A DNA stretch of 64,000 nucleotides, taken from Candidatus Polarisedimenticolaceae bacterium. Lineage in GTDB: Bacteria; Acidobacteriota; Polarisedimenticolia; Polarisedimenticolales; DASRJG01. The stretch lies in NCBI GenBank assembly GCA_036275915.1, contig DASUCV010000002.1, positions 62,001-126,000 of the forward strand, read 5' to 3'. This document shows positions 1 through 64,000 of the stretch, one piece after another; the first letter of the stretch is position 1, and each line of letters begins with the position of its first letter. Below the pieces are notes generated by a model, which was not told the DNA's origin, made no database searches, and worked only from the letters and a program-made list of their open reading frames with translations. Both the position numbers and the translations under genes were made by a program.

Positions 1-402
1 ACCGCCGCCACCGGCTCGCTCGCCCTTCCCGGCTTCTTCCTCTTCGGCATCCTCTTCTTCTGGCAGGTGCCGCACTTCCTCGCGATCGCGATCTACCTCG
101 AAGAGGACTACCGCCGCGGCGGGTTCAAGGTCCTGACCGTCGAGCGAGGCGCCGCCACGGCGGGCCATCGCCTCGCCGCCTACACGCTGGTGCTCGTCGC
201 GATCAGCCTCTTGGCGCAGCCGCTCGGTCTCGCGGGCCCGCTCTACACGGCGGCCGCAGCGGTCCTCGGCGCGGGCTTCGTCGCGATGGCGTGGCCGGGC
301 TTCTCCGGGAGCGCCGGCGGTGCGTGGGCGCGCCGCGCCATGCTGTACTCGATCGCTTGGCTCACGGCGCTCATGGTGGCCCTGGTCGCGTTCGCACGTT
401 GA
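1..402 (+). CDS. ctaB: Protoheme IX farnesyltransferase (heme O synthase), C-terminal part
   Basis: This is the last 133 residues of an open frame that enters from the left edge. Heme O synthase transfers a farnesyl group to heme b in the membrane, the first step toward heme A for terminal oxidases. The fragment has the family signature FWQVPHFLAIAIY followed by an EEDYRRGGFKVL segment, matching the conserved WQ.PHF....DY...G motif of UbiA-type prenyltransferases, and then hydrophobic segments consistent with the last three or four membrane helices. It ends at TGA 400-402, overlapping the TTG start of the next gene. Heme A synthase (ctaA) lies far to the right at 57586-58887. The start is outside the window. 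Confidence 0.9.
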   Translation, partial: TAATGSLALPGFFLFGILFFWQVPHFLAIAIYLEEDYRRGGFKVLTVERGAATAGHRLAAYTLVLVAISLLAQPLGLAGPLYTAAAAVLGAGFVAMAWPGFSGSAGGAWARRAMLYSIAWLTALMVALVAFAR

Positions 403-2192
403 CGAGGACCGAGGAGATCGTCGCTGCGCACGCCGTCGGCTGGCGCGGCGGCGCGCCCCCGGCCTCCGGCGACGTCGTCTGGATCAGGCCCGACCGCCTC
501 ATGACCCACGACAATACGTCGGCGGTGATCGCGCGCTTCCGTGCGTCCGGCCGGGCCGCCGTCGCCGATCCCCGGCGCCTCGTCGTCGCGCTCGACCACG
601 ACGTCCAGAACCGCTCGCCGGAGCATCGCGCGAAGTACGCCGCCATCGAGGCGTTCGCGCGGTCCCAGGGGATCGAGTTCCACGCCGCAGGCTCGGGGAT
701 CGGGCACCAGCTCATGATCGAGCGCGGGCACGTGAGGCCGGGCGGCCTCGTCGCCGCGGCGGATTCGCACGCGAACATGTACGGCGCCGAAGGGGCGCTG
801 GGCGTCCCCGTGACGCGATCGGACGCGGCGGCGATCTGGGCGTCGGGGCTCTTCTGGTGGGAGATCCCGCCGGTCGTCCGCGTCAGGCTCGAGGGACGGC
901 TCCCCGCGGGCAGCACCGGCAAGGATGCCGCGCTGGTCTTGTGCGCGCTCTACCCCGACGATGCGAACGGGTCCTCGGTGGAATTCTCCGGCCCCGGCCT
1001 TGCGACGCTTGCCGCCGACGACCGCCTCACGCTCGCGAACCTGACGACCGAGTGGGGAGCGGCGGCCTGCGTCGTCGACGACGGCGCCGCCGGCCCGCGC
1101 GAAGGCTACACGGCGACGATCACGCTCGACCTGGCGGAGGTGGGCCCGCACGTCGCCGGCCCCGACACGCTCACGTCGGTTTCGCCGCTCGCCGCGATCG
1201 CTCCGCGCAAGATCGCGATCCGGAAGGCGTACCTCGTGTCGTGCGCCGGCGCGCGCGCCTCGGACCTCGCGGCGGCGGCCGCGGCGCTCGAGGGCGGCCG
1301 CGTCGCGCCCGGAGTGCGCCTCTACCTCTCGGCCGCGAGCGCCGCGGTCGAGCGCGAGGCGCGCGCGGAAGGAAGCTGGGACGCGCTCGTCGCCGCCGGG
1401 GCCACGGTCCTGCCCTCCGGCTGCGGACCGTGCATCGGGCTCGGGGAAGGACTGCTCGCCGACGGCGAGACGGGGATCAGTGCGTCGAACCGGAACTTCA
1501 AGGGCCGCATGGGCTCGCCGAAGGCCGCCTGCTGGCTCGCGAGCCCGGCCGTCGTCGCCGCGTCGGCGCGCGCCGGCTTCATCACGGGCCCGGGCGGGAT
1601 GCCGGCGCGAACGCCGCCGCGTGCGATCGTCCGCCATGCGTCTCGCGCCGCCGCGGTCGCCGGTCCACGTTCCCCGCGGCGGGTCGAGGGGCGGCTCGTC
1701 ACCTTCCTGCGCGACGGCGTCGACACCGACGCGCTGTGCCCCGCGCGCTTCGTCTACGCCGACGCCACGCCACCCGAACAGTTGGCGTCCGCGGTGCTCG
1801 AGGCGCTCGATCCCTCTTTCGCCCCCTCGGTCCGTCCGGGTGACATCCTCGTCGCCGGGGCGCGGTTCGGAATCGGATCGAGCCGCGAGCAGGCGGTCCT
1901 CGCTCTGCGGGCGCTCGGCATCGCGGCGGTCGTCGCCGCGTCGCTCGCACCGGCGTTCCGCCGGAACGCGTGGAACAACGGCCTCCTCGCCGTCGAGGCC
2001 CCCGCCTTCGTCGAAGCGCTCGTGGGGCGTGGCACCGCGACGATTCCCGGCGGAAAGCTCGTTCTCGACCTCGGCGCCTGGGTCGCGAGGCTCGACGACG
2101 TTCAAGCTGCGATCGTTCCCCTGCCGCAGGTCGCGCTCGACCTGCTCGATGCGGGCGGCCTCGACGCGTTCGTTCGCGGGGCGGCGCCGTGA
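399..2192 (+). CDS. Single-chain homoaconitase-like hydratase (fungal LYS4 type)
   Basis: This 597-residue aconitase-superfamily enzyme most likely interconverts homocitrate and homoisocitrate in alpha-aminoadipate lysine synthesis. The catalytic domain carries the three iron-sulfur ligands: a cysteine in VSCAGAR (about C281) and the pair in GCGPCIG (about C342 and C345). A C-terminal swivel domain (from about residue 427) contains FGIGSSREQA. Segments such as ADSHANMYGAEGALG, RSDAAAIWASGLFWWEIPP and LTLANLTTEWGA resemble, from memory, fungal homoaconitase more than bacterial LeuC or AcnA, and the swivel domain is fused rather than a separate LeuD-like chain. The TTG start at 399 overlaps the ctaB stop and gives MTRTEEIVAAH. 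Upstream in-frame ATGs would extend into ctaB. The next gene is a partner dehydrogenase. 3-isopropylmalate dehydratase is the main alternative. Confidence 0.78.
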   Translation: MTRTEEIVAAHAVGWRGGAPPASGDVVWIRPDRLMTHDNTSAVIARFRASGRAAVADPRRLVVALDHDVQNRSPEHRAKYAAIEAFARSQGIEFHAAGSGIGHQLMIERGHVRPGGLVAAADSHANMYGAEGALGVPVTRSDAAAIWASGLFWWEIPPVVRVRLEGRLPAGSTGKDAALVLCALYPDDANGSSVEFSGPGLATLAADDRLTLANLTTEWGAAACVVDDGAAGPREGYTATITLDLAEVGPHVAGPDTLTSVSPLAAIAPRKIAIRKAYLVSCAGARASDLAAAAAALEGGRVAPGVRLYLSAASAAVEREARAEGSWDALVAAGATVLPSGCGPCIGLGEGLLADGETGISASNRNFKGRMGSPKAACWLASPAVVAASARAGFITGPGGMPARTPPRAIVRHASRAAAVAGPRSPRRVEGRLVTFLRDGVDTDALCPARFVYADATPPEQLASAVLEALDPSFAPSVRPGDILVAGARFGIGSSREQAVLALRALGIAAVVAASLAPAFRRNAWNNGLLAVEAPAFVEALVGRGTATIPGGKLVLDLGAWVARLDDVQAAIVPLPQVALDLLDAGGLDAFVRGAAP

Positions 2193-3382
2193 AGCGCCGG
2201 TCGATCGTCGCGCTCCCCGGCGACGGGATCGGCCGCGTCGTCCTCCCGGAGGCGCTGCGCGTCCTCTTGGCCGCCGGCTTCGACGCGGAGGTCGTCCCCG
2301 CCGAGATCGGGTGGGAATGCTGGCGGCGCGACGGTGAGCCCCTCCCCGCGCGCACGGTCGACCTTCTTGCCGAGCACCGGCTCGGATTGCTCGGGGCGAT
2401 CACGTCGAAGCCGCCGGCGGACGCGCAGGCCGAGCTGCCGGATGCGCTCCGCGCGCGCGGCCTCACGTACACGAGCCCGATCCTGAGCCTGCGCCGGATG
2501 TTCGACCAGGACATCTGCATCCGTCCTTGCCGGAGCTGGCCAGGGAACCCGACGAACTTCGTCCGCCGCAACGCCGACGGCTCGATCGAGGAGCCGCCGA
2601 TCGACATCGCCGTCTTCCGCCAGAACACCGAAGGGCTCTACACGGGGGTCGAGTGGCGCGATCCACCGAGCGCCGTCCGTCGCGCGCTGGCCGAGCACCC
2701 GCTCTATGCCCCCTTTCGGGACGTGGTCGGTCCGGATCTCGCGATCTCGGTCAGAATCGTGACGCGCCGGGCCTGCCGGCGGATTCTGGAGGCCGCGTTC
2801 CGTCATGCCCGCAAAGAGGGGATCGAGGCCGTCACGCTGGCCGAGAAACCCAACGTTTTGCGGGCGACTTCGGGTCTCTTCGAGGAGGTCGGGCGCGAGG
2901 TGCAGACCGGCTGGCCGGACATTAGATTGACCTCGGTCAACATCGACGCGCTGCTCATGCAGCTCGCTCGGCGTCCGGAGGATCATCGCGTGATCGTTGC
3001 GTCGAACCTCCTCGGCGACCTCGTCTCCGACGCGGTCGCCGGGCTCACGGGAGGGCTCGGGTTCGCGAGCTCCGCGAGCCTGGGCCCCGAGGTGTCGGTC
3101 TTCGAGCCGGCGCACGGCTCCGCGCCGCGCCACGCGCATCTCGATCCGCCGCTCGCGAACCCGATCGCGGCGATCCTCGCCGGCGCGTCGCTCGCCGAGG
3201 CCGCAGGCCGCCCGGACGCGGCCGCGACGATCCGCGCGGCGGTCGGCCGAGTCGTCGCCGAGGGGCGCGTCCGCACCTACGACATGCTGAGACTCCCGGC
3301 CGGGCCCGATGCGATCGCCGCGGGCGCGGCCTCGACCTCCGCGATGACGGACGCCGTCATCGGTGCGCTCGGCCGCGCATGA
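2189..3382 (+). CDS. Isocitrate/homoisocitrate dehydrogenase family protein
   Basis: This 397-residue beta-decarboxylating dehydrogenase would oxidise homoisocitrate to 2-oxoadipate if the neighbouring hydratase is homoaconitase. It begins with the family motif IVALPGDGIG, carries an arginine-containing substrate segment (IRPCRSWPGNP), a FRQNTEGLYTGVEW segment, and the metal/nucleotide region NLLGDLVSDAVAGLTGGLG followed by FEPAHGSAP. The GTG start at 2189 overlaps the previous stop as GTGA, so the two are almost certainly translated together. The 3' end overlaps the histidine kinase start as ATGA. Substrate cannot be fixed from sequence alone: isocitrate, homoisocitrate, 3-isopropylmalate and tartrate enzymes share this fold, and the assignment to homoisocitrate comes from context. 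Confidence 0.8.
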   Translation: MKRRSIVALPGDGIGRVVLPEALRVLLAAGFDAEVVPAEIGWECWRRDGEPLPARTVDLLAEHRLGLLGAITSKPPADAQAELPDALRARGLTYTSPILSLRRMFDQDICIRPCRSWPGNPTNFVRRNADGSIEEPPIDIAVFRQNTEGLYTGVEWRDPPSAVRRALAEHPLYAPFRDVVGPDLAISVRIVTRRACRRILEAAFRHARKEGIEAVTLAEKPNVLRATSGLFEEVGREVQTGWPDIRLTSVNIDALLMQLARRPEDHRVIVASNLLGDLVSDAVAGLTGGLGFASSASLGPEVSVFEPAHGSAPRHAHLDPPLANPIAAILAGASLAEAAGRPDAAATIRAAVGRVVAEGRVRTYDMLRLPAGPDAIAAGAASTSAMTDAVIGALGRA

Positions 3383-5409
3383 CCGCACTCGTCGCGGCTC
3401 TTGCCGGCGCCGCCCTCGCCGCGGCGATCGTGCTGCTCGTCGGCCGCCGCGGGCGAGCGCGCGACGCGGCCGCGTCGAGGTCGGTCCTCCAGGCGCTCGA
3501 GGCCGAGCGGGATCTCTCCGCGGCGGTGCTCGATACGGTCGGCAGCCTCGTCGTCGTGCTCGACCGGGAGGGCCGCGTCCTCCGGTTCAACCGTGCGTGC
3601 GAGGCCGCCGGCGGGATTCCGGCGATGGATGTGCTCGGGCGGCGCCTCTTCGACCTTCTCGTCCCCGCGGAGCACGCCGCGGAACGCCGCGCGGCGTTCG
3701 CACGTCTCATCGCGGCCGGAGGGTCGAGCGCCGAGCGGCTCTCGTGGAGGCGGCCCGACGGGACGGAGCGGAGGATCGACTGGACGCACACGGTGATGAC
3801 CGATGCCACGGGCGCCGCCGCGTACGTCGTCGCGACCGGCAGGGACGTGACCGAGGAGATCGCCGCCCGTGAGGAGCTGCGACGCTCCGAGGAGCGTTTC
3901 GCCGCGATTCTGGAGACTCTCGACGACTTCGTGTGGTCGCAGGACGCGGCGAGCGGGGAGATGCTCTACATCAGCCCGTCGGTGGAGCGGCTGTACGGGA
4001 TCGCCCCGGACGCGATGCGCCGGAACACACGGATCTGGCTCGAGGTCATCCACCCCGACGATCGCGCACGCGTCGCGACCTACCTCCCGTCGCTCCTCTC
4101 GAGCGGCCGGGCCGAAGCGGAGTACCGCATCGTGCACGGCGACGGGAGCATGCGCTGGGTCCACGACAAGGCTTGGGCGGTGCGCGACCCCGAAGGCCGC
4201 ACGGTCCGCTTCGACGGGATCGTGCGCGACATCACGGAGCACCGCAGCCTCGAAACGCAATTCCGCCAATCGCAGAAGATGGAGGCGGTCGGCCTCCTCG
4301 CGGGAGGGATCGCCCACGACTTCAACAACCTCCTCACCGCGGTCGGCGGCTACGCCGAGATCCTGCTCGCCGGTCTCGAGAGCGGAGATGCCCGCCGCCG
4401 CCACGCCGAAGCGATCCAGCGCGCGGCCGAGCGCGCGTCGGCGCTGACGCGGCAGCTCCTGGCGTTCTCGCGACGGCAGGTCCTCCAGCCGTCGGTGTTC
4501 GACGTGAACGGCCTCCTGGAGGATCTGCGCCCGCTCCTCGAGCGGCTCGTGGGGGCCGACGTCACGGTCGTCTTCAAGCCCGCGTCCGAGACGCTCACCG
4601 TGCTCGCGGACCCGGGCCAGATCGAGCAGGTCCTCATGAACCTCGCCGTCAACGCGCGCGACGCAATGCCGTCCGGCGGAAGACTCACCGTGCGCGCCGA
4701 GGCGGTGACGATCGCGCGCGGGCGCGATAACGACGGCATCCCCACCGGCTCCTACGCGTGCCTCTCGGTCTCCGACACCGGAGGCGGCATGGACGACGGC
4801 GTGCGGGCCCGCATCTTCGAGCCGTTCTTCACGACGAAGGAGCTGGGCAAGGGCACGGGGCTCGGGCTCTCGACCGCGTACGGAATCGTGCGTCAGAGCG
4901 GCGGGGACATCGAGGTCGACAGCGCGCCCGGCGCCGGTACGACCTTCCGCGTCCTCCTGCCGCTCCGCGAGGGAACTCCCGCACGCCTCGCGGCCGCGGA
5001 ATCGCCGCCGGTCCCCGCGGGGCGTGCGACCGTCCTGCTCGTCGAGGACGAAGACGCGATCCGCGAGCTGGCGGTCGAGGTCCTCGAGGCGGCGGGGTTC
5101 GACGTCTTGACCGCACGGGACGGCCGCGAGGCGCTCGAGGTCGCGCGCCGGGCGGCCGGCGCCATCCGGCTCGTCGTCACGGACGTCGTGATGCCGCACA
5201 TGGGCGGCTTCGAGCTCGTGGCGGCGCTCGACACCGTGCTCCCCGAGGCGACCATCGTCTTCATGTCGGGCTACTCCGAGGCGGTCGTGCGGGGCGAGGC
5301 GCGCTTCGCGGACGGCGCGGGGTTCCTCCAGAAGCCGTTCACGCCGCAAGACCTCGTGGCGAAGGCGCAGGAGTCGCTCGACCGCGCCGGCTCGCGCGCG
5401 CGCCGCTAG
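3379..5409 (+). CDS. Hybrid sensor histidine kinase (PAS-PAS-HisKA-HATPase-receiver)
   Basis: A 676-residue two-component sensor. A short hydrophobic N-terminus (LVAALAGAALAAAIVLLVG) may anchor it in the membrane. Two PAS domains follow (about residues 50-165 and 170-290; the second contains YISPSVERLYGI and a PAC-like IVHGDGSMRWVHDKAW). The HisKA box is LAGGIAHDFNNLL with phospho-acceptor H313. The ATPase domain shows an N-box (NLAVNARDAMP), a G1-box (DTGGGMD) and GLGLSTAYGIV. A C-terminal receiver domain follows, with phospho-acceptor D602 in VVTDVVMPHMGG. The start overlaps the dehydrogenase stop (ATGA). No output-domain response regulator lies beside it, so its target is unknown. The placement inside a lysine-pathway run may be only transcriptional convenience. 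Confidence 0.9.
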   Translation: MTALVAALAGAALAAAIVLLVGRRGRARDAAASRSVLQALEAERDLSAAVLDTVGSLVVVLDREGRVLRFNRACEAAGGIPAMDVLGRRLFDLLVPAEHAAERRAAFARLIAAGGSSAERLSWRRPDGTERRIDWTHTVMTDATGAAAYVVATGRDVTEEIAAREELRRSEERFAAILETLDDFVWSQDAASGEMLYISPSVERLYGIAPDAMRRNTRIWLEVIHPDDRARVATYLPSLLSSGRAEAEYRIVHGDGSMRWVHDKAWAVRDPEGRTVRFDGIVRDITEHRSLETQFRQSQKMEAVGLLAGGIAHDFNNLLTAVGGYAEILLAGLESGDARRRHAEAIQRAAERASALTRQLLAFSRRQVLQPSVFDVNGLLEDLRPLLERLVGADVTVVFKPASETLTVLADPGQIEQVLMNLAVNARDAMPSGGRLTVRAEAVTIARGRDNDGIPTGSYACLSVSDTGGGMDDGVRARIFEPFFTTKELGKGTGLGLSTAYGIVRQSGGDIEVDSAPGAGTTFRVLLPLREGTPARLAAAESPPVPAGRATVLLVEDEDAIRELAVEVLEAAGFDVLTARDGREALEVARRAAGAIRLVVTDVVMPHMGGFELVAALDTVLPEATIVFMSGYSEAVVRGEARFADGAGFLQKPFTPQDLVAKAQESLDRAGSRARR

Positions 5410-5415
5410 GACCCG

Positions 5416-7704
5416 GTGAAGCCGCCGCTCCCGATCGATCCGCACCTCGCGGAGATCCGGGAGCGTCTCGACACCGCGCGCGCCGTCGTCGTCGTCGCCC
5501 CTCCCGGCGCGGGGAAGACGACTCGTGTTCCCCCCGCGGTCGCGACGGAAGGGCCGGTGATCGTTCTCCAGCCGCGGCGTCTCGCGGCGCGCTCGCTCGC
5601 CGCCCGCATCGCCGTCGAGAACGGCTGGACGCTCGGCGAGGAGGTCGGCTGGCAGGTCCGCCTCGAGCGGCGGTTCACACCGCGGACGCGCATCCTGGTC
5701 GCGACCGAGGGGATCCTGACGGCGCGACTCCAGTCGGATCCCCTGCTCGGCGGCTTCCGCACGGTCGTCCTCGACGAGTTCCACGAGCGCTCGATCCACG
5801 CCGACCTCGCGCTCGCCCTGGCGCGGGAGGCGTGGCGCTCACGCCCCGACCTCCGGATCGCCGTCATGTCGGCGACGCTCGACCCGGGCCCGGTCGCGGC
5901 GTACCTCGACGACGCTCCGGTCGTCACGATCGACGTGCGCACGCATCCGGTCGACGTCGCCTACGAGCCGGGGACGGCGATGGAGACCGCGATCGCCGAC
6001 GTCTGGCAACACGATCGCGGCCATGTCCTCGCCTTCCTTCCCGGGGCTCCCGAGATCCGCAGCGTCGCGGCTCGGCTGTCGGCGCGATCGCTTCACGCGG
6101 TCCCTCTCCACGGGCGCTTGAGCGCGGCCGAGCAGGATGCCGCGATCGCCGAAGGCGGCCCGAGGAGAATCGTCCTGGCGACGAACGTCGCGGAGACGTC
6201 GCTCACCGTTCCCGGCGTGACGACCGTCGTCGACTCGGGACTTCAGCGCCTTCCGCGCTTCGACCCGGCGCTCGGGATCGACCGGCTCGTCACCGAGAGG
6301 ATCCCGCGCGACGCGGCCGATCAGCGTGCCGGCCGTGCGGGACGTACCGCCCCCGGTCGCGCCGTCCGTCTCTGGGATCCACGCGACGAGCGGCCGGGGC
6401 ACCGCGAGCCCGAGATCGCGCGCATCGATCTCGCGGCGCCGCTCCTCGATCTCCTCGCCTGGGGCGGGGCGCCGGAAACCTTTCCGTGGTTCGAGCCGCC
6501 GCCGGCGGAGCGCGTGGCCTCGGCTCTCGATCTCCTGCGCCGGTTGGGCGCCGTCGAGAACGGACGCCTCACCCCGCTCGGACGGACCCTGAGCGCCTTT
6601 CCGCTCCCGCCGCGTCTTGCGCGCGTGCTCGTCGCCGCCGGCGGCTCACGCCTCGCCGCGGCGGGGTGCGCCGTGTTGAGCGAACGGTTCGAGCCGCAGG
6701 GTCCGCTCCCCGCCTCCGCGTCGGACGTCCTCGCCCGCGCCGACCGGCTGCGCGACGCGCCGCGCGAGGTCCTCGCGGTCGCACGCGAGATCGCCTCTCT
6801 CCACGAGCGGCTCGTCGGGCCGCCGGAGGCCGACGACGAGGAGCGTCTCCTGCGCGCGCTTCTCGACGGGTTCCCGGATCGCCTCGCGCGTCGCCGGTCG
6901 GCGGGCTCGCCGCGGCTCGTCCTCGCGAACGGGCACGGCGCCGTCCTCGACCGCGCGAGCGTCGTGCACGGCGGCGACTTCCTGCTCGCGATCGACGTGG
7001 AAGCCGCTTCGTCGCGGGGCGTCGCCGAGGCCCGCGTCCGGATGGCGAGCGTCGTGGAGGAGTCTTGGCTCCCTCCCGCAGAGGAGACCGTCGAGCATCG
7101 TCTCGAGAACGGGCGCGTGCGTGCCTATGCGATCGGCCGCCTCCTCACGGAGCGCGCCGTCGCACCGGACCCGGCGAAGGCGGAAGCGCTGCTCCGGGAC
7201 GCTTTCGTCGCGCGCGGCATCACACCCGATCAAGCTGAAGCCGCAGCCCGGCTGCGATTCGCAGGGATCGAGCCGGATCTCGCCGCGGCGGCCGCGATCC
7301 AGTGTGCCGGAGCGTCGACGCTTGCCCCGCTCGATCTCCTCGGCACGCTCGGTGCCGCCGAGCGGCGCACGCTGGAGAAGCTCGCGCCCGCGACGATGGC
7401 GCTCCCGAGCGGCCGGACCGCGCGCCTGCACTATCGCGACGACGGATCGGTCGTCGCCTCGGTGAAGTTGCAGGAGCTCTTCGGGCTCGCCGCGTCGCCA
7501 CGCCTCGGTGCGCGCGGTGAGCCGGTCGTTCTCGAGCTCCTGGCGCCGAACGGACGCCCCGTGCAGACGACACGGGATCTCAGGAGCTTCTGGGACACGA
7601 CCTATCCTGCCGTGCGCCGCGAGTTGCGCGGCCGTTATCCTCGTCATCCCTGGCCCGAGGACCCATGGACCGCGCCGCCCACGCATCGCGTCAAGCCGCG
7701 TTGA
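5416..7704 (+). CDS. hrpB: HrpB-type ATP-dependent DEAH-box helicase
   Basis: A 762-residue DExH helicase. It has Walker A APPGAGKTT near residue 30, the Walker B variant DEFHERS, motif III SATLD, and motif VI region DQRAGRAGRTAPGRAVRLW. The helicase core is followed by helicase-associated and HrpB-specific C-terminal regions ending in the conserved KLQELFGL segment and RDLRSFWDTTYPAVRRELRG-type tail, which separates HrpB from HrpA. HrpB proteins are usually around 800-840 residues, so this one is slightly short. The GTG at 5416 follows the kinase stop by 6 bases. The cellular role of HrpB is poorly known in general. The last 40 bases overlap the next gene. Confidence 0.92.
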   Translation: MKPPLPIDPHLAEIRERLDTARAVVVVAPPGAGKTTRVPPAVATEGPVIVLQPRRLAARSLAARIAVENGWTLGEEVGWQVRLERRFTPRTRILVATEGILTARLQSDPLLGGFRTVVLDEFHERSIHADLALALAREAWRSRPDLRIAVMSATLDPGPVAAYLDDAPVVTIDVRTHPVDVAYEPGTAMETAIADVWQHDRGHVLAFLPGAPEIRSVAARLSARSLHAVPLHGRLSAAEQDAAIAEGGPRRIVLATNVAETSLTVPGVTTVVDSGLQRLPRFDPALGIDRLVTERIPRDAADQRAGRAGRTAPGRAVRLWDPRDERPGHREPEIARIDLAAPLLDLLAWGGAPETFPWFEPPPAERVASALDLLRRLGAVENGRLTPLGRTLSAFPLPPRLARVLVAAGGSRLAAAGCAVLSERFEPQGPLPASASDVLARADRLRDAPREVLAVAREIASLHERLVGPPEADDEERLLRALLDGFPDRLARRRSAGSPRLVLANGHGAVLDRASVVHGGDFLLAIDVEAASSRGVAEARVRMASVVEESWLPPAEETVEHRLENGRVRAYAIGRLLTERAVAPDPAKAEALLRDAFVARGITPDQAEAAARLRFAGIEPDLAAAAAIQCAGASTLAPLDLLGTLGAAERRTLEKLAPATMALPSGRTARLHYRDDGSVVASVKLQELFGLAASPRLGARGEPVVLELLAPNGRPVQTTRDLRSFWDTTYPAVRRELRGRYPRHPWPEDPWTAPPTHRVKPR

Positions 7705-8375
7705 TCGCCGTCCTGGCGCTTGCCGGCTGCGTCCCGCCGCCGACGCGCATCCCCATGGCCTCAATCTCTGTCGCGGCTCCCGTTCCCACGCGCACGCTCG
7801 TCGTCTTCCTCCCCGGTCGCGGCAGCGATGCCGAGACCTTCGTGAAGCACGGCTTCGCCGATCCGCGCGTCGATGTCGTGTTCGCCGACGCCACCGAGGG
7901 TTACTACTTCGACGGCACGGTCGTCGCTCGCCTCCACGACGACGTCATCGCGAAGGCAGGCGCACACGGCGACGACCGCGTCTGGCTCGTCGGCGTCTCG
8001 CTCGGAGGGCTCGGCGCGATCCTCTATGCGAGGGAGCATCCCGGCGACGTCGCGGGCATCGTTCTGCTCGCCCCTTACCTGGGCGACGACACGCTCCGGC
8101 GCGAGATCGAGTCCGCGGGCGGACTTCGATCGTGGAACGGAGACGACGCGCGCGGCGGATTGGACGGGGCGATCCGCGGCGCGTGGGGGTGGCTGCGCGA
8201 CACACGCACGCCGATCTGGCTCGGCTACGGAAGGAGCGACCGGCTACGCCGCTCGCACGCGCTTCTCGCCGCGGCGCTGCCGGCCGAACGCGTGGCGACG
8301 GTCGACGGCGGCCATGTCTGGGCGGCCTGGAAGGCGCTGTGGGCGCAGTTGCTCGCTAAGGGCGCGGCGGACTGA
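7665..8375 (+). CDS. Lipoprotein alpha/beta-hydrolase
   Basis: A 236-residue predicted serine hydrolase with a lipoprotein signal: a hydrophobic stretch ending in the lipobox LAGC within the first 25 residues, so it is probably membrane-anchored on the outside of the inner membrane or in the outer membrane. The nucleophile elbow GVSLGG, an upstream FLPGRGSDAETF loop and a late histidine in VDGGHVWAAW fit an alpha/beta-hydrolase triad. The start chosen overlaps the helicase by 40 bases because it gives an intact lipoprotein signal; a later ATG at 7755 would remove it. The 3' end overlaps the convergent methyltransferase by 20 bases. The substrate is unknown. Confidence 0.7.
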   Translation: MDRAAHASRQAALIAVLALAGCVPPPTRIPMASISVAAPVPTRTLVVFLPGRGSDAETFVKHGFADPRVDVVFADATEGYYFDGTVVARLHDDVIAKAGAHGDDRVWLVGVSLGGLGAILYAREHPGDVAGIVLLAPYLGDDTLRREIESAGGLRSWNGDDARGGLDGAIRGAWGWLRDTRTPIWLGYGRSDRLRRSHALLAAALPAERVATVDGGHVWAAWKALWAQLLAKGAAD

Positions 8376-9024
8376 AGCTCAGGACGTACTGGTAGGGAAG
8401 ATCGTCCTTGCGCTCGGCGAGCGCCCAGCCGGCCTTCGAGAACTCCTGGATGACCTGCTCGGGCGCCAGCTTGTGCGCATCGGGAGGGCCCACCGGGAAG
8501 TCGCCCTTCTTGAAATCGACGACGGCGACGCGACCGCCGGGCGCGATCCCCTTCGCGAGCGTCTTCAAGTACGTGAGACGGTCGTCGATGTGATGCCACG
8601 TGTCGACGATCATCACGAGCGACACGCCGGAGGGGGGAAGCTTCGGGTCGCTCGGGGCGGCGAGGACCGCCGTGATCTGCGGGAGCGACTCGCGCGCCGC
8701 GCGCTCCTTCAAGTAGTCGACGAGCTTCGGCTCGACGTCGATCGCGAGCACCCGCCCCGACTCGCCGACCGCCTTCGCGAGCCGCACGCTGAAGTAGCCG
8801 GTTCCCGCGCCGAGGTCGGCGACCGTCATGCCCGCGCGGACGTGGAGCGCGTCCAGGATCGCGTCGGGCTTCTGCCAGGCGTCGCGGCTCGGGTCGTCGA
8901 AGACCGAGACCCAGTGGTCCACGTCGCCGAAGCCGTGATGGACGGTGGCGTCGTGGCCGGTACCGCCGGCAAGAAGGCCGATGAGCGCGAGTGTCGCGAA
9001 CACGGCTGCTATCGTACCGCGCAT
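8356..9024 (-). CDS. Secreted class I SAM-dependent methyltransferase
   Basis: A 222-residue protein with an N-terminal hydrophobic signal-like segment (RGTIAAVFATLALIGLLAGG) and then a Rossmann methyltransferase domain. The SAM site is VADLGAGTGYFSVRLA, followed by an acidic end of strand 2 (LAIDVEP) and a post-I motif around SLVMIVDTWHHI. Similar exported or periplasmic methyltransferases, often paired with metal or arsenic genes, are widespread, but no substrate can be named. The ATG complementary to 9022-9024 shares the palindrome CATG with the start of the divergent saccharopine reductase gene. An in-frame ATG nine bases further upstream (9033) is also possible. Confidence 0.8.
   Translation of the reverse strand: MRGTIAAVFATLALIGLLAGGTGHDATVHHGFGDVDHWVSVFDDPSRDAWQKPDAILDALHVRAGMTVADLGAGTGYFSVRLAKAVGESGRVLAIDVEPKLVDYLKERAARESLPQITAVLAAPSDPKLPPSGVSLVMIVDTWHHIDDRLTYLKTLAKGIAPGGRVAVVDFKKGDFPVGPPDAHKLAPEQVIQEFSKAGWALAERKDDLPYQYVLSFSPPRP
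9010..9015 (+). promoter_or_regulatory. -10-like box TATCGT for saccharopine reductase gene
   Basis: TATCGT ends 7 bases before the ATG at 9023, the distance expected if transcription starts at or beside the start codon. No clear -35 box or ribosome binding site was seen. The box lies inside the 5' end of the divergent methyltransferase gene. Confidence 0.4.
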
Positions 9025-10264
9025 GATCGGCATCCGGCGGGAAGACAAGAATCGATGGGAACGCCGTGTCCCGCTGACGCCCGACCACGTCGCCGAGCTG
9101 GTCCGCACCGGCGTCCCGGTGGTCGTCGAGCCGTCGCCGATCCGCGCGTTTCCCGACGACGCTTTCCGCCGCGCCGGTGCGGCGGTCGCTTCCGATCTCA
9201 CGGGGTGCCCGCTCGTGGTCGGCGTCAAGGAGATCCCGGCGGAGAAGCTCCACCCCGGGACGGCCTACGCGTTCTTCGCGCACGTCGTGAAGGGCCAGCC
9301 GTGGAACATGCCGATGCTCCGGCGCCTCATGGAGCTGGAATGCACGCTCGTCGACTACGAGCGCATCCTCGACGATCGCGGCCGGCGCCTCGTCTTCTTC
9401 GGCCGCCACGCGGGGTTCGCCGGAATGCTCGACACGCTGTGGGCCCTCGGTCAGCGCCTCGCGTTTGAGGGGATCGACTCGCCGTTCGCCGCGCTCACGA
9501 TGGCCCACCGCTACGCCGATCTCGAGGATGCGCACGTCGCGCTCGGCCGTGTCGCCGCCTCGATCCGCCGGGACGGCGTCCCTCCCGCGCTCCACCCGCT
9601 CGTCGTCGGTTTCACGGGCTCGGGCAACACCTCGAAAGGCGCGCAAGAGATCTTCGACCAGCTTCCGTACGAGGAGATCCTCGTCGAGGACCTCGAGGGG
9701 CAAATGCGAGGCGGCGAGCTGCCGCACAACCTCGTCTACAAGGTGGTCTTCTCTCGCGCCGACCGGTTCGACGGTGTCGTGGCGCGCCACCTCGGCCATC
9801 TGACCGCCCTCGTCAACGGCGTCTACTGGGAGCCCGGCCACCCGCGCGTCGTCACGCTCGACGATCTTCGCCGTCTCTTCCTCGACGGCGCGGTCTCGAG
9901 GCTTCGCGTCATCGGGGACATCTCGTGCGATCTGGCGGGCTCGATCGAGGCGACGGTGCGGGCGACGACGCCGGGAGATCCGGTTTACGTCTACGACGTC
10001 GCGGCGGATGAGCCGGTGCGCGGGATCGCCGGGCGGGGCCCCGTGATCCTCGCCGTCGACAACCTGCCGTGCGAGCTCCCGGTCGACGCCTCGGCGCACT
10101 TCGGCGACGCGCTCCTCCGCTTCGTGCCGCCGATGGCCCGCTGCGATTGGACGCGCCCGTTCGGCGCTCTCGAGCTCCCCGCGGAGATCGCGCGCGCCGT
10201 CGTCGTCCACCGCGGGCACCTCACCCCCGATTACGCCTACCTCGAGCGGAGCGTCGTCGCGTGA
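9023..10264 (+). CDS. Lysine-ketoglutarate reductase (saccharopine reductase) domain protein
   Basis: This 413-residue protein corresponds to the N-terminal half (LOR) of eukaryotic aminoadipic semialdehyde synthase. It is in the alanine dehydrogenase/PNT superfamily. The opening IGIRREDKNRWERRVPLTPDHV is the hallmark of this group (conserved lysine and R.PL.P), and GFTGSGNTSKGAQEIFDQLP fits its nucleotide-binding region. The HAGFAGMLDTLWALGQRL segment also fits LOR proteins. The family catalyses NAD(P)H-dependent formation of saccharopine from lysine and 2-oxoglutarate, or a closely related step. The gene ends in a GTGA overlap with the saccharopine dehydrogenase gene, so the animal fused enzyme appears here as two adjacent polypeptides. 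Direction (synthesis or degradation of lysine) is inferred from the homoaconitase-like gene upstream. Confidence 0.83.
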   Translation: MIGIRREDKNRWERRVPLTPDHVAELVRTGVPVVVEPSPIRAFPDDAFRRAGAAVASDLTGCPLVVGVKEIPAEKLHPGTAYAFFAHVVKGQPWNMPMLRRLMELECTLVDYERILDDRGRRLVFFGRHAGFAGMLDTLWALGQRLAFEGIDSPFAALTMAHRYADLEDAHVALGRVAASIRRDGVPPALHPLVVGFTGSGNTSKGAQEIFDQLPYEEILVEDLEGQMRGGELPHNLVYKVVFSRADRFDGVVARHLGHLTALVNGVYWEPGHPRVVTLDDLRRLFLDGAVSRLRVIGDISCDLAGSIEATVRATTPGDPVYVYDVAADEPVRGIAGRGPVILAVDNLPCELPVDASAHFGDALLRFVPPMARCDWTRPFGALELPAEIARAVVVHRGHLTPDYAYLERSVVA

Positions 10265-11514
10265 AGCGTGTCGTGGTGCTCGGCGCGGGGCTCGTCTCCG
10301 GGCCGCTCGTCGAGTATTTCCTCGACGCGGGCGACGTGGCGCTCACCGTTGCCGATCGCGAGATCGAGCACGCTGCGGCCGCGATCGCCGGACATCCACG
10401 GGGAAAGGCCATCGCGCTCGCCGGAGACGATGGGCCCGCGCTCGCACGCCTCCTCGCCGCGTGCGATCTCGTCGTGAGCCTCCTCCCCGCCCCGCTCCAC
10501 GCGGCGGTCGCGAAGGTCGCGATCGAGGCGCGCGTGCCGATGGTGACGACCTCCTACGTCTCGCCCGAGATGCGCGCGCTCGACTCCGCGGCGCGTGACG
10601 CCGGCGTGATCGTCCTCAACGAAGCCGGCCTCGATCCCGGGATCGATCACATGTCCGCCATGCGCGCGATCGAGCGGCTGACCGCCGAGGGACGACCGCC
10701 CACCTCGTTCCGGAGCTGCTGCGGCGGCCTCCCGGCGCCCGACGCGAACGACAACCCGTGGGGGTACAAGTTCTCGTGGAGCCCCCGCGGCGTGCTCGCG
10801 GCCGGGAGGAGCGCGGCGCGCTACCTCGACGACCGCCGTGTCGTCGAGATCCCGGGGGAAGAGCTCTTCCGCTCCGTGGCGCCCTACGACGTGCCGGGAC
10901 TCGGCCGCTTCGAGGTCTACCCGAACCGCGACGCGCTCGCGTACGTCGCGACGTACGGGCTCGACGGGATCGCGACGATGTTCCGGGGCACGCTGCGCTG
11001 GCCCGGGTGGTGCGCCACGCTGGACGTCGTCGCGCGGCTCGGCCTGCTGGACGTCTCCCCGCGTGAGTGGCGCCGGGGAACGACCTACGCCGAGTTCATG
11101 GAAGCCTTCCCGGCGCCCCCGGCCGAGGCCGCCCACCGCTTGGCGTGGGCGGGGCTCTTCGCCGACGATCCGATCGGCGTCACGCAGGCGGCGCCGATCG
11201 ACGTGCTGTGTGCCCGCCTGGAAGAGCGGATGCGCTACCGCCCGGGCGAGCGCGACATGATCGTCCTGCGGCACGAGCTCGGATCGGGCGGCCGGACCTT
11301 CGTGTCGAGCCTCGTCGCCTACGGCGGCCCGGCCGCCTCGGCGATGGCGCGCACGGTGGCGCTGCCCGCGGCGCTCGCCGCCCGGCTCATTCTCGACAGG
11401 CGGGTCGCGCTGACCGGCGTCCGGATCCCGGTCCACCGCGAGATCTATGAGCCGGTCCTGAACGGCCTGCAAGGGATGGGGATCGTGTTCGAGGAGACCT
11501 GGTCTACGCCATAA
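10261..11514 (+). CDS. Saccharopine dehydrogenase
   Basis: A 417-residue NAD(P)-dependent enzyme of the saccharopine dehydrogenase family (LYS9-like, glutamate-forming type). The Rossmann fold begins at once with VVVLGAGLVSGPLVEYF. LLPAPLHAAVAKVAIEA and TTSYVSPEMRAL follow, and NEAGLDPGIDHMSAMRAI is the diagnostic motif of the glutamate-forming enzyme. The SCCGGLPAPDANDNPWGYKF segment is also shared with eukaryotic LYS9 and the C-terminal half of animal AASS. Length is close to fungal LYS9 (about 446). The GTG start overlaps the LOR stop. The enzyme interconverts saccharopine with glutamate and aminoadipate semialdehyde. Alone it could serve lysine degradation, so biosynthesis rests on the wider cluster. 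Confidence 0.87.
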   Translation: MKRVVVLGAGLVSGPLVEYFLDAGDVALTVADREIEHAAAAIAGHPRGKAIALAGDDGPALARLLAACDLVVSLLPAPLHAAVAKVAIEARVPMVTTSYVSPEMRALDSAARDAGVIVLNEAGLDPGIDHMSAMRAIERLTAEGRPPTSFRSCCGGLPAPDANDNPWGYKFSWSPRGVLAAGRSAARYLDDRRVVEIPGEELFRSVAPYDVPGLGRFEVYPNRDALAYVATYGLDGIATMFRGTLRWPGWCATLDVVARLGLLDVSPREWRRGTTYAEFMEAFPAPPAEAAHRLAWAGLFADDPIGVTQAAPIDVLCARLEERMRYRPGERDMIVLRHELGSGGRTFVSSLVAYGGPAASAMARTVALPAALAARLILDRRVALTGVRIPVHREIYEPVLNGLQGMGIVFEETWSTP

Positions 11515-11515
11515 T
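11510..11515 (+). promoter_or_regulatory. -10 box CATAAT, leaderless-type spacing
   Basis: CATAAT matches the TATAAT consensus at five of six positions and ends 7 bases before the ATG at 11523. It overlaps the stop codon of the saccharopine dehydrogenase gene. No ribosome binding site is visible. Confidence 0.45.
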
Positions 11516-11522
11516 CCGCCCG

Positions 11523-12704
11523 ATGCGGATTCTGGGGGCCGATCTCCGCGATCTGGGGACCGCGGGGGGCGAAGCGACCGTCGCCCTGTGGGACGAGCCG
11601 TCGGCGACCGTTCACGCGCCCGACCTTCCGTCCGTCGCGCGCGAGGTCGCCCGTCTCGCCGCGGGCGAGCCGTTCGTCCTCGCCGTCGACGTTCCGGTTG
11701 CCGGGGCCTCCGCCGAGGGGAAGGCGAGGCGCGTCGACGGCTGGGTGCAGCGGCGCCTGGGCGTGAGGCTCCCGGCTCGAGCCGGCGAGGGAGCGAACGG
11801 CACCCAGCTCCTCGCGGCGCTCGCGACCGCCGGGCATCCGTGCCTCCCCTACCCCGATCGCGACCGCCGGCAGGCCGGCCTCGCGGAGATCCATCCCGAG
11901 CTCGTGTTGAAATCGCTCGTCTGGGAGCGCTCGATCGCGGCGTCGGCGCGCGAGCTGCCGCAACGCGAGGCGATCCTGCGAGCGCTCGAGATTCCTGCCT
12001 ACCGCGGCGCGCGCGTCGCGCGTGCGAGCGACGACGAGCGCTTCGCGGCACTCGACCTCGCGATCACGATCGCGGTGGCCGCGGGCGTCGATCCTCGCGC
12101 CGCACGCGAGGAGCTCACCCGCGGCGCCGTCGCGCGCGCGGCATCGATCTTCGATGCGACCCTTCTCGTGCACGCGGCCGAGCGCTACTTGGACGAGCCC
12201 GAGCGCACGGCGTTCGTCGGGGCGCGCGAGACCGGGTACACGATCCTCCCCGCGGACGCATTCCTCCGCCGCGTCGCCCTCAAGGAGACTCCGCGCACGC
12301 CCGAACGCTCGCGGCTCTTCCCGCGCGCGAGCCTGGAAGAGCGCCTTGCCGACCACGCGACGGTCAGGCCCCTCGAGCTCCTCGACATGGGCGGCCGCGC
12401 GCAGCGTGTCGAGGCGGTCTTCGACGAGGTGCCGCGCTACGAGTTCGACAACCTCGACGAGATGCTCTGGTGGAAGCATTGCCGGCACCTCGCGGGTCCC
12501 GATCTGCCGGTGGACGGGCTCGACGAGATGGTCGTACGCCTCGAGTCCGACGACGCCCCACTTCGGCTCGTCCGGTCGCGTCACAAGACGTTGTCGTTCC
12601 GCTTCGAGCCTCCGCAGAGCTGGCGCGCGCGGATTTCGCCGCGCGACGGCAAGACGTATGCGTTCCGGGTGCTGCGGGCGGTCTTTGAAGCCGGAAGGAT
12701 CTAA
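11523..12704 (+). CDS. DUF429-type protein with C-terminal extension
   Basis: A 393-residue protein. The first 210 or so residues fit the DUF429 family, predicted RNase H-fold nucleases: an initial acidic strand (ILGADLRDLG), AVDVPVA, KARRVDGWVQRRLGVR, and AEIHPELVLKSL (the conserved HPE). The remaining 180 residues (for example YEFDNLDEMLWWKHCRHLAG and ARISPRDGKTYAFRVL) were not recognised. Function is unknown. It starts 8 bases after the saccharopine dehydrogenase stop but has its own -10-like box, so it may be transcribed separately. Confidence 0.6.
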   Translation: MRILGADLRDLGTAGGEATVALWDEPSATVHAPDLPSVAREVARLAAGEPFVLAVDVPVAGASAEGKARRVDGWVQRRLGVRLPARAGEGANGTQLLAALATAGHPCLPYPDRDRRQAGLAEIHPELVLKSLVWERSIAASARELPQREAILRALEIPAYRGARVARASDDERFAALDLAITIAVAAGVDPRAAREELTRGAVARAASIFDATLLVHAAERYLDEPERTAFVGARETGYTILPADAFLRRVALKETPRTPERSRLFPRASLEERLADHATVRPLELLDMGGRAQRVEAVFDEVPRYEFDNLDEMLWWKHCRHLAGPDLPVDGLDEMVVRLESDDAPLRLVRSRHKTLSFRFEPPQSWRARISPRDGKTYAFRVLRAVFEAGRI

Positions 12705-12711
12705 AGGCTCT

Positions 12712-12739
12712 GGAGGACAAAGCAGAATGTCCCCATTGA
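12712..12739. repeat. Partial GGGGACA-type repeat
   Basis: The short gap between two convergent genes contains AGGACAAAGCAGAATGTCCC, ending in the TGTCCCCATT core seen again at 48045-48054 and, as TGTCCCC, in the palindromes at 38763-38820 and 45431-45519. Only a weak inverted repeat remains here. Confidence 0.4.
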
Positions 12740-13972
12740 CTACTCGTATCTCAGCGCATCGATCGGATCGAGCGCGGCGGCGCGCACCGCGGGGTAGATG
12801 CCCGAGGCGAGCCCGACGGTGACCGAGACGCCGGTCGAGAGGACGATCGACCAGAGCGTGACGACGGTCGGCCAGCTCGCGTAGGCCGCGACCCCCTTCG
12901 CGATGACGAGGCCGGCGGCGATGCCGAGGAGGCCGCCGACCGCCGAGATCGAGAACGACTCGATGATGAACTGATTGCGGATGTCGAGCCGGCGCGCGCC
13001 GACGGCCCGCCGCACGCCGATCTCCCGCGTCCGCTCGAGCACCGTGGCGAGCATGATGTTCATGATCCCGATCCCGCCGACGAGGAGCGAGATCCCCGCG
13101 ATGCAGCCCATCACGATGTTGAAGAGACGCTGCGTGCGTCGGCTCTGCTCGAGCAGCGTCTCGGGCACGACGAGATCGAAGTCCCCCGCACCTCCGTGGA
13201 TCCGGTCGACGAGCTCGCTCACGACCGCGGCGGCGGCGCGCGGCTCGGCGTCGGGCGAGAGGCGGACGATCAGCTCGTCGAGCGGCGCCTTGAGCGGCGG
13301 CCGGTCGAACTTGCGGCTCGCGGTCGTGACGGGAACGTAGATCTCGTGCGCTGTCGAGCCGAGGGAGACACCTTCGAAGCTCGACGAGCCGCCGCTGTCC
13401 CGGAGCACGCCCACGACGGTGAGCCACACGTCGTTGACCTTGAGGTCGCTTCCGAGCGCCGGCCCGTAGCCGAAGAGATCGCGGCGCACGCCGCTGCCGA
13501 TGACGCAGACCTGCGCGTGATCGCGCTCGTCGAGCGCGTCCAGGAACCGCCCTTCCGCGAGGTCGAGCCGCGCGAGGTCGCGCTGGCGGTACGAGACGCC
13601 CGTCACCCTCGCCTTCGTCTTCGAGCCGGAGGCGAGGACCTTGTACGGGTCGATGACGACGCGCGCCGCCACGAGCTCGACCCCCGGGACGGCGTCCTTG
13701 ATCGCCTGCGCGTCGCGCCACGAGAGGCCCTGCGATTTCTTCCTGATCTCCTCGAGCTCGTCGTCCTTCATCTCCTTGGAGCGGAGGATGACGTTGCGGA
13801 GGCCGAGGCGCTCGATGAGCTCGAGCGCCGAGCGCTCGGCGCCCGCGCCGATCGACAGCATCGCGATGACGGCGCCGACGCCGAAGATCATCCCGAGCAT
13901 CGTGAGGGCCGAGCGAAGCTTGTGCGCGGTGAGATTGGCGAGCGCGCTGCCGAACGACTCGCCGAACGTCAC
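12740..13972 (-). CDS. MacB-type ABC transporter permease
   Basis: A 410-residue FtsX/MacB-family permease. An N-terminal membrane helix (ALTMLGMIFGVGAVIAMLSIG) is followed by a large periplasmic MacB_PCD-type domain. Near the C-terminus are three helices with the family signature GIGIMNIMLATVLERTREIGVRRAVGA, and the protein ends in LDPIDALRYE. No ATPase domain is fused and none is encoded in this operon, so it must borrow one, possibly the ATPase at 21439-22176. Its start overlaps the stop of the upstream adaptor gene by 4 bases (ATGA), and it is the last gene of the minus-strand operon of three adaptors. Confidence 0.9.
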   Translation of the reverse strand: MTFGESFGSALANLTAHKLRSALTMLGMIFGVGAVIAMLSIGAGAERSALELIERLGLRNVILRSKEMKDDELEEIRKKSQGLSWRDAQAIKDAVPGVELVAARVVIDPYKVLASGSKTKARVTGVSYRQRDLARLDLAEGRFLDALDERDHAQVCVIGSGVRRDLFGYGPALGSDLKVNDVWLTVVGVLRDSGGSSSFEGVSLGSTAHEIYVPVTTASRKFDRPPLKAPLDELIVRLSPDAEPRAAAAVVSELVDRIHGGAGDFDLVVPETLLEQSRRTQRLFNIVMGCIAGISLLVGGIGIMNIMLATVLERTREIGVRRAVGARRLDIRNQFIIESFSISAVGGLLGIAAGLVIAKGVAAYASWPTVVTLWSIVLSTGVSVTVGLASGIYPAVRAAALDPIDALRYE

Positions 13973-15243
13973 GAGCCGCCGCCGATCGCCGTCGGGGAGC
14001 CGCCCGACGTCACGGGAGCCTCCTCTCGCGCGCCCGACTCCGGGTCGCGGAGCGCCACTTCGTCACCTTCGTCGAGCCCTTGGGCGACGACGACCCGGCC
14101 GACGGCGGCGGGACCGAGCGTCACGGGAACGGCGGCGAAGCTTCCGTGCCGCCGCCGGTAGACGATCGGCTTCCCGTCCTTCTCGAAGACGGCGTTGCGA
14201 GGGACGCTGATCGCGGCGTCGTTACGATCGAGCGCGAGGACCGCGCGCACCCGCTGCCCCGGCTTCATGAGCGACGGATCGGTCGACGCGAGCGAGAGCG
14301 TGGTCCCGAAGTACTGGACCGGGATCCAGCCGGTGCGCCGCTTCGCGAGCGTGTCGACCTTCTTGATCGACGCCGCGAACTCCTTCTCGGGGTGCGCCTC
14401 GACGACGACCGTCGCCGGAAGGCCGGGGCTCAAGCCGCCGGCGTCCGCTTCGAGCACGTAGACCTGTGCCTGGAGGGTCGTCAGCTCCGGGATCTCCGCC
14501 ACCGGCTGGCCGGGCCAGAGCGTATCGCCGACCTTCGCGACCTCGCCGCGCCAGTTGCGCTTGTAGACGAGGATGCCGTCGTGCGGCGCCTTGATCTCGA
14601 GCGCGTCCAGTCCCTTCTTGGCGCGGTCGATCGCGAGCCCCGCCTTCCGCCGCTCGATGTCGAGGAGCGCCAGGTCGACCTGAGCGACCCCCTGGCGAAT
14701 CGTGCGCACGTCGTCCGACGTCTCGATCCGCTGCTGCGCGAGCGTGCGGTCGATCTCGGAACGGATGATCTCCTGGCGCGAGAAGACGTCGGGATCGTCG
14801 ACCTTGTAATGGTCGGCGGCCTCGAGCTCCTTCCGCGCGAGGTCGGCGTCGCGCTCGAGATTCTTGATCGTCCCGCCGGTATCGGCCTTCGTCCCGCTGA
14901 TGCGGCTGTCCGCGGAGGCTTGGTCGGACTCGCCGTCCCGGAGCGAGCGCTCCATCTCGGTCGGGTCGAAGCGGACGAGGACGTCGTCCCTCTTGACGCG
15001 CGAGCCGTCCGGGACGAGCCAGGCGACCTTGAGCTGGCCCTGCGCCTCCATCGGGGCCGTGACCGGCGTCGCCTGCGCGGCTTCGAGGTTCCCCTCGGCG
15101 ACGACGCGCCGCTCGAACGGCGCGCGCTTCACGGTGAGCGTCGGCACGCCGGCGTCGGCGCGGAAGCGGCCGGCCCACGGCACGACGACCGCGACCGCGG
15201 CGACCGTCAGAATCGTCGCGCCGACGACGCGGGACCGCTTCAC
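13969..15243 (-). CDS. HlyD-family efflux adaptor (third in tandem)
   Basis: A 424-residue periplasmic adaptor. An N-terminal membrane anchor (VVGATILTVAAVAVVVPWAG) is followed by a lipoyl/barrel-sandwich half (VVAEGNLEAAQATPV), a long alpha-helical hairpin (about residues 95-210) and the second half EIKAPHDGILVYKRNWRGE, then a beta-barrel and a membrane-proximal domain. Adaptors of this type link inner-membrane permeases to an outer-membrane channel. The GTG start at 15243 overlaps the previous stop. The start was chosen because it places the hydrophobic anchor at the N-terminus; the same frame stays open far upstream but only over the neighbouring gene. Confidence 0.85.
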   Translation of the reverse strand: MKRSRVVGATILTVAAVAVVVPWAGRFRADAGVPTLTVKRAPFERRVVAEGNLEAAQATPVTAPMEAQGQLKVAWLVPDGSRVKRDDVLVRFDPTEMERSLRDGESDQASADSRISGTKADTGGTIKNLERDADLARKELEAADHYKVDDPDVFSRQEIIRSEIDRTLAQQRIETSDDVRTIRQGVAQVDLALLDIERRKAGLAIDRAKKGLDALEIKAPHDGILVYKRNWRGEVAKVGDTLWPGQPVAEIPELTTLQAQVYVLEADAGGLSPGLPATVVVEAHPEKEFAASIKKVDTLAKRRTGWIPVQYFGTTLSLASTDPSLMKPGQRVRAVLALDRNDAAISVPRNAVFEKDGKPIVYRRRHGSFAAVPVTLGPAAVGRVVVAQGLDEGDEVALRDPESGAREEAPVTSGGSPTAIGGGS

Positions 15244-16463
15244 GACGCCGCCCGCGCGGCTGCGTCCAGATCGCGCTTCGCGACGCGGTCGCCCTTCGCG
15301 AGCCCCGACGTCACCTCGACCGAGGTCTCGTTCCGCGCCCCGATCTTGATCGAGCGGCGCTCGTAGCCCATCGCCGTCTTCCGGAAGACCACCGGACCGT
15401 CGGGGGTCGGGAAAACCGCATCGGCGGGGACCAGGAGCGCCTTGGCGACGCGCCCCGTCTCGATCGTTCCGCGGAAGCGCATCCCGGGGCGCATCTTGCG
15501 AGGATCGGTCGCATCCAGTGTGACGACGAGCTTCACGATCTTCACCGGGTTGCGCCACGACTGCTGCTGCACGGTGCTCCAGATCGAGCCGATCGTCCCC
15601 GTGAACCAGTCGTCGGGATGAGCGTCGAGCCGGAGGCGGACCTTCTGGCCGGCGGCGATCTTGCCGGCATCGGATTCGTCCACCTCGCCGAGCGCTTTCA
15701 TCGCCGAGAGATCGGGCAGCTCCATGATCCTCTCGCCGCGCCACGACGAGTCGCCGACCTTCTTCTTCTCGTCGCGCCAATTGGAGGCGTAGACAACCGT
15801 CGCCGCCCGCGTCGCCTTGACCGTCATCGCGTCGATCGCCGATTGGATCTCGTGGACGCGCGCGTCGGCACCGGCCTTCTCGGAGCGCAGGGCGGCGAGC
15901 GCGACATCGGTCGCCTTCTGCTCCGCGGCGAGCTTCTCCTTCAAGAAGGAGACCTCGCGCTCGGCGTCGGCCAGGGCCAGTCGCGACTCGCGGAGCTGCT
16001 GGCTCTTGACGAGCTCCTCGGGAACGTCGAGCTCGAGCTTCGCCTTGCGGGCGCGCGATTCGGCCTCGGCGAGACGCAGCTCGTCGTTCCGCCGCGCGAT
16101 CTCGGCGTCCTTCTCCTCCTTTTCGATGCGCTTCCCCGCCGACTCGCTCCCGGCCTGCTTCTCTTGCAGCTTGCGCGTGAGATCGCTCGTGTCGAAGCCC
16201 AGGACCGGCTCGCCGGCCTTCACGTCTTTCCCCTCGGGCGCCATCATCGAGATCTTGAAGTCGAAGACGTCGGGAACCTGCGGCGGCCCGACGGGATCGC
16301 TGTGAACGGCTGCGAGGCTGCCGGTGACCTCGACCGTGAGGACGAGATCGCCCTGGTCGACGCTCCCCCAGACGCGATCGGGAAGGGTCGTCCGGCCGAA
16401 GACCGCCGCCGCGCCGAGCACGGCGACGGCGGCACCCGCCAGGACGAGCGTGCGGCGCCTCAT
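15240..16463 (-). CDS. HlyD-family efflux adaptor (second in tandem)
   Basis: A 407-residue adaptor related to its two neighbours. It has an N-terminal membrane anchor (TLVLAGAAVAVLGAAAVFG), the lipoyl-like segment GEPVLGFDTSDLTRKL, a strongly charged coiled-coil hairpin at about residues 95-200, then VKATRAATVVYASNWRDEKK closing the barrel sandwich and a C-terminal barrel with PGMRFRGTIETG. ATG at 16463 overlaps the upstream stop (ATGA). The charged hairpin is similar in design to that of the upstream adaptor (compare ELDVPEELVKSQQLRESRLAL with AEIPEEFLRGKDWQENQMAL), so the genes look like divergent tandem duplicates. Confidence 0.85.
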   Translation of the reverse strand: MRRRTLVLAGAAVAVLGAAAVFGRTTLPDRVWGSVDQGDLVLTVEVTGSLAAVHSDPVGPPQVPDVFDFKISMMAPEGKDVKAGEPVLGFDTSDLTRKLQEKQAGSESAGKRIEKEEKDAEIARRNDELRLAEAESRARKAKLELDVPEELVKSQQLRESRLALADAEREVSFLKEKLAAEQKATDVALAALRSEKAGADARVHEIQSAIDAMTVKATRAATVVYASNWRDEKKKVGDSSWRGERIMELPDLSAMKALGEVDESDAGKIAAGQKVRLRLDAHPDDWFTGTIGSIWSTVQQQSWRNPVKIVKLVVTLDATDPRKMRPGMRFRGTIETGRVAKALLVPADAVFPTPDGPVVFRKTAMGYERRSIKIGARNETSVEVTSGLAKGDRVAKRDLDAAARAAS

Positions 16464-17659
16464 GCCGCCGGCCTCAGGCGCGCCCCTTCGGTGAGACCGG
16501 AGAGCACGATGCACGCCTCGCGGTTGCACGCCCCGAGCGTGACGTCGACCTCGCCGCCGGCGTCGAGCCGCGCCCGGGGTGTCGGGCCCGCGAAGTCGAG
16601 ACCTTCGCGCGGGGCCAGGAGCACGGCTTCCCGCGGTGGGGGACGGACGTCGACCTTGACCGACATGCCGGGACGCATGCGGACCGAGTCTCCCTGTTCG
16701 AGGTCCACGGTGACGTTGTACGCACGGCGGAGCGAGCGGCCGATCTCTTCCTGAGCGACCGGCGTGATCTCGGCGATCCTTCCCGCGAACGTCCGGTCGG
16801 GGTAGGCGTCGAGGGTGCAGACGACCGGGAGCTGGGGCGCGATCCGTCCGTCGTCGACGTCCGAGAGCTTCGCACGCACCTGCATCTGGTCGAGGTCGGG
16901 AAGGCTGACGATCGGCATGCCGACCCACACCGAGTCGCCGACCTGGAGCTTCCGTCCCTGCCACGGGTGCTCGGCGACGACGAGGATTCCGTCGCGTGGG
17001 GCCTTGAGGACCATGCCGTCCATCGCCGCCGTCGCCGCCTCGAGCTCGCGGCGGGCCTTGCCCTGCGCGATGCGCTTCTGGTGGACCGTCTCGGCGGAGG
17101 AGACCTTCTTGGCCTCGAGATCTTCCTTGGCCTTCTCGAGATCGGTCTTGGCCCGCTCGAGCGCCATCTGGTTCTCCTGCCAGTCCTTCCCGCGCAAGAA
17201 TTCCTCGGGAATTTCCGCCGCGATCCGTGCCTTCTCCGCCGCGATCGCCTTCTGCGCGACCTGGAACTCGGCATCGGCGAGCGCGCCGTCCTGATCGGCC
17301 TGGGCGCGCTCGAGGTCGGCGTCCGCCTGGTCGTATGCGAGCCGCTTCTCGCCGAGGTCGGCCGCGAACGCCGCGGTGTCGAACTCGACGACGCGCTGAC
17401 CCGCCTTGACGATCGTGCCTTCGTCCTCCATCCAGCGGATCGTCGTCTCCCACGAGGGAATGCGCGGAACGACGAGCTGATCGGCGCGGACGGCGTCGAG
17501 CGCGCCGGTGAGGAGGAAGCGGTCCTCGAAGCGCCCGCGTACGACCCGGAGGTCGCCCGGCGCCGCGCGGCGCGCGGCGGACGAGGGATCGGCGTGGCCT
17601 GCCGAGCATCCGGCCGCGAGGGACCCGGCGATCGCCGCGGTCAGCCAGAACCGCTTCAT
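16460..17659 (-). CDS. HlyD-family efflux adaptor lipoprotein (first in tandem)
   Basis: A 399-residue adaptor with a lipoprotein signal (ending LAAGCS at about residue 18), so it is probably lipid-anchored, unlike the next two adaptors. Features include the lipoyl-like half KAGQRVVEFDTAAFAADL, a long coiled-coil hairpin (about residues 105-205), APRDGILVVAEHPWQGRKL and a barrel with RMRPGMSVKVDV. The C-terminus ends with a domain containing two cysteines (LGACNREACIVL). It is the first gene of the minus operon and lies behind a good promoter at 17695-17723. No TolC-type outer-membrane gene is present in the window. Confidence 0.85.
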   Translation of the reverse strand: MKRFWLTAAIAGSLAAGCSAGHADPSSAARRAAPGDLRVVRGRFEDRFLLTGALDAVRADQLVVPRIPSWETTIRWMEDEGTIVKAGQRVVEFDTAAFAADLGEKRLAYDQADADLERAQADQDGALADAEFQVAQKAIAAEKARIAAEIPEEFLRGKDWQENQMALERAKTDLEKAKEDLEAKKVSSAETVHQKRIAQGKARRELEAATAAMDGMVLKAPRDGILVVAEHPWQGRKLQVGDSVWVGMPIVSLPDLDQMQVRAKLSDVDDGRIAPQLPVVCTLDAYPDRTFAGRIAEITPVAQEEIGRSLRRAYNVTVDLEQGDSVRMRPGMSVKVDVRPPPREAVLLAPREGLDFAGPTPRARLDAGGEVDVTLGACNREACIVLSGLTEGARLRPAA

Positions 17660-17694
17660 CCCGTGGATCTCCAGCGCGCGTGTTGCGATGCACG

Positions 17695-17723
17695 AGTATC
17701 CCGAATGCGGGACCGGGCGTCAA
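17695..17723 (-). promoter_or_regulatory. Sigma70-type promoter of the adaptor/permease operon
   Basis: On the minus strand TTGACG (17723-17718) and GATACT (17700-17695) are separated by exactly 17 bases, close to the consensus. Transcription would begin near 17688, about 29 bases before the ATG at 17659. The rest of the 164-base divergent region (17660-17823) holds no gene. The plus-strand operon's promoter was not clear. Confidence 0.6.
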
Positions 17724-17823
17724 ACGGGAGGCCCCCGGAAACGAGACCGGAGGGGAACCCTTTCCCGGGGTCGGACGTATTACGGGCAGGCCTCAGGGCC
17801 TTCACAGGGGAAAGGGAGTCGTC

Positions 17824-18936
17824 ATGGGCAAGATCGTGAAGATCCTCATCGGGTTGGCCCTCCTTGCTTTCGTGGTCGTCGGGGCTTACGCCTGGCTCCA
17901 GAGCAAGGACGGCGCGGATGACGGGATCAAGAAGGTCGAGGTGACGACCGGCTCGATCACCGACAAAGCGGTCGCGGTCGGCAAGATCGAGCCGCGGCTC
18001 AAGTACCACGTCAAGTCCAAGATCTCGGGGATCGTCAAGACGGTCCACGTCCAGGTCGGCGACGCGATCCATGCCGGCGACCCTCTCTTCGACATCGTTC
18101 CCGATCCGACTCCCGCCGAGCGCGTCGAGGCCGAGCGGCGTCTCGAGATGGCGCAGTCCGCCTTCGACCAGGCCGAGCGCGAGATGAACCGCGCGGAACA
18201 GCTCTCGCTCTCCGGGATCCTCTCGAAGGGCGACCACGACATCAAGCAACAGGTGTTCGAGCAGGCAAGGATCCAACTCGCGCAGGCGAAGGACAACCTC
18301 GAGCTGCTCCAGAAGGGCCGCATCCAGGGCGGCGGCGTCGGCATGGAGTCGGTCGTCCGCGCGCCGGCGGCAGGCGTGCTCCTGGAGCGCCTGGCGAATC
18401 CGGGCGATCCGGTCGTGCCGCTCACCTCCTACCAGGCCGGCACCGACCTCGCGACGATCGCCGAGATGAAAGACCTCATCTTCAAGGGTACCGTCGACGA
18501 GATCGACGTGGGCAAGTTGCAAGTCGGCCTCCCGACGCGCCTCCGCATCGGCGCGCTCCCCGACAAGACGGTCACCGGCAAGCTCACCCGCATCGCGCCG
18601 CAGGCGACGGAGAAGGACAACGCGAAGCTCTTCGAGGTCGAGATCGAGCTCGACCCCGGCCAGGAGGCGGTCCTCCGCGCCGGCTACTCGGCGAACGCGG
18701 ACGTCGTCATCAAGGAGAAGAAGGACATCCTCCTCATCCCCGAGCGCGTCATCACGTTCGAGGACGGCGGCAAGAAGGCGTTCGTCGAGATCCCCGGCGG
18801 CTCGCCGAAGGCGCCCGCGAAGAAGGTCGAGATCGCGACCGGCCTGTCCGACGGCTTGAACTGCGAGGTCACCTCGGGCCTCAAGAAGGGAGATCTCGTC
18901 CTCCAGCGGCCTCCCAAGCCCAAGAGCGACTTCTAG
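17824..18936 (+). CDS. MacA-like HlyD-family efflux adaptor
   Basis: A 370-residue periplasmic adaptor with a cleavable or anchoring N-terminal helix (IVKILIGLALLAFVVVGAYAW). Domains in order: barrel-sandwich half (VGDAIHAGDPLFDIVPDP), a helical hairpin at about residues 95-160 with GILSKGDHDIKQQVFEQA, the closing half VVRAPAAGVLLERLANPGD, a beta-barrel (FKGTVDEIDVGKLQVGLP) and a membrane-proximal domain with LLIPERVITFEDGGKKAFV. This architecture matches MacA, which pairs with MacB permeases. A GGGAG-like ribosome site precedes ATG 17824. It opens the plus operon of adaptor, two permeases and ATPase. Confidence 0.9.
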   Translation: MGKIVKILIGLALLAFVVVGAYAWLQSKDGADDGIKKVEVTTGSITDKAVAVGKIEPRLKYHVKSKISGIVKTVHVQVGDAIHAGDPLFDIVPDPTPAERVEAERRLEMAQSAFDQAEREMNRAEQLSLSGILSKGDHDIKQQVFEQARIQLAQAKDNLELLQKGRIQGGGVGMESVVRAPAAGVLLERLANPGDPVVPLTSYQAGTDLATIAEMKDLIFKGTVDEIDVGKLQVGLPTRLRIGALPDKTVTGKLTRIAPQATEKDNAKLFEVEIELDPGQEAVLRAGYSANADVVIKEKKDILLIPERVITFEDGGKKAFVEIPGGSPKAPAKKVEIATGLSDGLNCEVTSGLKKGDLVLQRPPKPKSDF

Positions 18937-18938
18937 CC

Positions 18939-20168
18939 GTGGCGTTCTGGCTCCAGCTCCGCCAGCTCCTCCGCGATCTCCGGTCGCAGAAGATGCGCAC
19001 CTTCATGACGACCTTCGGGATCGTGTGGGGCACGGCGGCGGTGAGCATGCTGCTCGCGTTCGGCCAGGGGCTGCACAAGCAGATGTACAAGGCGTCGGCC
19101 GGCCTCGGCGAGAACATCTGCATCGCGTGGCCCTCGCGGACCTCCCTGACGTTCGAGGGGCTTGGGAAGGGACGCCAGATTCAGCTCGACGAAGACGACA
19201 TGGAGCTGATCCGCCTGAAGGCGGACAACCTCGACGCGCTGTCGAGCGAATACGAGAGCTCGTTCAAGCTGATCTACGAAAAGAAGGCGATGGCGGTCGA
19301 CGTCCACGGCGTCACCCCCGTGTTCGCGTCGATGCGGACGATCGTGCCGAAGGACGGCGGGCGCTGGATCAATCGGCCCGACTGGGACGGCCGGCGGCGC
19401 GTCGCGTTCCTCGGGAACGATCTCGCCGAGACGGTCTTCGGCCCGACCGACCCGGTCGGGAAAACGATCCGCCTGAACGGCTCGCCGTTCCTCGTCATCG
19501 GCGTGATGGTCAAGAAGCCCCAGGACTCGAGCTACAGCGGGCGCGACAAGGACAACGTCTTCATCCCCGGCACGACGATGCGGGCGCTCACGGGCGCCAA
19601 GTACGTCGACGAGTTCCTCTTCAAGGCGAAGAAGGCGAATCAGACCGAAGCGCTGAAGGCCCAGGTCCTCGAGATCGCCGCCGGAAAGCACCGGTTCGAC
19701 CCGAAGGACAAAGAGGCGATCGGGATCTGGGATACGACCGACAATTTCAAGTTTCTCGACACGTTCGGAATTGCGTTCAGCAGCTTCCTCGGGATCGTCG
19801 GCTCGCTCACGCTCGTCGTCGGCGGGATCGGCGTGTCGAACATCATGAACGTCGTCGTCGAGGAGCGGACACGCGAGATCGGCATCAAGATGGCGCTCGG
19901 CGCTCGGCCGGGATCGATCCTGCTCCAGTTCCTGCTCGAGACCCTCCTCATCACCGGGATCGGGGGCGCGATCGGGCTCGGCATCACGTTCGGCATCTGC
20001 GCTGCGTTTCCCGCCCTCGGGTTCACGGACTACGTCGGCGATCCGGTCGTCTCACCGTTCATCGCCGCGATCACGGCGGGCCTGCTCGGGACGATCGGTC
20101 TCCTCGCCGGCTACTTCCCGGCTCGCGACGCGGCGCGGCTCGACCCCGTCGTCGCGATGAAGCTCTAG
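18939..20168 (+). CDS. MacB-type ABC transporter permease
   Basis: A 409-residue permease of the MacB/FtsX class, without a fused ATPase. An N-terminal helix includes TTFGIVWGTAAVSMLLAFGQ. The periplasmic domain follows, and then GGIGVSNIMNVVVEERTREIGIKMALGA, the characteristic segment between the later helices, and a C-terminal GYFPARDAARLDPVVAMKL. The GTG start lies 2 bases after the adaptor stop. Together with the next permease it would form the two-permease core of an efflux or lipoprotein-type exporter. The pair are paralogues of each other (both begin with an arginine-rich loop and a GQGL motif). Confidence 0.9.
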   Translation: MAFWLQLRQLLRDLRSQKMRTFMTTFGIVWGTAAVSMLLAFGQGLHKQMYKASAGLGENICIAWPSRTSLTFEGLGKGRQIQLDEDDMELIRLKADNLDALSSEYESSFKLIYEKKAMAVDVHGVTPVFASMRTIVPKDGGRWINRPDWDGRRRVAFLGNDLAETVFGPTDPVGKTIRLNGSPFLVIGVMVKKPQDSSYSGRDKDNVFIPGTTMRALTGAKYVDEFLFKAKKANQTEALKAQVLEIAAGKHRFDPKDKEAIGIWDTTDNFKFLDTFGIAFSSFLGIVGSLTLVVGGIGVSNIMNVVVEERTREIGIKMALGARPGSILLQFLLETLLITGIGGAIGLGITFGICAAFPALGFTDYVGDPVVSPFIAAITAGLLGTIGLLAGYFPARDAARLDPVVAMKL

Positions 20169-20180
20169 GAGGAGACCGGC

Positions 20181-21431
20181 ATGCGCGGCGCGTCGGTCAT
20201 CTTCAATCTCTTCCTCGCGTCCTCGCGGCTCCAGCGCAAGCGCGCCGTTCTGACGATTGCGTCGATCGCGTGGGGGTCGGTGGCGCTCCTCCTGCTGCTC
20301 GCGTTCGGGCAGGGGCTGAAGAACCAGATCTCCACCGCCAACCGCGGGATGGGAACCAGCATCGCGGTGATCTGGCCCTCCGAGACCACGAAGGCGTGGC
20401 AAGGGCTTCCTCCCGGGCGCTCGATCCGCTTCCTTCCCGAGGACGTCGCGCTCATCAAGGAGCGCGTGCCGCTCCTGAACGGCGCGATCGGCGAATTCGT
20501 CACCTGGAGCGCCAACTTCACCTACGGGAAGAAGACGGTCAACGCGCAGCTCGTCGGGACCGACGTCGCCTACGGCGATCTCAGGAACCACGTGCCGAAG
20601 CCGGGCGGCCGGTTCATCAACGACGACGACGTCGAGCTCAGGCGCCGGGTCGTCTTCCTCGGCGACGAGCTCGCCCACGACATCTTCGGCGACTCGGATC
20701 CGGTCGGGAAGGAGCTCCTCATCAACACGGTGCCGTATACGGTGATCGGCGTGCTCGAGAAGCGCCTCCAGATGGGGACGTACGGCGGTCCGGACAAGAA
20801 CCACGCGGTGATCCCGACCACGGCGTTCCAGGCGCAGATCGGCAAGAAGTACCTGTCGAACATGGTCGTGCGCGCCTCCGATCCGAAGATGATGAAGACC
20901 GCCCTCGCCGATCTCCGCAAGACGATGGCGGCGAAGTACACCTTCGATCCCGACGACGACCGGGCGATCCGCAACTGGGACACGGTCGAGGGCCAGAAGG
21001 TCATGGGGAACATCCTCCTCGGCATCCAGATGTTCCTCGGGATCATCGGGGGCCTGACGCTCATGATCGGCGGCGTCGGCGTCGCGAACATCATGTACGC
21101 GACCATCAAGGAGAGGACGCGCGAGATCGGCGTGAAGATGGCGCTCGGCGCGCGCGCCTCGTGGATCACGGGGCCGCTGCTCCTCGAGGGATTCGCCTAC
21201 ACGGTCGTCGGAGGCCTGCTCGGCCTCCTCGTCGCGACGTCGATCATCATCGCGCTCGGCTTCGTGCCGATGAACAACGAGGCGCTCCAGTTCCTCGGCA
21301 AGCCGACGCTCTCCCCCGCCGTCGGGGTGATCTCTGCGGCGATCCTCGGGACGATCGGCCTCGTCGCCGCCTACTTCCCCGCGCGCCGCGCCGCGAGAAT
21401 CGATCCCGCGCAGACCCTGCGCTACGAGTGA
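20181..21431 (+). CDS. MacB-type ABC transporter permease
   Basis: A 416-residue second permease. It has an N-terminal helix (LTIASIAWGSVALLLLLAFGQ), a large periplasmic region (about residues 45-275), and GGVGVANIMYATIKERTREIGVKMALGA before the last two helices, ending AAYFPARRAARIDPAQTLRYE. A GGAGGAG-like sequence lies just before ATG 20181, and the stop is 7 bases from the ATPase start. Separate permease and ATPase genes with two different permeases recall Lol/BceAB-style organisation as well as MacB; the adaptor in front favours a tripartite exporter. The substrate is unknown. Confidence 0.9.
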   Translation: MRGASVIFNLFLASSRLQRKRAVLTIASIAWGSVALLLLLAFGQGLKNQISTANRGMGTSIAVIWPSETTKAWQGLPPGRSIRFLPEDVALIKERVPLLNGAIGEFVTWSANFTYGKKTVNAQLVGTDVAYGDLRNHVPKPGGRFINDDDVELRRRVVFLGDELAHDIFGDSDPVGKELLINTVPYTVIGVLEKRLQMGTYGGPDKNHAVIPTTAFQAQIGKKYLSNMVVRASDPKMMKTALADLRKTMAAKYTFDPDDDRAIRNWDTVEGQKVMGNILLGIQMFLGIIGGLTLMIGGVGVANIMYATIKERTREIGVKMALGARASWITGPLLLEGFAYTVVGGLLGLLVATSIIIALGFVPMNNEALQFLGKPTLSPAVGVISAAILGTIGLVAAYFPARRAARIDPAQTLRYE

Positions 21432-21438
21432 GGACGCG

Positions 21439-22176
21439 ATGAACCTGAGCCTGGTCCGCCCCGACTCCTCCCTCTCGCCGGCCGCGACGCCCGCCGCCGA
21501 CGTCATCGCGATGGCCGGGATCCGCAAGGTCTACGACACCGGCAAGGTGCGCGTCGAGGCGCTCAAGGGCGTCGATCTCCGCATCGGCACGGGCGAGTTC
21601 GTCGCGATCGTCGGCCCGTCCGGCTCCGGGAAGTCGACCCTCATGAACCTCGTCGGCTGCCTCGACACGCCGAGCGGCGGGACCTACCTGCTCCGCGGCA
21701 AAGAGGTCGCCGGGCTCGACAAGAACGAGCTCGCCAGGATCCGCAACGAGCGGGTCGGGTTCGTCTTCCAGAACTTCAACCTGCTTCCGCAGATCACCGC
21801 CTTCGAGAACGTCGAGATGCCGCTCATGTTCGGCGGCGTCGCGCGCAAGGAGCGGAAGGAGCGCGTCCGCGCGCTCCTGGACAAGGTCGGCCTCTCCGAG
21901 CGCATGGAGCATCGCCCCACCGAGCTTTCGGGCGGGCAGATGCAGCGCGTCGCCGTCGCGCGCGCCCTCGCGATGAACCCGGACATCGTGCTCGCCGACG
22001 AGCCGACGGGGAACCTCGATACCTCCTCGGGCGGCGACGTCATGTCGCTCTTCGAGGAGCTGTGGCATCAGGGCCGGACCCTCATCGTGATCACCCACGA
22101 CCAGGCGCTCGCGCGCCGAGCGGGCCGCGTCGTCGAGATCCGGGACGGCGCAATCGTTCGCGACACCGCCGCCTAG
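21439..22176 (+). CDS. MacB/LolD-type ABC transporter ATPase
   Basis: A 245-residue ATP-binding subunit. It contains Walker A GPSGSGKST, Q-loop FVFQNFNLLPQ, signature LSGGQMQR, Walker B VLADEPTGNLD and the switch histidine in VITHDQ. The TGNLD Walker B ending and the overall length match the MacB/LolD/FtsE group. The first 25 residues before the domain are a short non-conserved extension. It closes the plus operon, and since the divergent adaptor operon has a permease but no ATPase, this subunit may energise both systems. That sharing is an inference. Confidence 0.93.
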   Translation: MNLSLVRPDSSLSPAATPAADVIAMAGIRKVYDTGKVRVEALKGVDLRIGTGEFVAIVGPSGSGKSTLMNLVGCLDTPSGGTYLLRGKEVAGLDKNELARIRNERVGFVFQNFNLLPQITAFENVEMPLMFGGVARKERKERVRALLDKVGLSERMEHRPTELSGGQMQRVAVARALAMNPDIVLADEPTGNLDTSSGGDVMSLFEELWHQGRTLIVITHDQALARRAGRVVEIRDGAIVRDTAA

Positions 22177-22180
22177 CCGT

Positions 22181-22186
22181 TAGACT
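22181..22186 (+). promoter_or_regulatory. -10 box TAGACT, leaderless-type spacing
   Basis: TAGACT ends 6 bases before the GTG at 22193, which would make the transcript start at the start codon. There is no ribosome binding site in the 16-base gap after the ATPase stop. Confidence 0.4.
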
Positions 22187-22192
22187 GCCGGT

Positions 22193-23641
22193 GTGCGACG
22201 GAGCCTCGCCCCTGTCCTGATCGCGGCTCTCCTCTCCCCGGCCGCCCTCGCCGGGACGGCCAATCAGGTCCGGAAGGATGCCTTCCGGCTCCTGAACGAG
22301 GGGGTGGCCGCCTACAACCGCGGCGCCTTCCGTGACGCGATCCCTCCGCTCCAGCAGGCCGCGACGATGAGCCTGAACTCTTTCCGCGCCCACTATTTCC
22401 TCGGCTTGGCGCTCGCGGGCGACCGGCGTTACTCCGAAGCGGTCGAGAGCTACCGGGTCGCGCTCGATCTCGACCCGAGCCATCTCCAGGCCAACGTCTC
22501 CATGGCCGACGCCTGGCTCGCCCAGGGCGACGCCGACGAGGGAAGCCCCTACTACGCCCGCGCCTTGAAGCTCCGTGCCGAGTACGCGCCGGCGCTCGAC
22601 GGCCAAGGACGCGTGGCGCAGGCGCAGGCCGACGACGACAAGGCGATCGCGATGTTCACGCGTGCGATCGCGAGCGACAAGGGGTACGCGCAGGCGTACA
22701 TGGACCTCGGCGACCTCTACCTCCGCCAGAACCGTCTCGACGACGCCGTGAAGCTCCTCATCGAGGCGGTGTCCGTGCGGCCGGACTACACCCCCGCGCT
22801 CAACCGGCTCGCGACCGCCTACGGGATGCTCGGCTTCACGAACGAGGCGGTCGCGACGATCAGGAAGGCGATCGACCTCGAGCCGAAGAATCCGGAGCAT
22901 CACGCGACGCTCGGCGAGGTCCTCCTGCGCATGGGGGTCACAACCGGCGCCGAGGCCGCCTTCAGGGAGGCGATCGCGATCGACCCGGCGCAGCCGAGGG
23001 CGTGGGCGGGTCTCGCCGAGCTCGCGCGCCGTCGCGGCGACTATCCGGGAGCCATCGGAGACCTCGACACGGCGCTCGCCGACTCCCGCCTCGACCACCG
23101 GACAAAGAACGACCTCACCGCCAAACGCGCGGCGATCGTCGCGGAGTCCGAGAAGGCGGGTGCGCTCGAGGCGAAAGTCGCCTCACCGGAGGCGACGTGG
23201 GCCGACAAGCTCGCGCTCGCCGAGGTCGAGGCGGGGCGCGAGCACTGGGACCGCGCCGCCGATCTCATGATCGCGGCCGAGGCGCCGGACGCGCCGAGCG
23301 AGCGGCGCGCCTACTACCTCTTCCGCGCCGGCCGCTTCAAGGACGCCCACGCCGCCTACGCGCGGCTCGCCCAGGCCGCACCGAGCGCCGATCTCGAGGT
23401 GAACGCGGGCGCCGCGCTCGCCCGCCTCGGCGACGACGCCCACGCCAAGGAAGCCTACGATCGCGCGCTAGCGATCGACCCGGCGAACGCGCAAGCTCAG
23501 ATGTACCGCGCGAATGCGCTCCTCCGCCTCGGGGACACCGCGGCCGCCACCGCCGCCTATCAGGCGTTCCTCGCCGCGCATCCGACGGGCGATGGGTCCG
23601 AACAGGTCAAGCGCGTTCTCGAGCAGCTGGGCAAGCGATGA
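22193..23641 (+). CDS. Secreted tetratricopeptide-repeat protein
   Basis: A 482-residue protein made almost entirely of TPR units after an N-terminal signal peptide (LAPVLIAALLSPAALAGTAN). About a dozen 34-residue repeats are visible, with the usual pattern of A at position 8/20 and P near 32, for example FLGLALAGDRRYSEAVESYRV and AYMDLGDLYLRQNRLDDAVK. The gap between repeats at about residues 300-360 is less regular. TPR arrays mediate protein-protein contacts; no partner is evident. The stop overlaps the VWFA gene start (ATGA), so the two are probably co-translated. Confidence 0.88.
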   Translation: MRRSLAPVLIAALLSPAALAGTANQVRKDAFRLLNEGVAAYNRGAFRDAIPPLQQAATMSLNSFRAHYFLGLALAGDRRYSEAVESYRVALDLDPSHLQANVSMADAWLAQGDADEGSPYYARALKLRAEYAPALDGQGRVAQAQADDDKAIAMFTRAIASDKGYAQAYMDLGDLYLRQNRLDDAVKLLIEAVSVRPDYTPALNRLATAYGMLGFTNEAVATIRKAIDLEPKNPEHHATLGEVLLRMGVTTGAEAAFREAIAIDPAQPRAWAGLAELARRRGDYPGAIGDLDTALADSRLDHRTKNDLTAKRAAIVAESEKAGALEAKVASPEATWADKLALAEVEAGREHWDRAADLMIAAEAPDAPSERRAYYLFRAGRFKDAHAAYARLAQAAPSADLEVNAGAALARLGDDAHAKEAYDRALAIDPANAQAQMYRANALLRLGDTAAATAAYQAFLAAHPTGDGSEQVKRVLEQLGKR

Positions 23642-24816
23642 AGAGGATCCTCGCCGCTTTGCTCCTGATCGCCTCCGCCGCGTTTGCGCAGGACGCGGCG
23701 CAGCGCAAAGGGTTCTCGATCCACATCACCTCGCCGCCGGAGAACGACTTCGTCGTCGGCAAGACGAAGATCCACGCCGAAGTCAAGGCCGACGATCCCG
23801 GGGACATCGACCGCGTCGAGTTCCTCGTCAAGGACAAGGTCATCTTCGTCGACCGCGAGCCGCCGTACGAGTGCGTCTACGACTTCGGTGAGGAGAGCAA
23901 GGCCTGGGTCATCCGCGCCGTCGCCTACCACCGCGAAGGGTTCTCGGTCTCGGACGTCGTCGTGACCCGCAAGATCATGGTCGAGTCGTTCGAGGAGGTG
24001 AACCGCGTCATCCTCTGGGTCACGGTCACCGACAAGTCGGACCGCCTCGTCGGCGAGCTGGACAAGTCGAGCTTCAAGGTCTTCGAAGACGGCACGCAGC
24101 AGACGATCCAGGAGTTCACCCTCGAGGACCGGCCGATCACGATGGCGATCGTCCTCGACAGCTCCGGGTCGATGCGCGATTCGATGCCGGAGGTCCACGA
24201 GGCGGCGGCGCAGTTCGTCGGAACGCTGCGCGCGCAGGACCGCGCGCTCGTCATCGATTTCGACGACAAGGTCTTCCTGCTCCAGGACCTGACGTCCGAC
24301 CAGGTCGCGCTCAAGGAGTCGGTGACGTCGACCGAAGCGCTCGGCTCGACCGCGCTCTACGACGCGATCCACGCGGCGTTCCGCAAGCTCGCCGGCATCG
24401 AAGGACGGAAGGCGATCGTCCTCTTGACCGACGGCGACGACACCTCGAGCCAGTTCGGCTACGCGCGTGTCCTCGAGGAGGCGAAGGCGCAAAACGTCCT
24501 GATTTACGCGATCGGCCTCGGCGACGCGAAGAAGAGCGTCCTCAAGGAATTCTCCGACATGACCGGCGGGCGTCCGTTCTTCGTCGGCAAGGCGAAGGAT
24601 CTCAACGAGGTCTACCAGAAAATCGCCGAGGAGCTGCGGCGCCAGTACTACATCTCGTACTCGACGAACAACAAGACCTGGGACGGCCGCTTCATCAAGG
24701 TCGAGGTCAAGGCGACGAATCCGGATTGGTCGGTGCGCGCGCGGCGCGGTTACTTCGCCGTGAAGGGGTCGCCGCCGCCGGGAACGCTGCTCGAGCCGGG
24801 CAAGAAAAAGAAGTAG
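23638..24816 (+). CDS. VWFA-related protein of the Acidobacteria type
   Basis: A 392-residue secreted protein. The signal peptide is MKRILAALLLIASAAFAQ. An Ig-like region (about residues 25-115, with ITSPPENDFVVGKTKIHAEV) is followed by VFEDGTQQTIQEF, typical of the family, and a von Willebrand factor A domain from about residue 168. The metal site DSSGS (D174) and the later LLTDGDD are intact. The C-terminal part ends with YYISYSTNNKTWDGRFIKVEV and RRGYFAVKG, a signature of the VWFA-related family expanded in Acidobacteria. Its function is not established. It overlaps the TPR gene at its start and abuts the convergent gene at its end with no gap. This protein is the best taxonomic hint in the window. 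Confidence 0.9.
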   Translation: MKRILAALLLIASAAFAQDAAQRKGFSIHITSPPENDFVVGKTKIHAEVKADDPGDIDRVEFLVKDKVIFVDREPPYECVYDFGEESKAWVIRAVAYHREGFSVSDVVVTRKIMVESFEEVNRVILWVTVTDKSDRLVGELDKSSFKVFEDGTQQTIQEFTLEDRPITMAIVLDSSGSMRDSMPEVHEAAAQFVGTLRAQDRALVIDFDDKVFLLQDLTSDQVALKESVTSTEALGSTALYDAIHAAFRKLAGIEGRKAIVLLTDGDDTSSQFGYARVLEEAKAQNVLIYAIGLGDAKKSVLKEFSDMTGGRPFFVGKAKDLNEVYQKIAEELRRQYYISYSTNNKTWDGRFIKVEVKATNPDWSVRARRGYFAVKGSPPPGTLLEPGKKKK

Positions 24817-25563
24817 CTAGTTCTTCGGCGGTACCGCTTCTTCCGGAACGATCAGATCCTCCGCAGGAGGTTGATAGTTCGCCGGTTGCTGTGCGAGCGC
24901 CGCTTCCAGCACGACGTCCCCCGACAGATCGAGGTCCGCGCGCAGCGGGAGCAGTCCCGCGCCCTGAAGCTCGATGCGCCATCGTCCGGCCTTGAGCCCG
25001 GGGAAGACGAAGCCGCCGCTCGCGTCGGTGAGCGCGAGCTTCGGGTCGTCTTCGGCGTCGGGGCGGACGAGGCGCGCGTGGACCTCGGCGATCGGCGCGC
25101 CGCCGGAGATGCGCACGTGGCCTGCCAGGCCGGCGTCGCCGTCGGCGGCGTCGGCCGGGGCGATCGAGGCGGCGCCCGGAGCGAGAACGACCTCGACGAC
25201 GGCGCGGAATGGAGCGCGCACGATGATGCCGGTCTTCACCTGGGTGACGTAGCCCTCGCGACGCACCTCGGCGCGGTAAGTGCCGTCGGGCACGCCGTCG
25301 AATCCGAAGGCGCCGGTGGCGCCGGTCGTCGCGGCGTAGAGCGGCGACGAGGCTTTCTCGGGCCGCATGAGCACGACGGCGCCGACCGAGGGGAAGTGGC
25401 GGCCGTACGAGATGGCCCCGCGGATCTGGCCCGCCGGGTGCGCCGGGGTGGTCGGGGTCGCCGGTGTGGCCGGAGCGACCGCATCGGCTGCCCCGCCCGC
25501 TACGAGCCACGACCAGATGAAAAGGATGCTCAGCGTTCTGGGAACCGCGGAACCGGCGCTCAT
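24817..25563 (-). CDS. Secreted carboxypeptidase-regulatory-like domain protein
   Basis: A 248-residue exported protein. After a signal-like segment (LSILFIWSWLVAGGAADA) comes a Pro/Thr/Ala-rich linker and then two carboxypeptidase-regulatory (Ig-like, prealbumin-like) beta-domains: about residues 45-130 (GAFGFDGVPDGTYRAEVRREGY) and 145-225 (ASGGFVFPGLKAGRWRIELQG). The C-terminus is acidic and proline-rich. Such domains usually decorate cell-surface or TonB-linked proteins, but no catalytic or barrel part is present here. The stop codon TAG is adjacent to the VWFA gene's TAG in a convergent pair. Confidence 0.75.
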   Translation of the reverse strand: MSAGSAVPRTLSILFIWSWLVAGGAADAVAPATPATPTTPAHPAGQIRGAISYGRHFPSVGAVVLMRPEKASSPLYAATTGATGAFGFDGVPDGTYRAEVRREGYVTQVKTGIIVRAPFRAVVEVVLAPGAASIAPADAADGDAGLAGHVRISGGAPIAEVHARLVRPDAEDDPKLALTDASGGFVFPGLKAGRWRIELQGAGLLPLRADLDLSGDVVLEAALAQQPANYQPPAEDLIVPEEAVPPKN

Positions 25564-25586
25564 GCGCCGATTATGCGGGTCCGCGT

Positions 25587-26228
25587 CTAGAACCTCCAGC
25601 CGAGTCCCAACTGATAGACCAGCGGGTCGTAGGGATAGGTCGCCCCGTTGACGTCCTTGAAGTCGGCATCGGTGTGCGTGTAGCGCACCGATCCGGTGAG
25701 GATCAGGCCCTTCTTGGTGAGCCCGATGTCGAGGCCGAGGAGCCCCCCGTAACCGAAGGCGTCATTGAAAACGTTCCCGAAGAAGGTGTAGGCGAGGTAG
25801 GGGCCGAGGTAGAGATCGACCCGTGCGCGCGAGAAGACGTGGAAATTGATCCCGACGCTTCCCGTGTACGTCTTGGTCGACTCGACCGTCTCGATGCCCG
25901 TGACCGGGAAGGCGTGGAACTTGGGCTTCGCGTAGAGCCCTTCGACGTCGATCCCGAGCCACGGCATGATCCGGCCTTCCCAGTCGATGAAGAAGCCCGT
26001 GGCGTTGTCCGCCGTGATGTGGGCCTGGTCGACCTGGTTCTGGTGGATCGTCGTGTCACCGTTCGGGACGACCCAGGCGGCGCCGATGCGGAGGGCGTTG
26101 TTCGCCTTCTCGTGATGCTCCGCGGTGTTGTCCGTCGTGGTCGTCGTATCGTCGTCCGCGAGCGCGAGGGGGACCGTCAGGACGAGTCCCCCCGCGACGA
26201 GCAGCGTGGGCATGATGGAGTGACGCAT
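25587..26228 (-). CDS. OmpW-like outer-membrane beta-barrel protein
   Basis: A 213-residue protein. A signal peptide (about 23 residues ending PLALA) is followed by an acidic, threonine-rich start of the mature chain. Alternating hydrophobic strands continue to a terminal phenylalanine in VYQLGLGWRF, the usual sorting signal of outer-membrane barrels. Segments ALRIGAAWVVPNGDTT and VGINFHVFSRARVDLYLGPY resemble the OmpW family of small 8-stranded barrels. The start is fixed by a good ribosome site (AAAGGAG complementary to the region just after 26228). A longer frame reading into the tRNA-Val gene is not coding. Confidence 0.75.
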   Translation of the reverse strand: MRHSIMPTLLVAGGLVLTVPLALADDDTTTTTDNTAEHHEKANNALRIGAAWVVPNGDTTIHQNQVDQAHITADNATGFFIDWEGRIMPWLGIDVEGLYAKPKFHAFPVTGIETVESTKTYTGSVGINFHVFSRARVDLYLGPYLAYTFFGNVFNDAFGYGGLLGLDIGLTKKGLILTGSVRYTHTDADFKDVNGATYPYDPLVYQLGLGWRF

Positions 26229-26320
26229 CGTGCTGAGCTCCTTTGACCATCCGTGGATTCGTTCCGCAAGCAGATTAAGTGCGGCCGTCAACACTCGCAT
26301 CTGCAGTAACCTTGTCGCTT

Positions 26321-26396
26321 GGGCGGTTAGCTCAGCCGGTAGAGCGCCTGCTTTACACGCAGGAAGTCGTCGGTTCGAGTCCGGCACCGCCCACCA
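26321..26396 (+). tRNA. tRNA-Val (anticodon TAC)
   Basis: The 76-base sequence folds as a complete cloverleaf. The acceptor stem GGGCGGT pairs with ACCGCCC, the D-arm is TAGCTCAGCCGGTAGA, and the anticodon stem CCTGC/GCAGG encloses the loop TTTACAC with anticodon TAC. The T-arm contains GGTTCGAGTCC, and the CCA end is encoded. The anticodon reads GTA/GTG valine codons. Confidence 0.97.
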
Positions 26397-26410
26397 GCGG
26401 GGGCGGCGAT

Positions 26411-26438
26411 TTGATTCGGCGGAGGCCTCTGCTATGAT
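26411..26438 (+). promoter_or_regulatory. Promoter for tRNA-Asp
   Basis: TTGATT (26411-26416) and TATGAT (26433-26438) are 16 bases apart. Transcription would begin about 14 bases before the mature 5' end at 26459. This suggests tRNA-Asp can be made separately from tRNA-Val. Confidence 0.55.
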
Positions 26439-26458
26439 CCACGGGTTTTTCCAGGCAC

Positions 26459-26535
26459 GGAGCCGTAGTGCAGTTGGTTAGCACACCGGACTGTCACTCC
26501 GGAGGTCGCGGGTTCGAGCCCCGTCGGCTCCGCCA
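26459..26535 (+). tRNA. tRNA-Asp (anticodon GTC)
   Basis: The 77-base cloverleaf has acceptor stem GGAGCCG/CGGCTCC, a D-arm with GCAGTTGGTTAGCAC, anticodon stem CCGGA/TCCGG around the loop CTGTCAC (anticodon GTC), and a T-arm GCGGGTTCGAGCCCCGT. Discriminator G is followed by an encoded CCA. G at discriminator position 73 is standard for tRNA-Asp. Confidence 0.97.
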
Positions 26536-26548
26536 CACCTTCTGACGC

Positions 26549-27217
26549 TCACCCTTCGGGCGTCGCTTTCCCTTTCGCGTAGTGGCGCCGCGCCTTCGCG
26601 CGGTTGCCGCAGATCTTCATGTCGCACCAGCGGCGCGACCCGTTCTTGCTCCGGTCGAGGAAGAGCCATGCGCAGGTCGTTGAGTTGCATTCGCGGACCC
26701 GAACCTTGGCTTCGGAAGTCAGGAGGTCAAGCGCGCCTCGGACCACCGGCGCGATGACTGCGGCGGCGAGGTCGTTCTCGTCGCTCGCGAACCGCACGGT
26801 AAAGGTTTCCCCGTCCCGCACGATTCGCGGCGACGCGAAGGCCGACGGGAGGGCCTCGTCGAGGGTCGAGAGCGCTTCCACGGGTATCGCCTTCTCGCGA
26901 GCGATCGCCGAAAAGATCGAGAAGATCGCTTCACGGACCGCGGCCGCCCTGCGAAGCGCCGTCACGGCCGCGCGTGGCTGCTCGCTCGCCCGCTTGCGAT
27001 GGCTCGCGCCTTCATGCGCGGTCATCAATCGCGCCGCCTCGGCCCACGAGACGAGACGGCCGTAGCGGTCGAGGTTGTCCCGGGTCTCGCCCACGGCCTT
27101 CCGCCTGCTCACGGTGTTGGCGAAGTCGAGGGCGACGTTGTCGCCGTCCAGATGGAACGCGTAGCCGTCGGCCTTCGTGTCGGCAGGATCGACCACAGTG
27201 TGTCCCTCGGCGCTCAT
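26549..27217 (-). CDS. ABATE/CGNR zinc-finger protein, probable transcription regulator
   Basis: A 222-residue protein. The N-terminal part contains the ABATE-type segment LDGDNVALDFANTVSRR and a helical region. At the C-terminus is a CGNR zinc finger: C-x4-C in RECNSTTCAWLFLD and then WCDMKICGNRAKARRHY. Members of this family are predicted DNA-binding regulators. The ATG at 27217 was chosen because a TATATT box sits 8 bases upstream and because starting further upstream (GTG 27280) would place coding sequence over the divergent promoter and its operator-like repeats. It is divergent from a small secreted-protein gene and likely controls it and itself. Confidence 0.82.
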   Translation of the reverse strand: MSAEGHTVVDPADTKADGYAFHLDGDNVALDFANTVSRRKAVGETRDNLDRYGRLVSWAEAARLMTAHEGASHRKRASEQPRAAVTALRRAAAVREAIFSIFSAIAREKAIPVEALSTLDEALPSAFASPRIVRDGETFTVRFASDENDLAAAVIAPVVRGALDLLTSEAKVRVRECNSTTCAWLFLDRSKNGSRRWCDMKICGNRAKARRHYAKGKATPEG

Positions 27218-27225
27218 ATAACCCC

Positions 27226-27231
27226 AATATA
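27226..27231 (-). promoter_or_regulatory. -10 box TATATT for the CGNR gene
   Basis: On the minus strand TATATT matches the -10 consensus at five positions and ends 8 bases before ATG 27217, giving a very short leader or none. No good -35 box was seen at the usual distance, which would suit an activated promoter. Confidence 0.45.
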
Positions 27232-27235
27232 CCTC

Positions 27236-27264
27236 TTGACAGGTTAGATCGGCCACGGTAGATT
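27236..27264 (+). promoter_or_regulatory. Sigma70-type promoter of the small secreted-protein gene
   Basis: TTGACA (27236-27241), a perfect -35 box, is followed after exactly 17 bases by TAGATT (27259-27264). Transcription would start near 27271, inside the operator-like inverted repeat, and leave a leader of about 40 bases before ATG 27313. Confidence 0.65.
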
Positions 27265-27295
27265 CATAACCGTCAAACACACATTAGACGGTTAA
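27236..27295. promoter_or_regulatory. Triple operator-like repeat between CGNR gene and secreted-protein gene
   Basis: Three copies of a TTGAC(A)GGTTA-like half-site lie in the divergent promoter: TTGACAGGTTA at 27236-27246 (+), TTGACGGTTAT at 27276-27266 (-), and TTAGACGGTTAA at 27284-27295 (+). The last two form a perfect inverted repeat, TAACCGTC (27267-27274) and GACGGTTA (27287-27294), over the expected transcription start. The arrangement fits binding by the adjacent regulator; that is inference. Confidence 0.5.
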
Positions 27296-27312
27296 ACACC
27301 GAAGGAGACGTC

Positions 27313-27720
27313 ATGAGCCGTTCGATCACGACCGCCACCCTTCTCATTGCCACCCTGCCGCTCCTGGCCGGACGCGCTTATGCCGCCCCCGCGCCGAAAC
27401 GCGAGGAGATCAAGCTCGACCGCACCGCGACGGTCGGTGCTGCCATCGTGCCGCCGGGGACCTACCGGGTCGAGATCGCGTCGGATCTGACGACGGCGAC
27501 CCTTTTCCAGGGCAAGCGGCCGGTGGCGACCGCGCCGGTCCACGTGGGTCTCGGCGAGGTCATCTACCCCGGCAACGCCCTTCACTTCCGCCCCGAGGCC
27601 GGAGGCGCCGACCGGCTCGTGAAGATCGTTTTCGGCGATTCGCGCGTTTCGCTCGACTTCAATCCGGCCGTCCCCGAAAAGGCCGACGCCGGCATCGCCG
27701 GTCCGGTGGCCACGCACTGA
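27313..27720 (+). CDS. Small secreted protein of unknown function
   Basis: A 135-residue protein with a signal peptide (ATLLIATLPLLAGRAYA, cleavage near residue 25). The mature part has the pattern KLDRTATVGAAIVPPGTYRVEIASD, resembling small secreted beta-sandwich proteins common in Acidobacteria, but no named function could be assigned. It has a strong promoter with an operator-like region upstream, is divergent from a CGNR regulator, and is followed by a very strong intrinsic terminator, so it is a single-gene transcription unit. Confidence 0.8.
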   Translation: MSRSITTATLLIATLPLLAGRAYAAPAPKREEIKLDRTATVGAAIVPPGTYRVEIASDLTTATLFQGKRPVATAPVHVGLGEVIYPGNALHFRPEAGGADRLVKIVFGDSRVSLDFNPAVPEKADAGIAGPVATH

Positions 27721-27722
27721 GT

Positions 27723-27759
27723 GCGAACGGCCGGCCGACGGCCGGCCGTTCGCGTTTTT
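27723..27759 (+). terminator. Intrinsic terminator after the small secreted-protein gene
   Basis: A perfect 14-bp stem (GCGAACGGCCGGCC at 27723-27736, pairing with 27740-27753) with a 3-base loop is followed by G and five Ts. It begins 3 bases after the stop codon. It is the clearest rho-independent terminator seen in the window. Confidence 0.92.
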
Positions 27760-27820
27760 GCTCCCTCTCGGTAAGAATCACTGTACGTTCACATGTCTCG
27801 TGAGCGGAGGGAGCATTCGG

Positions 27821-28747
27821 ATGTTTCAACCGAAGGTCGCGGCGTGCGCGCTCGGCGCCGTGCTGGCCGCCGGCATCGCTGCCGCGCAGTCGAGCGAGCC
27901 GCCGAAGCCGATCTCGTCGAACGCGGCCGACAGCCCGGTGCGCACGGTCAGCGGTCAGGTCGTCGCGCGTACGGACGCTTCCCTGCCCCCGGCGCTCGGC
28001 CCCGACCCGGCTCGCGTCGTGGTGGTCGTCTTCAGCGATTTCCAGTGCCCCGTGTGCAAGCGGTCCGCGGACGCGACGCAGCAGATCGCCGAAGAGTTCC
28101 CGGGCGACGTGCGCGTCGAGTTCTGGCAGCACGCGCTCACGACGCACACGATGGCGATGCCCGCGGCGATCGCCTCGCTCGCGGCGCAGCGCCAGGGCCA
28201 GTTCTGGGCGTATCACGATCTGCTCTTCCGGAATCAAAACGCGCTCGATCAGGCGAGCCTCGAGCGCTACGCGGAGCAGGCGGGCCTCGACGTGTCGCGC
28301 TTCCGCGAGGACTGCGCCGACCCGGCGCTGCGCGAGCGCGTGACCGCCGAGAGCGCCGTCGCCGAGAAGCTCGGCGCGGTCGGAACGCCGGCGCTCATGA
28401 TCAACGGCAAGCTCCACGTCGGCTGGGGAAGCTGGCTCTCGTTCCGCGGCGACGTCGAGCGCGAGCTCGGCGAAGCGCGCCGCGTCGAGGGCGACGGCAC
28501 GCCGTCGGCCGACGTCGCCCGTGAGCGCGCGAAGACGCTCATCACCGAGCCCGACAAGCTCGACCTGTACCTCGATCGCGTGCTCGCCGGCAAGCCGCTC
28601 GTCGCCAGCGCGGCCGCGCCGGCACCCGCGTCCGCCCCCGAAGCGGCGGCGCCTGAATCGTCGAAGAAGCACAAGAAGGACAAGAAGAAGAAATCCCACA
28701 AATCGGACGCGGACACCGACGCCTCGGCGGCCGCGGCCACGCCCTAG
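27821..28747 (+). CDS. Secreted DsbA-like thioredoxin-fold protein
   Basis: A 308-residue exported protein. A signal peptide (about 24 residues, VLAAGIAAAQ) precedes a linker and a DsbA-type thioredoxin domain (about residues 55-200) with redox motif CPVC (C76, C79) in FSDFQCPVCKRS and the cis-proline loop GTPALMING. A helical tail follows, then an alanine/proline-rich and very lysine-rich C-terminus (KKHKKDKKKKSHK). ATG 27821 is chosen over an upstream ATG because it has a GGAGGGAG ribosome site and puts the signal peptide first. It precedes a double-domain relative, so both probably act in periplasmic disulfide chemistry. Confidence 0.83.
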   Translation: MFQPKVAACALGAVLAAGIAAAQSSEPPKPISSNAADSPVRTVSGQVVARTDASLPPALGPDPARVVVVVFSDFQCPVCKRSADATQQIAEEFPGDVRVEFWQHALTTHTMAMPAAIASLAAQRQGQFWAYHDLLFRNQNALDQASLERYAEQAGLDVSRFREDCADPALRERVTAESAVAEKLGAVGTPALMINGKLHVGWGSWLSFRGDVERELGEARRVEGDGTPSADVARERAKTLITEPDKLDLYLDRVLAGKPLVASAAAPAPASAPEAAAPESSKKHKKDKKKKSHKSDADTDASAAAATP

Positions 28748-28771
28748 GTTCGTCATCCCCCGAGAGGACGT

Positions 28772-30334
28772 ATGAAGACTCCCCCGTATCGTTGGATCGT
28801 CGCTTCCCTCTTCGCGGTCGCGCTCGGCGCGACCCTCGCGCTCACCGCCGACGCGCCCGCCGTGCAGCCCAAGCCGGCCGCGGCCGCGGCACCGGCGGCC
28901 GCCCCCGCGGCGGCGGCAGCGGCCGCCGCGCAGACGGGCCCGTTCCCGCCCGAGAAGATGGACAGCCTCGACTTCGGCGGCCTGAACGACGGCCAGAAGA
29001 AGTCGGCGACGGACATCCTGAACGACAACGGCTGCGATTGCGGCTGCGGGATGAAGGTCGCCGAGTGCCGCGTCAAGGACGCGAAGTGCGGGCGCAGCAA
29101 GGCGCTCGGCCAGCAGGTCATCGATCTCGTCAAACAGGGCAAGAGCAAGGACGAGATCGTCAAGAACGTGCTGACGCCTCCGACGAAGTTCGTCCAGTTC
29201 GACATGCCGCCCGGCGACGCGCCCGCGATCGGCCCCGCGAAGGCGCCGGTCACGGTCGTCCACTACTTCGACTACCAGTGCCCGTTCTGCCTCCGCGTCG
29301 TGCCGACGCTCGAGCAGATCGTCCAGACGTACCCGAAAGAGGTCCGCCTCGTCTACAAGATGCACCCCCTCTCGATGCATCCGAACGCGATGCCCGCCGC
29401 CGAGGCCGCCATGGCCGCCGCGGCGCAGGGCAAGTTCTTCGAGATGAACAAGAAGCTCTTCCAGAATCAGCAGCAGCTCAATCGCGACACGTTCATCCAG
29501 TATGCGAAGGAGATCGGCCTCGACGTCGACAAGTTCACCAAGGACATCGACGGCAAGGTCTACGAGGCCAAGATCACCGCGCAGGGGAACGAGGCCGACG
29601 GCATCGGCGCGAACGGCACGCCGGCGACGTTCATCAACGGCCGGTACGTCAACGGCGCGAAGCCGTTCGGCTCCTTCAAGGAAGTCATCGACGAGGAGAT
29701 CGGCTGGGCGAAGAGCGGCAAGCGTCCCGACTTCAAGACCGGGAAGAACGTCGCGGAGACGCAGGTCAAGCAGCCGGGCTCGCAGGGCCCCGATCCCAAC
29801 AAGGTCTACGACCTCGCGGCCGGCAACAGCCCGTCGCGTGGGCCCTCGAACGCGAAGGTCACCATCCTGCACTTCTTCGACTACCAGTGCCCGTTCTGCG
29901 TGCGCGTCGCGCCGACGATCGAGCAGCTCGCGAAGGATTACCCGAACGACGTCCGCGTCGTCTACAAGATGCATCCCCTTCCGATGCACCCGAACGCGAT
30001 GATCGCGGCGGAGGCCGCGATGGCGGCCAACGCCCAGGGCAAGTTCCTCCCGATGGCGGAGAAGCTTTACGTCGACGCCGCCCAGCCCGGGCTCTCGCGC
30101 GACAAGGTCATCGAGATCGCGAAGGCGATCAACCTCGACGTCGACAAGTTCACGAAGGACCTCGATACCCACGCGTACCAGTCGATGATCGCCGCCGACA
30201 CGAAGCAGGCGATGGACGTGGGCGCGACGGGAACGCCTTCGACCTTCGTCAACGGGCGGTTCCTGTCGGGCGCGCAGCCCATCGAGTCGTTCAAGAAGGT
30301 GATCGACGAGGAGATCGCGAAGGCGAAGAAGTAG
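28772..30334 (+). CDS. Tandem two-domain DsbA-like thiol oxidoreductase with N-terminal Cys-rich segment
   Basis: A 520-residue exported protein: signal peptide, a long alanine/proline linker (about residues 27-55), a cysteine-rich module (about 85-130, beginning NGCDCGCGMKVAEC) and two DsbA-type thioredoxin domains. Each domain carries CPFC (C170/C173 and C373/C376) and a cis-proline loop (NGTPATFING and TGTPSTFVNG). The domains share long identical stretches such as VYKMHPL.MHPNAM, so they arose by duplication. The N-terminal module, with QQVIDLVKQGKSKDEIVKNVL after the cysteines, resembles the CcmH/CycL heme-lyase motif region. It lies 24 bases after the previous thioredoxin gene. The partner protein is unknown. 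Confidence 0.87.
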   Translation: MKTPPYRWIVASLFAVALGATLALTADAPAVQPKPAAAAAPAAAPAAAAAAAAQTGPFPPEKMDSLDFGGLNDGQKKSATDILNDNGCDCGCGMKVAECRVKDAKCGRSKALGQQVIDLVKQGKSKDEIVKNVLTPPTKFVQFDMPPGDAPAIGPAKAPVTVVHYFDYQCPFCLRVVPTLEQIVQTYPKEVRLVYKMHPLSMHPNAMPAAEAAMAAAAQGKFFEMNKKLFQNQQQLNRDTFIQYAKEIGLDVDKFTKDIDGKVYEAKITAQGNEADGIGANGTPATFINGRYVNGAKPFGSFKEVIDEEIGWAKSGKRPDFKTGKNVAETQVKQPGSQGPDPNKVYDLAAGNSPSRGPSNAKVTILHFFDYQCPFCVRVAPTIEQLAKDYPNDVRVVYKMHPLPMHPNAMIAAEAAMAANAQGKFLPMAEKLYVDAAQPGLSRDKVIEIAKAINLDVDKFTKDLDTHAYQSMIAADTKQAMDVGATGTPSTFVNGRFLSGAQPIESFKKVIDEEIAKAKK

Positions 30335-30342
30335 CCTCGCCG

Positions 30343-31482
30343 ATGCCGACGTTCTGCGAGCACCGCCGCGCTCACGGCGTGGCGTACTGCCCCGCCGACT
30401 GCGCCGCCCTCACGACCGGGGTCTTCGAGCGCCTGCGTCTCGGCCCGGGCGAGGTATTGCCGCCCGCCGAGCTCGGGGTCCTGGACGTCGCGATCCTCGA
30501 CATGAACCACGGCTGGCCGAACGTCGGCCACGAGGGGGTCTTCTCCGCCTTCCAGGACGCGGCGTGCGCGATCGCGCCGGCGCTCGTTCAAGCTGGCCTG
30601 CGCGTCCGCGCGATCTCGTTCGACGTCCGCCGCTCGCTCCGCATGCCGGCCCCGGGCGACGACCGGTTCGAGATCTTCGTGGGGACCGGCGGCCCGGGAC
30701 ACCTCGACCCGCGCTTGAACGACGGCCGCGACACGAGGTCGCAGGGCGTCGCCGAGGACCCGGCGTGGGAGGCCCCGCTCTTCCGCCTCTTCGACGCGAT
30801 CGTGTCCCGCCCCGACGCTGCGCTCCTCTCGGTCTGCCACACGTTCGGCCTGATGTGCCGCTGGCTCGGCGTCGCCGACGCCGTCGCGCGCGGCGATGAG
30901 AAGGGCGGGAAGAGCGAAGGGGTGCGCGAGAACCTGCTCACGGACGGCGCGCGCGCGCATCCGCTCTTCGCAGCCTTCGCCCGCCAGCTCCCGGCGGGAG
31001 GACGGCTCAAGGTGCTCGACAGCCGCCTCTACGATCTGATCCCGCGGCACGACGCCGGCCGCAGCGTCACCGTCGTCGGCACCGAGACGCTCGGCATCGG
31101 CGGGCCGCCCGGCGAGGCGATGACGATGATGGAGGTCGCGCGCGACGCGTCGTCGCGCATGCCACGCGTCTTCGGCGTCAACCATCACCCCGAGATCATC
31201 GACCGCGCGAACCTGATGGGGATGCTCCGGCGCAAGCTCGACCGCGGGGAGATCGACCGCGAGTGGTACGACCGCCGCGTCGGGGCGCTCGCCGTGCAGT
31301 TCCCCGACGAGAAGGACGACCCGCGCCTCCAGACGACGACCGATTTCACCTTCCTGGGCCCCCTCCGGTTCCACCTGACGAGGACCGCGCGGCGGCGCGC
31401 CGAGTCGCTCGGTCGGCCGTTTCCGGCTTCCGAAAACGACGTCGACCGCGAGCTCACGGCGGCGGGAACTTCCCCGGCCTGA
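30343..31482 (+). CDS. Class I glutamine-amidotransferase-like protein
   Basis: A 379-residue protein that appears to have a class I amidotransferase/PfpI-like fold. A candidate nucleophile is the cysteine in LLSVCHTFGLMCRWLG (equivalent to the G.C.G elbow), and FGVNHHPEIID resembles the His-Pro-Glu end of the triad. The elbow sequence is not canonical, so activity is uncertain. The extreme N-terminus carries three cysteines (FCEHRRAHGVAYCPADC) and the C-terminal 80 residues are a helical extension of unknown role. The gene starts 8 bases after the double-DsbA gene. The same frame stays open upstream only across that gene. Confidence 0.6.
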   Translation: MPTFCEHRRAHGVAYCPADCAALTTGVFERLRLGPGEVLPPAELGVLDVAILDMNHGWPNVGHEGVFSAFQDAACAIAPALVQAGLRVRAISFDVRRSLRMPAPGDDRFEIFVGTGGPGHLDPRLNDGRDTRSQGVAEDPAWEAPLFRLFDAIVSRPDAALLSVCHTFGLMCRWLGVADAVARGDEKGGKSEGVRENLLTDGARAHPLFAAFARQLPAGGRLKVLDSRLYDLIPRHDAGRSVTVVGTETLGIGGPPGEAMTMMEVARDASSRMPRVFGVNHHPEIIDRANLMGMLRRKLDRGEIDREWYDRRVGALAVQFPDEKDDPRLQTTTDFTFLGPLRFHLTRTARRRAESLGRPFPASENDVDRELTAAGTSPA

Positions 31483-31486
31483 CCCG

Positions 31487-31541
31487 GTCTCATGGGGCGA
31501 GGCCGGATGATCCCCCGGCCCGGAGGTCCTCGCCATGAGAC
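31487..31541 (+). promoter_or_regulatory. Hairpin that pairs across the start codon of the next gene
   Basis: GTCTCATGGGGCGAGG (31487-31502) can pair with CCTCGCCATGAGAC (31528-31541), leaving a two-base bulge. An inner stem GGCCGG/CCGGCC (31501-31506 with 31515-31520) overlaps the outer arm by two bases. The right arm contains ATG 31535 and its upstream bases, so folding would hide the start. Confidence 0.45.
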
Positions 31542-32320
31542 GCCCCCTGATCCTCGCCGCCGCCTTCACCTTCTTTCTCGTCGCACGCGCCGCACACGCC
31601 GACGCGTTCGGGCTCGACATCCTCGTCGACGGCCGGCCGGTCTCCGTCTACGGTCACGACGGGCGCTCTTACATCGAGGCGCTGAAGGGCCGCCCGTACG
31701 AGATCCGCCTGACCAACCGCACGGGCGGTCGCATCGCCGTCGCGCTCTCGGTCGACGGCTTGAACGTGATCGATGCCAAGCACACCTCGGCCCACGATGC
31801 GCAGAAGTGGGTGCTCGGTCCGTGGGAGTCGATCGTGCTGCCGGGATGGCAGACGAGCTCGGGCACCGCGCGCAGATTCTTCTTCACCACGGAGGAGCGC
31901 TCTTACGGATCGTGGCTCGGACGCACCGACGACCTCGGCGTCATCAGCGCCGCTTTCTTCCGCGAGCGCCCGCACTTCGAGCCGCAGCCGATGCGCGAGA
32001 TCGAGAAGAAGCAGAAGGACGCGCCGTGCGAGCGCGATGCCGCCGGTGGAAGCGCGCGCGAAATGGCGGCTCCGCCTTCGGCGAAGAGCGATGCCCTCGC
32101 CGCCACCGGCATCGGCGGCCAAGTCGACCACCAGGTGCGCAGCATCGAGTTCGACGAAGAGGATTCCCCCACCTCGGTCGTCTCGCTCCGCTACGAGTAC
32201 CGCGACGCGCTCGTGCGGTTGGGTGTCATTCCAAAGTCCGACGATTCGCTCGCGCGACGCGAGCGCGCGCACGGCTTCTCCGACGCCGGCTTCGCCCCCG
32301 ACCCTTATCGCGGGCGGTAG
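31535..32320 (+). CDS. Secreted protein of unknown function
   Basis: A 261-residue protein with a clear signal peptide (MRRPLILAAAFTFFLVARAAHA). The first 120 residues of the mature chain look like a beta-sandwich (LDILVDGRPVSVYGHDGRSYIEALKGRPYEIRL, ending at TTEERSYGSWLG). The C-terminal third is hydrophilic, rich in Glu, Ala and Arg, and probably disordered. Similar secreted proteins exist in deltaproteobacteria and Acidobacteria, but no function can be assigned. CGGAGG upstream of ATG 31535 is a ribosome site; the site and start codon lie in the hairpin described separately. Confidence 0.75.
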   Translation: MRRPLILAAAFTFFLVARAAHADAFGLDILVDGRPVSVYGHDGRSYIEALKGRPYEIRLTNRTGGRIAVALSVDGLNVIDAKHTSAHDAQKWVLGPWESIVLPGWQTSSGTARRFFFTTEERSYGSWLGRTDDLGVISAAFFRERPHFEPQPMREIEKKQKDAPCERDAAGGSAREMAAPPSAKSDALAATGIGGQVDHQVRSIEFDEEDSPTSVVSLRYEYRDALVRLGVIPKSDDSLARRERAHGFSDAGFAPDPYRGR

Positions 32321-32351
32321 CTGGACTCTTTCCTTCCGAAGGACTAGGAAA

Positions 32352-32400
32352 TCCCGCGTCCCACCAGTGGCACAAAACGTACCGCCGGTGGTACGCGGGA
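32352..32400. repeat. Imperfect inverted repeat between convergent genes
   Basis: TCCCGCGTCCCACCAGTGG (32352-32370) and CCGCCGGTGGTACGCGGGA (32382-32400) form a 19-bp stem with three mismatches and an 11-base loop. It occupies most of the 95-base gap between two convergent genes and may act as a bidirectional terminator or be a remnant repeat. No T-run follows. Confidence 0.55.
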
Positions 32401-32415
32401 ATCGAGACCTCTTCG

Positions 32416-35322
32416 CTACTCCAAGAGAGCCAAGAGATCGTCGCGGGTGAGCGACGCCGCCGCCGCGGCCTCGCCAAGCGCAGCATCGGCGACGGCGCGC
32501 TTCGACTCCTGCAGCGCGAGCATCCGTTCCTCGACCGTGTCCTCGGCGACGAGACGATAGACGAGCACCGGCCGGTCCTGGCCGATGCGGTGCGCGCGAT
32601 CGGCGGCCTGGTCCTCGACCGCCGGATTCCACCAAGGGTCCATGAGGAAGACGTGATCGGCGGCAGTCAGGTTGAGCCCGGTGCCGCCGGCCTTGAGGGA
32701 GATCAGCATGACCGGTGGCCCGTCCTCCGCCTGGAAGCGCGCCACGACTCCCGCCCGGTCGGCGGTCGATCCGTCGAGGCGCGTGAAGGCGACCGACGCG
32801 GCGCGAAGATGCGGCTCGATGAGGTCGAGGAGCCCCGTCCACTGGGAGAAGACGAGCGCCTTGTGCCTCTCGGCGACGACGGTCTCGAGGCTCTCCCGCA
32901 GGCGCTCGACCTTCGCCGAGCTGTGCGCCGTCTGCCCGGGGACGAGCGCGGTGTGGCACGCCGCCTGGCGGAGCCTGAGGAGCGCCTCGAGCGCCGCGAG
33001 CACGCTCCCGCCCTCGCGCAGCTTGGCGACGACCTCGTTCTTCGTCGCCGCGCGCACCGCGTCGTACACCTCGCGCTCCTCGGGAGCGAGCGCGCAGTAG
33101 AGGATCGCGTCGGTCCGCGGCGGCAGCTCGGGGGCGACGTCCTCCTTGAGTCGGCGGAGGACGAACGGCCGGATCCGCTCCCGCAATCGCGCCGCCGATC
33201 CTTCGACCGCGGTCTCGATCGGCCGCGCGTACCGCTCCTGGAAATCGCGGCGGCCGCCGAGGAGGCCGCGGTTCAGGAAGTGCATCTGGCTCCACAGCTC
33301 GTCGAGACGGTTCTCGACCGGCGTTCCCGAGAGGGTGACGCGCCACCGCGCCGGCAGGCGGAACGCGGCCTGCGCGACCTGGCTCTCGGGGTTCTTGATC
33401 GCCTGCGCCTCGTCGAGGATGAGCGTGTCCCACGGTTTCTGCGCGAGATCTTGCTCGTCGCGACGGAGGAGCGCGTAGCTCGTGATCGTGACGTCGGCCG
33501 CGTCGTCGAGCTCGCGTTTCGCCCCGTGGTACACCCGCGCGACGAGCCCCGGCCGGAACCGCGCGATCTCGTCCGACCAGTTGTGGACGACGCTCGTCGG
33601 CGCCACGACCAGGGTCCGCCCGTAGGTCGCGCACAGCGCTTGGAGCGTCTTCCCGAGCCCCATGTCGTCGGCGAGGAGCGCGCCCAGCTCCGCGCGCCTC
33701 AGGAACGTGAGCCACGACACGCCGCGCTTCTGGTACGGACGAAGGGTCGCAGCGAGATCGGCCGGAAGCGACGGCTCCGGCAGCTCCTCGAATCCCGAAA
33801 CGAGCGCCTCGAGACCGCGAAGGGCCGCGGGAACCGGCTGATCGAGGTCGGCCGCGAGGCGCGCGACGTCGCCGAGGAGCGCGCGCGGAACCGTTCCCGA
33901 CTCGTCGCGCGCGGCGAGAAGATCGGCGATCCTCGGTCCGAAGCGCGACAGCCAGTCGACGGGGAGCGGCGCATAGCCGCCGGCGTCGAGCGCCACGAGC
34001 GACTCCCCCGCGCGGAAGGCCGCGAGGACCGACGCGGCGCTCGCGGTGCCGCGCCGCCCTCCTGCCGGAGCGTCGCCGGCGAAGAGAACGTCGACGCCGC
34101 CGTCGTCCCGGATCGTCACGCGGGGCACGAGCGGCGGCGCGAGCGTGAAGTGCTCCCGGCCTGCGCCACGGACCTCGCCCGGCCAGTGAGACAGCTTCGC
34201 CGTGAATGCGACGGCGGCGGCGCCCGTGAAATCCGACGGGATCCCGGGAGTGAGCCCCAACCGGCCGCCGAGGCGCCGCACCTCGCGTGCCTCCGCCCCC
34301 TCGTCGCGGAGCGGGACGGGGCCCTGGAGGTGAACGAGGCGGCCGCCGTCGACCCGCGCCTGTGGCGGATCGCCGTAGACGAGGGTCGCGAGAACGTGGA
34401 GCGTCGCGCCGTCGCGCCGCACGTCGATCGCGATCCGGGGCGCGATCCGCTCGGTGCCGGGCAGCCGCTCCGTCTTGAGGTCGATCGGGATCCTCCCGCG
34501 CAGCGACGGGAGCAGCTCGGTGACCAGCTCGTTCCACGACGACGGGCCGAAGTGCCGGCCGCCCCCGAGTTCGTGCATCTCCCGACCGGTGAGCTTCGCC
34601 TCGACCGCGGGCCTCAGGGTGCGCCCGCAGCGCGCGATGCCGTTCGCGAAGATCTCGTCGACCTCCGGGTCGTCGGTGAGCGCGACCCGGAAGCCCTCGC
34701 CCTGGTCCTCGACCACGATCCGCGGCCCCACCGGGGTCGCGGCGGTCGTCGCCGGCTCGTCATCCAGGGTCACCGCGGCCGACCCCTGGAGCGCGCGGAG
34801 AACCTTGGCGACCGACGCCCGCGGAATCGCGCCGCGGCGGTGGGTGCCGAGCGCCAGCTCCGCCGCCAGATCTTCCTGGCGCGCGGTGAACGCCGGCGCC
34901 GGGACCCGCCCGGACGAGAGCGCGGCGAGAGTCGCCTCGAACGGGTGGAACGTCCCCGCTACGACGATCCCGCGCTCGAGGCCGAGCCCGCCGGTCTCGC
35001 GTGTGAAGCGGTAGGCGACCGTCCCCATGCGGTCCTTCGCCGTCTCGAGATCGTGACCTTCGTCGGCCGCGCGCTTCCAGGCGATCGCGGCGGCGGCGGC
35101 GTGCTCGCAGACCGCGGCCCCGCAGGTGCATTCCCACTGCCCGTCGTCGAGGAAGAGGGTGACGTTGCGGGCGATCATCCCACCCTTCGTCGCCACGCGG
35201 ACGACGACCTCGTCGCCGTCTCTCCGCTCGCCGGCCACGGCGTTCGCGCGCACGAGCTCGATCCCCCGCGACCAGACCTGCGGAGAGCTCGCCTTCCTGA
35301 CCGACTCGAAGACGGAGGGCAC
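32416..35322 (-). CDS. SWIM zinc-finger SNF2-family helicase-like ATPase
   Basis: A 968-residue DNA translocase. Near the N-terminus (about residues 60-80) is a SWIM motif, C-x-C-x4-C-x-H ([11 protein letters not shown]). The middle is unassigned. From about residue 530 comes the SNF2 core: Walker [18 protein letters not shown] in motif II, motif [20 protein letters not shown], then the Helicase_C lobe with [11 protein letters not shown] and the final arginine finger region [26 protein letters not shown]2 proteins bind DNA and may remodel nucleoid proteins or assist repair. A GTG start at 35322 was chosen since it begins the conserved N-terminal region ([17 protein letters not shown]); longer frames upstream only overlap the GGDEF gene. 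Confidence 0.88.
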
Positions 35323-35351
35323 CCGGACGAGGATACCGGGTCGCGGAAGGG

Positions 35352-36158
35352 TCAGGCGGTCGCGGCGGACGAGACGTCGTTCTTGAGCGTCCGCCGGGCG
35401 CAGAGGCTGCCCGCGTGCCCGCGCACGGAGGCGAGCGCCCCTTCGGCAAGGCGGAACAGCTCGGCCGTCTCGACGCCGCCGGCCGGGTTCTCGACCGTCA
35501 CCGCCCCGACCCCGACGTGGATCTGGGTCGCGCCCGTGACGGCGTTCTGCGCCTGGAGGGCGAGGAAGAGGCGATTGACGGCCGGGCGCGGGTCCTCGCA
35601 CTCGCCGAGCACGATGCCGAACTCGTCGCCGCCGAAGCGCCCGACGACGTCGGTGCCCCGCGTCGCGCCCTGGATCGCCGCCGCGAGCGCCTTGAGCGCG
35701 GCGTCGCCGCCGAGACGGCCCTGCTCGTTGTTGATCGCGCGGAACCCCTGCACGTCGACGAGCAGGAAGGTGACCGGCTTGCCGAGCCGTCCGTCGCGAG
35801 CGATCGTCTCGTCGAGACGGCGGAGGAACGAGCCGCGATTCAGCGTGCCGGTGACCTCGTCGTTGGTGCGCACGTCGCGCAGCTCGCGCGTTTGGGCCTG
35901 CACCTTCTCCTCGAGGGCGGAGACGTCGTTGCGGAGCGCGCTGTCGCGCTGGCGGAGCTGGCCCAGCTCGGAGGCGAGGCGCTGCGTCCAGACCACAAAG
36001 CCGATCGCCATGATCGACGCCCCCGCCGCGGCGACGGCGATCCCCCGGGTCGGCGAGACGATGAGCGCGCCCAGGCATGGCAAGAGGCCCGCGGCGAGAA
36101 ACGACGCGATCCGCACCATCGACTTGGGCTCTTCCGCCATCGGCGCGCTCCTCGGCAT
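35352..36158 (-). CDS. Membrane-anchored diguanylate cyclase (GGDEF)
   Basis: A 268-residue protein: two predicted membrane helices (about residues 20-60, including [18 protein letters not shown]), a coiled-coil ([20 protein letters not shown]), then a GGDEF domain. The catalytic motif is intact ([12 protein letters not shown], near residues 172-183) and the inhibitory I-site RGTD sits exactly five residues upstream, which suggests an active, product-inhibited enzyme making cyclic di-GMP. A GAGGGG ribosome site precedes ATG 36158; a second ATG is at 36140. PilZ proteins (likely cyclic-di-GMP receptors) lie at 40502 and 41371. Confidence 0.92.
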
Positions 36159-36199
36159 TGCGAACCCCTCGGTGAAAGATGGCGTCCGGGGGCGAGCCG

Positions 36200-36568
36200 T
36201 CAAGTGAGGCGCCGCGGCGTGCGCCTCCGCGCGGGCGGCGTGAAGCGGTAACGATCGAGGTCCAGGGTCCCGTTCCGCTTGAAACGCACCCCTTCGGCCG
36301 TCAGGAGCGCCCGCTGGAGCCCCGGCGGGACGTCGGGCATGCGCTCGGTGGAGAGGCCGCCCTGGGCGTTGACCACGCGGTGCCAGGGCACCCCCTCCGG
36401 ACAGCCGTGCATCGCCCACCCGACCGCCCGCGGCGAGAGGCGGCCGGCGACGAGCGTCGAGATCTGGCCGTACGTCATGACGCGTCCCTTGGGGATCCGC
36501 CGGCACAGCGCCCACACGCGCGCGAAGCTCCTCTGCGCCTTGCCCTCGACGTCGCCGTGCAATCTCAT
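36200..36568 (-). CDS. atl: Alkyltransferase-like (ATL) protein
   Basis: A 122-residue protein homologous to the DNA-binding domain of O6-alkylguanine-DNA alkyltransferase. The helix-turn-helix region ([20 protein letters not shown], then RAVGWAMH) is intact. The active-site motif PCHR is replaced by PWHRV (tryptophan for cysteine), so it cannot accept the alkyl group. Such ATL proteins flag O6-alkylguanine lesions for nucleotide excision repair. The start has a CAGGAG ribosome site. It is divergent from the glycosyltransferase, with a 29-base gap. Confidence 0.88.
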
Positions 36569-36582
36569 GCGTCGACTCCTGC

Positions 36583-36588
36583 TACGAT
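36583..36588 (+). promoter_or_regulatory. -10 box TACGAT for the glycosyltransferase gene
   Basis: TACGAT ends 9 bases before ATG 36598 in the short divergent gap. It would give a 2-3 base leader or none; there is no ribosome binding site. Confidence 0.35.
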
Positions 36589-36597
36589 CCCGCGCCC

Positions 36598-37347
36598 ATG
36601 ATGCACGGAAAGCGGGTCGTCGTCGTGATGCCGGCCTACAACGCCGCGCGGACGCTCGCGCGCACGCACGAGGAGGTGCTCGAGCACGAGTTCGTCGACC
36701 ACGTCATCGTCGTCGACGACGCCAGCCGCGACGACACCGTCGATCGGGCGCGCCAGCTCCCGCGGACGACGGTGCTCGTCCACGACGTCAACCTCGGCTA
36801 CGGCGCCAACCAGAAGACCTGCTACCGCGCGGCGCTCGAGGAGGGGGCCGACGTCGTCGTCATGGTGCACCCGGACTACCAGTACACCCCGAAGCTCCTG
36901 CCGGCGCTCGTCGGACCGATCGCCTTCGGCGTCCACGACGTCATGCTCGGCTCGCGCATCCTCGGCGGCCGCGCGCGGAGCGGCGGCATGCCGCGCTACA
37001 AGTACCTGGCGAACCGTGTCCTCACGCTCGGGGAGAACATCCTCTTCGGCGCGAAGCTCTCCGAGTACCACACCGGCTACCGGGCCTACGCGCGCGAGGT
37101 GCTCGAGGCGCTCCCGCTCGAGGCGAACTCGAACGACTTCGTCTTCGACAACCAGGTGCTCGCCGAGATCTTGTGGAGAGGCTTCCGGATCGGCGAGGTG
37201 AGCTGCCCGACGAAGTACTTCCCCGAAGCTTCGTCGATCAACTTCGCTCGCAGCGTGCGCTACGGTTTCGGCTGTGTGGGAACCGCCGCGGCTTACCGGC
37301 TCGCCGCTTGGGGCCTCACGCGCGACGCCCGGTTCCCGCGCCCTTAA
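36598..37347 (+). CDS. Glycosyltransferase family 2
   Basis: A 249-residue GT-A fold enzyme. The nucleotide-sugar site is shown by VVVVMPAYNAARTLARTHEEV, VIVVDDASRDDTVDRAR, and an LGYGANQKTCYRAALEEGADVVVMVHPDYQYTP-type segment (VHPDYQYTP includes the DxD-like acidic residues). A downstream GYRAYAREVLEALPLEANSNDF region matches polyprenol-phosphate-sugar synthases of the DPM1/GtrB sort. No membrane segment is obvious. It is divergent from the ATL gene. The TAA stop overlaps the stop of the convergent small membrane protein gene. Confidence 0.87.
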   Translation: MMHGKRVVVVMPAYNAARTLARTHEEVLEHEFVDHVIVVDDASRDDTVDRARQLPRTTVLVHDVNLGYGANQKTCYRAALEEGADVVVMVHPDYQYTPKLLPALVGPIAFGVHDVMLGSRILGGRARSGGMPRYKYLANRVLTLGENILFGAKLSEYHTGYRAYAREVLEALPLEANSNDFVFDNQVLAEILWRGFRIGEVSCPTKYFPEASSINFARSVRYGFGCVGTAAAYRLAAWGLTRDARFPRP

Positions 37348-37736
37348 CCGGCCATGCGTGCGGCCATGCGGCCGCCTGCGCCCCCCGCGACGATCTTCAT
37401 GATGAGCGCGACGACGTAGTACGGGATCTGTCCCCGCGGACCGAAGGCGATGCCGAGCACGGTGAGCACCGACGCGGAGACGCCGACGAGCGTCCCGTGG
37501 ATCTCGAAGCGCCACCCCACCCGGCGCGCCGCCCACCATCCCATGAGGTAACAGAGGAGCGATCCGGCGGTCGCGGCGACGAGGGCGCCGATCCGCTCCG
37601 CCACCGGGTCGAGGCTTCCCCCGCCGCCGTGCCCCGTGGCGGCCACGACGAGCGCGATGATCGCGATCGTGACCCCTTCCGCGATGATCCCCCCGACGAT
37701 GGGGTAGATCCAGAAGATCGGCGGCTCGTCGCGCAC
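37344..37736 (-). CDS. Small integral membrane protein of unknown function
   Basis: A 130-residue protein with about four hydrophobic helices (WIYPIVGGIIAEGVTIAIIALVVAATG, ALVAATAGSLLCYLMGWWAA, LVGVSASVLTVLGIAF, YYVVALIMKIVAGGAGG). No family was recognised. The GTG at 37736 gives a short hydrophilic lead, VRDEPP, before the first helix; no ribosome site decides this. Its TTA stop shares bases with the TAA of the convergent glycosyltransferase gene (TTAA). Confidence 0.6.
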   Translation of the reverse strand: MRDEPPIFWIYPIVGGIIAEGVTIAIIALVVAATGHGGGGSLDPVAERIGALVAATAGSLLCYLMGWWAARRVGWRFEIHGTLVGVSASVLTVLGIAFGPRGQIPYYVVALIMKIVAGGAGGRMAARMAG

Positions 37737-37763
37737 GCGTTCGATTGTAGTGCGCGCCGCTGG

Positions 37764-37769
37764 TAGGAT
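37764..37769 (+). promoter_or_regulatory. -10 box TAGGAT
   Basis: TAGGAT ends 9 bases before ATG 37779; no ribosome site is present between them. This is a weak match, consistent with the leaderless pattern seen elsewhere in the window. Confidence 0.3.
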
Positions 37770-37778
37770 GGCCGGCTC

Positions 37779-38759
37779 ATGATTCGTCACGTCGTCGTCG
37801 GCGCTTGCGCCCTGTGCCTCGCCGTCGCGGCCCACGCCTCGTGCGGCACCGCGTCGTGCCCTTGCGTCACGACGTCGTCGGACGGTGTCGTCGCTTCGGG
37901 CACGATCACGGTCGATGTCAGCTTCCGGTACCTCGATCAGGACCGGAAGCGGGAGGGATCGGGATCGACCGACGAGGTCCTGACGCCGATGGTCGACTTC
38001 GAGAACGGCACGATCGTGCCGAACGACCACCGCGAGTCGACCACGGCGTCGTCGGTCATGGAGCTCGACGTCCAGTACGGCGTCTCGCCCCACTGGAGCG
38101 TCCTCGGACAGATCCCTCTCTGGCAGGACAAGGAGCACCAGCACTGGGACGGCGTCGGCACCCCCGACGAGGCGTTCGTCCCGAACGCGGGCACGCGCGG
38201 CTTCGGCGACGTCCGCTTCGGCGCGCGCTACGCGTTCATCGCGAAGCCCGGGCGCGCGCTCTTCGGCACCTTCTCGATCAAGGCGCCGACCGGCAACTAT
38301 CAGCTCCGCGACGACGAAGGCGCGATCACCGAGCCCGGAATGCAGCCGGGAACGGGCGCATGGGACGGCATCGCCGAGGTTGCGTGGACGCGCAAGAGTG
38401 AGAGCCTCCGCACCGAGGGGTTCGTCTCGGGCCTCTACAAGCTCAGCGGGAGGAACCCGCTCGAGTACCGGATGGGAGACGAGATCGCGGTCTCCGGCGG
38501 CGCACGGTTCGCGGTCGGCCGCGGCGATCTCTCGATCCAGGCGAACCTCCAGAAGACCGGCCGCGACGACTTCGGCGGCAACGGCGTCCCCTCGACCGGC
38601 CACCTGTACGCCTACCTGACACCCGGCGGCCGGATCCGCATCGCGGCCGAGAACCTCTCGTTCTACGGTTACGTGCAGGTTCCCGTCTACGAGCACGTTA
38701 ACGAGGCGCAGCTCGCCCCCACCGTCGGCGTCGTCGCGGGCTTCTCGAAGACCTTCTAG
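37779..38759 (+). CDS. Outer-membrane beta-barrel protein of unknown function
   Basis: A 326-residue protein. After a signal peptide (CALCLAVAAHA) comes a cysteine-containing start of the mature chain (SCGTASCPC), then alternating polar/hydrophobic strands typical of a barrel: SVLGQIPLWQ, GFGDVRFGARYAFI, ALFGTFSIKAPTGNYQL and VAWTRKSESLRTEGFVSGLYKL, with a terminal phenylalanine (SKTF). GDVRFGARYAF-type strands are common in phenol/alkane-type transporters of the outer membrane, but no specific substrate is evident. A short GGGGACA-type palindrome follows the stop codon. Confidence 0.72.
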   Translation: MIRHVVVGACALCLAVAAHASCGTASCPCVTTSSDGVVASGTITVDVSFRYLDQDRKREGSGSTDEVLTPMVDFENGTIVPNDHRESTTASSVMELDVQYGVSPHWSVLGQIPLWQDKEHQHWDGVGTPDEAFVPNAGTRGFGDVRFGARYAFIAKPGRALFGTFSIKAPTGNYQLRDDEGAITEPGMQPGTGAWDGIAEVAWTRKSESLRTEGFVSGLYKLSGRNPLEYRMGDEIAVSGGARFAVGRGDLSIQANLQKTGRDDFGGNGVPSTGHLYAYLTPGGRIRIAAENLSFYGYVQVPVYEHVNEAQLAPTVGVVAGFSKTF

Positions 38760-38762
38760 CTC

Positions 38763-38820
38763 GAAGAGGGGACAGCTTCCGAAACTCTGGATGACGAGTT
38801 TCGGAAGCTGTCCCCTCTTC
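38763..38820. repeat. Perfect 24-bp palindrome of the GGGGACAG family
   Basis: The left arm 38763-38786 and the right arm 38797-38820 are exact reverse complements (24 bases each), with a 10-base loop. Both arms contain GGGGACAGCTTCC or its complement. The element lies between two plus-strand genes and could terminate transcription, although no T-run follows the stem except TTCTTCC. Confidence 0.9.
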
Positions 38821-38829
38821 TTCCCCTGC

Positions 38830-38835
38830 TAGCAT
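38830..38835 (+). promoter_or_regulatory. -10 box TAGCAT
   Basis: TAGCAT ends 8 bases before GTG 38844 and just after the palindrome. It is a modest match with leaderless-type spacing. Confidence 0.3.
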
Positions 38836-38843
38836 CCCGGCGC

Positions 38844-40493
38844 GTGACCCGCTGGATCGTGCCGATGCTCCTCGCCGCCGCGATGGCGGTGGGATGGCCG
38901 CTCCTCCTGCCGTGGAGCTACCACACCCGCGACGGCGCGGGCGCTGCGGTCGAGGCGGCGCAGGCCGGCGCGGCGCTCCACGACGGGCAGATCCCCGTAC
39001 GCTGGCTGCCGGACCTGGCCTCGGGCCGCGGATTGCCGGTCTTCCTGTATGCGTCGCCGCTCGCGTTCTACGCGATCGCGCTCCTCCACCTCACGGGGCT
39101 CGGCGTCATCGTCGCGACGAAGATCGTCGTGCTCGCCGCCCTCGCGCTCGCCGCGCTGGCGATGCTCGCATGGCTGAAGACCCACGTGCCGCTTCCCGCG
39201 GCGGCGGTCGGAGCGGCCGCTTACGGTGCCGCGCCGGTCGCCGCGGCGATCGTTCACGTGCTCGGCGATCCCGCGCTCGCCGTCGCGTATGCGCTCGTCC
39301 CGCTCGTCCTCCTCGGAGCGCGCCGCGGCATTCCTTGGCTCGGCCTCGCTTTCGCAGCGCTCATCGTCGCCGATGCCACGACGGCGTGCGCCGTCCTGCC
39401 GCTCCTCGCCGTCTACGCCGTCGTGCTCAGGGCCCCAGGGCGCATCGCCGCGGGGGTCGCGCTCGGTGCGCTCGTCGCGATCTTCCAGTGGGGACCGGCG
39501 TGGGCCGAGCGAGACCTCGTCGATGCGGTCCGCGCGCCCTCCCCGTTCGGCGCGTGGGCGCTCGTGAAGCTCGCGTCCGTTCCCGTGGCGCTCCTCGCCA
39601 CCGGCCTCGCCGGCGGACGGGGGCGCGAGCGCGCCCTCGCGGCGCTCGGCGTCGCCGGTCTCGCGCTCGCCTTCGCCGTCGATCCCGTGCGGCCGCTCGT
39701 GCTGGTCGCCGTGATCGCAGCGGTGGCCGCCGCCACGGCGCCGCTTCGACTCCTGCTCCTCGCGCTCTCCTCGGTCCCGGCCGCGGTGACGGCGGCGTTC
39801 GCGATCGCTCACCGCAACCCGCTCCTGGGCCTTCTCGCAGCCGGCCAGGTCGTCGCCGGCGCCGCCGCGATCGCCGCCGCCACGCTCGACGAGCGCATCG
39901 CGGAGCGCGGGCCGCCCGCCATCGCGGGACTGCTCGTGGCACTCGCGCTGCCGTTCTCCGCCGTTCCGGTCCGCTCGATGCTCACCGGCGATCCGCCGGT
40001 GGCGACCTTGCACGAGCGCGATCTCACGCCCGAGCAGGTGCGCTTCGTCGCAGGCCGTCCGCGTCCCGCCGACGCCGGCCTGCCGCGAACGGTCGCGGCG
40101 GGAACCCCCGCGCCGATCCCGGGCCCGCGGGCCGACGTCGAGGTGCGCGGCGGTCAGCTCGACACCTCGATCGTCGCGCGGACCGCGTCGCGGTGGACGC
40201 TCGATGCGACGTCGCCGGAGGGCGCGATCGTCGCGCTCGAACTGCACGACTTCCCGGGGTGGGAGCTGACGCTCGCTGCCCCTCCCGGCTGGCGACCGGA
40301 GGAGGTCGCGCACGGCGCGGACCGCGCGGGACGGATCGCGGTCTCGATCCCACCCGGGACCTGGCGTGTCGAAGCGAGCTGGACCGAGACGCCGCTCCGC
40401 CGTCGGTGCGACGAGGCGAGCGCCGCCGGCCTCGGCGTTCTCGTCGTCCTCCTCGCCCTGCCGGGCGTTACAATCCGCCGCCGTCGGATTTGA
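38844..40493 (+). CDS. Large polytopic membrane protein, possible GT-C-type
   Basis: A 549-residue protein with an N-terminal run of roughly ten to twelve hydrophobic helices up to about residue 370 and a soluble C-terminal domain of about 170 residues, then a final helix (GLGVLVVLLALPGVTI). The early region (LPWSYHTRDGAGAAVEAAQAG and YASPLAFYAIALLHL) fits the membrane proteins related to GT-C or 6-pyruvoyl-tetrahydropterin synthase-related families, but the match is loose. The soluble domain (SPEGAIVALELHDFPGWELTL) looks like a beta-sandwich. Start is GTG 38844. A PilZ gene follows after 8 bases. Confidence 0.6.
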   Translation: MTRWIVPMLLAAAMAVGWPLLLPWSYHTRDGAGAAVEAAQAGAALHDGQIPVRWLPDLASGRGLPVFLYASPLAFYAIALLHLTGLGVIVATKIVVLAALALAALAMLAWLKTHVPLPAAAVGAAAYGAAPVAAAIVHVLGDPALAVAYALVPLVLLGARRGIPWLGLAFAALIVADATTACAVLPLLAVYAVVLRAPGRIAAGVALGALVAIFQWGPAWAERDLVDAVRAPSPFGAWALVKLASVPVALLATGLAGGRGRERALAALGVAGLALAFAVDPVRPLVLVAVIAAVAAATAPLRLLLLALSSVPAAVTAAFAIAHRNPLLGLLAAGQVVAGAAAIAAATLDERIAERGPPAIAGLLVALALPFSAVPVRSMLTGDPPVATLHERDLTPEQVRFVAGRPRPADAGLPRTVAAGTPAPIPGPRADVEVRGGQLDTSIVARTASRWTLDATSPEGAIVALELHDFPGWELTLAAPPGWRPEEVAHGADRAGRIAVSIPPGTWRVEASWTETPLRRRCDEASAAGLGVLVVLLALPGVTIRRRRI

Positions 40494-40501
40494 GGGGGAC
40501 G

Positions 40502-41185
40502 ATGGCGGCCTTCTGGTGCCCGGCTTGCGGCTCCGATCATGAGAAGCCTGGCGATTGCCCCGGCGATCTCCGCGCGACCGGCCCGGAGCGTCACGGGTGG
40601 CGCGTCGCGGTCGAGACGCCGCACGGGATCGAGGCGTACGGGGTGCTCGTCGCGCCGTCGACCGATCGCTGGCGCGCGCGCATCGTCACCTATCCGAACA
40701 TCCTGTGGACGATTCCCGGCGGTAGCCGCACGCTGAAGTTCGTCGGGGCGTCGCCTCAGGACGCAGAGGCTCGGGCCGTCGGATTCGTCGAGGGGCACAT
40801 CAAGGCGCGCGGGTACCGCCGGCGCGACGCGCTCGACGGCCCGACCGTCGGACGGATCCGCGCGGAGGCACGCGCGCTCGCGAACGTCGGCCCTGCGCGC
40901 CGCAAGCAGCGTTCGCTCCCGATCCGATTCGGCTCCGGCCCGAGCCTCTTCACCGCGATGACCGGCAACGTCTCGGAGAGCGGGATGTTCGTCGCGACGC
41001 TGGCGCCGCTCGACTCGGGTGTCGCCCTGCGCGTCCTCGTCGATCTCGAGACGGGGCCGGTCGGCCTCAAGGGCGAGGTCATCTGGAGTCGCGAGCGCAT
41101 CGTGCTCGGGCGTCCCGTCGGCATGGGGGTCCAGCTCCTGGCGCCGCCGGAGGCGTATCGGGAGTTCGTCAGGGAACTGCCGTAG
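40502..41185 (+). CDS. PilZ-domain protein with N-terminal cysteine cluster
   Basis: A 227-residue protein. The first 20 residues have a putative zinc-binding cluster, FWCPACGSDHEKPGDCPG (C-x2-C-x3-H-x5-C). The middle (about residues 30-110) has VLVAPSTDRWRARIVTYPNILWTIPGG, shared with its neighbour. A C-terminal PilZ domain starts near residue 140, with the arginine motif RRKQR (R-x3-R) and NVSESG (N-x-S-x-x-G), both needed to bind cyclic di-GMP. It is a paralogue of the gene at 41371. The ATG start is 8 bases after the membrane protein. Its output is unknown. Confidence 0.8.
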   Translation: MAAFWCPACGSDHEKPGDCPGDLRATGPERHGWRVAVETPHGIEAYGVLVAPSTDRWRARIVTYPNILWTIPGGSRTLKFVGASPQDAEARAVGFVEGHIKARGYRRRDALDGPTVGRIRAEARALANVGPARRKQRSLPIRFGSGPSLFTAMTGNVSESGMFVATLAPLDSGVALRVLVDLETGPVGLKGEVIWSRERIVLGRPVGMGVQLLAPPEAYREFVRELP

Positions 41186-41290
41186 GAAGTCGGTAGTCGA
41201 TGACTCTCGACGGTCGACTCTTCCGTAATCCCCACTGCGCTTCCGTGACACCCCATTCTGCAATCGGCACGTTCGGCGCTCCCGCCGCCG

Positions 41291-41305
41291 TGGCACCCGC
41301 CTTGC
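41291..41305 (+). promoter_or_regulatory. Sigma-54-type promoter of the second PilZ gene
   Basis: TGGCAC (41291-41296), a five-base spacer CCGCC, and TTGC (41302-41305) match the -24/-12 consensus, with the invariant GG and GC exactly ten bases apart. It lies 65 bases before ATG 41371. The 185-base gap 41186-41370 holds no other recognised feature. Confidence 0.7.
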
Positions 41306-41370
41306 CTCGTCATCGCCGTGGTCGCTCATTGACCAGGAGGAGCGACCGGGTCCCGGGGGAGGAGGCGGTC

Positions 41371-42078
41371 ATGGGCATGGGGATGGAGGGCGCCGTCGCG
41401 CGCTGGTGCGGGACCTGCGGCACGGCGCACGACGGGCCGCGCGCGTGTCCGGGGAGCTTGCCGGCGACGGGGGCCGAGCGCCCGGCGTGGCGCGTGCAAG
41501 TCGAGACGCCACGCGGCCACGAGGCGATCGGCGTGCTCGTCGCCCCGTCCCACGACGTGTGGCGCGCGCGAATCGTCACGTTCCCGAACGTGCTGTGGAC
41601 GATTCCCGGCGGGCACGGGACGATCAAGTTCGTCGGCGACACCCAGGAGGAAGCCGCGGCGCAGGCGATCGCGTTCATCGAGTCGCACGTTCAGGCGAAG
41701 CGGCTCGTGCGCCGCGACGGGTTGGCGCCGGTCGGTCCCGAGCCGATGCACACGCCCCTCCCCACGTCCCCCACCGCGTTCTCGACGGCGCGCCGGAAGC
41801 TCACGTGCCTTCCGGTCCGGTGGGGCCACGAGCGCGCGCGCGTCCGCGGCGTCACGGTGAACGTCTCGCTCGAGGGGATGTTCATCGGCGCGATCGGCCC
41901 CGAGGACGACGGGCAGAGCCTCCTCATCAACCTCGACCTCGACGGCCACACGATCCCGCTTCGCGGCCTGGTCATGTGGAGCCGCGAGCGCTCGGAGCCG
42001 GGACGGCCGATGGGGATGGGCGTTCGCCTGTCCGAGCCGCCGGTGGTCTACCAGAGCTACGTCACCGCCCTGCCGTAG
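41371..42078 (+). CDS. PilZ-domain paralogue with altered binding motif
   Basis: A 235-residue paralogue of the preceding protein. It keeps the N-terminal cysteine cluster (WCGTCGTAHDGPRACPG), the central segment VLVAPSHDVWRARIVTFPNVLWTIPGG, and the PilZ NVSLEG motif, but the second arginine of RxxxR is a threonine (RRKLT). That loss should weaken cyclic-di-GMP binding, so it may be a PilZ partner or sense something else. ATG 41371 has a GGGGGAGGAGG ribosome site; a longer in-frame start at 41200 lies before the sigma-54 promoter and is unlikely. It looks like a tandem duplicate. Confidence 0.78.
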   Translation: MGMGMEGAVARWCGTCGTAHDGPRACPGSLPATGAERPAWRVQVETPRGHEAIGVLVAPSHDVWRARIVTFPNVLWTIPGGHGTIKFVGDTQEEAAAQAIAFIESHVQAKRLVRRDGLAPVGPEPMHTPLPTSPTAFSTARRKLTCLPVRWGHERARVRGVTVNVSLEGMFIGAIGPEDDGQSLLINLDLDGHTIPLRGLVMWSRERSEPGRPMGMGVRLSEPPVVYQSYVTALP

Positions 42079-42112
42079 ACGCCGAAACAAACACTCCCCG
42101 GCTCCGTAGGAG

Positions 42113-42152
42113 CGGGCGTGCCGCCGTGGCATGATCGCCGGCCGCACGCCCG
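42113..42152 (+). promoter_or_regulatory. Hairpin just before the ribosome site of the amidohydrolase gene
   Basis: CGGGCGTGC (42113-42121) pairs exactly with GCACGCCCG (42144-42152), enclosing 22 bases. The right arm runs into the GAGGGGAGG ribosome site (42152-42160). A smaller hairpin GCTCC-GTA-GGAGC lies directly before it (42101-42113). These may terminate the PilZ transcript or act on translation. Confidence 0.4.
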
Positions 42153-42168
42153 AGGGGAGGTCCCGTCC

Positions 42169-45100
42169 ATGCGCGTTTCCGTTTCCCGACTGATCGTCTG
42201 CGCTCTCCTGTTCACGCCCGTCGCCGCCAAGGACGACGCCTGGAAGGTCGAGGACGCCCACGGCCCGACGCACCAGGTCGCCTTCACGACGACCGAGGCG
42301 ACGTGGCTGCCGCTCGACGTGCATCCCGACGGCACCAAGATCGTCGCGTCGATCCTGGGCGATCTCTACCTCATCCCCATCGGCGGCGGCGAGGCGAAGC
42401 GGATCACGAGCGGTCCCGCCTACGACGCCCAGCCGCGCTTCTCCCCCGACGGCAAGTGGATCGCGTTCGCGTCCGACCGCAGCGGCATCGAGAACCTGTG
42501 GGTCTGCGACCTCGAAGGGAAGCAGGCGCGCCAGGTCTCGAAGGAGAAGGACTCCACCGTCAACGGACCGGCCTGGTCGCCCGACGGCGACTACCTCGTC
42601 GGCCGCAAGCGCCTCACGGATGCCAGCTCGCTCGGAACCGTCGAGCTGTGGATGTGGCACGTCCGCGGCGGCTCCGGCGTGCAGCTCACGAAGAAGGACG
42701 AGCAGCCGGACGCGGCCGACCCGTGCTTCTCGAAGGACGGGCGGTTCGTCTACTTCTCGGCGCGCGACGCACGCTACCGTTACGACCGTAACGTCAACGA
42801 GGGGATCTGGCAGATCAAGCGATTCGATCGCTGGAACGGCCAGCTCGTTCCGGTCACCGGCGAGTTCGGCGGCGCCGCCGCCCCGGCGATCTCCCCCGAC
42901 GGCGCGTCGATGGCCTACGTCCGCCGCATCCGGGCGGTGACGGTGATGGACGTCATGGACCTCGCGAGCGGCAAGATGCGGCAGCTCGCGAGCGGCCTCC
43001 AGCGCGACAACCAGGAGGGCTTCGCGTTCCACGGCGTCTTCCCCGGCTACGCCTGGACCCCCGACGGCAAGTCGATCGTGACGACCGCGGACGGCAAGAT
43101 CTGGCGCTACGACGCCGCGAGCGGCGCGCGCACCGAGATCCCCTTCTCCGCCGCCGTCGACCAGACGGTGACCGCGTCGCTCCACACGCCGCGGCGCCTC
43201 GGCCAGAGCGACGTCCGTGCGCGGATCATCCGGTGGCCGGTCATCTCGCCCGACGGCAGGCTGCTCGTCTTCTCCGCCCTGGGACACCTCTACGCGATGG
43301 ACCTCCCGGCGGGCACGCCTCCGGTCCGCGTCACGACGTCGAAGGACCTCGAGTACGCGCCGTCGTTCTCGCGCGACGGCCGGAAGCTGACCTACGTGAC
43401 GTGGAACGACCAGGAGGGCGGCAACGTCTGGACGATGCCGACGAGCGGCGCGCCGCCGACCAAGGTCACCACCGTTGCCGGACAGTACGTGAACCCGTCG
43501 TTCTCCCCCGACGGCTCGAAGATCGTGTACGTCGCCGGCAGCGGCGCGTCGTTCCGCGGCGAAGACCTCTCGGACGAGCTGTGGGAGGAGATCCGCTGGG
43601 TCCCGGCGTCGGGCGGGAAATCGACCTACGTCATCGGTGCGAAGAATCGCGGCACGAACCGCCGCATGACGCGACCGCAGTTCGACGCCGCCGGCGAGCG
43701 GATCTACTACCTCGAGGACGACGACGCGAAGGGACCGAATCCGCCGAAGAGCCTCCTCAACTCGGTCAAGCTCGACGGGACCGACAAGCGCACTCATCTC
43801 CGCTGGACGCGCGCCGAGGAGGCGAGCCTCTCCCCCGACGGGAAGTGGGTCGCCTTCAACGAGCAGTACAACGCCTACGTCACCGCTCTGCCGTCGCTCG
43901 GCGCGCAGACGGTCGACATCGACCTCGACGGCTCGGCGCTCCCGCTCGCGAAGTTCACCGCGGAGGGTGGCGAGTGGGTGAACTGGGCGGACAACGGCAA
44001 GACGATCACGTGGATCTGGGGGCCGACCTTCCACCGCCTCGCCTTCGACAAGGCGTGGCCGAAGCCGGAGGACGAGGCCAAGAAGGACGAGGCCGACAAG
44101 AAGGCCGACGCGAAGAAGTCCGGCGACAAGAAGAAGGACGCGAAGGCGACGGAGGACGCGAAGAAGGACGACGAGGAGAAGCTCCCCGAGAGCGAGGCGA
44201 AGGAGATCGTCCTCACGGTGCCGCGCGACAAGCCTTCGGGGACGGTCGTCTACGACGGCGCGCGGATCGTCACGATGAAGGGCGACGAGGTCCTGGAGCG
44301 CGGCACGATCGTCGTCACGGACGACCGGATCGTGTCGATCGGCGCCAAGGACAAGGTGAAGGCCCCGGCGGGCGCCAAGGTCGTCGACGTCTCAGGGAAG
44401 ACGATCATCCCCGGGCTCTTCGACGAGCACGCGCACCTGCACTACTCGACCCTCGACATCTTCCCCGAGCGTCCGTGGAAGTACCTCGCCAACCTCGCCT
44501 ACGGTGTCACCACGACGCACGACCCGTCAGCGTCGAACCAGGAGGTCTTCGGCCAGAGCGAGATGGTCGAAGCCGGTCTCATGACCGGCCCCCGCATCTT
44601 CTCGACCGGCTTCATCCTCTACGGCGCCGATCTGCCGGGGCGCGCCGTCATCCACTCGCTCAAGGACGCGCAGCACCACCTCCGGCGCATGAAGGCGCTC
44701 GGGGCGTTCTCCGTGAAGTCGTACATGCAGCCCCGGCGCGAGGCACGGCAGTGGATCATCAAGGCGGCGCGCGACGAGGGGATGCTCGTGGTTCCCGAAG
44801 GCGGCGGCGACCAGGAGATGGACATGACGTTCATCCTGGACGGCCACACGACGGTCGAGCACGCGCTCCCCTACACGCCGCTCCGGAAGGACACCGTCGA
44901 GTTCTTCGCGAAGAGCACGACCGCCTATACGCCGACCCTCCTCGTCGCCTACGGCGGGATCTCCGGCGACAAGTGGTTCCACCAGCACTACGACCTCTGG
45001 AAGGACGATCGCCTCCAGATGTTCGTGCCGCAGGGAATCGTCGACCAGCTCGGCCGCATCCGCGGAATCATGGCGACCGACCCGGCCGACTGGCACCACG

Positions 45101-45438
45101 TCGACGTCGCCGCGTCGGCGAAGGACGTGCTCCACGCCGGCGGCCTCGTCAACCTCGGCGCCCACGGTCAGATGCAGGGCCTGGGACCGCACTGGGAGAT
45201 GTGGGCGTTCGTGCAGGGCGGAATGACGCCTCTCGAGGCGCTCCGCGTCGCGACCCACAATCCCGCCGTGACGCTGGGGCTCGATCAGGACCTCGGCTCG
45301 CTGGAAGCGGGCAAATTCGCCGACTTCGTCGTCCTCGACAAGAACCCGCTCGAGGACATCCACAACTCCGAGACGGTGAGCCTCGTCGTGAAGAACGGCA
45401 GGGCTTACAAGCCGGAGGACCTCAAGCGCGAGAAATAG
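42169..45438 (+). CDS. Secreted amidohydrolase with N-terminal PD40/TolB-like propeller
   Basis: A 1089-residue exported enzyme. A signal peptide (LIVCALLFTPVAA) is followed by two blocks of PD40/TolB-like beta-propeller repeats (SPDGKWIAFASDRSG, FSPDGSKIVYVAGSG and similar, about residues 50-620). A very lysine- and aspartate-rich linker, near 640-680, joins it to an amidohydrolase domain from about 690. Metal-binding residues are visible in DEHAHLH (about 753-759), VVPEGGGDQEMDMTFILDGH and GAHGQMQG. The last part shows the usual HNPAVTLGLD and KFADFVVLDKNPLEDI. The architecture is known from secreted peptide-degrading amidohydrolases. ATG 42169 has a GAGGGGAGG site. Substrate unknown. Confidence 0.88.
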   Translation: MRVSVSRLIVCALLFTPVAAKDDAWKVEDAHGPTHQVAFTTTEATWLPLDVHPDGTKIVASILGDLYLIPIGGGEAKRITSGPAYDAQPRFSPDGKWIAFASDRSGIENLWVCDLEGKQARQVSKEKDSTVNGPAWSPDGDYLVGRKRLTDASSLGTVELWMWHVRGGSGVQLTKKDEQPDAADPCFSKDGRFVYFSARDARYRYDRNVNEGIWQIKRFDRWNGQLVPVTGEFGGAAAPAISPDGASMAYVRRIRAVTVMDVMDLASGKMRQLASGLQRDNQEGFAFHGVFPGYAWTPDGKSIVTTADGKIWRYDAASGARTEIPFSAAVDQTVTASLHTPRRLGQSDVRARIIRWPVISPDGRLLVFSALGHLYAMDLPAGTPPVRVTTSKDLEYAPSFSRDGRKLTYVTWNDQEGGNVWTMPTSGAPPTKVTTVAGQYVNPSFSPDGSKIVYVAGSGASFRGEDLSDELWEEIRWVPASGGKSTYVIGAKNRGTNRRMTRPQFDAAGERIYYLEDDDAKGPNPPKSLLNSVKLDGTDKRTHLRWTRAEEASLSPDGKWVAFNEQYNAYVTALPSLGAQTVDIDLDGSALPLAKFTAEGGEWVNWADNGKTITWIWGPTFHRLAFDKAWPKPEDEAKKDEADKKADAKKSGDKKKDAKATEDAKKDDEEKLPESEAKEIVLTVPRDKPSGTVVYDGARIVTMKGDEVLERGTIVVTDDRIVSIGAKDKVKAPAGAKVVDVSGKTIIPGLFDEHAHLHYSTLDIFPERPWKYLANLAYGVTTTHDPSASNQEVFGQSEMVEAGLMTGPRIFSTGFILYGADLPGRAVIHSLKDAQHHLRRMKALGAFSVKSYMQPRREARQWIIKAARDEGMLVVPEGGGDQEMDMTFILDGHTTVEHALPYTPLRKDTVEFFAKSTTAYTPTLLVAYGGISGDKWFHQHYDLWKDDRLQMFVPQGIVDQLGRIRGIMATDPADWHHVDVAASAKDVLHAGGLVNLGAHGQMQGLGPHWEMWAFVQGGMTPLEALRVATHNPAVTLGLDQDLGSLEAGKFADFVVLDKNPLEDIHNSETVSLVVKNGRAYKPEDLKREK

Positions 45439-45519
45439 AAGGGGGACAGGAACCGTATTTTTCTTACACGCGAAGTGCGCGTGTAAGAAAAATACGGTTC
45501 CTGTCCCCCTTCTATTTCT
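45431..45519. repeat. Perfect 42-bp palindrome between convergent genes
   Basis: The left arm 45431-45472 and right arm 45478-45519 are exact reverse complements over 42 bases with a 5-base loop. They share the GGGGGACAGG core. Each arm contains the last codon and stop of its gene (AAATAG on the plus strand and on the minus strand), so the two convergent genes end within the palindrome. It can fold into a long hairpin and may terminate both genes. Confidence 0.93.
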
Positions 45520-45919
45520 TCGTGCGCGGCGATTCGGGGAGCGCCAGGCCCACGGTGCCGAGGAGCGCCTCGCTCTTGAAGGGCTTCGGCACGAAGCGCG
45601 GCGTTCCTTCGAGCGAGCGGCGCAGCTCCTCCGACGTGAAGTGGCCCGAGACGAAGATCGTGCGCGTCCAGAGCTCGCGATCGATGAATTTGATCTTCGA
45701 GTGGAGGAGGAGGCCCGGCAGGTCCGGCATGTAGAGGTCGACGACCATCGCGTCGTAGCGGTTGCGCTTGACCTTGCCGACGGCCTCGATCGGATTCGAG
45801 AGCGCGTCGACGGTCCAGCCCGCGCTTCCGAGCATCTCGGCCATGACCTCGAGCACGGTGATCTCGTCGTCGACGACGAGGATTCGGAAGTCGTTCGCGG
45901 TGACCTCGGGGGTGCCCAC
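45512..45919 (-). CDS. Stand-alone response-regulator receiver protein
   Basis: A 135-residue single-domain receiver. The acidic pocket VVDDE, phospho-acceptor in VVDLYMPDLPGL, TIFVSGH (conserved Thr/Ser position) and PKPF (conserved lysine) are all present. There is no output domain, and no histidine kinase lies nearby, so it is of the CheY/DivK type. The last codons sit within the 42-bp palindrome. The protein could act on the hybrid kinase network or on chemotaxis-like targets not in this window. Confidence 0.9.
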   Translation of the reverse strand: MGTPEVTANDFRILVVDDEITVLEVMAEMLGSAGWTVDALSNPIEAVGKVKRNRYDAMVVDLYMPDLPGLLLHSKIKFIDRELWTRTIFVSGHFTSEELRRSLEGTPRFVPKPFKSEALLGTVGLALPESPRTKK

Positions 45920-45961
45920 GCCGGAAGAATTTAGGCCCCTTGCGCGGGCGCGCCAGTCTCC

Positions 45962-47077
45962 CTACTGGAGCGCCTGCTGGAGGTCGGCGATGAGGTCGTC
46001 GGGATGCTCGAGCCCGACCGAGAGCCGGATCAATTCGGGGGGCGCCTTCGAGCCTTTTCCCTCGCTCGTCTGCCGGTGCTCGATCAGGCTCTCGACCGAG
46101 CCGAGGGAGGTCGCGCGGACGAAGAGGCGGGAGCGGCCGACGGCGGCGATCGCGGCATCGCGTCCGCCGGCGGCACGGAACGACAGCATCCCCCCGAAGG
46201 CCCGCATCTGCCGCGCGGCGATCTCATGGCCGGGGTGCGAGGGGAGTCCCGGATAGTGGACCGCCTTCACGCGCGGATGGCGCTCGAGCGCCCGCGCGAC
46301 GGCGAGCGCGTTCGCCGAGTGCCGCTCCATCCTGAGGGCGAGCGTGCGCACGCCGCGAAGCACGAGCCACGACGCGAACGGATTGGCGATCGCGCCGAGG
46401 ATGTGCCGCGCGTGCGCGACCTGCTCGGCGAAATCGTCCCGCCGGGCGAAGACGAGCACGCCGCCCATGACGTCGCTGTGGCCGCCGAGATACTTCGTCG
46501 CCGATTGCAGCGTGACGTCGGCGCCGAGAGCCAGCGGGCTCTGGAGCGCCGGGGTCGCGAAGGTGTTGTCGACCACCGTCACGGCGCCGGCCCGCTTGGC
46601 GAGCGCGATCGCGCCGGCGAGGTCGACGACCTTGAGGAGCGGGTTGCTGGGGCTCTCGAGCCACACGATACGCGCGGGGCGATCGAGGGCCCGCGCGAGC
46701 GCGCTCAGGTCCGACATGTCGACCGTCTCGGTCTCGATCCCCCAGCGATTCAAGTAGTCACGCCCGGCAACGTGGAAACCGTAATAAGCGTCGTCGGGCA
46801 GGAGCACGCGGTCGCCGGAGCCGAGGCTCTGGAGAATCGACGTCCCGGCGGCCATCCCCGACGAGAAAACGATCGCCCGCTCGCCGCCGTCCAGGCGCGC
46901 GAGTGCCGCCTCGAGCAGAGCGTGCGTCGGGCCGCCCTCGCGCGCGTACTGGACGTCGCCGATGAGCACGAGGCCGGGATCGCGGGCGAACGTGGTCGCG
47001 AAATGGATCGGCGGCGCAACGTCGCCGGTCGTGGCATCCGGGTCGGCGGCGTGCACCGCCATCGTCTCGAACTTCAT
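45962..47077 (-). CDS. PLP-dependent trans-sulfuration enzyme (cystathionine synthase/lyase family)
   Basis: A 371-residue Cys/Met-metabolism PLP enzyme. The lysine that would bind PLP is in SATKYLGGHSD (about residue 195), preceded by VVDNTFATPALQSPL and ERAIVFSSGMAAGTS, and the C-terminus has LIRLSVGLEHPDDLIADL. The family includes cystathionine gamma-synthase, gamma-lyase, and O-acetylhomoserine sulfhydrylase, which cannot be separated from the sequence alone. It shares a 4-base overlap with the upstream EamA gene (ATGA). Upstream reading of the same frame only covers that gene. Confidence 0.9.
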   Translation of the reverse strand: MKFETMAVHAADPDATTGDVAPPIHFATTFARDPGLVLIGDVQYAREGGPTHALLEAALARLDGGERAIVFSSGMAAGTSILQSLGSGDRVLLPDDAYYGFHVAGRDYLNRWGIETETVDMSDLSALARALDRPARIVWLESPSNPLLKVVDLAGAIALAKRAGAVTVVDNTFATPALQSPLALGADVTLQSATKYLGGHSDVMGGVLVFARRDDFAEQVAHARHILGAIANPFASWLVLRGVRTLALRMERHSANALAVARALERHPRVKAVHYPGLPSHPGHEIAARQMRAFGGMLSFRAAGGRDAAIAAVGRSRLFVRATSLGSVESLIEHRQTSEGKGSKAPPELIRLSVGLEHPDDLIADLQQALQ

Positions 47078-47982
47078 CGTGAGGCCCTCCCACCCTGGGG
47101 CGCGGTGCGCGCATCGTAGAGCGATTTCGCCACCGTCGCCGCCACGATCACGATCCCGCCCGCCGACGACCACGCCGACGGGCGCTCGCCGTGGACGAGC
47201 CATGCCCAGAGCGGATTGAGCACCGGCTCGGCGAGGAGCAGGAGCGACGCCTCGAGCGCGCCGACGTGCGTGATCCCGGCGGTCAGGAAAACGTAGGCCA
47301 GCCCGATCTGGAAGACGCCCAGGAAGCCGACGACCGCGACGTCGCGGAAGGCGATCTGGCCGACGGGGAGCGCGAACGGCATCGCGACGAGGCACGCGAT
47401 GAGGTTCCCCAGGACGACCGATGCGGCGGCGCCGCCTGACGGCCCTCCCGTTCTCCCGACGAAGCGGAGGCCGGCGATCGTAAGGGCCCAGAAGACTCCC
47501 GACAGGAGCGCGATCACGTTGCCCTGCATCGGCTGCGGCGCCGTGATCCTGACCGGCTCGCGCCCGATGAAGAATAGGGCGAGGCCGACGATGAGCACCG
47601 CCATGAACGCGACCTCGCGCCGCCGGATCGGCTCGCGGAGGACGAGCGGGCCGATGAGCACGAGGTAGATCGGCGCCGTCGATTGCAGGAAGATCGTGTT
47701 CGCTGACGTCGTGAGCTTGTTCGCGAGGACGAAGCAGATCATCGTCGCGGCGTAGCCGATGCCCACGACGAGAGGCCGCACGCCCCATCCGCGTCGCGCC
47801 GCGGGCAGCATGAGGAGGACGGCGAGCGCGGCGACCCCCGAACGGAACGACGCGACCTGCCAGCCGGTGAGCGACGTCGCCTTGATGGCGGCGCCGCCCG
47901 ACGAGAAGAGGATCGCGGCTGCGAGGATCGCCAGGCGCGCGCGCACCGGATGGTTCCAGGGGCCGTCGGAGGCGCGCGTCAC
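47074..47982 (-). CDS. EamA/DMT-family transporter
   Basis: A protein of about 302 residues with ten predicted membrane helices in two EamA repeats (first around residues 20-130, second from about 150, including GVFWALTIAGLRFVG). The family exports amino acids, nucleosides or other metabolites. A TATAGT box on the minus strand ends 7 bases before GTG 47982; the other in-frame GTG at 47991 overlaps that box, so 47982 is preferred. Overlap with the trans-sulfuration gene suggests a link to methionine or cysteine-related compounds, an inference only. Confidence 0.82.
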   Translation of the reverse strand: MTRASDGPWNHPVRARLAILAAAILFSSGGAAIKATSLTGWQVASFRSGVAALAVLLMLPAARRGWGVRPLVVGIGYAATMICFVLANKLTTSANTIFLQSTAPIYLVLIGPLVLREPIRRREVAFMAVLIVGLALFFIGREPVRITAPQPMQGNVIALLSGVFWALTIAGLRFVGRTGGPSGGAAASVVLGNLIACLVAMPFALPVGQIAFRDVAVVGFLGVFQIGLAYVFLTAGITHVGALEASLLLLAEPVLNPLWAWLVHGERPSAWSSAGGIVIVAATVAKSLYDARTAPQGGRASR

Positions 47983-47989
47983 GATGCGC

Positions 47990-47995
47990 ACTATA
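47990..47995 (-). promoter_or_regulatory. -10 box TATAGT for the EamA gene
   Basis: TATAGT on the minus strand (five of six consensus positions) ends 7 bases before GTG 47982. The spacing fits a leaderless transcript. Confidence 0.45.
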
Positions 47996-48030
47996 CGAAG
48001 GCGGTACTACGGCCGCGATAGAGGCTTTGG

Positions 48031-48054
48031 AGGAAAAAGGGGGCTGTCCCCATT
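48031..48054. repeat. Degenerate GGGGACA-family repeat
   Basis: AGGAAAAAGGGGGCTGTCCC followed by CATT contains the palindrome GGGGCTGTCCCC-like core and the TGTCCCCATT ending also seen at 12726-12735. It lies in the 84-base divergent gap between the EamA and methyltransferase genes. Confidence 0.45.
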
Positions 48055-48060
48055 TACAAT
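48055..48060 (+). promoter_or_regulatory. -10 box TACAAT, leaderless-type spacing
   Basis: TACAAT (five of six consensus bases) ends 6 bases before ATG 48067. It directly follows the degenerate GGGGACA repeat, so the repeat may sit at the -35 region. Confidence 0.45.
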
Positions 48061-48066
48061 CGCTCG

Positions 48067-48867
48067 ATGACCGAGCCCGGCCCGCGCTTCGACGGCAACG
48101 TTCCGGCGTTCTACGACCGGTTCATGGGGCCGTTCTTCTTCGACCCGTTCGCGAAGGAAACGGCGCGCCGGGTCGCCGCCACGTCGCCGTCCATCGTCCT
48201 CGAGATCGCGTGCGGAACGGGGATCGTCACGCGGCGGCTCCGGCAGGCGCTCCCACCGGCATCTCAGATCGTCGCGACCGATCTCAATCAGCCGATGCTC
48301 GATTACGCGCGCGCGCGGCTCATGGGCGCCGACGTCCACTGGAGAACCGCCGACGCGCAAGAGCTGCCCTTCAAGAACGGCGCGTTCGACGCGGTCGTCT
48401 GCCAGTTCGGTCTGATGTTCGTTCCGGACAAGGAGGCGGCATTCCGCGAGGCGCGCCGGGTCATCCGGCCGGGCGGCGCGCTCGTGCTCGCGACCTGGTG
48501 CTCGCTCGACGACAACCCGCCGGCGAGGATCGCGTCGGAGACGCTCGAGCGCCTCTTTCCGGACGATCCGCCGAGGTTCCTCGACATCCCCCACGGGATG
48601 CACGACCCGGTCGTGCTCGACCGGCTCGCCCGCGGCGCCGGATTCGATACGGTCGCGGTCGAGCGCGTTGACCTCGAAGCGAGCGCGCCGTCGGCCCGGC
48701 ACGTCGCGACCGGCCTCGCTCGGGGCACGCCGCTCGCCGGCCTCCTCACCGACCGTGGCGCCGATTTCGACCAGGTGATCGACGCCTTCGCGCGCGGCAT
48801 GCGTGACGGGGAGGGCGCGGTCCCCTACTCCGCCCCGGTGGCGGCCCTCATCCTGACCGCGACGTAG
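48067..48867 (+). CDS. Class I SAM-dependent methyltransferase
   Basis: A 266-residue UbiE/Methyltransf_11-like protein. The SAM-binding motif is VLEIACGTGIVTRRL, followed by the acidic end of strand 2 (IVATDLNQPML), a motif II-like DVHWRTADAQELPFKNGAFDAVVCQFGLMF, and a motif III-like GGALVLATWC. The N-terminus includes VPAFYDRFMGPFFFDPFA, which occurs in the family. No substrate is evident. The stop codon overlaps a -10-like TAGAAT box for the downstream sulfatase-like gene. Confidence 0.87.
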   Translation: MTEPGPRFDGNVPAFYDRFMGPFFFDPFAKETARRVAATSPSIVLEIACGTGIVTRRLRQALPPASQIVATDLNQPMLDYARARLMGADVHWRTADAQELPFKNGAFDAVVCQFGLMFVPDKEAAFREARRVIRPGGALVLATWCSLDDNPPARIASETLERLFPDDPPRFLDIPHGMHDPVVLDRLARGAGFDTVAVERVDLEASAPSARHVATGLARGTPLAGLLTDRGADFDQVIDAFARGMRDGEGAVPYSAPVAALILTAT

Positions 48868-48870
48868 AAT
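48865..48870 (+). promoter_or_regulatory. -10 box TAGAAT, leaderless-type spacing
   Basis: TAGAAT ends 6 bases before ATG 48877, and its first three bases form the stop codon of the methyltransferase gene. Five of six positions match the -10 consensus. Confidence 0.4.
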
Positions 48871-48876
48871 CCCCGG

Positions 48877-50925
48877 ATGATCGGTGCCCTTCTCCTCGCC
48901 GCGGCCGCCGCGACGGCGCCGGCCAGGCCCTCGGTCGTGCTCGTCACCCTCGACACGACGCGGGCCGACCACCTCGGCTGCTACGGCTCGACGCGCGCGC
49001 TCACCCCGAACATCGACGCGATCGCGCGGTCGGGGGTGAGGTTCGAGAACGCACTCTCGCCGGTGCCGCTGACCCTTCCCGCGCACACGAGCCTGCTCAC
49101 GGGGCTCGTCCCGCGCCGGCACGGGGTCCGCGACAACGCCGGGTTCAAGCTCGACGCGAAGGTCCCCCTGCTCACCGAGCGGCTCAAGAGCGCGGGGTAC
49201 GAGACGGCCGCGTTCGTCTCGGCGGCGGTGCTCGATCGCGCCGGGGGCCTCGCGCGCGGCTTCACGACCTACGACGACGGGGTGCGGATCGGTGACAAGC
49301 TCGCGTTCAACTACGAGGAGCGCGCGGCGAGCCAGACGATGGAGGCGGTCCTCCCGCGGCTCGCCGAGCTCAAGGCGCCGTTCTTCCTCTGGGTCCACTT
49401 CTACGACCCGCACCTCCCCTACGTGCCGCCGAAGCCGTACGCGGCGCGATTCAAGGAACAGCCGTACGACGGCGAGATCGCCTTCATGGATGCGCAGCTC
49501 GGGCGGCTCATGGACGCGCTCAAGCGCAAGGGAACGCCGCTCGTCGTCGCCGTCGCCGGCGATCATGGCGAGAGCCTCGGCGAGCACGGCGAAGCGACGC
49601 ACGGGATCTTCGTCTACCAGGCGACGCAGCACGTCCCGCTCATCCTGCGCGGCCCCGGCCTTCCCGCGGGGACGTCGGTGCGCGCCTGCGTCGGCCTCGT
49701 CGACGTTGCCCCGACGATCCTCGATCTCCTCGGCCTCCCCGCGCTCCCCGCGACCGACGGCCGCTCGCTCAAGGGCCTCATGGCGGGCGCCAAGGAACCG
49801 GCGCGCGAGTACGAGATGGAGAGCTACTACCCGTCGTTCGCCTACGGGTGGGCGGCGCTCCGCGCGCTCGTCTCGTACCCTTTCAAGTTCATCGACGCGC
49901 CGCGGCACGAGCTGTACGAGCTGCCGACCGATCCCGGCGAGAAGCGCGACCTCGTGAAGGCGCGCGCACCCCGCGCGGCGGAGATGGCGGCGTCGCTCGA
50001 CGCCCGCGCCGGCGCGCTCACCGTCCTCCAGGCCGCGAACGACCCCGACACCCAGGAGCGCCGCGAGAAGCTCGCGTCGCTCGGCTACGTCGGCGGGTCG
50101 AGCACGGCCGCCATCGGCGGCCTCGACCCCAAGGACGGGGTGCGTCTCCTCCCCGACCTCGAGGCGGCGCGCCGGTCGATCCAGCTCGGACCGGCGACGG
50201 ACGCCGTGCCTCCGCTCGAGCGGATCCTGGCGAAGAATCCGGGGAACATCCCGGCGCTCCTGCTCCTGGGCCAGGCGCAGCTCTCGGCCGGCAAGAACGA
50301 CGAAGCGGTGGCGACCTACAGGAAGGTCAGTGCGACGGCGCCCGGGAACAACCTGGCCTGGTTCGATCTCGGGAACGCGTACGCGACGACCGCGGTCAAG
50401 GACGACGCGGCGTTCGCCTCGGCGAAGGCGGCGTGGGACAAGGCGCTCGACCTCGCCCCGCGCCACGCTGACACGTACCTCAACTACGCCTCGCTCCTCG
50501 CGACCCGCGGCCAGCCGGAGGAAGCGCGCCAGATGCTCCTCAAGGCACGCGCGCACGACGTCGCCGACCCGACGATCGAGACCGAGCTCGGGATGCTCGA
50601 GGTGGCCCGGCGCGACACCGCCGCCGGCAAGGCCGCGCTCGAGCGCGCGATCGCGCTCAACCCCGGACAGGTCGAGGCGCTCGAGGCGCTCGGCAAGCTC
50701 ACCTACGCCGCCGAGGACTACAAGTCGGCGGCGGGGTTCTACGGCCGGGCGCTCGCGGAGAAGCCGCGGCCGGATCTGGCGAAGACCCTCGGGGCGATCC
50801 GCCTCTATCAGCTCGGCGACAAGCCGGGGGCGAAGGCCGCGTTCGAGCAGGCGCTCACCCTCTCGCCCCCCGGCGATCCGGACGTGGCCGACCTTCGCGC
50901 TCTCATCGCCGAGCTGTCCAAGTAA
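48877..50925 (+). CDS. Sulfatase-like (alkaline phosphatase superfamily) protein with C-terminal TPRs
   Basis: A 682-residue protein. Behind a short signal-like N-terminus is a sulfatase-fold domain (about residues 17-410): [24 protein letters not shown]-type [18 protein letters not shown] carrying metal ligands, and FYDPHLPY. The position of the usual formylglycine cysteine or serine is a threonine ([12 protein letters not shown]), so it is unlikely to be a classical sulfatase. After about residue 415 come five or six TPR units ([21 protein letters not shown] and others). Sulfatase-TPR fusions are common in Acidobacteria. Substrate unknown; phosphodiester or phosphotransfer chemistry is possible. 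Confidence 0.82.
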
Positions 50926-50930
50926 AGCTC

Positions 50931-51866
50931 GTGGACAGGCGCGCGCTCGGCCGTTTCGCTTGGCTGTCGATCGCGGCGGCGGTCGTCACGATCGCGCTCA
51001 AGACGGTCGCGTACGTTCTCACGCACTCGGTCGGGCTCTTCTCCGACGCGCTCGAGTCGCTCGTCAACCTGGCCGGCGCGCTCATGGCGCTCGCGATGCT
51101 CACCGCCGCCGCGCGGCCGCCGGACGAAGGCCACGCCTACGGCCACGGCAAGGCCGAGTACTTCTCGAGCGTCGTCGAGGGCACCCTGATCTTCCTCGCG
51201 GCGATCAGCATCGCCGTGGCGGCGATCCAGCGGATCTTCGTGCCCAAGGCGCTCGAGCAGATCGGCCTGGGGCTCGGCGTCTCGATCGTGGCGTCCGCGA
51301 TCAACCTCGCGGTGGCGCTCGTCGTCCTCAGCGCCGGCCGGCGGCACCGCTCGATCACCCTCGAGGCGAACGCACGCCACCTCCTGACCGACGTCTACAC
51401 CTCCGTCGGTGTCGTCGCGGGCGTCGCCGCGGTCGCGCTCACCGGTATCCGGATCCTCGACCCACTGATCGCCCTCGCCGTCGCCGGCAACGTCGTCTGG
51501 TCGGGCATCCGCCTCATCCGGATGTCGGTCTCGGGCCTCATGGATGCGGCGCTCCCGCCGGCGGAAATGGCGGCGCTCAAGGCGGCGCTCGAGCGCTACA
51601 CGAGCCAGGGAATCCAGTACCACGCCCTCCGGACACGGGAGTCGGGCTCCCGCCGGTTCGTCTCGCTCCACGTCCTCGTGCCGGGGGACTGGACGGTCCA
51701 CCGGGGCCACCGCCTCCTCGAGCGGATCGAGGCGGACATCCGGGGCGCGGTGCCCGACGTGAGCGTCTTCACGCATCTCGAGTCGCTCGACGATCCCGCC
51801 TCGTGGGATGATCAGGCGCTCGACCGCCCGGACGGACCCCCGAGGGCCGAACCGCGCTCGAGCTGA
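50931..51866 (+). CDS. Cation diffusion facilitator (CDF) transporter
   Basis: A 311-residue divalent-metal exporter. Six hydrophobic helices precede a cytoplasmic C-terminal domain ([26 protein letters not shown]). Helix 5 has the metal ligands as H-x3-D ([12 protein letters not shown]). In helix 2 the usual D-x3-D pair is E and N ([12 protein letters not shown]), a variant I recall in many related proteins. The linker has [15 protein letters not shown], typical of the family. The GTG start lies 5 bases after the sulfatase-like stop. Metal specificity cannot be told; the E/N pair may favour Fe, Co or Mn over Zn. Confidence 0.87.
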
Positions 51867-51880
51867 CGGTGGGGGAAGCC

Positions 51881-52267
51881 ATGGACACGCGCCTGAACCG
51901 GATCCGGAAGCGCGTCGCCCGCGAGGGGACGGCGACGCCGGACGACATCGAGGAGCTCGACGCGATCGTCGATCAGGAGGGGCCGACCGCCGAGCGGCTC
52001 ATCCTCCGCGGCCAGCTCATGCAGCTCGTCGCGGACGAGGAGCCCGACGCGCTCGAAGAGGCGCTCGCCTGCTTCCGCGACGCGGTGAAGCTCGACCCGG
52101 AGTCGGCGGAGGCGTACGAGGAGCTGGCGCACTTCCTCGACGACGTCGCCGACGAGCCGGCCGAGGCGGAGACGTTTTTCCGGAAGGCGATCGAGCTGGG
52201 CGCGGGCGACTCGGCCCGGGAGGGCCTGCGCGACGTGCTGAGCCAGCTCGGCCGCTCCGAAGAGTAG
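51881..52267 (+). CDS. Small TPR-like protein
   Basis: A 128-residue helical, acidic protein with about two TPR-like units (EEALACFRDAVKLDPESAEAYEELAHFLDD and so on). There is no signal peptide. ATG 51881 has a GGGGGAAG ribosome site; an in-frame GTG at 51869 would include that site in the coding region and is less likely. The gene sits between the CDF transporter and a membrane protein and abuts the latter with no gap, so they form one transcript. Function unknown. Confidence 0.68.
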   Translation: MDTRLNRIRKRVAREGTATPDDIEELDAIVDQEGPTAERLILRGQLMQLVADEEPDALEEALACFRDAVKLDPESAEAYEELAHFLDDVADEPAEAETFFRKAIELGAGDSAREGLRDVLSQLGRSEE

Positions 52268-52846
52268 ATGGGGCCGGCGATCCTCGTCGTCTGGTTCGTC
52301 GCCGCGCTCGCCGCCGGAGCATCGGGACTCGTCACAAGATTGCAGCCGCCTCTCCCGCAGGCGCTCGTCTTCCTGCTCACGGCCGCCGCGCTGACCGCTT
52401 CGTGGTCGGTGCCGTCGCTCAAGCTCTGGGTGAGCGCGCTCTCGCTCGAAAGCCTGGTCGCGGTCCACCTGACACGTTTCGTCGGGATCTACTTCCTCGT
52501 CCTCTACGGCGAGGGGAAGCTCCCGCGCGCCTTCGCGGTCCCCGGCGGCTGGGGCGACATCGTGACGGCGTCGTGGGCGCTCGCCCTTCTGGCGCTCGCA
52601 CGGCCGCTCGCCTCCCGGCGGCGCCTCGTCTACGCGTGGAACCTCTTCGGTCTCCTCGACATCCTCTTCGTCGTCTTCACCGCCGGACGCCTGGCGCGCC
52701 TCGACCCCGGCTCGATGGCCGAGCTGCTACGGCTGCCGCTCTCGCTCCTCCCGACGTTCGTCGTCCCGCTCATCATCGCGAGCCACGCCATCGTGCTCGC
52801 GAAGCTCCGGACCGGCGGAACGGCGAGCCAGGAGCTGCGCGTCTAA
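52268..52846 (+). CDS. Integral membrane protein of unknown function
   Basis: A 192-residue hydrophobic protein with about five or six helices, including FVAALAAGASGLVTR, FVGIYFLVLYGEGKLP, IVTASWALALLALAR and LPTFVVPLIIASHAIVLAK. No named family was recognised. The ATG follows directly after the TAG of the preceding gene (translation may be coupled), and an AAGGAG site after its stop precedes the next gene. Confidence 0.65.
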   Translation: MGPAILVVWFVAALAAGASGLVTRLQPPLPQALVFLLTAAALTASWSVPSLKLWVSALSLESLVAVHLTRFVGIYFLVLYGEGKLPRAFAVPGGWGDIVTASWALALLALARPLASRRRLVYAWNLFGLLDILFVVFTAGRLARLDPGSMAELLRLPLSLLPTFVVPLIIASHAIVLAKLRTGGTASQELRV

Positions 52847-52857
52847 GGAGAATCCCG

Positions 52858-53847
52858 ATGTCGCCCCGATCGATCGCGTTCATCGCCTGCGCTCTCGCCC
52901 TCGCCGGCTGCAACTGGACCCCGCCGCCGGAACCGTCGTCGACCGGCGTCCTCAGGATCGACGAAGGGTTCATCGACGCGAACGGCGTGCTCATCTACTA
53001 CACGGCGTTCGGCGAAGGCGACCCGCTCGTCATCGTCCACGGCGGCCCCGGGGCGTCGCACGACTACCTCCTGCCCGGCCTCCTCCCGCTCGCGCGCACG
53101 AACCGCCTCGTCTTCATCGACGAGCGCGGCTCCGGCAAGTCGGAGCGCCTCGAGGATCCCTCGGGCTACACGGTCGAGGCGATGGCCGACGACGTCGAGG
53201 CGGTGCGCCGCACGCTCGGCCTCGGCAAGATCAACCTCCTCGGCCATTCCTACGGCGGCGTCCTCGCGCAGGCGTACGCGCTCAAGTACCAGGAGAACCT
53301 CGCGCACCTCGTCCTCGCGAGCACCTTCCACAGCACGAAACAACTGAACGCGGTCTTCCGTAAGATGATGGCGGCGATGACTCCCGAGCTGCGCTCACGC
53401 ATCGAGAAGATGGAGAGGGACGGCCTCTACGGTCACGGGAAGGACTTCGAGAAGAACCGCTACACGAACGAGTACATGACCGCCGCGTGGGGCGAGGGCT
53501 ACTTCCCGTACCTCTACCGGAAGCATCCCGATCCCGGCTACGACCCCACGAACACGAGCGGCATGTCGTGGGAGCTCTACCGCACCATGTGGGGAAGCCA
53601 CGGCGAGTACGTCATCGACGGGAACCTCGTCTCGGTCGAGTATGCCGACCGTCTGAAGACGCTCAAGGTCCCGACGCTCATCACCGCCGGCGACCACGAC
53701 GAGAGCGACCCGTCGATCGCGCGCGACATGCAGACGTGCATCGCGGGCTCGAAGCTCGTCATCCTCCCCGATTCGGGCCACATGACCTTCGTCGACCAGC
53801 CGAATCTCTTCAACAAGGCGGTCGACGACTTCCTCCACGGGCGTTGA
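52858..53847 (+). CDS. Lipoprotein proline-iminopeptidase-like alpha/beta-hydrolase
   Basis: A 329-residue alpha/beta-hydrolase with a lipoprotein signal (FIACALALAGCN). The family signature LVIVHGGPGASHDYLLPGL (oxyanion loop HGGPG), FIDERGSGKSE, the nucleophile elbow GHSYGG, an acid near TLITAGDHDESDPS, and a late histidine in PDSGHMTF identify a proline-iminopeptidase-like enzyme that removes N-terminal residues from peptides. ATG 52858 has an AAGGAG site. The TGA stop overlaps the TTG start of the next gene. Confidence 0.88.
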   Translation: MSPRSIAFIACALALAGCNWTPPPEPSSTGVLRIDEGFIDANGVLIYYTAFGEGDPLVIVHGGPGASHDYLLPGLLPLARTNRLVFIDERGSGKSERLEDPSGYTVEAMADDVEAVRRTLGLGKINLLGHSYGGVLAQAYALKYQENLAHLVLASTFHSTKQLNAVFRKMMAAMTPELRSRIEKMERDGLYGHGKDFEKNRYTNEYMTAAWGEGYFPYLYRKHPDPGYDPTNTSGMSWELYRTMWGSHGEYVIDGNLVSVEYADRLKTLKVPTLITAGDHDESDPSIARDMQTCIAGSKLVILPDSGHMTFVDQPNLFNKAVDDFLHGR

Positions 53848-55022
53848 TCGAGAAAGACGCCGCCCCGCGCATCGCCGCGATCGACCTCCTTCGCGGCGCG
53901 GCGATGGTCTTGATGGCGATCGACCACGTGCGGGTCTTCTCCGGCGTTCCCGCGGGCGGTCCCGATCCATCGATCTTCTTCACCCGCTGGGTGACTCACT
54001 TCTGCGCTCCCATCTTCGTCTTCTTCGCGGGCACGAGCGCGTATTTCTACGGCCTGGCGCACGAGCGCCTCGCGCGGTTCCTCGTCGCGCGCGGAGTGTG
54101 GCTGATTTTCTTGGAGCTCACGATCCTTCGCGTCTGCTGGACGTTCAACCTCGACTTCCGGCACTACGAGATGGCGGGCGTCATCTGGGCGATCGGCTGG
54201 TCGATGATCGCGCTCGCGGTAGTGTCGAAGCTGCCGCTTCCGGCGATCGCCGTCGTCGGGCTCGGCATCGTGTTCGGGCACAACATCCTCGACGCCAAGG
54301 TCGCCGCGATCATCCCGACGCTCGACGGCGGCATCGGCGCGGCGCTCTGGAAGATCCTTTATGTCGGCTTCTCCGCCGGACCGATCCAGGCCGGCCCCGA
54401 CGGACCCGTCCTCGTCATCCTCTACGCGCTCGTCCCGTGGATCGGCACCATGCTCGCCGGCTACGCGTTCGGGCGCGTGCTCGTGCTGCCGCCCGAGAGA
54501 CGCAACCGCGCATGCCTCGCGATCGGCGTCGGGGCGATCGTGCTCTTTCTCGCCTTGCGCGGCGCGAACCTCTACGGTGACCCGCGCCCGTGCGGCGCCA
54601 AGCCGCCGATGCCCGCCTTCCTCTCGTTCCTCAACACGACGAAGTACCCGGCCTCGCTCCTCTTCCTGCTCATGACGCTCGGCCCCGCGATCGCGATCAT
54701 GCCGCTCCTCGAGCGGGCCAAGGGCGCGGTGGCGCGCGCGCTCACGGTGTTCGGCCGGGTGCCGTTCTTCTATTACGTGCTCCACATCCCGCTGATCCAC
54801 GCGCTCGCCTGTCTCGTGTCGCTCGCGCGCGAGGGGCACATCGATCCGTGGCTCTTCGCCAATCACCCGATGGGAAACCCACCGCCGCCCGACGGCTACA
54901 CATGGAGCTTGCCGCTCCTCTACGGTGTGTGGGCGCTCGCCGTCGTCCTCTTGTGGTTCCCCTGCCGGTGGTTCGCTCAATACAAGCGAACGCACGACGC
55001 GTGGTGGCTTCGCTTCGTCTAG
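53844..55022 (+). CDS. DUF1624/heparan-alpha-glucosaminide acetyltransferase-like membrane protein
   Basis: A 392-residue protein with roughly ten helices. The opening IAAIDLLRGAAMVLMAIDHVRVF is the signature of DUF1624/DUF5009 membrane acyltransferase-like proteins, including relatives of heparan-alpha-glucosaminide N-acetyltransferase, in which the conserved DxxRG and HxxxF residues are present. The later segment VFGRVPFFYYVLHIPLIHALA fits the family. The acyl group and acceptor are unknown. Start TTG 53844 overlaps the hydrolase stop (TTGA); no ATG occurs in frame before the conserved region. Confidence 0.78.
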   Translation: MIEKDAAPRIAAIDLLRGAAMVLMAIDHVRVFSGVPAGGPDPSIFFTRWVTHFCAPIFVFFAGTSAYFYGLAHERLARFLVARGVWLIFLELTILRVCWTFNLDFRHYEMAGVIWAIGWSMIALAVVSKLPLPAIAVVGLGIVFGHNILDAKVAAIIPTLDGGIGAALWKILYVGFSAGPIQAGPDGPVLVILYALVPWIGTMLAGYAFGRVLVLPPERRNRACLAIGVGAIVLFLALRGANLYGDPRPCGAKPPMPAFLSFLNTTKYPASLLFLLMTLGPAIAIMPLLERAKGAVARALTVFGRVPFFYYVLHIPLIHALACLVSLAREGHIDPWLFANHPMGNPPPPDGYTWSLPLLYGVWALAVVLLWFPCRWFAQYKRTHDAWWLRFV

Positions 55023-55032
55023 TCGACCCGCG

Positions 55033-55476
55033 CTACCAAAGCTTCGGCAGCGGCTTCCCCGATTCGAGGAACGTCTTCATCGACGACAGCACGATCGGCC
55101 AGCCGCGCGAGATCGCGCCCTCCATCTCGGAGCCCGGCTCGAGATCGGCGTGCGTCACCGTCAGCTTGACGACGCCGCGCACCGGCTCGACATCGAACGT
55201 CACGCGCGAGTGCTTCGCCGGGTTCTTCTCGTCGGCCGGGAACGCCCAGGTGATGACGATCTTCCGCGGCGGATCGATCTCGACGACCTTGCCGAGGAGC
55301 TTGAGCTTCCGCTCGTCATCGGCGGTCCGGTGCTCCCACTTCGATCCGGCCTTCCAGTCCGAGACGTTGTCGTGGTGCCAGTACGCCCGCGTCATCTTCG
55401 GGTCGCGGATCGCTTCGAAGACCTTTTCGGCGGTGGATTGGATGTACGTGACGTAGACGAAACGGGGCCGGTCCAT
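55033..55476 (-). CDS. AHSA1/SRPBCC-domain protein
   Basis: A 147-residue protein of the AHSA1 (activator of Hsp90 ATPase)-like START superfamily: FVYVTYIQSTAEKVFEAIRDP, WHHDNVSDWKAGSKWEHR, KVVEIDPPRKIVITWAF and RVTFDVEPVRGVVKLTVTH are typical. Proteins of this group often pair with ArsR regulators, as here. A strong AAGGAGGGA ribosome site lies just before ATG 55476, inside the 3' end of the ArsR gene. Its ligand is unknown. Confidence 0.9.
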   Translation of the reverse strand: MDRPRFVYVTYIQSTAEKVFEAIRDPKMTRAYWHHDNVSDWKAGSKWEHRTADDERKLKLLGKVVEIDPPRKIVITWAFPADEKNPAKHSRVTFDVEPVRGVVKLTVTHADLEPGSEMEGAISRGWPIVLSSMKTFLESGKPLPKLW

Positions 55477-55793
55477 GCCTTCCCTCCTTCCACGCGCGCC
55501 TTGAGGTCGGCGAGCGCATCGAGACGCTTCCGTTCGTACTTCGACACCCACCGCCCGAGGATCTCGTGCAGGGGCACCGGGTTCAGGTAGTGGAGCTTCT
55601 CCCGCCCTCGCCACACGGTCGCCACGAGGTTGGCCTCCTCGAGCGCGTCGAGGTGTTGGGTCACGGCTTGCCGGCTCATCGTCATGTGCCGGCAGAGGTC
55701 CCCGAGCGTCTGGCCGTTCTCGTCGTAGAGGGCATCGAGCAGGCGCCGCCGCGCGGGACTGGCGAGAGCGGCGAACACGGCGTCGGCGGACAT
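55392..55793 (-). CDS. ArsR-family transcription regulator
   Basis: A 133-residue winged-helix regulator. The DNA-binding part VFAALASPARRRLLDALYDENGQ, TLGDLCRHMTMSRQAVTQHLDALEEANLV and the wing VWRGREKLHYLNPVPL are conserved in the ArsR group that pairs with SRPBCC genes. No metal-binding cysteines are seen. Its C-terminal 28 residues overlap the SRPBCC start by 85 bases and are low-complexity. The start at 55793 is chosen because it lies 7 bases after the -10 box; an ATG at 55802 would be inside that box. Confidence 0.85.
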   Translation of the reverse strand: MSADAVFAALASPARRRLLDALYDENGQTLGDLCRHMTMSRQAVTQHLDALEEANLVATVWRGREKLHYLNPVPLHEILGRWVSKYERKRLDALADLKARVEGGKAWTGPVSSTSRTSNPPPKRSSKRSATRR

Positions 55794-55800
55794 GAGGGAC

Positions 55801-55828
55801 ATTATGCAAGCATTTGCTTGCATGTCAA
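55801..55828 (-). promoter_or_regulatory. ArsR promoter with palindromic operator between -35 and -10
   Basis: On the minus strand, TTGACA (55828-55823) and CATAAT (55806-55801) are 16 bases apart. A 9-bp inverted repeat ATGCAAGCA-TT-TGCTTGCAT (55804-55823) lies between and partly over both boxes. Binding by a dimer should block RNA polymerase, so the gene is probably autoregulated. The -10 box ends 7 bases before ATG 55793, so the mRNA may be leaderless. Confidence 0.7.
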
Positions 55829-55870
55829 GTTGTAGCCTGTCGTTGGTGGTTCGTAACTACTGACGACTGA

Positions 55871-56416
55871 CTATCTTTTCTTGGCGAACAACGCCGCGGA
55901 GTAGAGGACCGCGATCCCGTAATCGGAGCCGCTGGGCCCGTTGCCGCCGAAGACGGCGGACTGGTAGAGAGCGAACGTCATCGAGAAGTACTCGCGCGGG
56001 TCGGTCGTCACCTTGACGCGCGCGCCGGCATAGATGACCGACTGCCAATCGAAGCGGCTCGAGACGTTGAAGACCCGGTCGAGCGCGACGGCGGCGAACG
56101 GCGAGACGGTGCGCTCGGGGCGGTAGCCCATTCCAAACATGCCGCCGGCTCCGATCCCGTCCTGCCGCGGCATGTCGACGTTCCAGCGGACCCACGAGAG
56201 GCGTGGGCCGGCGGTCCACCACCAGCCGGTCGGGTACGCGGTGCCGAACGAGAGCCCGGCGGCCATGCGGGCGCTGTCGCCGGCGCCCATGACGTCGATG
56301 TTGTACTCGTCGAGGAGCGAGACTCCGGCGTAGACCGTCTCGGCCGCGCGCGCGGGAACTGCCGCGGCCATCGCGAGAAGGAGAATGGAAGCAAGGATCC
56401 GACGTGGCGACGGCAT
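55871..56416 (-). CDS. Probable outer-membrane beta-barrel protein
   Basis: A 181-residue secreted protein. The signal peptide (ILASILLLAMAAAVPARA) is followed by barrel-like strands (VYAGVSLLDEYNIDVMG, WTAGPRLSWVRWNVD and FAAVALDRVFNVSSRFDW). It ends with VLYSAALFAKKR rather than a terminal Phe, which is atypical. The start at 56416 puts the signal peptide first; longer in-frame starts overlap the promoter region of the divergent TPR gene. Function unknown. Confidence 0.65.
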   Translation of the reverse strand: MPSPRRILASILLLAMAAAVPARAAETVYAGVSLLDEYNIDVMGAGDSARMAAGLSFGTAYPTGWWWTAGPRLSWVRWNVDMPRQDGIGAGGMFGMGYRPERTVSPFAAVALDRVFNVSSRFDWQSVIYAGARVKVTTDPREYFSMTFALYQSAVFGGNGPSGSDYGIAVLYSAALFAKKR

Positions 56417-56469
56417 GGCGCAGCTCTCCCGAGTCGGGGATTCTAACAGCGCGATTTGCGCGCCGACCG

Positions 56470-56475
56470 TATACT
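56470..56475 (+). promoter_or_regulatory. -10 box TATACT for the TPR-like gene
   Basis: TATACT (five of six positions) ends 11 bases before ATG 56487, so the leader would be about 4-5 bases. No -35 was obvious. Confidence 0.4.
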
Positions 56476-56486
56476 TCCCGCTTCGC

Positions 56487-57638
56487 ATGCGCGGAACCTG
56501 GCTCAGCATCCTCCCGGCGACGCTCCTCCTCGCGGCTCGCGCCCTCGCGGCGACCCCGGCGGGGCCGGCGCAAGAGGTCGAGGCGCTGCTCAAGGACGGG
56601 AAGGTCGACGACGCCGTCGCGAAGGGCCGGGCGGCGGTAACCCAGCACCCCGACGACGTTGATCTCCGGCTCGCGACGGCCCGCGCCCTGGGCGGTAAGG
56701 CACGCAAGCTGACCCACCTCGTCAACGTCAGCGTCTCGCAGGCCGACATCGACAAGGGACAGATCGCGCTCCCCGCCGGCAAGCTCGACGAGACGCCCGT
56801 CCAGGTGACCTACGACTCGGCGCTCCTCGAGGAGGCGATCGTCGACCTCGACGAGGGGATCAAGCGCGCGCCGAAGCGCGAGGACATCCGGTTCTTCAAG
56901 TGCTTCCTCCTCACCGACGCCTCGCGCCTCGACCGCGCGAAGACCGCGATCGAGGACACGCTCGCCGCGCTTCCCCACACCCCCGAGCTCGCCAAGACGT
57001 TGACCACCTTCGCGGCGGAGCGGACGAAGCGCAAGGATCCGGAAGGGGGCGTGACGCTCCTGAATCCGGTCATCAAGGCGTATCCGAACGCCGCCGCGGT
57101 CCTCCTCGACTACGGCAACATGCTCACACGCATCGGACGGAAGAAGGAGGCCGACTCCGCCTTCGACCGGGCGGCGGCGCTCAATCCGCAGGACGTGCGC
57201 TTCCAGCGCACGCGCGCGACCGCTGCGATGCTCTTCCGCGACTACAAGCGCGCGCAGACGGCGTTCGATGCGGTGTTCCGTGTGAGCAAGGACACGCAGG
57301 ACCAGTTCGCCTCGTCGGTCGCCGCCTACGGGATCGACCCCAAGGCCTCGGCATCGCTCATGCGCGACCTCGCCCTTCCCTCGGCGTCGGGCGACTCGGC
57401 GGTCGAAGATCTCGCGCACTCGTTCGACGTCGTCTCGACGGCAGGGCCGGCGTCACCCGCCGCGATGAGCCTCGCGCACCGGCTCGTCGACCAGAAGCAG
57501 CTCGTCCTCGTGATCCCGGTGCTGGACCGCGCGATCAAGGCGAACCCGAAGCTCACCGAGGCGCAGACGATGCTCGCGAAGGTCTTCAGCGACCTCGGAT
57601 GTCCGAAGCTGGCTCCGGGTGCAGCCGCGGCTCACTGA
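56487..57638 (+). CDS. Secreted TPR-like protein
   Basis: A 383-residue exported protein. A signal peptide (ILPATLLLAARALAA) is followed by helical repeats of TPR character (LLKDGKVDDAVAKGRAAVTQHPDD and YGNMLTRIGRKKEADSAFDRAAALNPQD, PVLDRAIKANPKLTEAQTML). It is probably a scaffold for protein contacts; no partner is apparent. The 3' end overlaps the convergent heme A synthase gene by 53 bases. Confidence 0.75.
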   Translation: MRGTWLSILPATLLLAARALAATPAGPAQEVEALLKDGKVDDAVAKGRAAVTQHPDDVDLRLATARALGGKARKLTHLVNVSVSQADIDKGQIALPAGKLDETPVQVTYDSALLEEAIVDLDEGIKRAPKREDIRFFKCFLLTDASRLDRAKTAIEDTLAALPHTPELAKTLTTFAAERTKRKDPEGGVTLLNPVIKAYPNAAAVLLDYGNMLTRIGRKKEADSAFDRAAALNPQDVRFQRTRATAAMLFRDYKRAQTAFDAVFRVSKDTQDQFASSVAAYGIDPKASASLMRDLALPSASGDSAVEDLAHSFDVVSTAGPASPAAMSLAHRLVDQKQLVLVIPVLDRAIKANPKLTEAQTMLAKVFSDLGCPKLAPGAAAAH

Positions 57639-58887
57639 CGAGCAGGCGCGCCTCCCAGGCGCGCAGACAAACCGCGGTCGCAAGGAGGAGCGCCCCCGTC
57701 CCCTGGTGGAGAGTCGTGATCGCGACCTTCCAGTCCAGGGGCATCGTGCCCTGCTCGAACGCGCCCCGTACGATCCACGCCGAGAATCCGAGCATGAGCT
57801 GGAACCCCGTGCCGTAGATCAGGAGGAGGCCGAGGCGCTTGAGGATCGGCTCGTTCGGGTGGAACCCCCACGCGCGCGCCCCGGCGGCGATCGCGATCCC
57901 CGCGGCGACGAACGCCATGACGATGTGCATCATGAGCCCGAGGCTCAGGTGGCGCTGCACCGCGCCGAGCGCGATCTGAACGACGAGGGCGGCGACGGCG
58001 AGGGTGGCGATCGCGCGATCGCCGCCCGCGCTCGCGGTACGCTCGGGGTCGCGGTCGCTCCGCCAGGTCCGGCTCAGGACGACCGCGATGACGACGAGGA
58101 GCGCGAGAAAGATCTGCGCGGTCACCCCGTGGACGACGGCGAGGTAGAGGTTCGTCTGGGTCACGCGCAGGCCACCCAGGATCCCCTGCACGACGACGAG
58201 CGCCAGCGCAGCGAGGGCGAGCCGCTTGACCCACCCGCGCCGCTCGGTGAAGAGGACGCGGAGGGCGAGCGTGAGCGTGGTCAGGCCGACGAGCGCGCCG
58301 AGCAGGCGGTGGGCGTGCTCGTAGTAGATCCCGCCGGTCATCCGCGAGAACGGGTAGAGGAACATGTTGTAGCCGTACGAGGTCGGCCAGTCGGCGACGG
58401 CGAGACCCGCCTTGTTGCTGGTGACGAGGCCACCCGCGACGACGAGAAGAACGGTCGCCGCGACCGCGACGACAGCGAGGAGCGCGGTCCAGTCCGCCGC
58501 CTCGCGCGAGGCCTTCTTCCGGCGCACGCCCAGGAGCGCTCCCGCCCCGGCGACCGCCGCCGAGACGAGGATCGACCCCGGCACGAACAGTCCAGCCGCC
58601 GGGACGAGCGCGTTCGGGCTCTCGGTCTTCGTGAGGAAGCTCCCGAGGACGAGCAGGTTCAGGAGGCCGCTCGAAGCGCCGGTGAGAACGCCGCCCCAGA
58701 CCCCGTGATCGCCGATCGCCCCCGCAGCGCGTCCGCCGAGGAAGAGGACGGCGAGCAGCCCGGCCAGCACGACGCTCGACGGGGCGAGCACGACCGGGAG
58801 GCGCCCGACGTACGCGACCGCCCACAGGGCGACGGTGGTGCCGAACGCGAGTGCCAGGACGTCGCCGTAGCGGCGCGTGTCGCTCAT
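57586..58887 (-). CDS. ctaA: Heme A synthase (CtaA/COX15) with N-terminal membrane extension
   Basis: A 433-residue protein converting heme O to heme A in the membrane. The core (from about residue 130) has the four histidine motifs of the family: YYEHAHRLLGALVG, LAVVHGVTAQIF, HLSLGLMMHIVM and TTLHQGTGALL, with GGLVTSNKAGLAVADWPTSYG at the start of the core. Before it is an extra stretch of about 125 residues with four predicted helices (ALAFGTTVALWAVAYV, VVLAGLLAVLFL and so on), not present in the usual 300-residue CtaA. ctaB lies at the left edge. A TACAAT box ends 9 bases before ATG 58887. The 3' end overlaps the convergent TPR gene. Confidence 0.88.
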   Translation of the reverse strand: MSDTRRYGDVLALAFGTTVALWAVAYVGRLPVVLAPSSVVLAGLLAVLFLGGRAAGAIGDHGVWGGVLTGASSGLLNLLVLGSFLTKTESPNALVPAAGLFVPGSILVSAAVAGAGALLGVRRKKASREAADWTALLAVVAVAATVLLVVAGGLVTSNKAGLAVADWPTSYGYNMFLYPFSRMTGGIYYEHAHRLLGALVGLTTLTLALRVLFTERRGWVKRLALAALALVVVQGILGGLRVTQTNLYLAVVHGVTAQIFLALLVVIAVVLSRTWRSDRDPERTASAGGDRAIATLAVAALVVQIALGAVQRHLSLGLMMHIVMAFVAAGIAIAAGARAWGFHPNEPILKRLGLLLIYGTGFQLMLGFSAWIVRGAFEQGTMPLDWKVAITTLHQGTGALLLATAVCLRAWEARLLVSEPRLHPEPASDIRGR

Positions 58888-58896
58888 GGGCGCGGC

Positions 58897-58902
58897 ATTG
58901 TA
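58897..58902 (-). promoter_or_regulatory. -10 box TACAAT for ctaA
   Basis: On the minus strand TACAAT (five of six consensus positions) ends 9 bases before ATG 58887, in the 26-base gap shared with the divergent DUF3179 gene. The leader would be very short. Confidence 0.35.
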
Positions 58903-58913
58903 GCCTCTCGGGC

Positions 58914-59873
58914 ATGGGCGGACCCAAAGCGCGCCTCTTCACCTTCTCGAGCGGCGGTTGGGTGCTCGCCCTCGCCCTCGTCCTCACGCTCGGCGGCACG
59001 CTCTGGAACCTGCGAAGCCTCCTCGATCCGTCGCGCATCCGTCCGCGCGGCGACGGCCGCGACCCGGCGAGCTACGGCTTCGATCTGGCGAGCGCGACGA
59101 TCCCGCGCGCGACGATCGCCGCCTCGGGGATGGTCGCGGATGCCCTCCCGGCGCTCGAGCATCCGGCGACTCTCGCCGCATCCGAGCTCCCCGAGAAGTA
59201 CCTCGTCCGTGACGACAAGGTCATCGGCGTCGTCCTGAACGGCGAGGCCCGCTGTTACCCGCTCCGTGTCGTCGCGTGGCACGAGATCGTCAACGACGTG
59301 GTCGGCGGGATTCCGATCGCCGTCGTCGATCACCCGCTCTCGCACGCGATCGCCGTCTTCGACCGGCGCGCCGGCGGGGAGACGCTCGACTTCGGCGTCA
59401 GCGGCCTGCTCCACCAGTCGACGCTCCTCATGTTCGACCGGAGGGAAAGCCACCGCGGCGAGAGCCTGTGGAGCCCGCTCCTCGCGCGCGCCGTCGCGGG
59501 TCCCCAGGCGGCGAAGGGAACCAGGCTCACCGTGCTCCCCGTCGCGCTCGCCCGCTGGGACGACTGGTCGCGCGCCTGGCCCAAGACGCGCGTCCTCGCT
59601 CCGATCGTCGCCGAGCGCGACCGGTACGACCAGGACGTCTACGGGACGTACGCCGGCTCCGACGCCCTCAAATTCCCGGTCGATCCGCTCCCGCCGAGGG
59701 ACGGCCGCCCTTGGAAGGCGGTCGTCTTCGCCGATCCCGCGGGGACGCTCAAGGACGCCGCCGTCGATCCCGCCGGGACGCGGACGGAGGTGGTCGGACC
59801 GTCGGGGACGACGCCGGTCCCCGGGACCTTCGCCTACTGGTTCGCCTGGTACGCGACCCGCGGGCCGAGCTGA
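58914..59873 (+). CDS. DUF3179 domain protein
   Basis: A 319-residue protein with an N-terminal membrane anchor (GGWVLALALVLTLGGTLWNL) and a DUF3179 domain from about residue 80: DKVIGVVLNGEARCYPLRVVAWHEIVNDVVGG, STLLMFDRRESHRGESLWS and KTRVLAPIVAERDRYDQDVYG. The family is widespread but uncharacterised. The gene lies between ctaA and the hemG/hemH operon, and its 3' end overlaps convergent hemG by 40 bases. Confidence 0.87.
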   Translation: MGGPKARLFTFSSGGWVLALALVLTLGGTLWNLRSLLDPSRIRPRGDGRDPASYGFDLASATIPRATIAASGMVADALPALEHPATLAASELPEKYLVRDDKVIGVVLNGEARCYPLRVVAWHEIVNDVVGGIPIAVVDHPLSHAIAVFDRRAGGETLDFGVSGLLHQSTLLMFDRRESHRGESLWSPLLARAVAGPQAAKGTRLTVLPVALARWDDWSRAWPKTRVLAPIVAERDRYDQDVYGTYAGSDALKFPVDPLPPRDGRPWKAVVFADPAGTLKDAAVDPAGTRTEVVGPSGTTPVPGTFAYWFAWYATRGPS

Positions 59874-61252
59874 GGGGAGACCAGCTCCTCGACGTACGGC
59901 ACGATCGCCTCGGCGGCCCGCACGCAGTCGGGGATCCCCACGGCACCCGCGGCGCCGCCGACGACGAAGAGGCCCTCGTGCCGCTGGACGCCATGGACGA
60001 GGCTCTCGAGGCCGCGGCCGGGTGCGTACTGCGGGATGGCGCGGGGATGGCGATGGACGCGCGTCGACTCCGGCGTTGCGGTGAGGCGGAGCACCGGCAC
60101 GAGCGCGCGATGCGCCGTCTCGGCGAGACCGGCGTCGTCGTGGTCGAGGATCTCGGGCCGTGTTGCGCCCCCCATGAAGACACGAAGCACGGTGAAGCCG
60201 GCCGGAGACCGCCCGCGGAATTTCTCGCTCACGAAGCTGCACGCGAGGATCGGTGACCTTTCGGTCCTCGGCACGAAGAACCCGAAGGAGCGGAGGGGCG
60301 CGCGCACGTCCTCGGCCCGGTAGATCAGATGCACCACCGCCGACGACGCGTACGGGAGCTCGTCGAGAATCGCCGCGACGTCGGCGTCGAGGTCGCTCAC
60401 GATCCTCGCGATGTCGTACGCCGGGCACGCGAACACGACCGCGCTCGCGGTGATCGCTTCACCGCCTTCACCGTGAACGCTGAACTGTCGACTACGAACC
60501 TCTTCGATCTTGGCGACTCTGAACCCGGTGCGCACGTGCAGCCCAGCTGCCAACGCCTCGATCAGGCTCCCCATCCCGTGGCGCAGCGCGACGAACGCTC
60601 CGCCGCCGGTGCCGTGCCCGAACGGGCGCGCGCCCCGCGCACGCATCGCTTTCTTCAGTCCTCGGGTGACGCTCCCGTGCTCGTGCTCGAGATCGAGGAA
60701 GCGCGGCATCGTGAGGCTGAGACTCAGGTGCTCGGCATCGGCGGTGTACAGCCCCGCGATGACCGGCTCCGCGACCCGCTCGAGGACCTCGCGCCCGAAC
60801 CGCCGGGTCACGAACGACGACAGGCTCTCGTCTGTGAGATGGTCGGCACGGGGCACGAGCGGCTCAATGAGGAGGCGCAGCTTCCCCCAGGGCGAGAAGA
60901 GAGGAGAGCGGAGGACCGGCCCGATGCGCGTCGGCGCCATCATGAGAAATCCGTCGGGAACCGGGACGAGCCTGCCGCGGTGGAGGATCTCGGTGCCGCC
61001 CTTCCGCGCCGAAATCCCGTCCAGCTCCTCCGCCAGCCCCAGCGCACGGCAGAGCTCGATCGCCCACGGCTTCTGCGTGAGCAACGTGTCGGCGCCCCCT
61101 TCGAGCAGGAAGCCGCCGTCGTGTTCGGTCCTCACCTGGCCGCCGAGGGTGCGCTCGGCCTCGAGCACGACGACCGGAACGGCCGGGTGAAGGCGCCGCG
61201 CGACGGCGAGGCCGCTGACCCCGCCGCCGATGACGACGACCGGAGCGCTCAT
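59834..61252 (-). CDS. hemG: Protoporphyrinogen oxidase (oxygen-dependent, HemY/HemG)
   Basis: A 472-residue FAD enzyme that oxidises protoporphyrinogen IX to protoporphyrin IX. The N-terminus has the dinucleotide-binding motif VVVIGGGVSGLAVARRL, followed by TLGGQVRTEHDGGFLLEGGADTLL and ERVAEPVIAGLYTADAEHLSL, and the C-terminal FAD motif LFVVGGAAGAVGIPDCVRAA, all typical of the eukaryotic/Bacillus type (HemY/PPOX). The start overlaps the ferrochelatase stop (ATGA), so the two consecutive enzymes are co-translated. It is the last gene in the minus operon. Confidence 0.93.
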   Translation of the reverse strand: MSAPVVVIGGGVSGLAVARRLHPAVPVVVLEAERTLGGQVRTEHDGGFLLEGGADTLLTQKPWAIELCRALGLAEELDGISARKGGTEILHRGRLVPVPDGFLMMAPTRIGPVLRSPLFSPWGKLRLLIEPLVPRADHLTDESLSSFVTRRFGREVLERVAEPVIAGLYTADAEHLSLSLTMPRFLDLEHEHGSVTRGLKKAMRARGARPFGHGTGGGAFVALRHGMGSLIEALAAGLHVRTGFRVAKIEEVRSRQFSVHGEGGEAITASAVVFACPAYDIARIVSDLDADVAAILDELPYASSAVVHLIYRAEDVRAPLRSFGFFVPRTERSPILACSFVSEKFRGRSPAGFTVLRVFMGGATRPEILDHDDAGLAETAHRALVPVLRLTATPESTRVHRHPRAIPQYAPGRGLESLVHGVQRHEGLFVVGGAAGAVGIPDCVRAAEAIVPYVEELVSPQLGPRVAYQANQ

Positions 61253-62283
61253 AGCCCGCGGCCGGCCGCTTCGCGCGCGATCGCGACGACGCCGTCGGCC
61301 CAGAAGTCCTCGGCATTGACGGCCGGGACGACGCGCAACTCTTCGCCGCCGTGCTCGCGGAAGCTCGCCGCGGCGCGGATCCCGAGCTCCTCCAAGGTCT
61401 CGAGACAGTCCGCGACGAACGCCGGGCTCAGGATCGCCGCCCGCTTCACGCCGCGCTTTGCAAGATCGATGATGATCTCGTCGGTGTACGGGCGGATCCA
61501 CGGCGTGCGCCCGAGGCGCGACTGGAAGCACACGATGCGCTTCTCGGCGGGGAGCCCGAGCCGGTCCGCGAGCGCGCGCGCGGTCGCGAGGCACTGCGCC
61601 CGGTAGCACCACCGATTCGCGTCCACGAGGGCGTCGCAGCAGCTCTCGCTCTTGAAGCAGTGGTTTCCCGTGGGGTCGCTCTTGATGCACTGCCGCTCGG
61701 GGAGTCCGTGGAAGCTGAAGAGGACGACCTCGGCGCCGGACCCCTCGATCGTGCGCGACGCGACGCGCGCGCAGGCGTCGATGTAGGCGGCGTGATCGAA
61801 GAACGGCGGCACCACGTCGAGCGTCGGCGTGTTCCAGAGCTTCCCCGCCTCGTGATAGACGACCTCGAGCGCCGACCCGGTCGCCGCGGAGCTGTACTGC
61901 GGGAACATGGGGAACACGACGATGCGATCCGCCCCGCGATCGATGAGCCGGCGGAGCGCGTCGGCGATCGACGGCTTCCCGTAGCGCATCCCCAACTCGA
62001 CCGGAACTCCGTTGAGGCGCGCCCGCACCTTCTCGGTCAGGTCGAGGCCGTGGAAGAGGAGCGGCGACCCGCGCTCGGTCCAGACCTTCTCGTACGCCTC
62101 CCCCGATTTCTTCGGCCGGAACGGCAGAATGATGAAGTTGAGGAAGATGAAGCGCAGCACCGGGTTGACGTCGATCACGCGCGGGTCCGACAGGAACTCG
62201 CGCAGGTAGCGGCGCACGTCCGCCGGCTTCGGCGAATCGGGGGTCCCGAGGTTGACGAGAAGGAGCCCGGTCGGCGTGGACAT
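61249..62283 (-). CDS. hemH: Ferrochelatase
   Basis: A 344-residue enzyme inserting Fe2+ into protoporphyrin IX. Family motifs include LLLVNLGTPDSPKPADVRRYL, the active-site region VLFSFHGLPERQ, and the C-terminal catalytic segment LSPAFVADCLETLEELG. Extra cysteines at about residues 190-220 (CIKSDPTGNHCFKSESCC) lie where other ferrochelatases carry cysteines; whether they bind an iron-sulfur cluster is not known. Start ATG 62283 has a GGAG site 8 bases upstream; a TTG at 62289 would overlap the previous stop. hemG follows with a 4-base overlap. Confidence 0.95.
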   Translation of the reverse strand: MSTPTGLLLVNLGTPDSPKPADVRRYLREFLSDPRVIDVNPVLRFIFLNFIILPFRPKKSGEAYEKVWTERGSPLLFHGLDLTEKVRARLNGVPVELGMRYGKPSIADALRRLIDRGADRIVVFPMFPQYSSAATGSALEVVYHEAGKLWNTPTLDVVPPFFDHAAYIDACARVASRTIEGSGAEVVLFSFHGLPERQCIKSDPTGNHCFKSESCCDALVDANRWCYRAQCLATARALADRLGLPAEKRIVCFQSRLGRTPWIRPYTDEIIIDLAKRGVKRAAILSPAFVADCLETLEELGIRAAASFREHGGEELRVVPAVNAEDFWADGVVAIAREAAGRGL

Positions 62284-62285
62284 CC

Positions 62286-62915
62286 TCAATGCTCCGCCAT
62301 CTGCCGGAGCACGTGCTGAGCCCTGTTGAAGACCTCGTCGAGCCCCATGTCGTCGGTGCCGTAATAGCCGCGGATGCCGCCGCTGCCGTCGACGAGGACG
62401 ACCTTGCCGGTGTGGGCGATGTCGAGCGGCTCCGGCGGCGTAGGAGGCGCGGCCTGGAGCGGCGTCTTGAAATCGTCGACGACGACCCGGCGGATCGCGG
62501 CGCCGTCACCCGTCAGAAGGGTCCATCGATCCCACTTCACGCCGAGGTCCTTCCCGTACGCGCGCAGCGTCTCGGGGCGGTCGTGCTCGGGGTCGACGGT
62601 GATGCTGACGAGATGGACCCCTTTGATCCCGCGCTGCTCGAACCCGTCCTGAAGGCGCGCCATGCCGTGCATGATCGCGGGGCAGATCGAGCGGCAGCTC
62701 GTGAAGAAGAAGCTCACGACGTAGATCTGGCCCTTCAGGTCGGCGCTGCCGAACGGGCGGCCATCCTGGTCCACGAGCGTGAAGTTGGGGACCTCGCCGA
62801 TCACGGGGGGCGGCTCGGGCACGTGGCGCAGGAGCGGCCGGATCGCGGTGAGCGAGACGATGCCGATCAAGAACCCCCAGACGAACGGGTTCCGCAAGAC
62901 CTCGCGCACCGTCAT
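62286..62915 (-). CDS. SCO1/SenC-family copper chaperone
   Basis: A 209-residue membrane-anchored thioredoxin-fold protein used in copper-centre assembly of cytochrome oxidase. The N-terminal helix (VWGFLIGIVSLTAI) is followed by PNFTLVDQDGRPFGSADLKG, the metal-binding C-x3-C in FTSCRSICP, and DIAHTGKVVLVD with the conserved third-ligand histidine. The position between a small membrane protein and hemH in a heme/oxidase operon supports the role. The stop overlaps the hemH start region. Confidence 0.93.
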   Translation of the reverse strand: MTVREVLRNPFVWGFLIGIVSLTAIRPLLRHVPEPPPVIGEVPNFTLVDQDGRPFGSADLKGQIYVVSFFFTSCRSICPAIMHGMARLQDGFEQRGIKGVHLVSITVDPEHDRPETLRAYGKDLGVKWDRWTLLTGDGAAIRRVVVDDFKTPLQAAPPTPPEPLDIAHTGKVVLVDGSGGIRGYYGTDDMGLDEVFNRAQHVLRQMAEH

Positions 62916-63163
62916 GACGGCGGGAGAAGCTGCTCGAGGATCGTCGCGTACTTGTACTGCCGGAGCTGCTGGCGGGCGTTCAGGAGCACCAACAGGATGA
63001 TGACCGCCCGCGGGCCGACATCGAACTTGTGGCCGATGAAGAACCAGGTGGAGTAAAGGACGATGAGGAACGCCGCGACGATGAGAGCGGCGGTCGACAT
63101 CCAGAAAAACAGCCGCTTGCGGCGCACGGCCCGCCGCGCGAAACGCTCTTCGATTTCGGTCAT
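62912..63163 (-). CDS. Small two-helix membrane protein
   Basis: An 83-residue protein with two hydrophobic segments (FFWMSTAALIVAAFLIVLYSTWFFIG and VIILLVLLNARQQL) and a basic N-terminus. The stop overlaps the SCO1 start (ATGA). Small membrane proteins near SCO1 and oxidase genes often serve assembly, but no family was recognised here. Confidence 0.65.
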   Translation of the reverse strand: MTEIEERFARRAVRRKRLFFWMSTAALIVAAFLIVLYSTWFFIGHKFDVGPRAVIILLVLLNARQQLRQYKYATILEQLLPPS

Positions 63164-63173
63164 GACCCCCAGG

Positions 63174-63617
63174 TTATTCGGGAGCGGGGGCGTTCTTCAA
63201 GTAGTGGTCGACCGAGAAGCGGCCGGGGCCCCAGATCAGGAGCACGACGAGCAGGAACAAGACGAGGGCGGTGAACTCGAGGCCCTGGTTCTCCTTGAAG
63301 AGCCCCTGGTCGAAATAAACGAAGAAGACGGCGCCAAAGAGCACGGGGACGTTCGCGATGATCGCCGTCCGGGTCCAGAGGCCGAGGGCCATCATCAAGC
63401 CGCCGCCGATGTGGGCGATCGGGATGTAATGGGTGAGGAGGAAGGCGAGCGGCTGGAATCTCTCGGACGTCATGAGGAGGCTCGACAGGGCCTCCATGTT
63501 GGTCAGGAAGAGAATCCCTTTCACGAAGAGCCCGATGCCGAGGTAGATCCTCAAGAGGTCGAAGCAGATGTCCTTCTTCGACTCGAGCCCGCGGAGCGTA
63601 TCGGACCAGGCCGACAT
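63174..63617 (-). CDS. DoxX-family membrane protein
   Basis: A 147-residue protein with four helices. The segment LLRIYLGIGLFVKGILFL near the N-terminus and the later AHIGGGLMMALGLWTRTAIIANVPVLFGAVFFV match the DoxX/DoxD-like family of quinone-linked membrane proteins, which often sit near respiratory genes. ATG 63617 has a G-rich site 5 bases upstream and is the first gene of the minus operon; an extension of the reading frame beyond this start has no recognisable content. Confidence 0.8.
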   Translation of the reverse strand: MSAWSDTLRGLESKKDICFDLLRIYLGIGLFVKGILFLTNMEALSSLLMTSERFQPLAFLLTHYIPIAHIGGGLMMALGLWTRTAIIANVPVLFGAVFFVYFDQGLFKENQGLEFTALVLFLLVVLLIWGPGRFSVDHYLKNAPAPE

Positions 63618-63701
63618 CGCACATCCCCCCTTGGTCATCACGCGAAAGCGCGGCCGAGTATAGGACCAACGTCGGAGCGCCATTTCTCCTTTTTTTGAGT
63701 C

Positions 63702-63731
63702 TTGACCCCTGTCCTTCCGGACGCTTAGACT
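63702..63731 (+). promoter_or_regulatory. Promoter-like boxes before the truncated cytochrome gene
   Basis: TTGACC (63702-63707) and TAGACT (63726-63731) are 18 bases apart. They lie in the 204-base divergent gap between DoxX and the cytochrome gene, about 90 bases before TTG 63822. No other gene or repeat was seen in this gap. Confidence 0.45.
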
Positions 63732-63821
63732 CGCCGACCCGAGGATTCCAGACCGAGGTTGTCGACAATAGGGAGGCCGGGCGAAAGCGGCGGCCCCTTT
63801 GGCTCTCTGGGGTGATCGCGC

Positions 63822-64000
63822 TTGGCCCAACCATTCCCCCGCTGGTTCAACAAGCTTCCCCTGGTCGTCGCCGTCGCCGGCATCGCCGCGCCCGTGCTCG
63901 CGACCGCCGGGATCTGGTACTGGGGCTCGCCGAAGTTCAGCGACGTCGGCTACCGCCCGATCCAACCGGTCCCCTATAGCCACAAGCTCCACGCCGGCGA
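63822..64000 (+). CDS. Cytochrome-type subunit, probable alternative complex III ActA, N-terminal part
   Basis: The frame runs off the right edge after 59 residues. The visible part has a signal-anchor ([22 protein letters not shown]) followed by SPKFSDVGYRPIQPVPYSHKLHAGD, which closely matches the N-terminus, just before the first heme-binding CxxCH, of the multiheme ActA subunit of alternative complex III. TTG 63822 is the first possible start, since an in-frame TGA lies at 63813-63815. The gene is divergent from the DoxX-SCO1-hemH-hemG operon, consistent with a respiratory cluster continuing to the right. Gene-symbol actA was not assigned since the heme motifs are outside the window. Confidence 0.72.
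   Translation, partial: MAQPFPRWFNKLPLVVAVAGIAAPVLATAGIWYWGSPKFSDVGYRPIQPVPYSHKLHAG

Follow-up and report, generated by a model that had tools for sequence, protein, structure and literature searches.

Within the window, by which we mean the whole 64-kb stretch of DNA that was analysed, a gene for a CGNR/ABATE regulator (P0001) lies divergent to its presumed target, which encodes a small secreted protein (P0002), with two palindromic elements and several promoter-like sequences between them (Table 1). The start codon of P0001 was chosen by reading the sequence, as ATG 27217 or alternatively as GTG 27196. Between the former, on the minus strand, and the ATG of P0002 on the plus strand, the intergenic stretch measures 95 bp.

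Table 1 Features of the divergent CGNR region (positions are those of the window)
Feature	Position	Strand	Remarks
P0001, CGNR/ABATE regulator gene	26549-27217	-	222 aa; PF07336 and PF11706 matches
Two alternative CGNR -10 candidates, TATATT (27231-27226) and TATATG (27220-27215)	27215-27231	-	Inferred from sequence reading
Candidate proximal operator dyad, TAACC-N18-GGTTA, TAACCCCAATATACCTCTTGACAGGTTA	27219-27246		Rare pattern; kept upstream of relatives
Predicted promoter of the divergent gene, TTGACA-N17-TAGATT	27236-27264	+	Consensus scan; recurrence in relatives
Candidate distal operator dyad, TAACC-N18-GGTTA, TAACCGTCAAACACACATTAGACGGTTA	27267-27294		Second dyad in 33 of 47 regions
P0002, small secreted-protein gene, divergent, presumed target	27313-27720	+	135 aa; ATG at 27313

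The two genes and the dyads between them

P0001 is the sole zf-CGNR gene of its genome, and its product matches both Pfam domains above their cut-offs (zf-CGNR, 71.6 bits against 24; ABATE, 72.5 bits against 24.4). The four zinc-binding cysteines and the CGNR motif of a treble-clef finger are all in place: C177, C182, C198, C203, G204 and R206 are invariant, and N205 nearly so, in an alignment of 19 sequences; the peptide patterns that had retrieved 18 of them themselves cover part of this finger stretch. An AlphaFold2 model built from the 19 sequences (pLDDT 86.5) had a single significant match in the PDB, the protein Jann_2411 (3h0n; E = 1.9e-5, TM-scores 0.48/0.56), consistent with an ABATE fold; a profile of P0001 also reached 3h0n (E = 2.4e-8), and a direct sequence search of the PDB with P0001 gave no match. 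Jann_2411 has the same two domains, ABATE and zf-CGNR, and the same fold as P0001, at a low identity of 19%. In the accessible part of the paper that describes it, its authors infer a probable dimer and an unknown ligand for ABATE, and consider the treble-clef finger likely to bind nucleic acid or DNA (PMC2954205). The same part gives no DNA site, operator or target gene.

P0002 had no Pfam or NCBIfam match, and its weak relatives occur in 4 of 199 phylum genomes, its own genome counted. A weak paralogue in contig C9 lies in a region without the dyad, and a single-sequence structure model of P0002 was poor (pLDDT 51) and was left unused. Downstream of P0002, between 27758 and 30334, two successive ORFs encode candidate thioredoxin-fold (DsbA-type) proteins, judged by eye from the translation, the second with two candidate DsbA-type domains.

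The proximal and distal dyads have identical geometry, spanning 28 bp each with starts 48 bp apart. The earlier note had described three half-sites here, and all the elements that it listed are present; it overlooked a fourth, TAACC at 27219-27223, which completes the proximal dyad with the same N18 gap as the distal one, so that the four make two equal dyads. Two of its half-sites had been read as a perfect 8-bp inverted repeat, and they are indeed the only two exact copies of GACGGTTA in the 64 kb, an inverted pair at 27267-27274 (-) and 27287-27294 (+) that, when extended, forms an 11-nt inverted repeat (91% complementary). The overlap of another half-site, GACAGGTTA at 27238-27246 (+), with a perfect -35 box (TTGACA, 27236-27241) is equally borne out. 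As the core motif, GACGGTTA was ruled out, because the bases flanking TAACC and GGTTA differ among relatives and between dyads, and the conserved core is instead TAACC-N18-GGTTA. Next to the core of the proximal dyad, TGTCAA is conserved as well, which the divergent promoter's -35 box accounts for in part.

Single half-sites with up to one mismatch are not rare, with 31 seen in the window against 26 expected, and to this extent the elements could be chance repeats in AT-rich promoter sequence. The full pattern argues the other way: TAACC-N18-GGTTA with up to one mismatch matches twice in the 64-kb window against 0.07 expected, and its exact form occurs in only two places of the 4.53-Mb genome, 27219-27246 and 27267-27294. 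Together with the permutation controls and the conservation in relatives reported below, this makes chance a barely credible explanation. Palindromes rarer than chance thus lie between a regulator gene and a divergent gene, as in a divergent autoregulatory operator region.

Conservation of the dyad with CGNR genes

Relatives were drawn from a search of 396 phylum genomes, which gave 76 matches in 61 genomes, and from a one-genome-per-species scan, which gave 18 loci found by peptide patterns. By record title, the scan loci are mostly from Acidobacteriota, with Pseudomonadota, Planctomycetota, Bacteroidota and Dormibacteraeota also represented. The upstream set comprised 47 of 48 loci, the window's own included (L012, which came without upstream DNA, was dropped), and the partial matches L004 and L005 entered the census only. 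Exact sites in these 47 regions concentrate on one gap, with 41 at N18, two at N17, three at N19 and none at any other gap from 8 to 30. With gaps of N17-19 and up to one mismatch, a dyad stands in 40 of the 47 regions (two in 33, one in 7), so that the half-sites, whose lack of conservation upstream of orthologues the earlier note had named as grounds for refutation, proved to be conserved, at a fixed gap and usually paired. The seven regions without such a dyad are L009, L010, L031, L032, L034, L039 and L042. Neighbouring dyads are most commonly 48 bp apart (16 of 40 pairs) and 44-45 bp apart in 12 of the 40, and conservation of the site reaches homologues at 31% protein identity. The TAACC dyad occurs in 34 of 47 regions, against a maximum of 4 of 47 for the other 29 letter permutations of TAACC, and the remainder of the same loci yielded two N18 matches in 270,820 positions, one an exact palindrome heading the operon that contains the CGNR gene of L009, the other before a neighbouring gene in L028.

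Two of these arrangements deserve description in their own right. In L009 and L010 (L166:521-548), the CGNR gene is the second gene of an operon and an exact dyad heads each operon, both of which start with a gene for a 4Fe-4S protein resembling the divergent gene of L036. In L028, a third exact TAACC-N18-GGTTA (L028:2507-2534) precedes the convergent neighbour of the CGNR gene, which resembles the divergent gene of L021 and L015 and is maybe another target.

The phylum census scored 74 of the 76 matches, L012 and a match in G306 having been dropped. At E < 1e-20, a TAACC dyad lies within about 420 bases in 30 of 36 homologues, or 32 of 36 with symmetric variants; the exceptions are L009 and L010, with the dyad at the operon head instead, L031, with short-gap repeats only, seen by eye, and L124, with no dyad in the upstream scan. 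At E >= 1e-20, the dyad is found in 14 of 38, or 21 of 38 counting symmetric variants, so the rule is strong among close homologues and fades with distance. Across four E-value bins, TAACC was found in 22 of 25, 8 of 11, 4 of 21 and 10 of 17 regions, against maxima of 3, 3, 3 and 5 regions for its other 29 permutations. Some distant homologues have a variant half-site by eye, for example ACACC/GGTGT in L155.

The genes on the other side of the dyads are diverse. Among 38 divergent frames scanned, including that of the window, 14 match DinB-type proteins and 13 EamA transporters, and the remainder include acetyltransferases, a short-chain dehydrogenase, an epoxide hydrolase and a flavodoxin-fold reductase. 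Neighbours vary while the site stays constant, and the dyad tracks the CGNR gene, not the neighbour gene, though only 14 of 38 distant phylum matches have it. The divergent partners, mostly exporters, thiol-transferase-like proteins and other enzymes, suggest that many family members may answer to small toxic molecules, a role for which the small secreted P0002 is no obvious fit. In the 26 genomes of genus g55, which was picked after the table was seen, the exact pattern occurs in all 10 genomes with a CGNR match and in none of the 16 without, a contrast that physical linkage alone would also give through joint loss of site and gene. The contrast loses strength when all 396 genomes are taken together (40 of 61 with CGNR and 103 of 335 without, in a hand tally), because the exact pattern also arises by chance.

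These distributions bear on whether the dyads might be bound by another, unlinked regulator that controls CGNR genes, a reading for which there is some room, as contact between CGNR protein and site is presumed. We consider it improbable: the window's genome has no further copy of the exact pattern, and its one-mismatch places fall below the reversed control; the sites are missing from all 16 g55 genomes without CGNR; similar sites stand beside CGNR genes with differing neighbours in several phyla; and loci of one gap class tend to group together on the tree of CGNR proteins (see below). Judging from these sequence comparisons, the dyads are very probably where the CGNR family binds DNA, controlling its own gene and the neighbour. 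The operator set for a CGNR regulator that had been proposed from the window alone thus gains support from its retention in homologues and its association with the CGNR gene.

Promoter overlap and the proposed mode of control

The divergent promoter, in which the -10 box TAGATT (27259-27264) follows 17 nt after TTGACA, is the only promoter-like site that a consensus scan found in 26500-28000, where shuffled sequences give 0.1; the same scan of this interval detected no CGNR promoter. The divergent -35 box sits in the right-arm side of the proximal dyad, and the distal dyad begins 2 bp past the -10 box and would span the expected start near 27271, in agreement with the earlier placing of the inverted repeat on the start of transcription. 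On the opposite strand, the two candidate CGNR -10 boxes lie in or beside the proximal dyad; if either is in use, the start codon may be GTG 27196, which has GAGGGA 6 bases before it, in place of ATG 27217. The same layout recurs in relatives: at 31 proximal N18 dyads, TTGACA stands at the same place with at least 5 of 6 bases in 28 and exactly in 22, and a -10 box lies 16-18 bases on in 16 (shuffled flanks, mean 2.9 and maximum 8 in 500 shuffles). A CGNR-strand -10 box with at least 5 of 6 bases overlaps GGTTA in 12 of the 31 (shuffled mean 1.2, maximum 5). The sites thus overlap promoter-like elements, identified by the scan and by recurrence in relatives for the divergent gene, and by sequence reading only for the CGNR gene.

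We put at roughly 80% the reading that the two dyads are operators of CGNR protein dimers, which would repress their own gene and the divergent gene until a signal to the ABATE domain releases them. Each dyad would bind one dimer, with one treble-clef finger per TAACC half-site, and since the half-site centres are 23 bp, or 2.2 turns, apart, the fingers would approach nearly the same side of the helix. A dimer on the proximal dyad would hide both the divergent -35 box and the CGNR promoter, and one on the distal dyad would obstruct the site where divergent transcription begins. Because the candidate operators cover both promoters and the divergent start, the bound protein would repress both the CGNR gene and the secreted-protein gene, making the stretch a two-way control region from which a ligand sensed by the ABATE domain would release the protein. 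We infer repression over activation, and autorepression with divergent repression and release by an ABATE ligand appears to be the most economical model.

Position alone is indecisive here, as regulators beside a divergent gene can also activate, and the proximal dyad lies at the divergent -35 box. That the dyads are real CGNR sites from which the protein activates the divergent gene, or both genes, is nevertheless unlikely: the distal dyad lies past the divergent -10 box, over the expected start, where a bound protein normally blocks, and a perfect TTGACA, present in the window and in 22 of 31 relatives, needs no activator. The inverted repeats could also pair in RNA, the distal dyad standing at the 5' end of the divergent transcript, and might then be attenuator or leader hairpins and not operators. 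We give this almost no weight, since the conserved arms are just 5 bp around an 18-base gap of which the length, not the pairing, is kept, the divergent transcript would start past the proximal dyad, and the distal stem would be incomplete because the predicted start near 27271 falls inside its left arm.

Repression from paired operators, the reading preferred here, has well-known counterparts. In TetR/LacI-type divergent autoregulatory regions, palindromes lie between divergent genes, over both promoters and beside the regulator gene; ligand-released repression is the usual logic, and half-sites are usually spaced more closely than 23 bp. The palindromes in our region likewise lie between divergent genes, over promoters and next to a regulator gene, whereas their half-sites are 23 bp apart, the two dyads keep a fixed distance of 44-48 bp, and P0001 carries no helix-turn-helix annotation, its presumed DNA-reading unit being the treble-clef zinc finger. 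The control scheme is familiar; neither the site recognised nor the family presumed to read it appears to be. Among open-licence papers on the CGNR/ABATE family, we found a published structure (2009) and no DNA site or target. In Bordetella pertussis, the CGNR gene bp3097, whose locus number places it beside molybdate transport genes, is strongly up-regulated with modA (bp3095) and modB (bp3094), and the accessible part of that report gives no binding site for it (PMC9976334). A conserved and precisely placed operator makes the putative regulator testable in many bacteria, in its binding, its spacing rule and its target gene, and the dyads offer a sequence-based way to predict targets for a family that is widespread yet unstudied.

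Sites elsewhere in genomes and in other phyla

A wider regulon in the window's genome found no support, with 5 further one-mismatch places against 12 for the reversed control, and no exact site at N19 elsewhere in that genome. In genome G304 (loci L168-L183), 16 exact dyads were found against 5 for the reversed control, and several of them extend to TAACCATCAAAA. At 9 of the 16 loci, the site falls inside an ORF of more than 300 bases on at least one strand, and the double arrangement is present at the CGNR pair only. Some sites are intergenic, for example near a helix-turn-helix regulator gene in L171, and most are not obviously operators; a regulon in G304 is possible.

To look beyond the phylum, we used 29 plasmid loci, a choice made for variety and not at random among the 253 and 236 matching records listed. 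Long-gap dyads (N18/N19, up to one mismatch) occur in 7 of the 29, from Sphingomonas, Pantoea, Caballeronia, Paraburkholderia, Pseudomonas, Mesobacillus and Alicyclobacillus, and symmetric long variants in 4 (one Deinococcus and three Rhizobiaceae). Streptomyces loci have similar half-sites with a gap of 9, mostly adjoining the start codon, such as TAACC-N9-GGTTA and TCACC-N9-GGTGA, exact and symmetric in 6 of the 29. At L064, L070, L082 and L085, sites were seen by eye or with a mismatch only, and at 8 of the 29 no site of any kind was found. Half-sites of this kind are thus found next to CGNR genes from Pseudomonadota, Bacillota, Deinococcota and Actinomycetota. In a free-gap test, with ACC/GGT fixed, outer bases complementary and gaps of 4 to 30, the first set peaked at 18 (29 of 47), and the plasmid set had peaks at 9 (6 of 29) and 19 (4 of 29); N9 differs from N18-19 by 9-10 bp, roughly a full helical turn. 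Mapped onto a 73-protein tree (L071 and L073 removed, L082 omitted as too short), the gap class required 12 changes against a shuffled mean of 26.4, with 0 of 200 shuffles as low, on a tree whose bootstrap is unsettled and in which near copies favour clustering, and with the labels of the plasmid loci, L009 and L031 set by hand, some of them from two-mismatch or by-eye sites.

These patterns raise a broader proposition, to which we assign even odds: that a single ancestral half-site, T(A/C)ACC, is recognised across much of the zf-CGNR family, in palindromes of two spacings that differ by a turn of the helix. The spacing would be N17-19 in Acidobacteriota, Pseudomonadota, Bacillota and Deinococcota, whereas Actinomycetota would have N8-9 directly adjoining the start codon. 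The finger dimer would then be a DNA-reading module mainly governing divergent genes of transport or detoxification type (EamA exporters, DinB-type thiol transferases, hydrolases and reductases). Half-site changes showed no clear pattern against finger residues, in a comparison whose search expression missed 7 of 28 proteins.

Two further observations concern the genomic setting of the CGNR gene. Directly downstream of it, at 26321-26535 of the window, lie tRNA-Val and tRNA-Asp genes, and CGNR homologues are patchy in near relatives, being found in 4 of 60 genomes. The tRNA neighbours and the patchy distribution would be in keeping with the module having been acquired next to tRNA genes.
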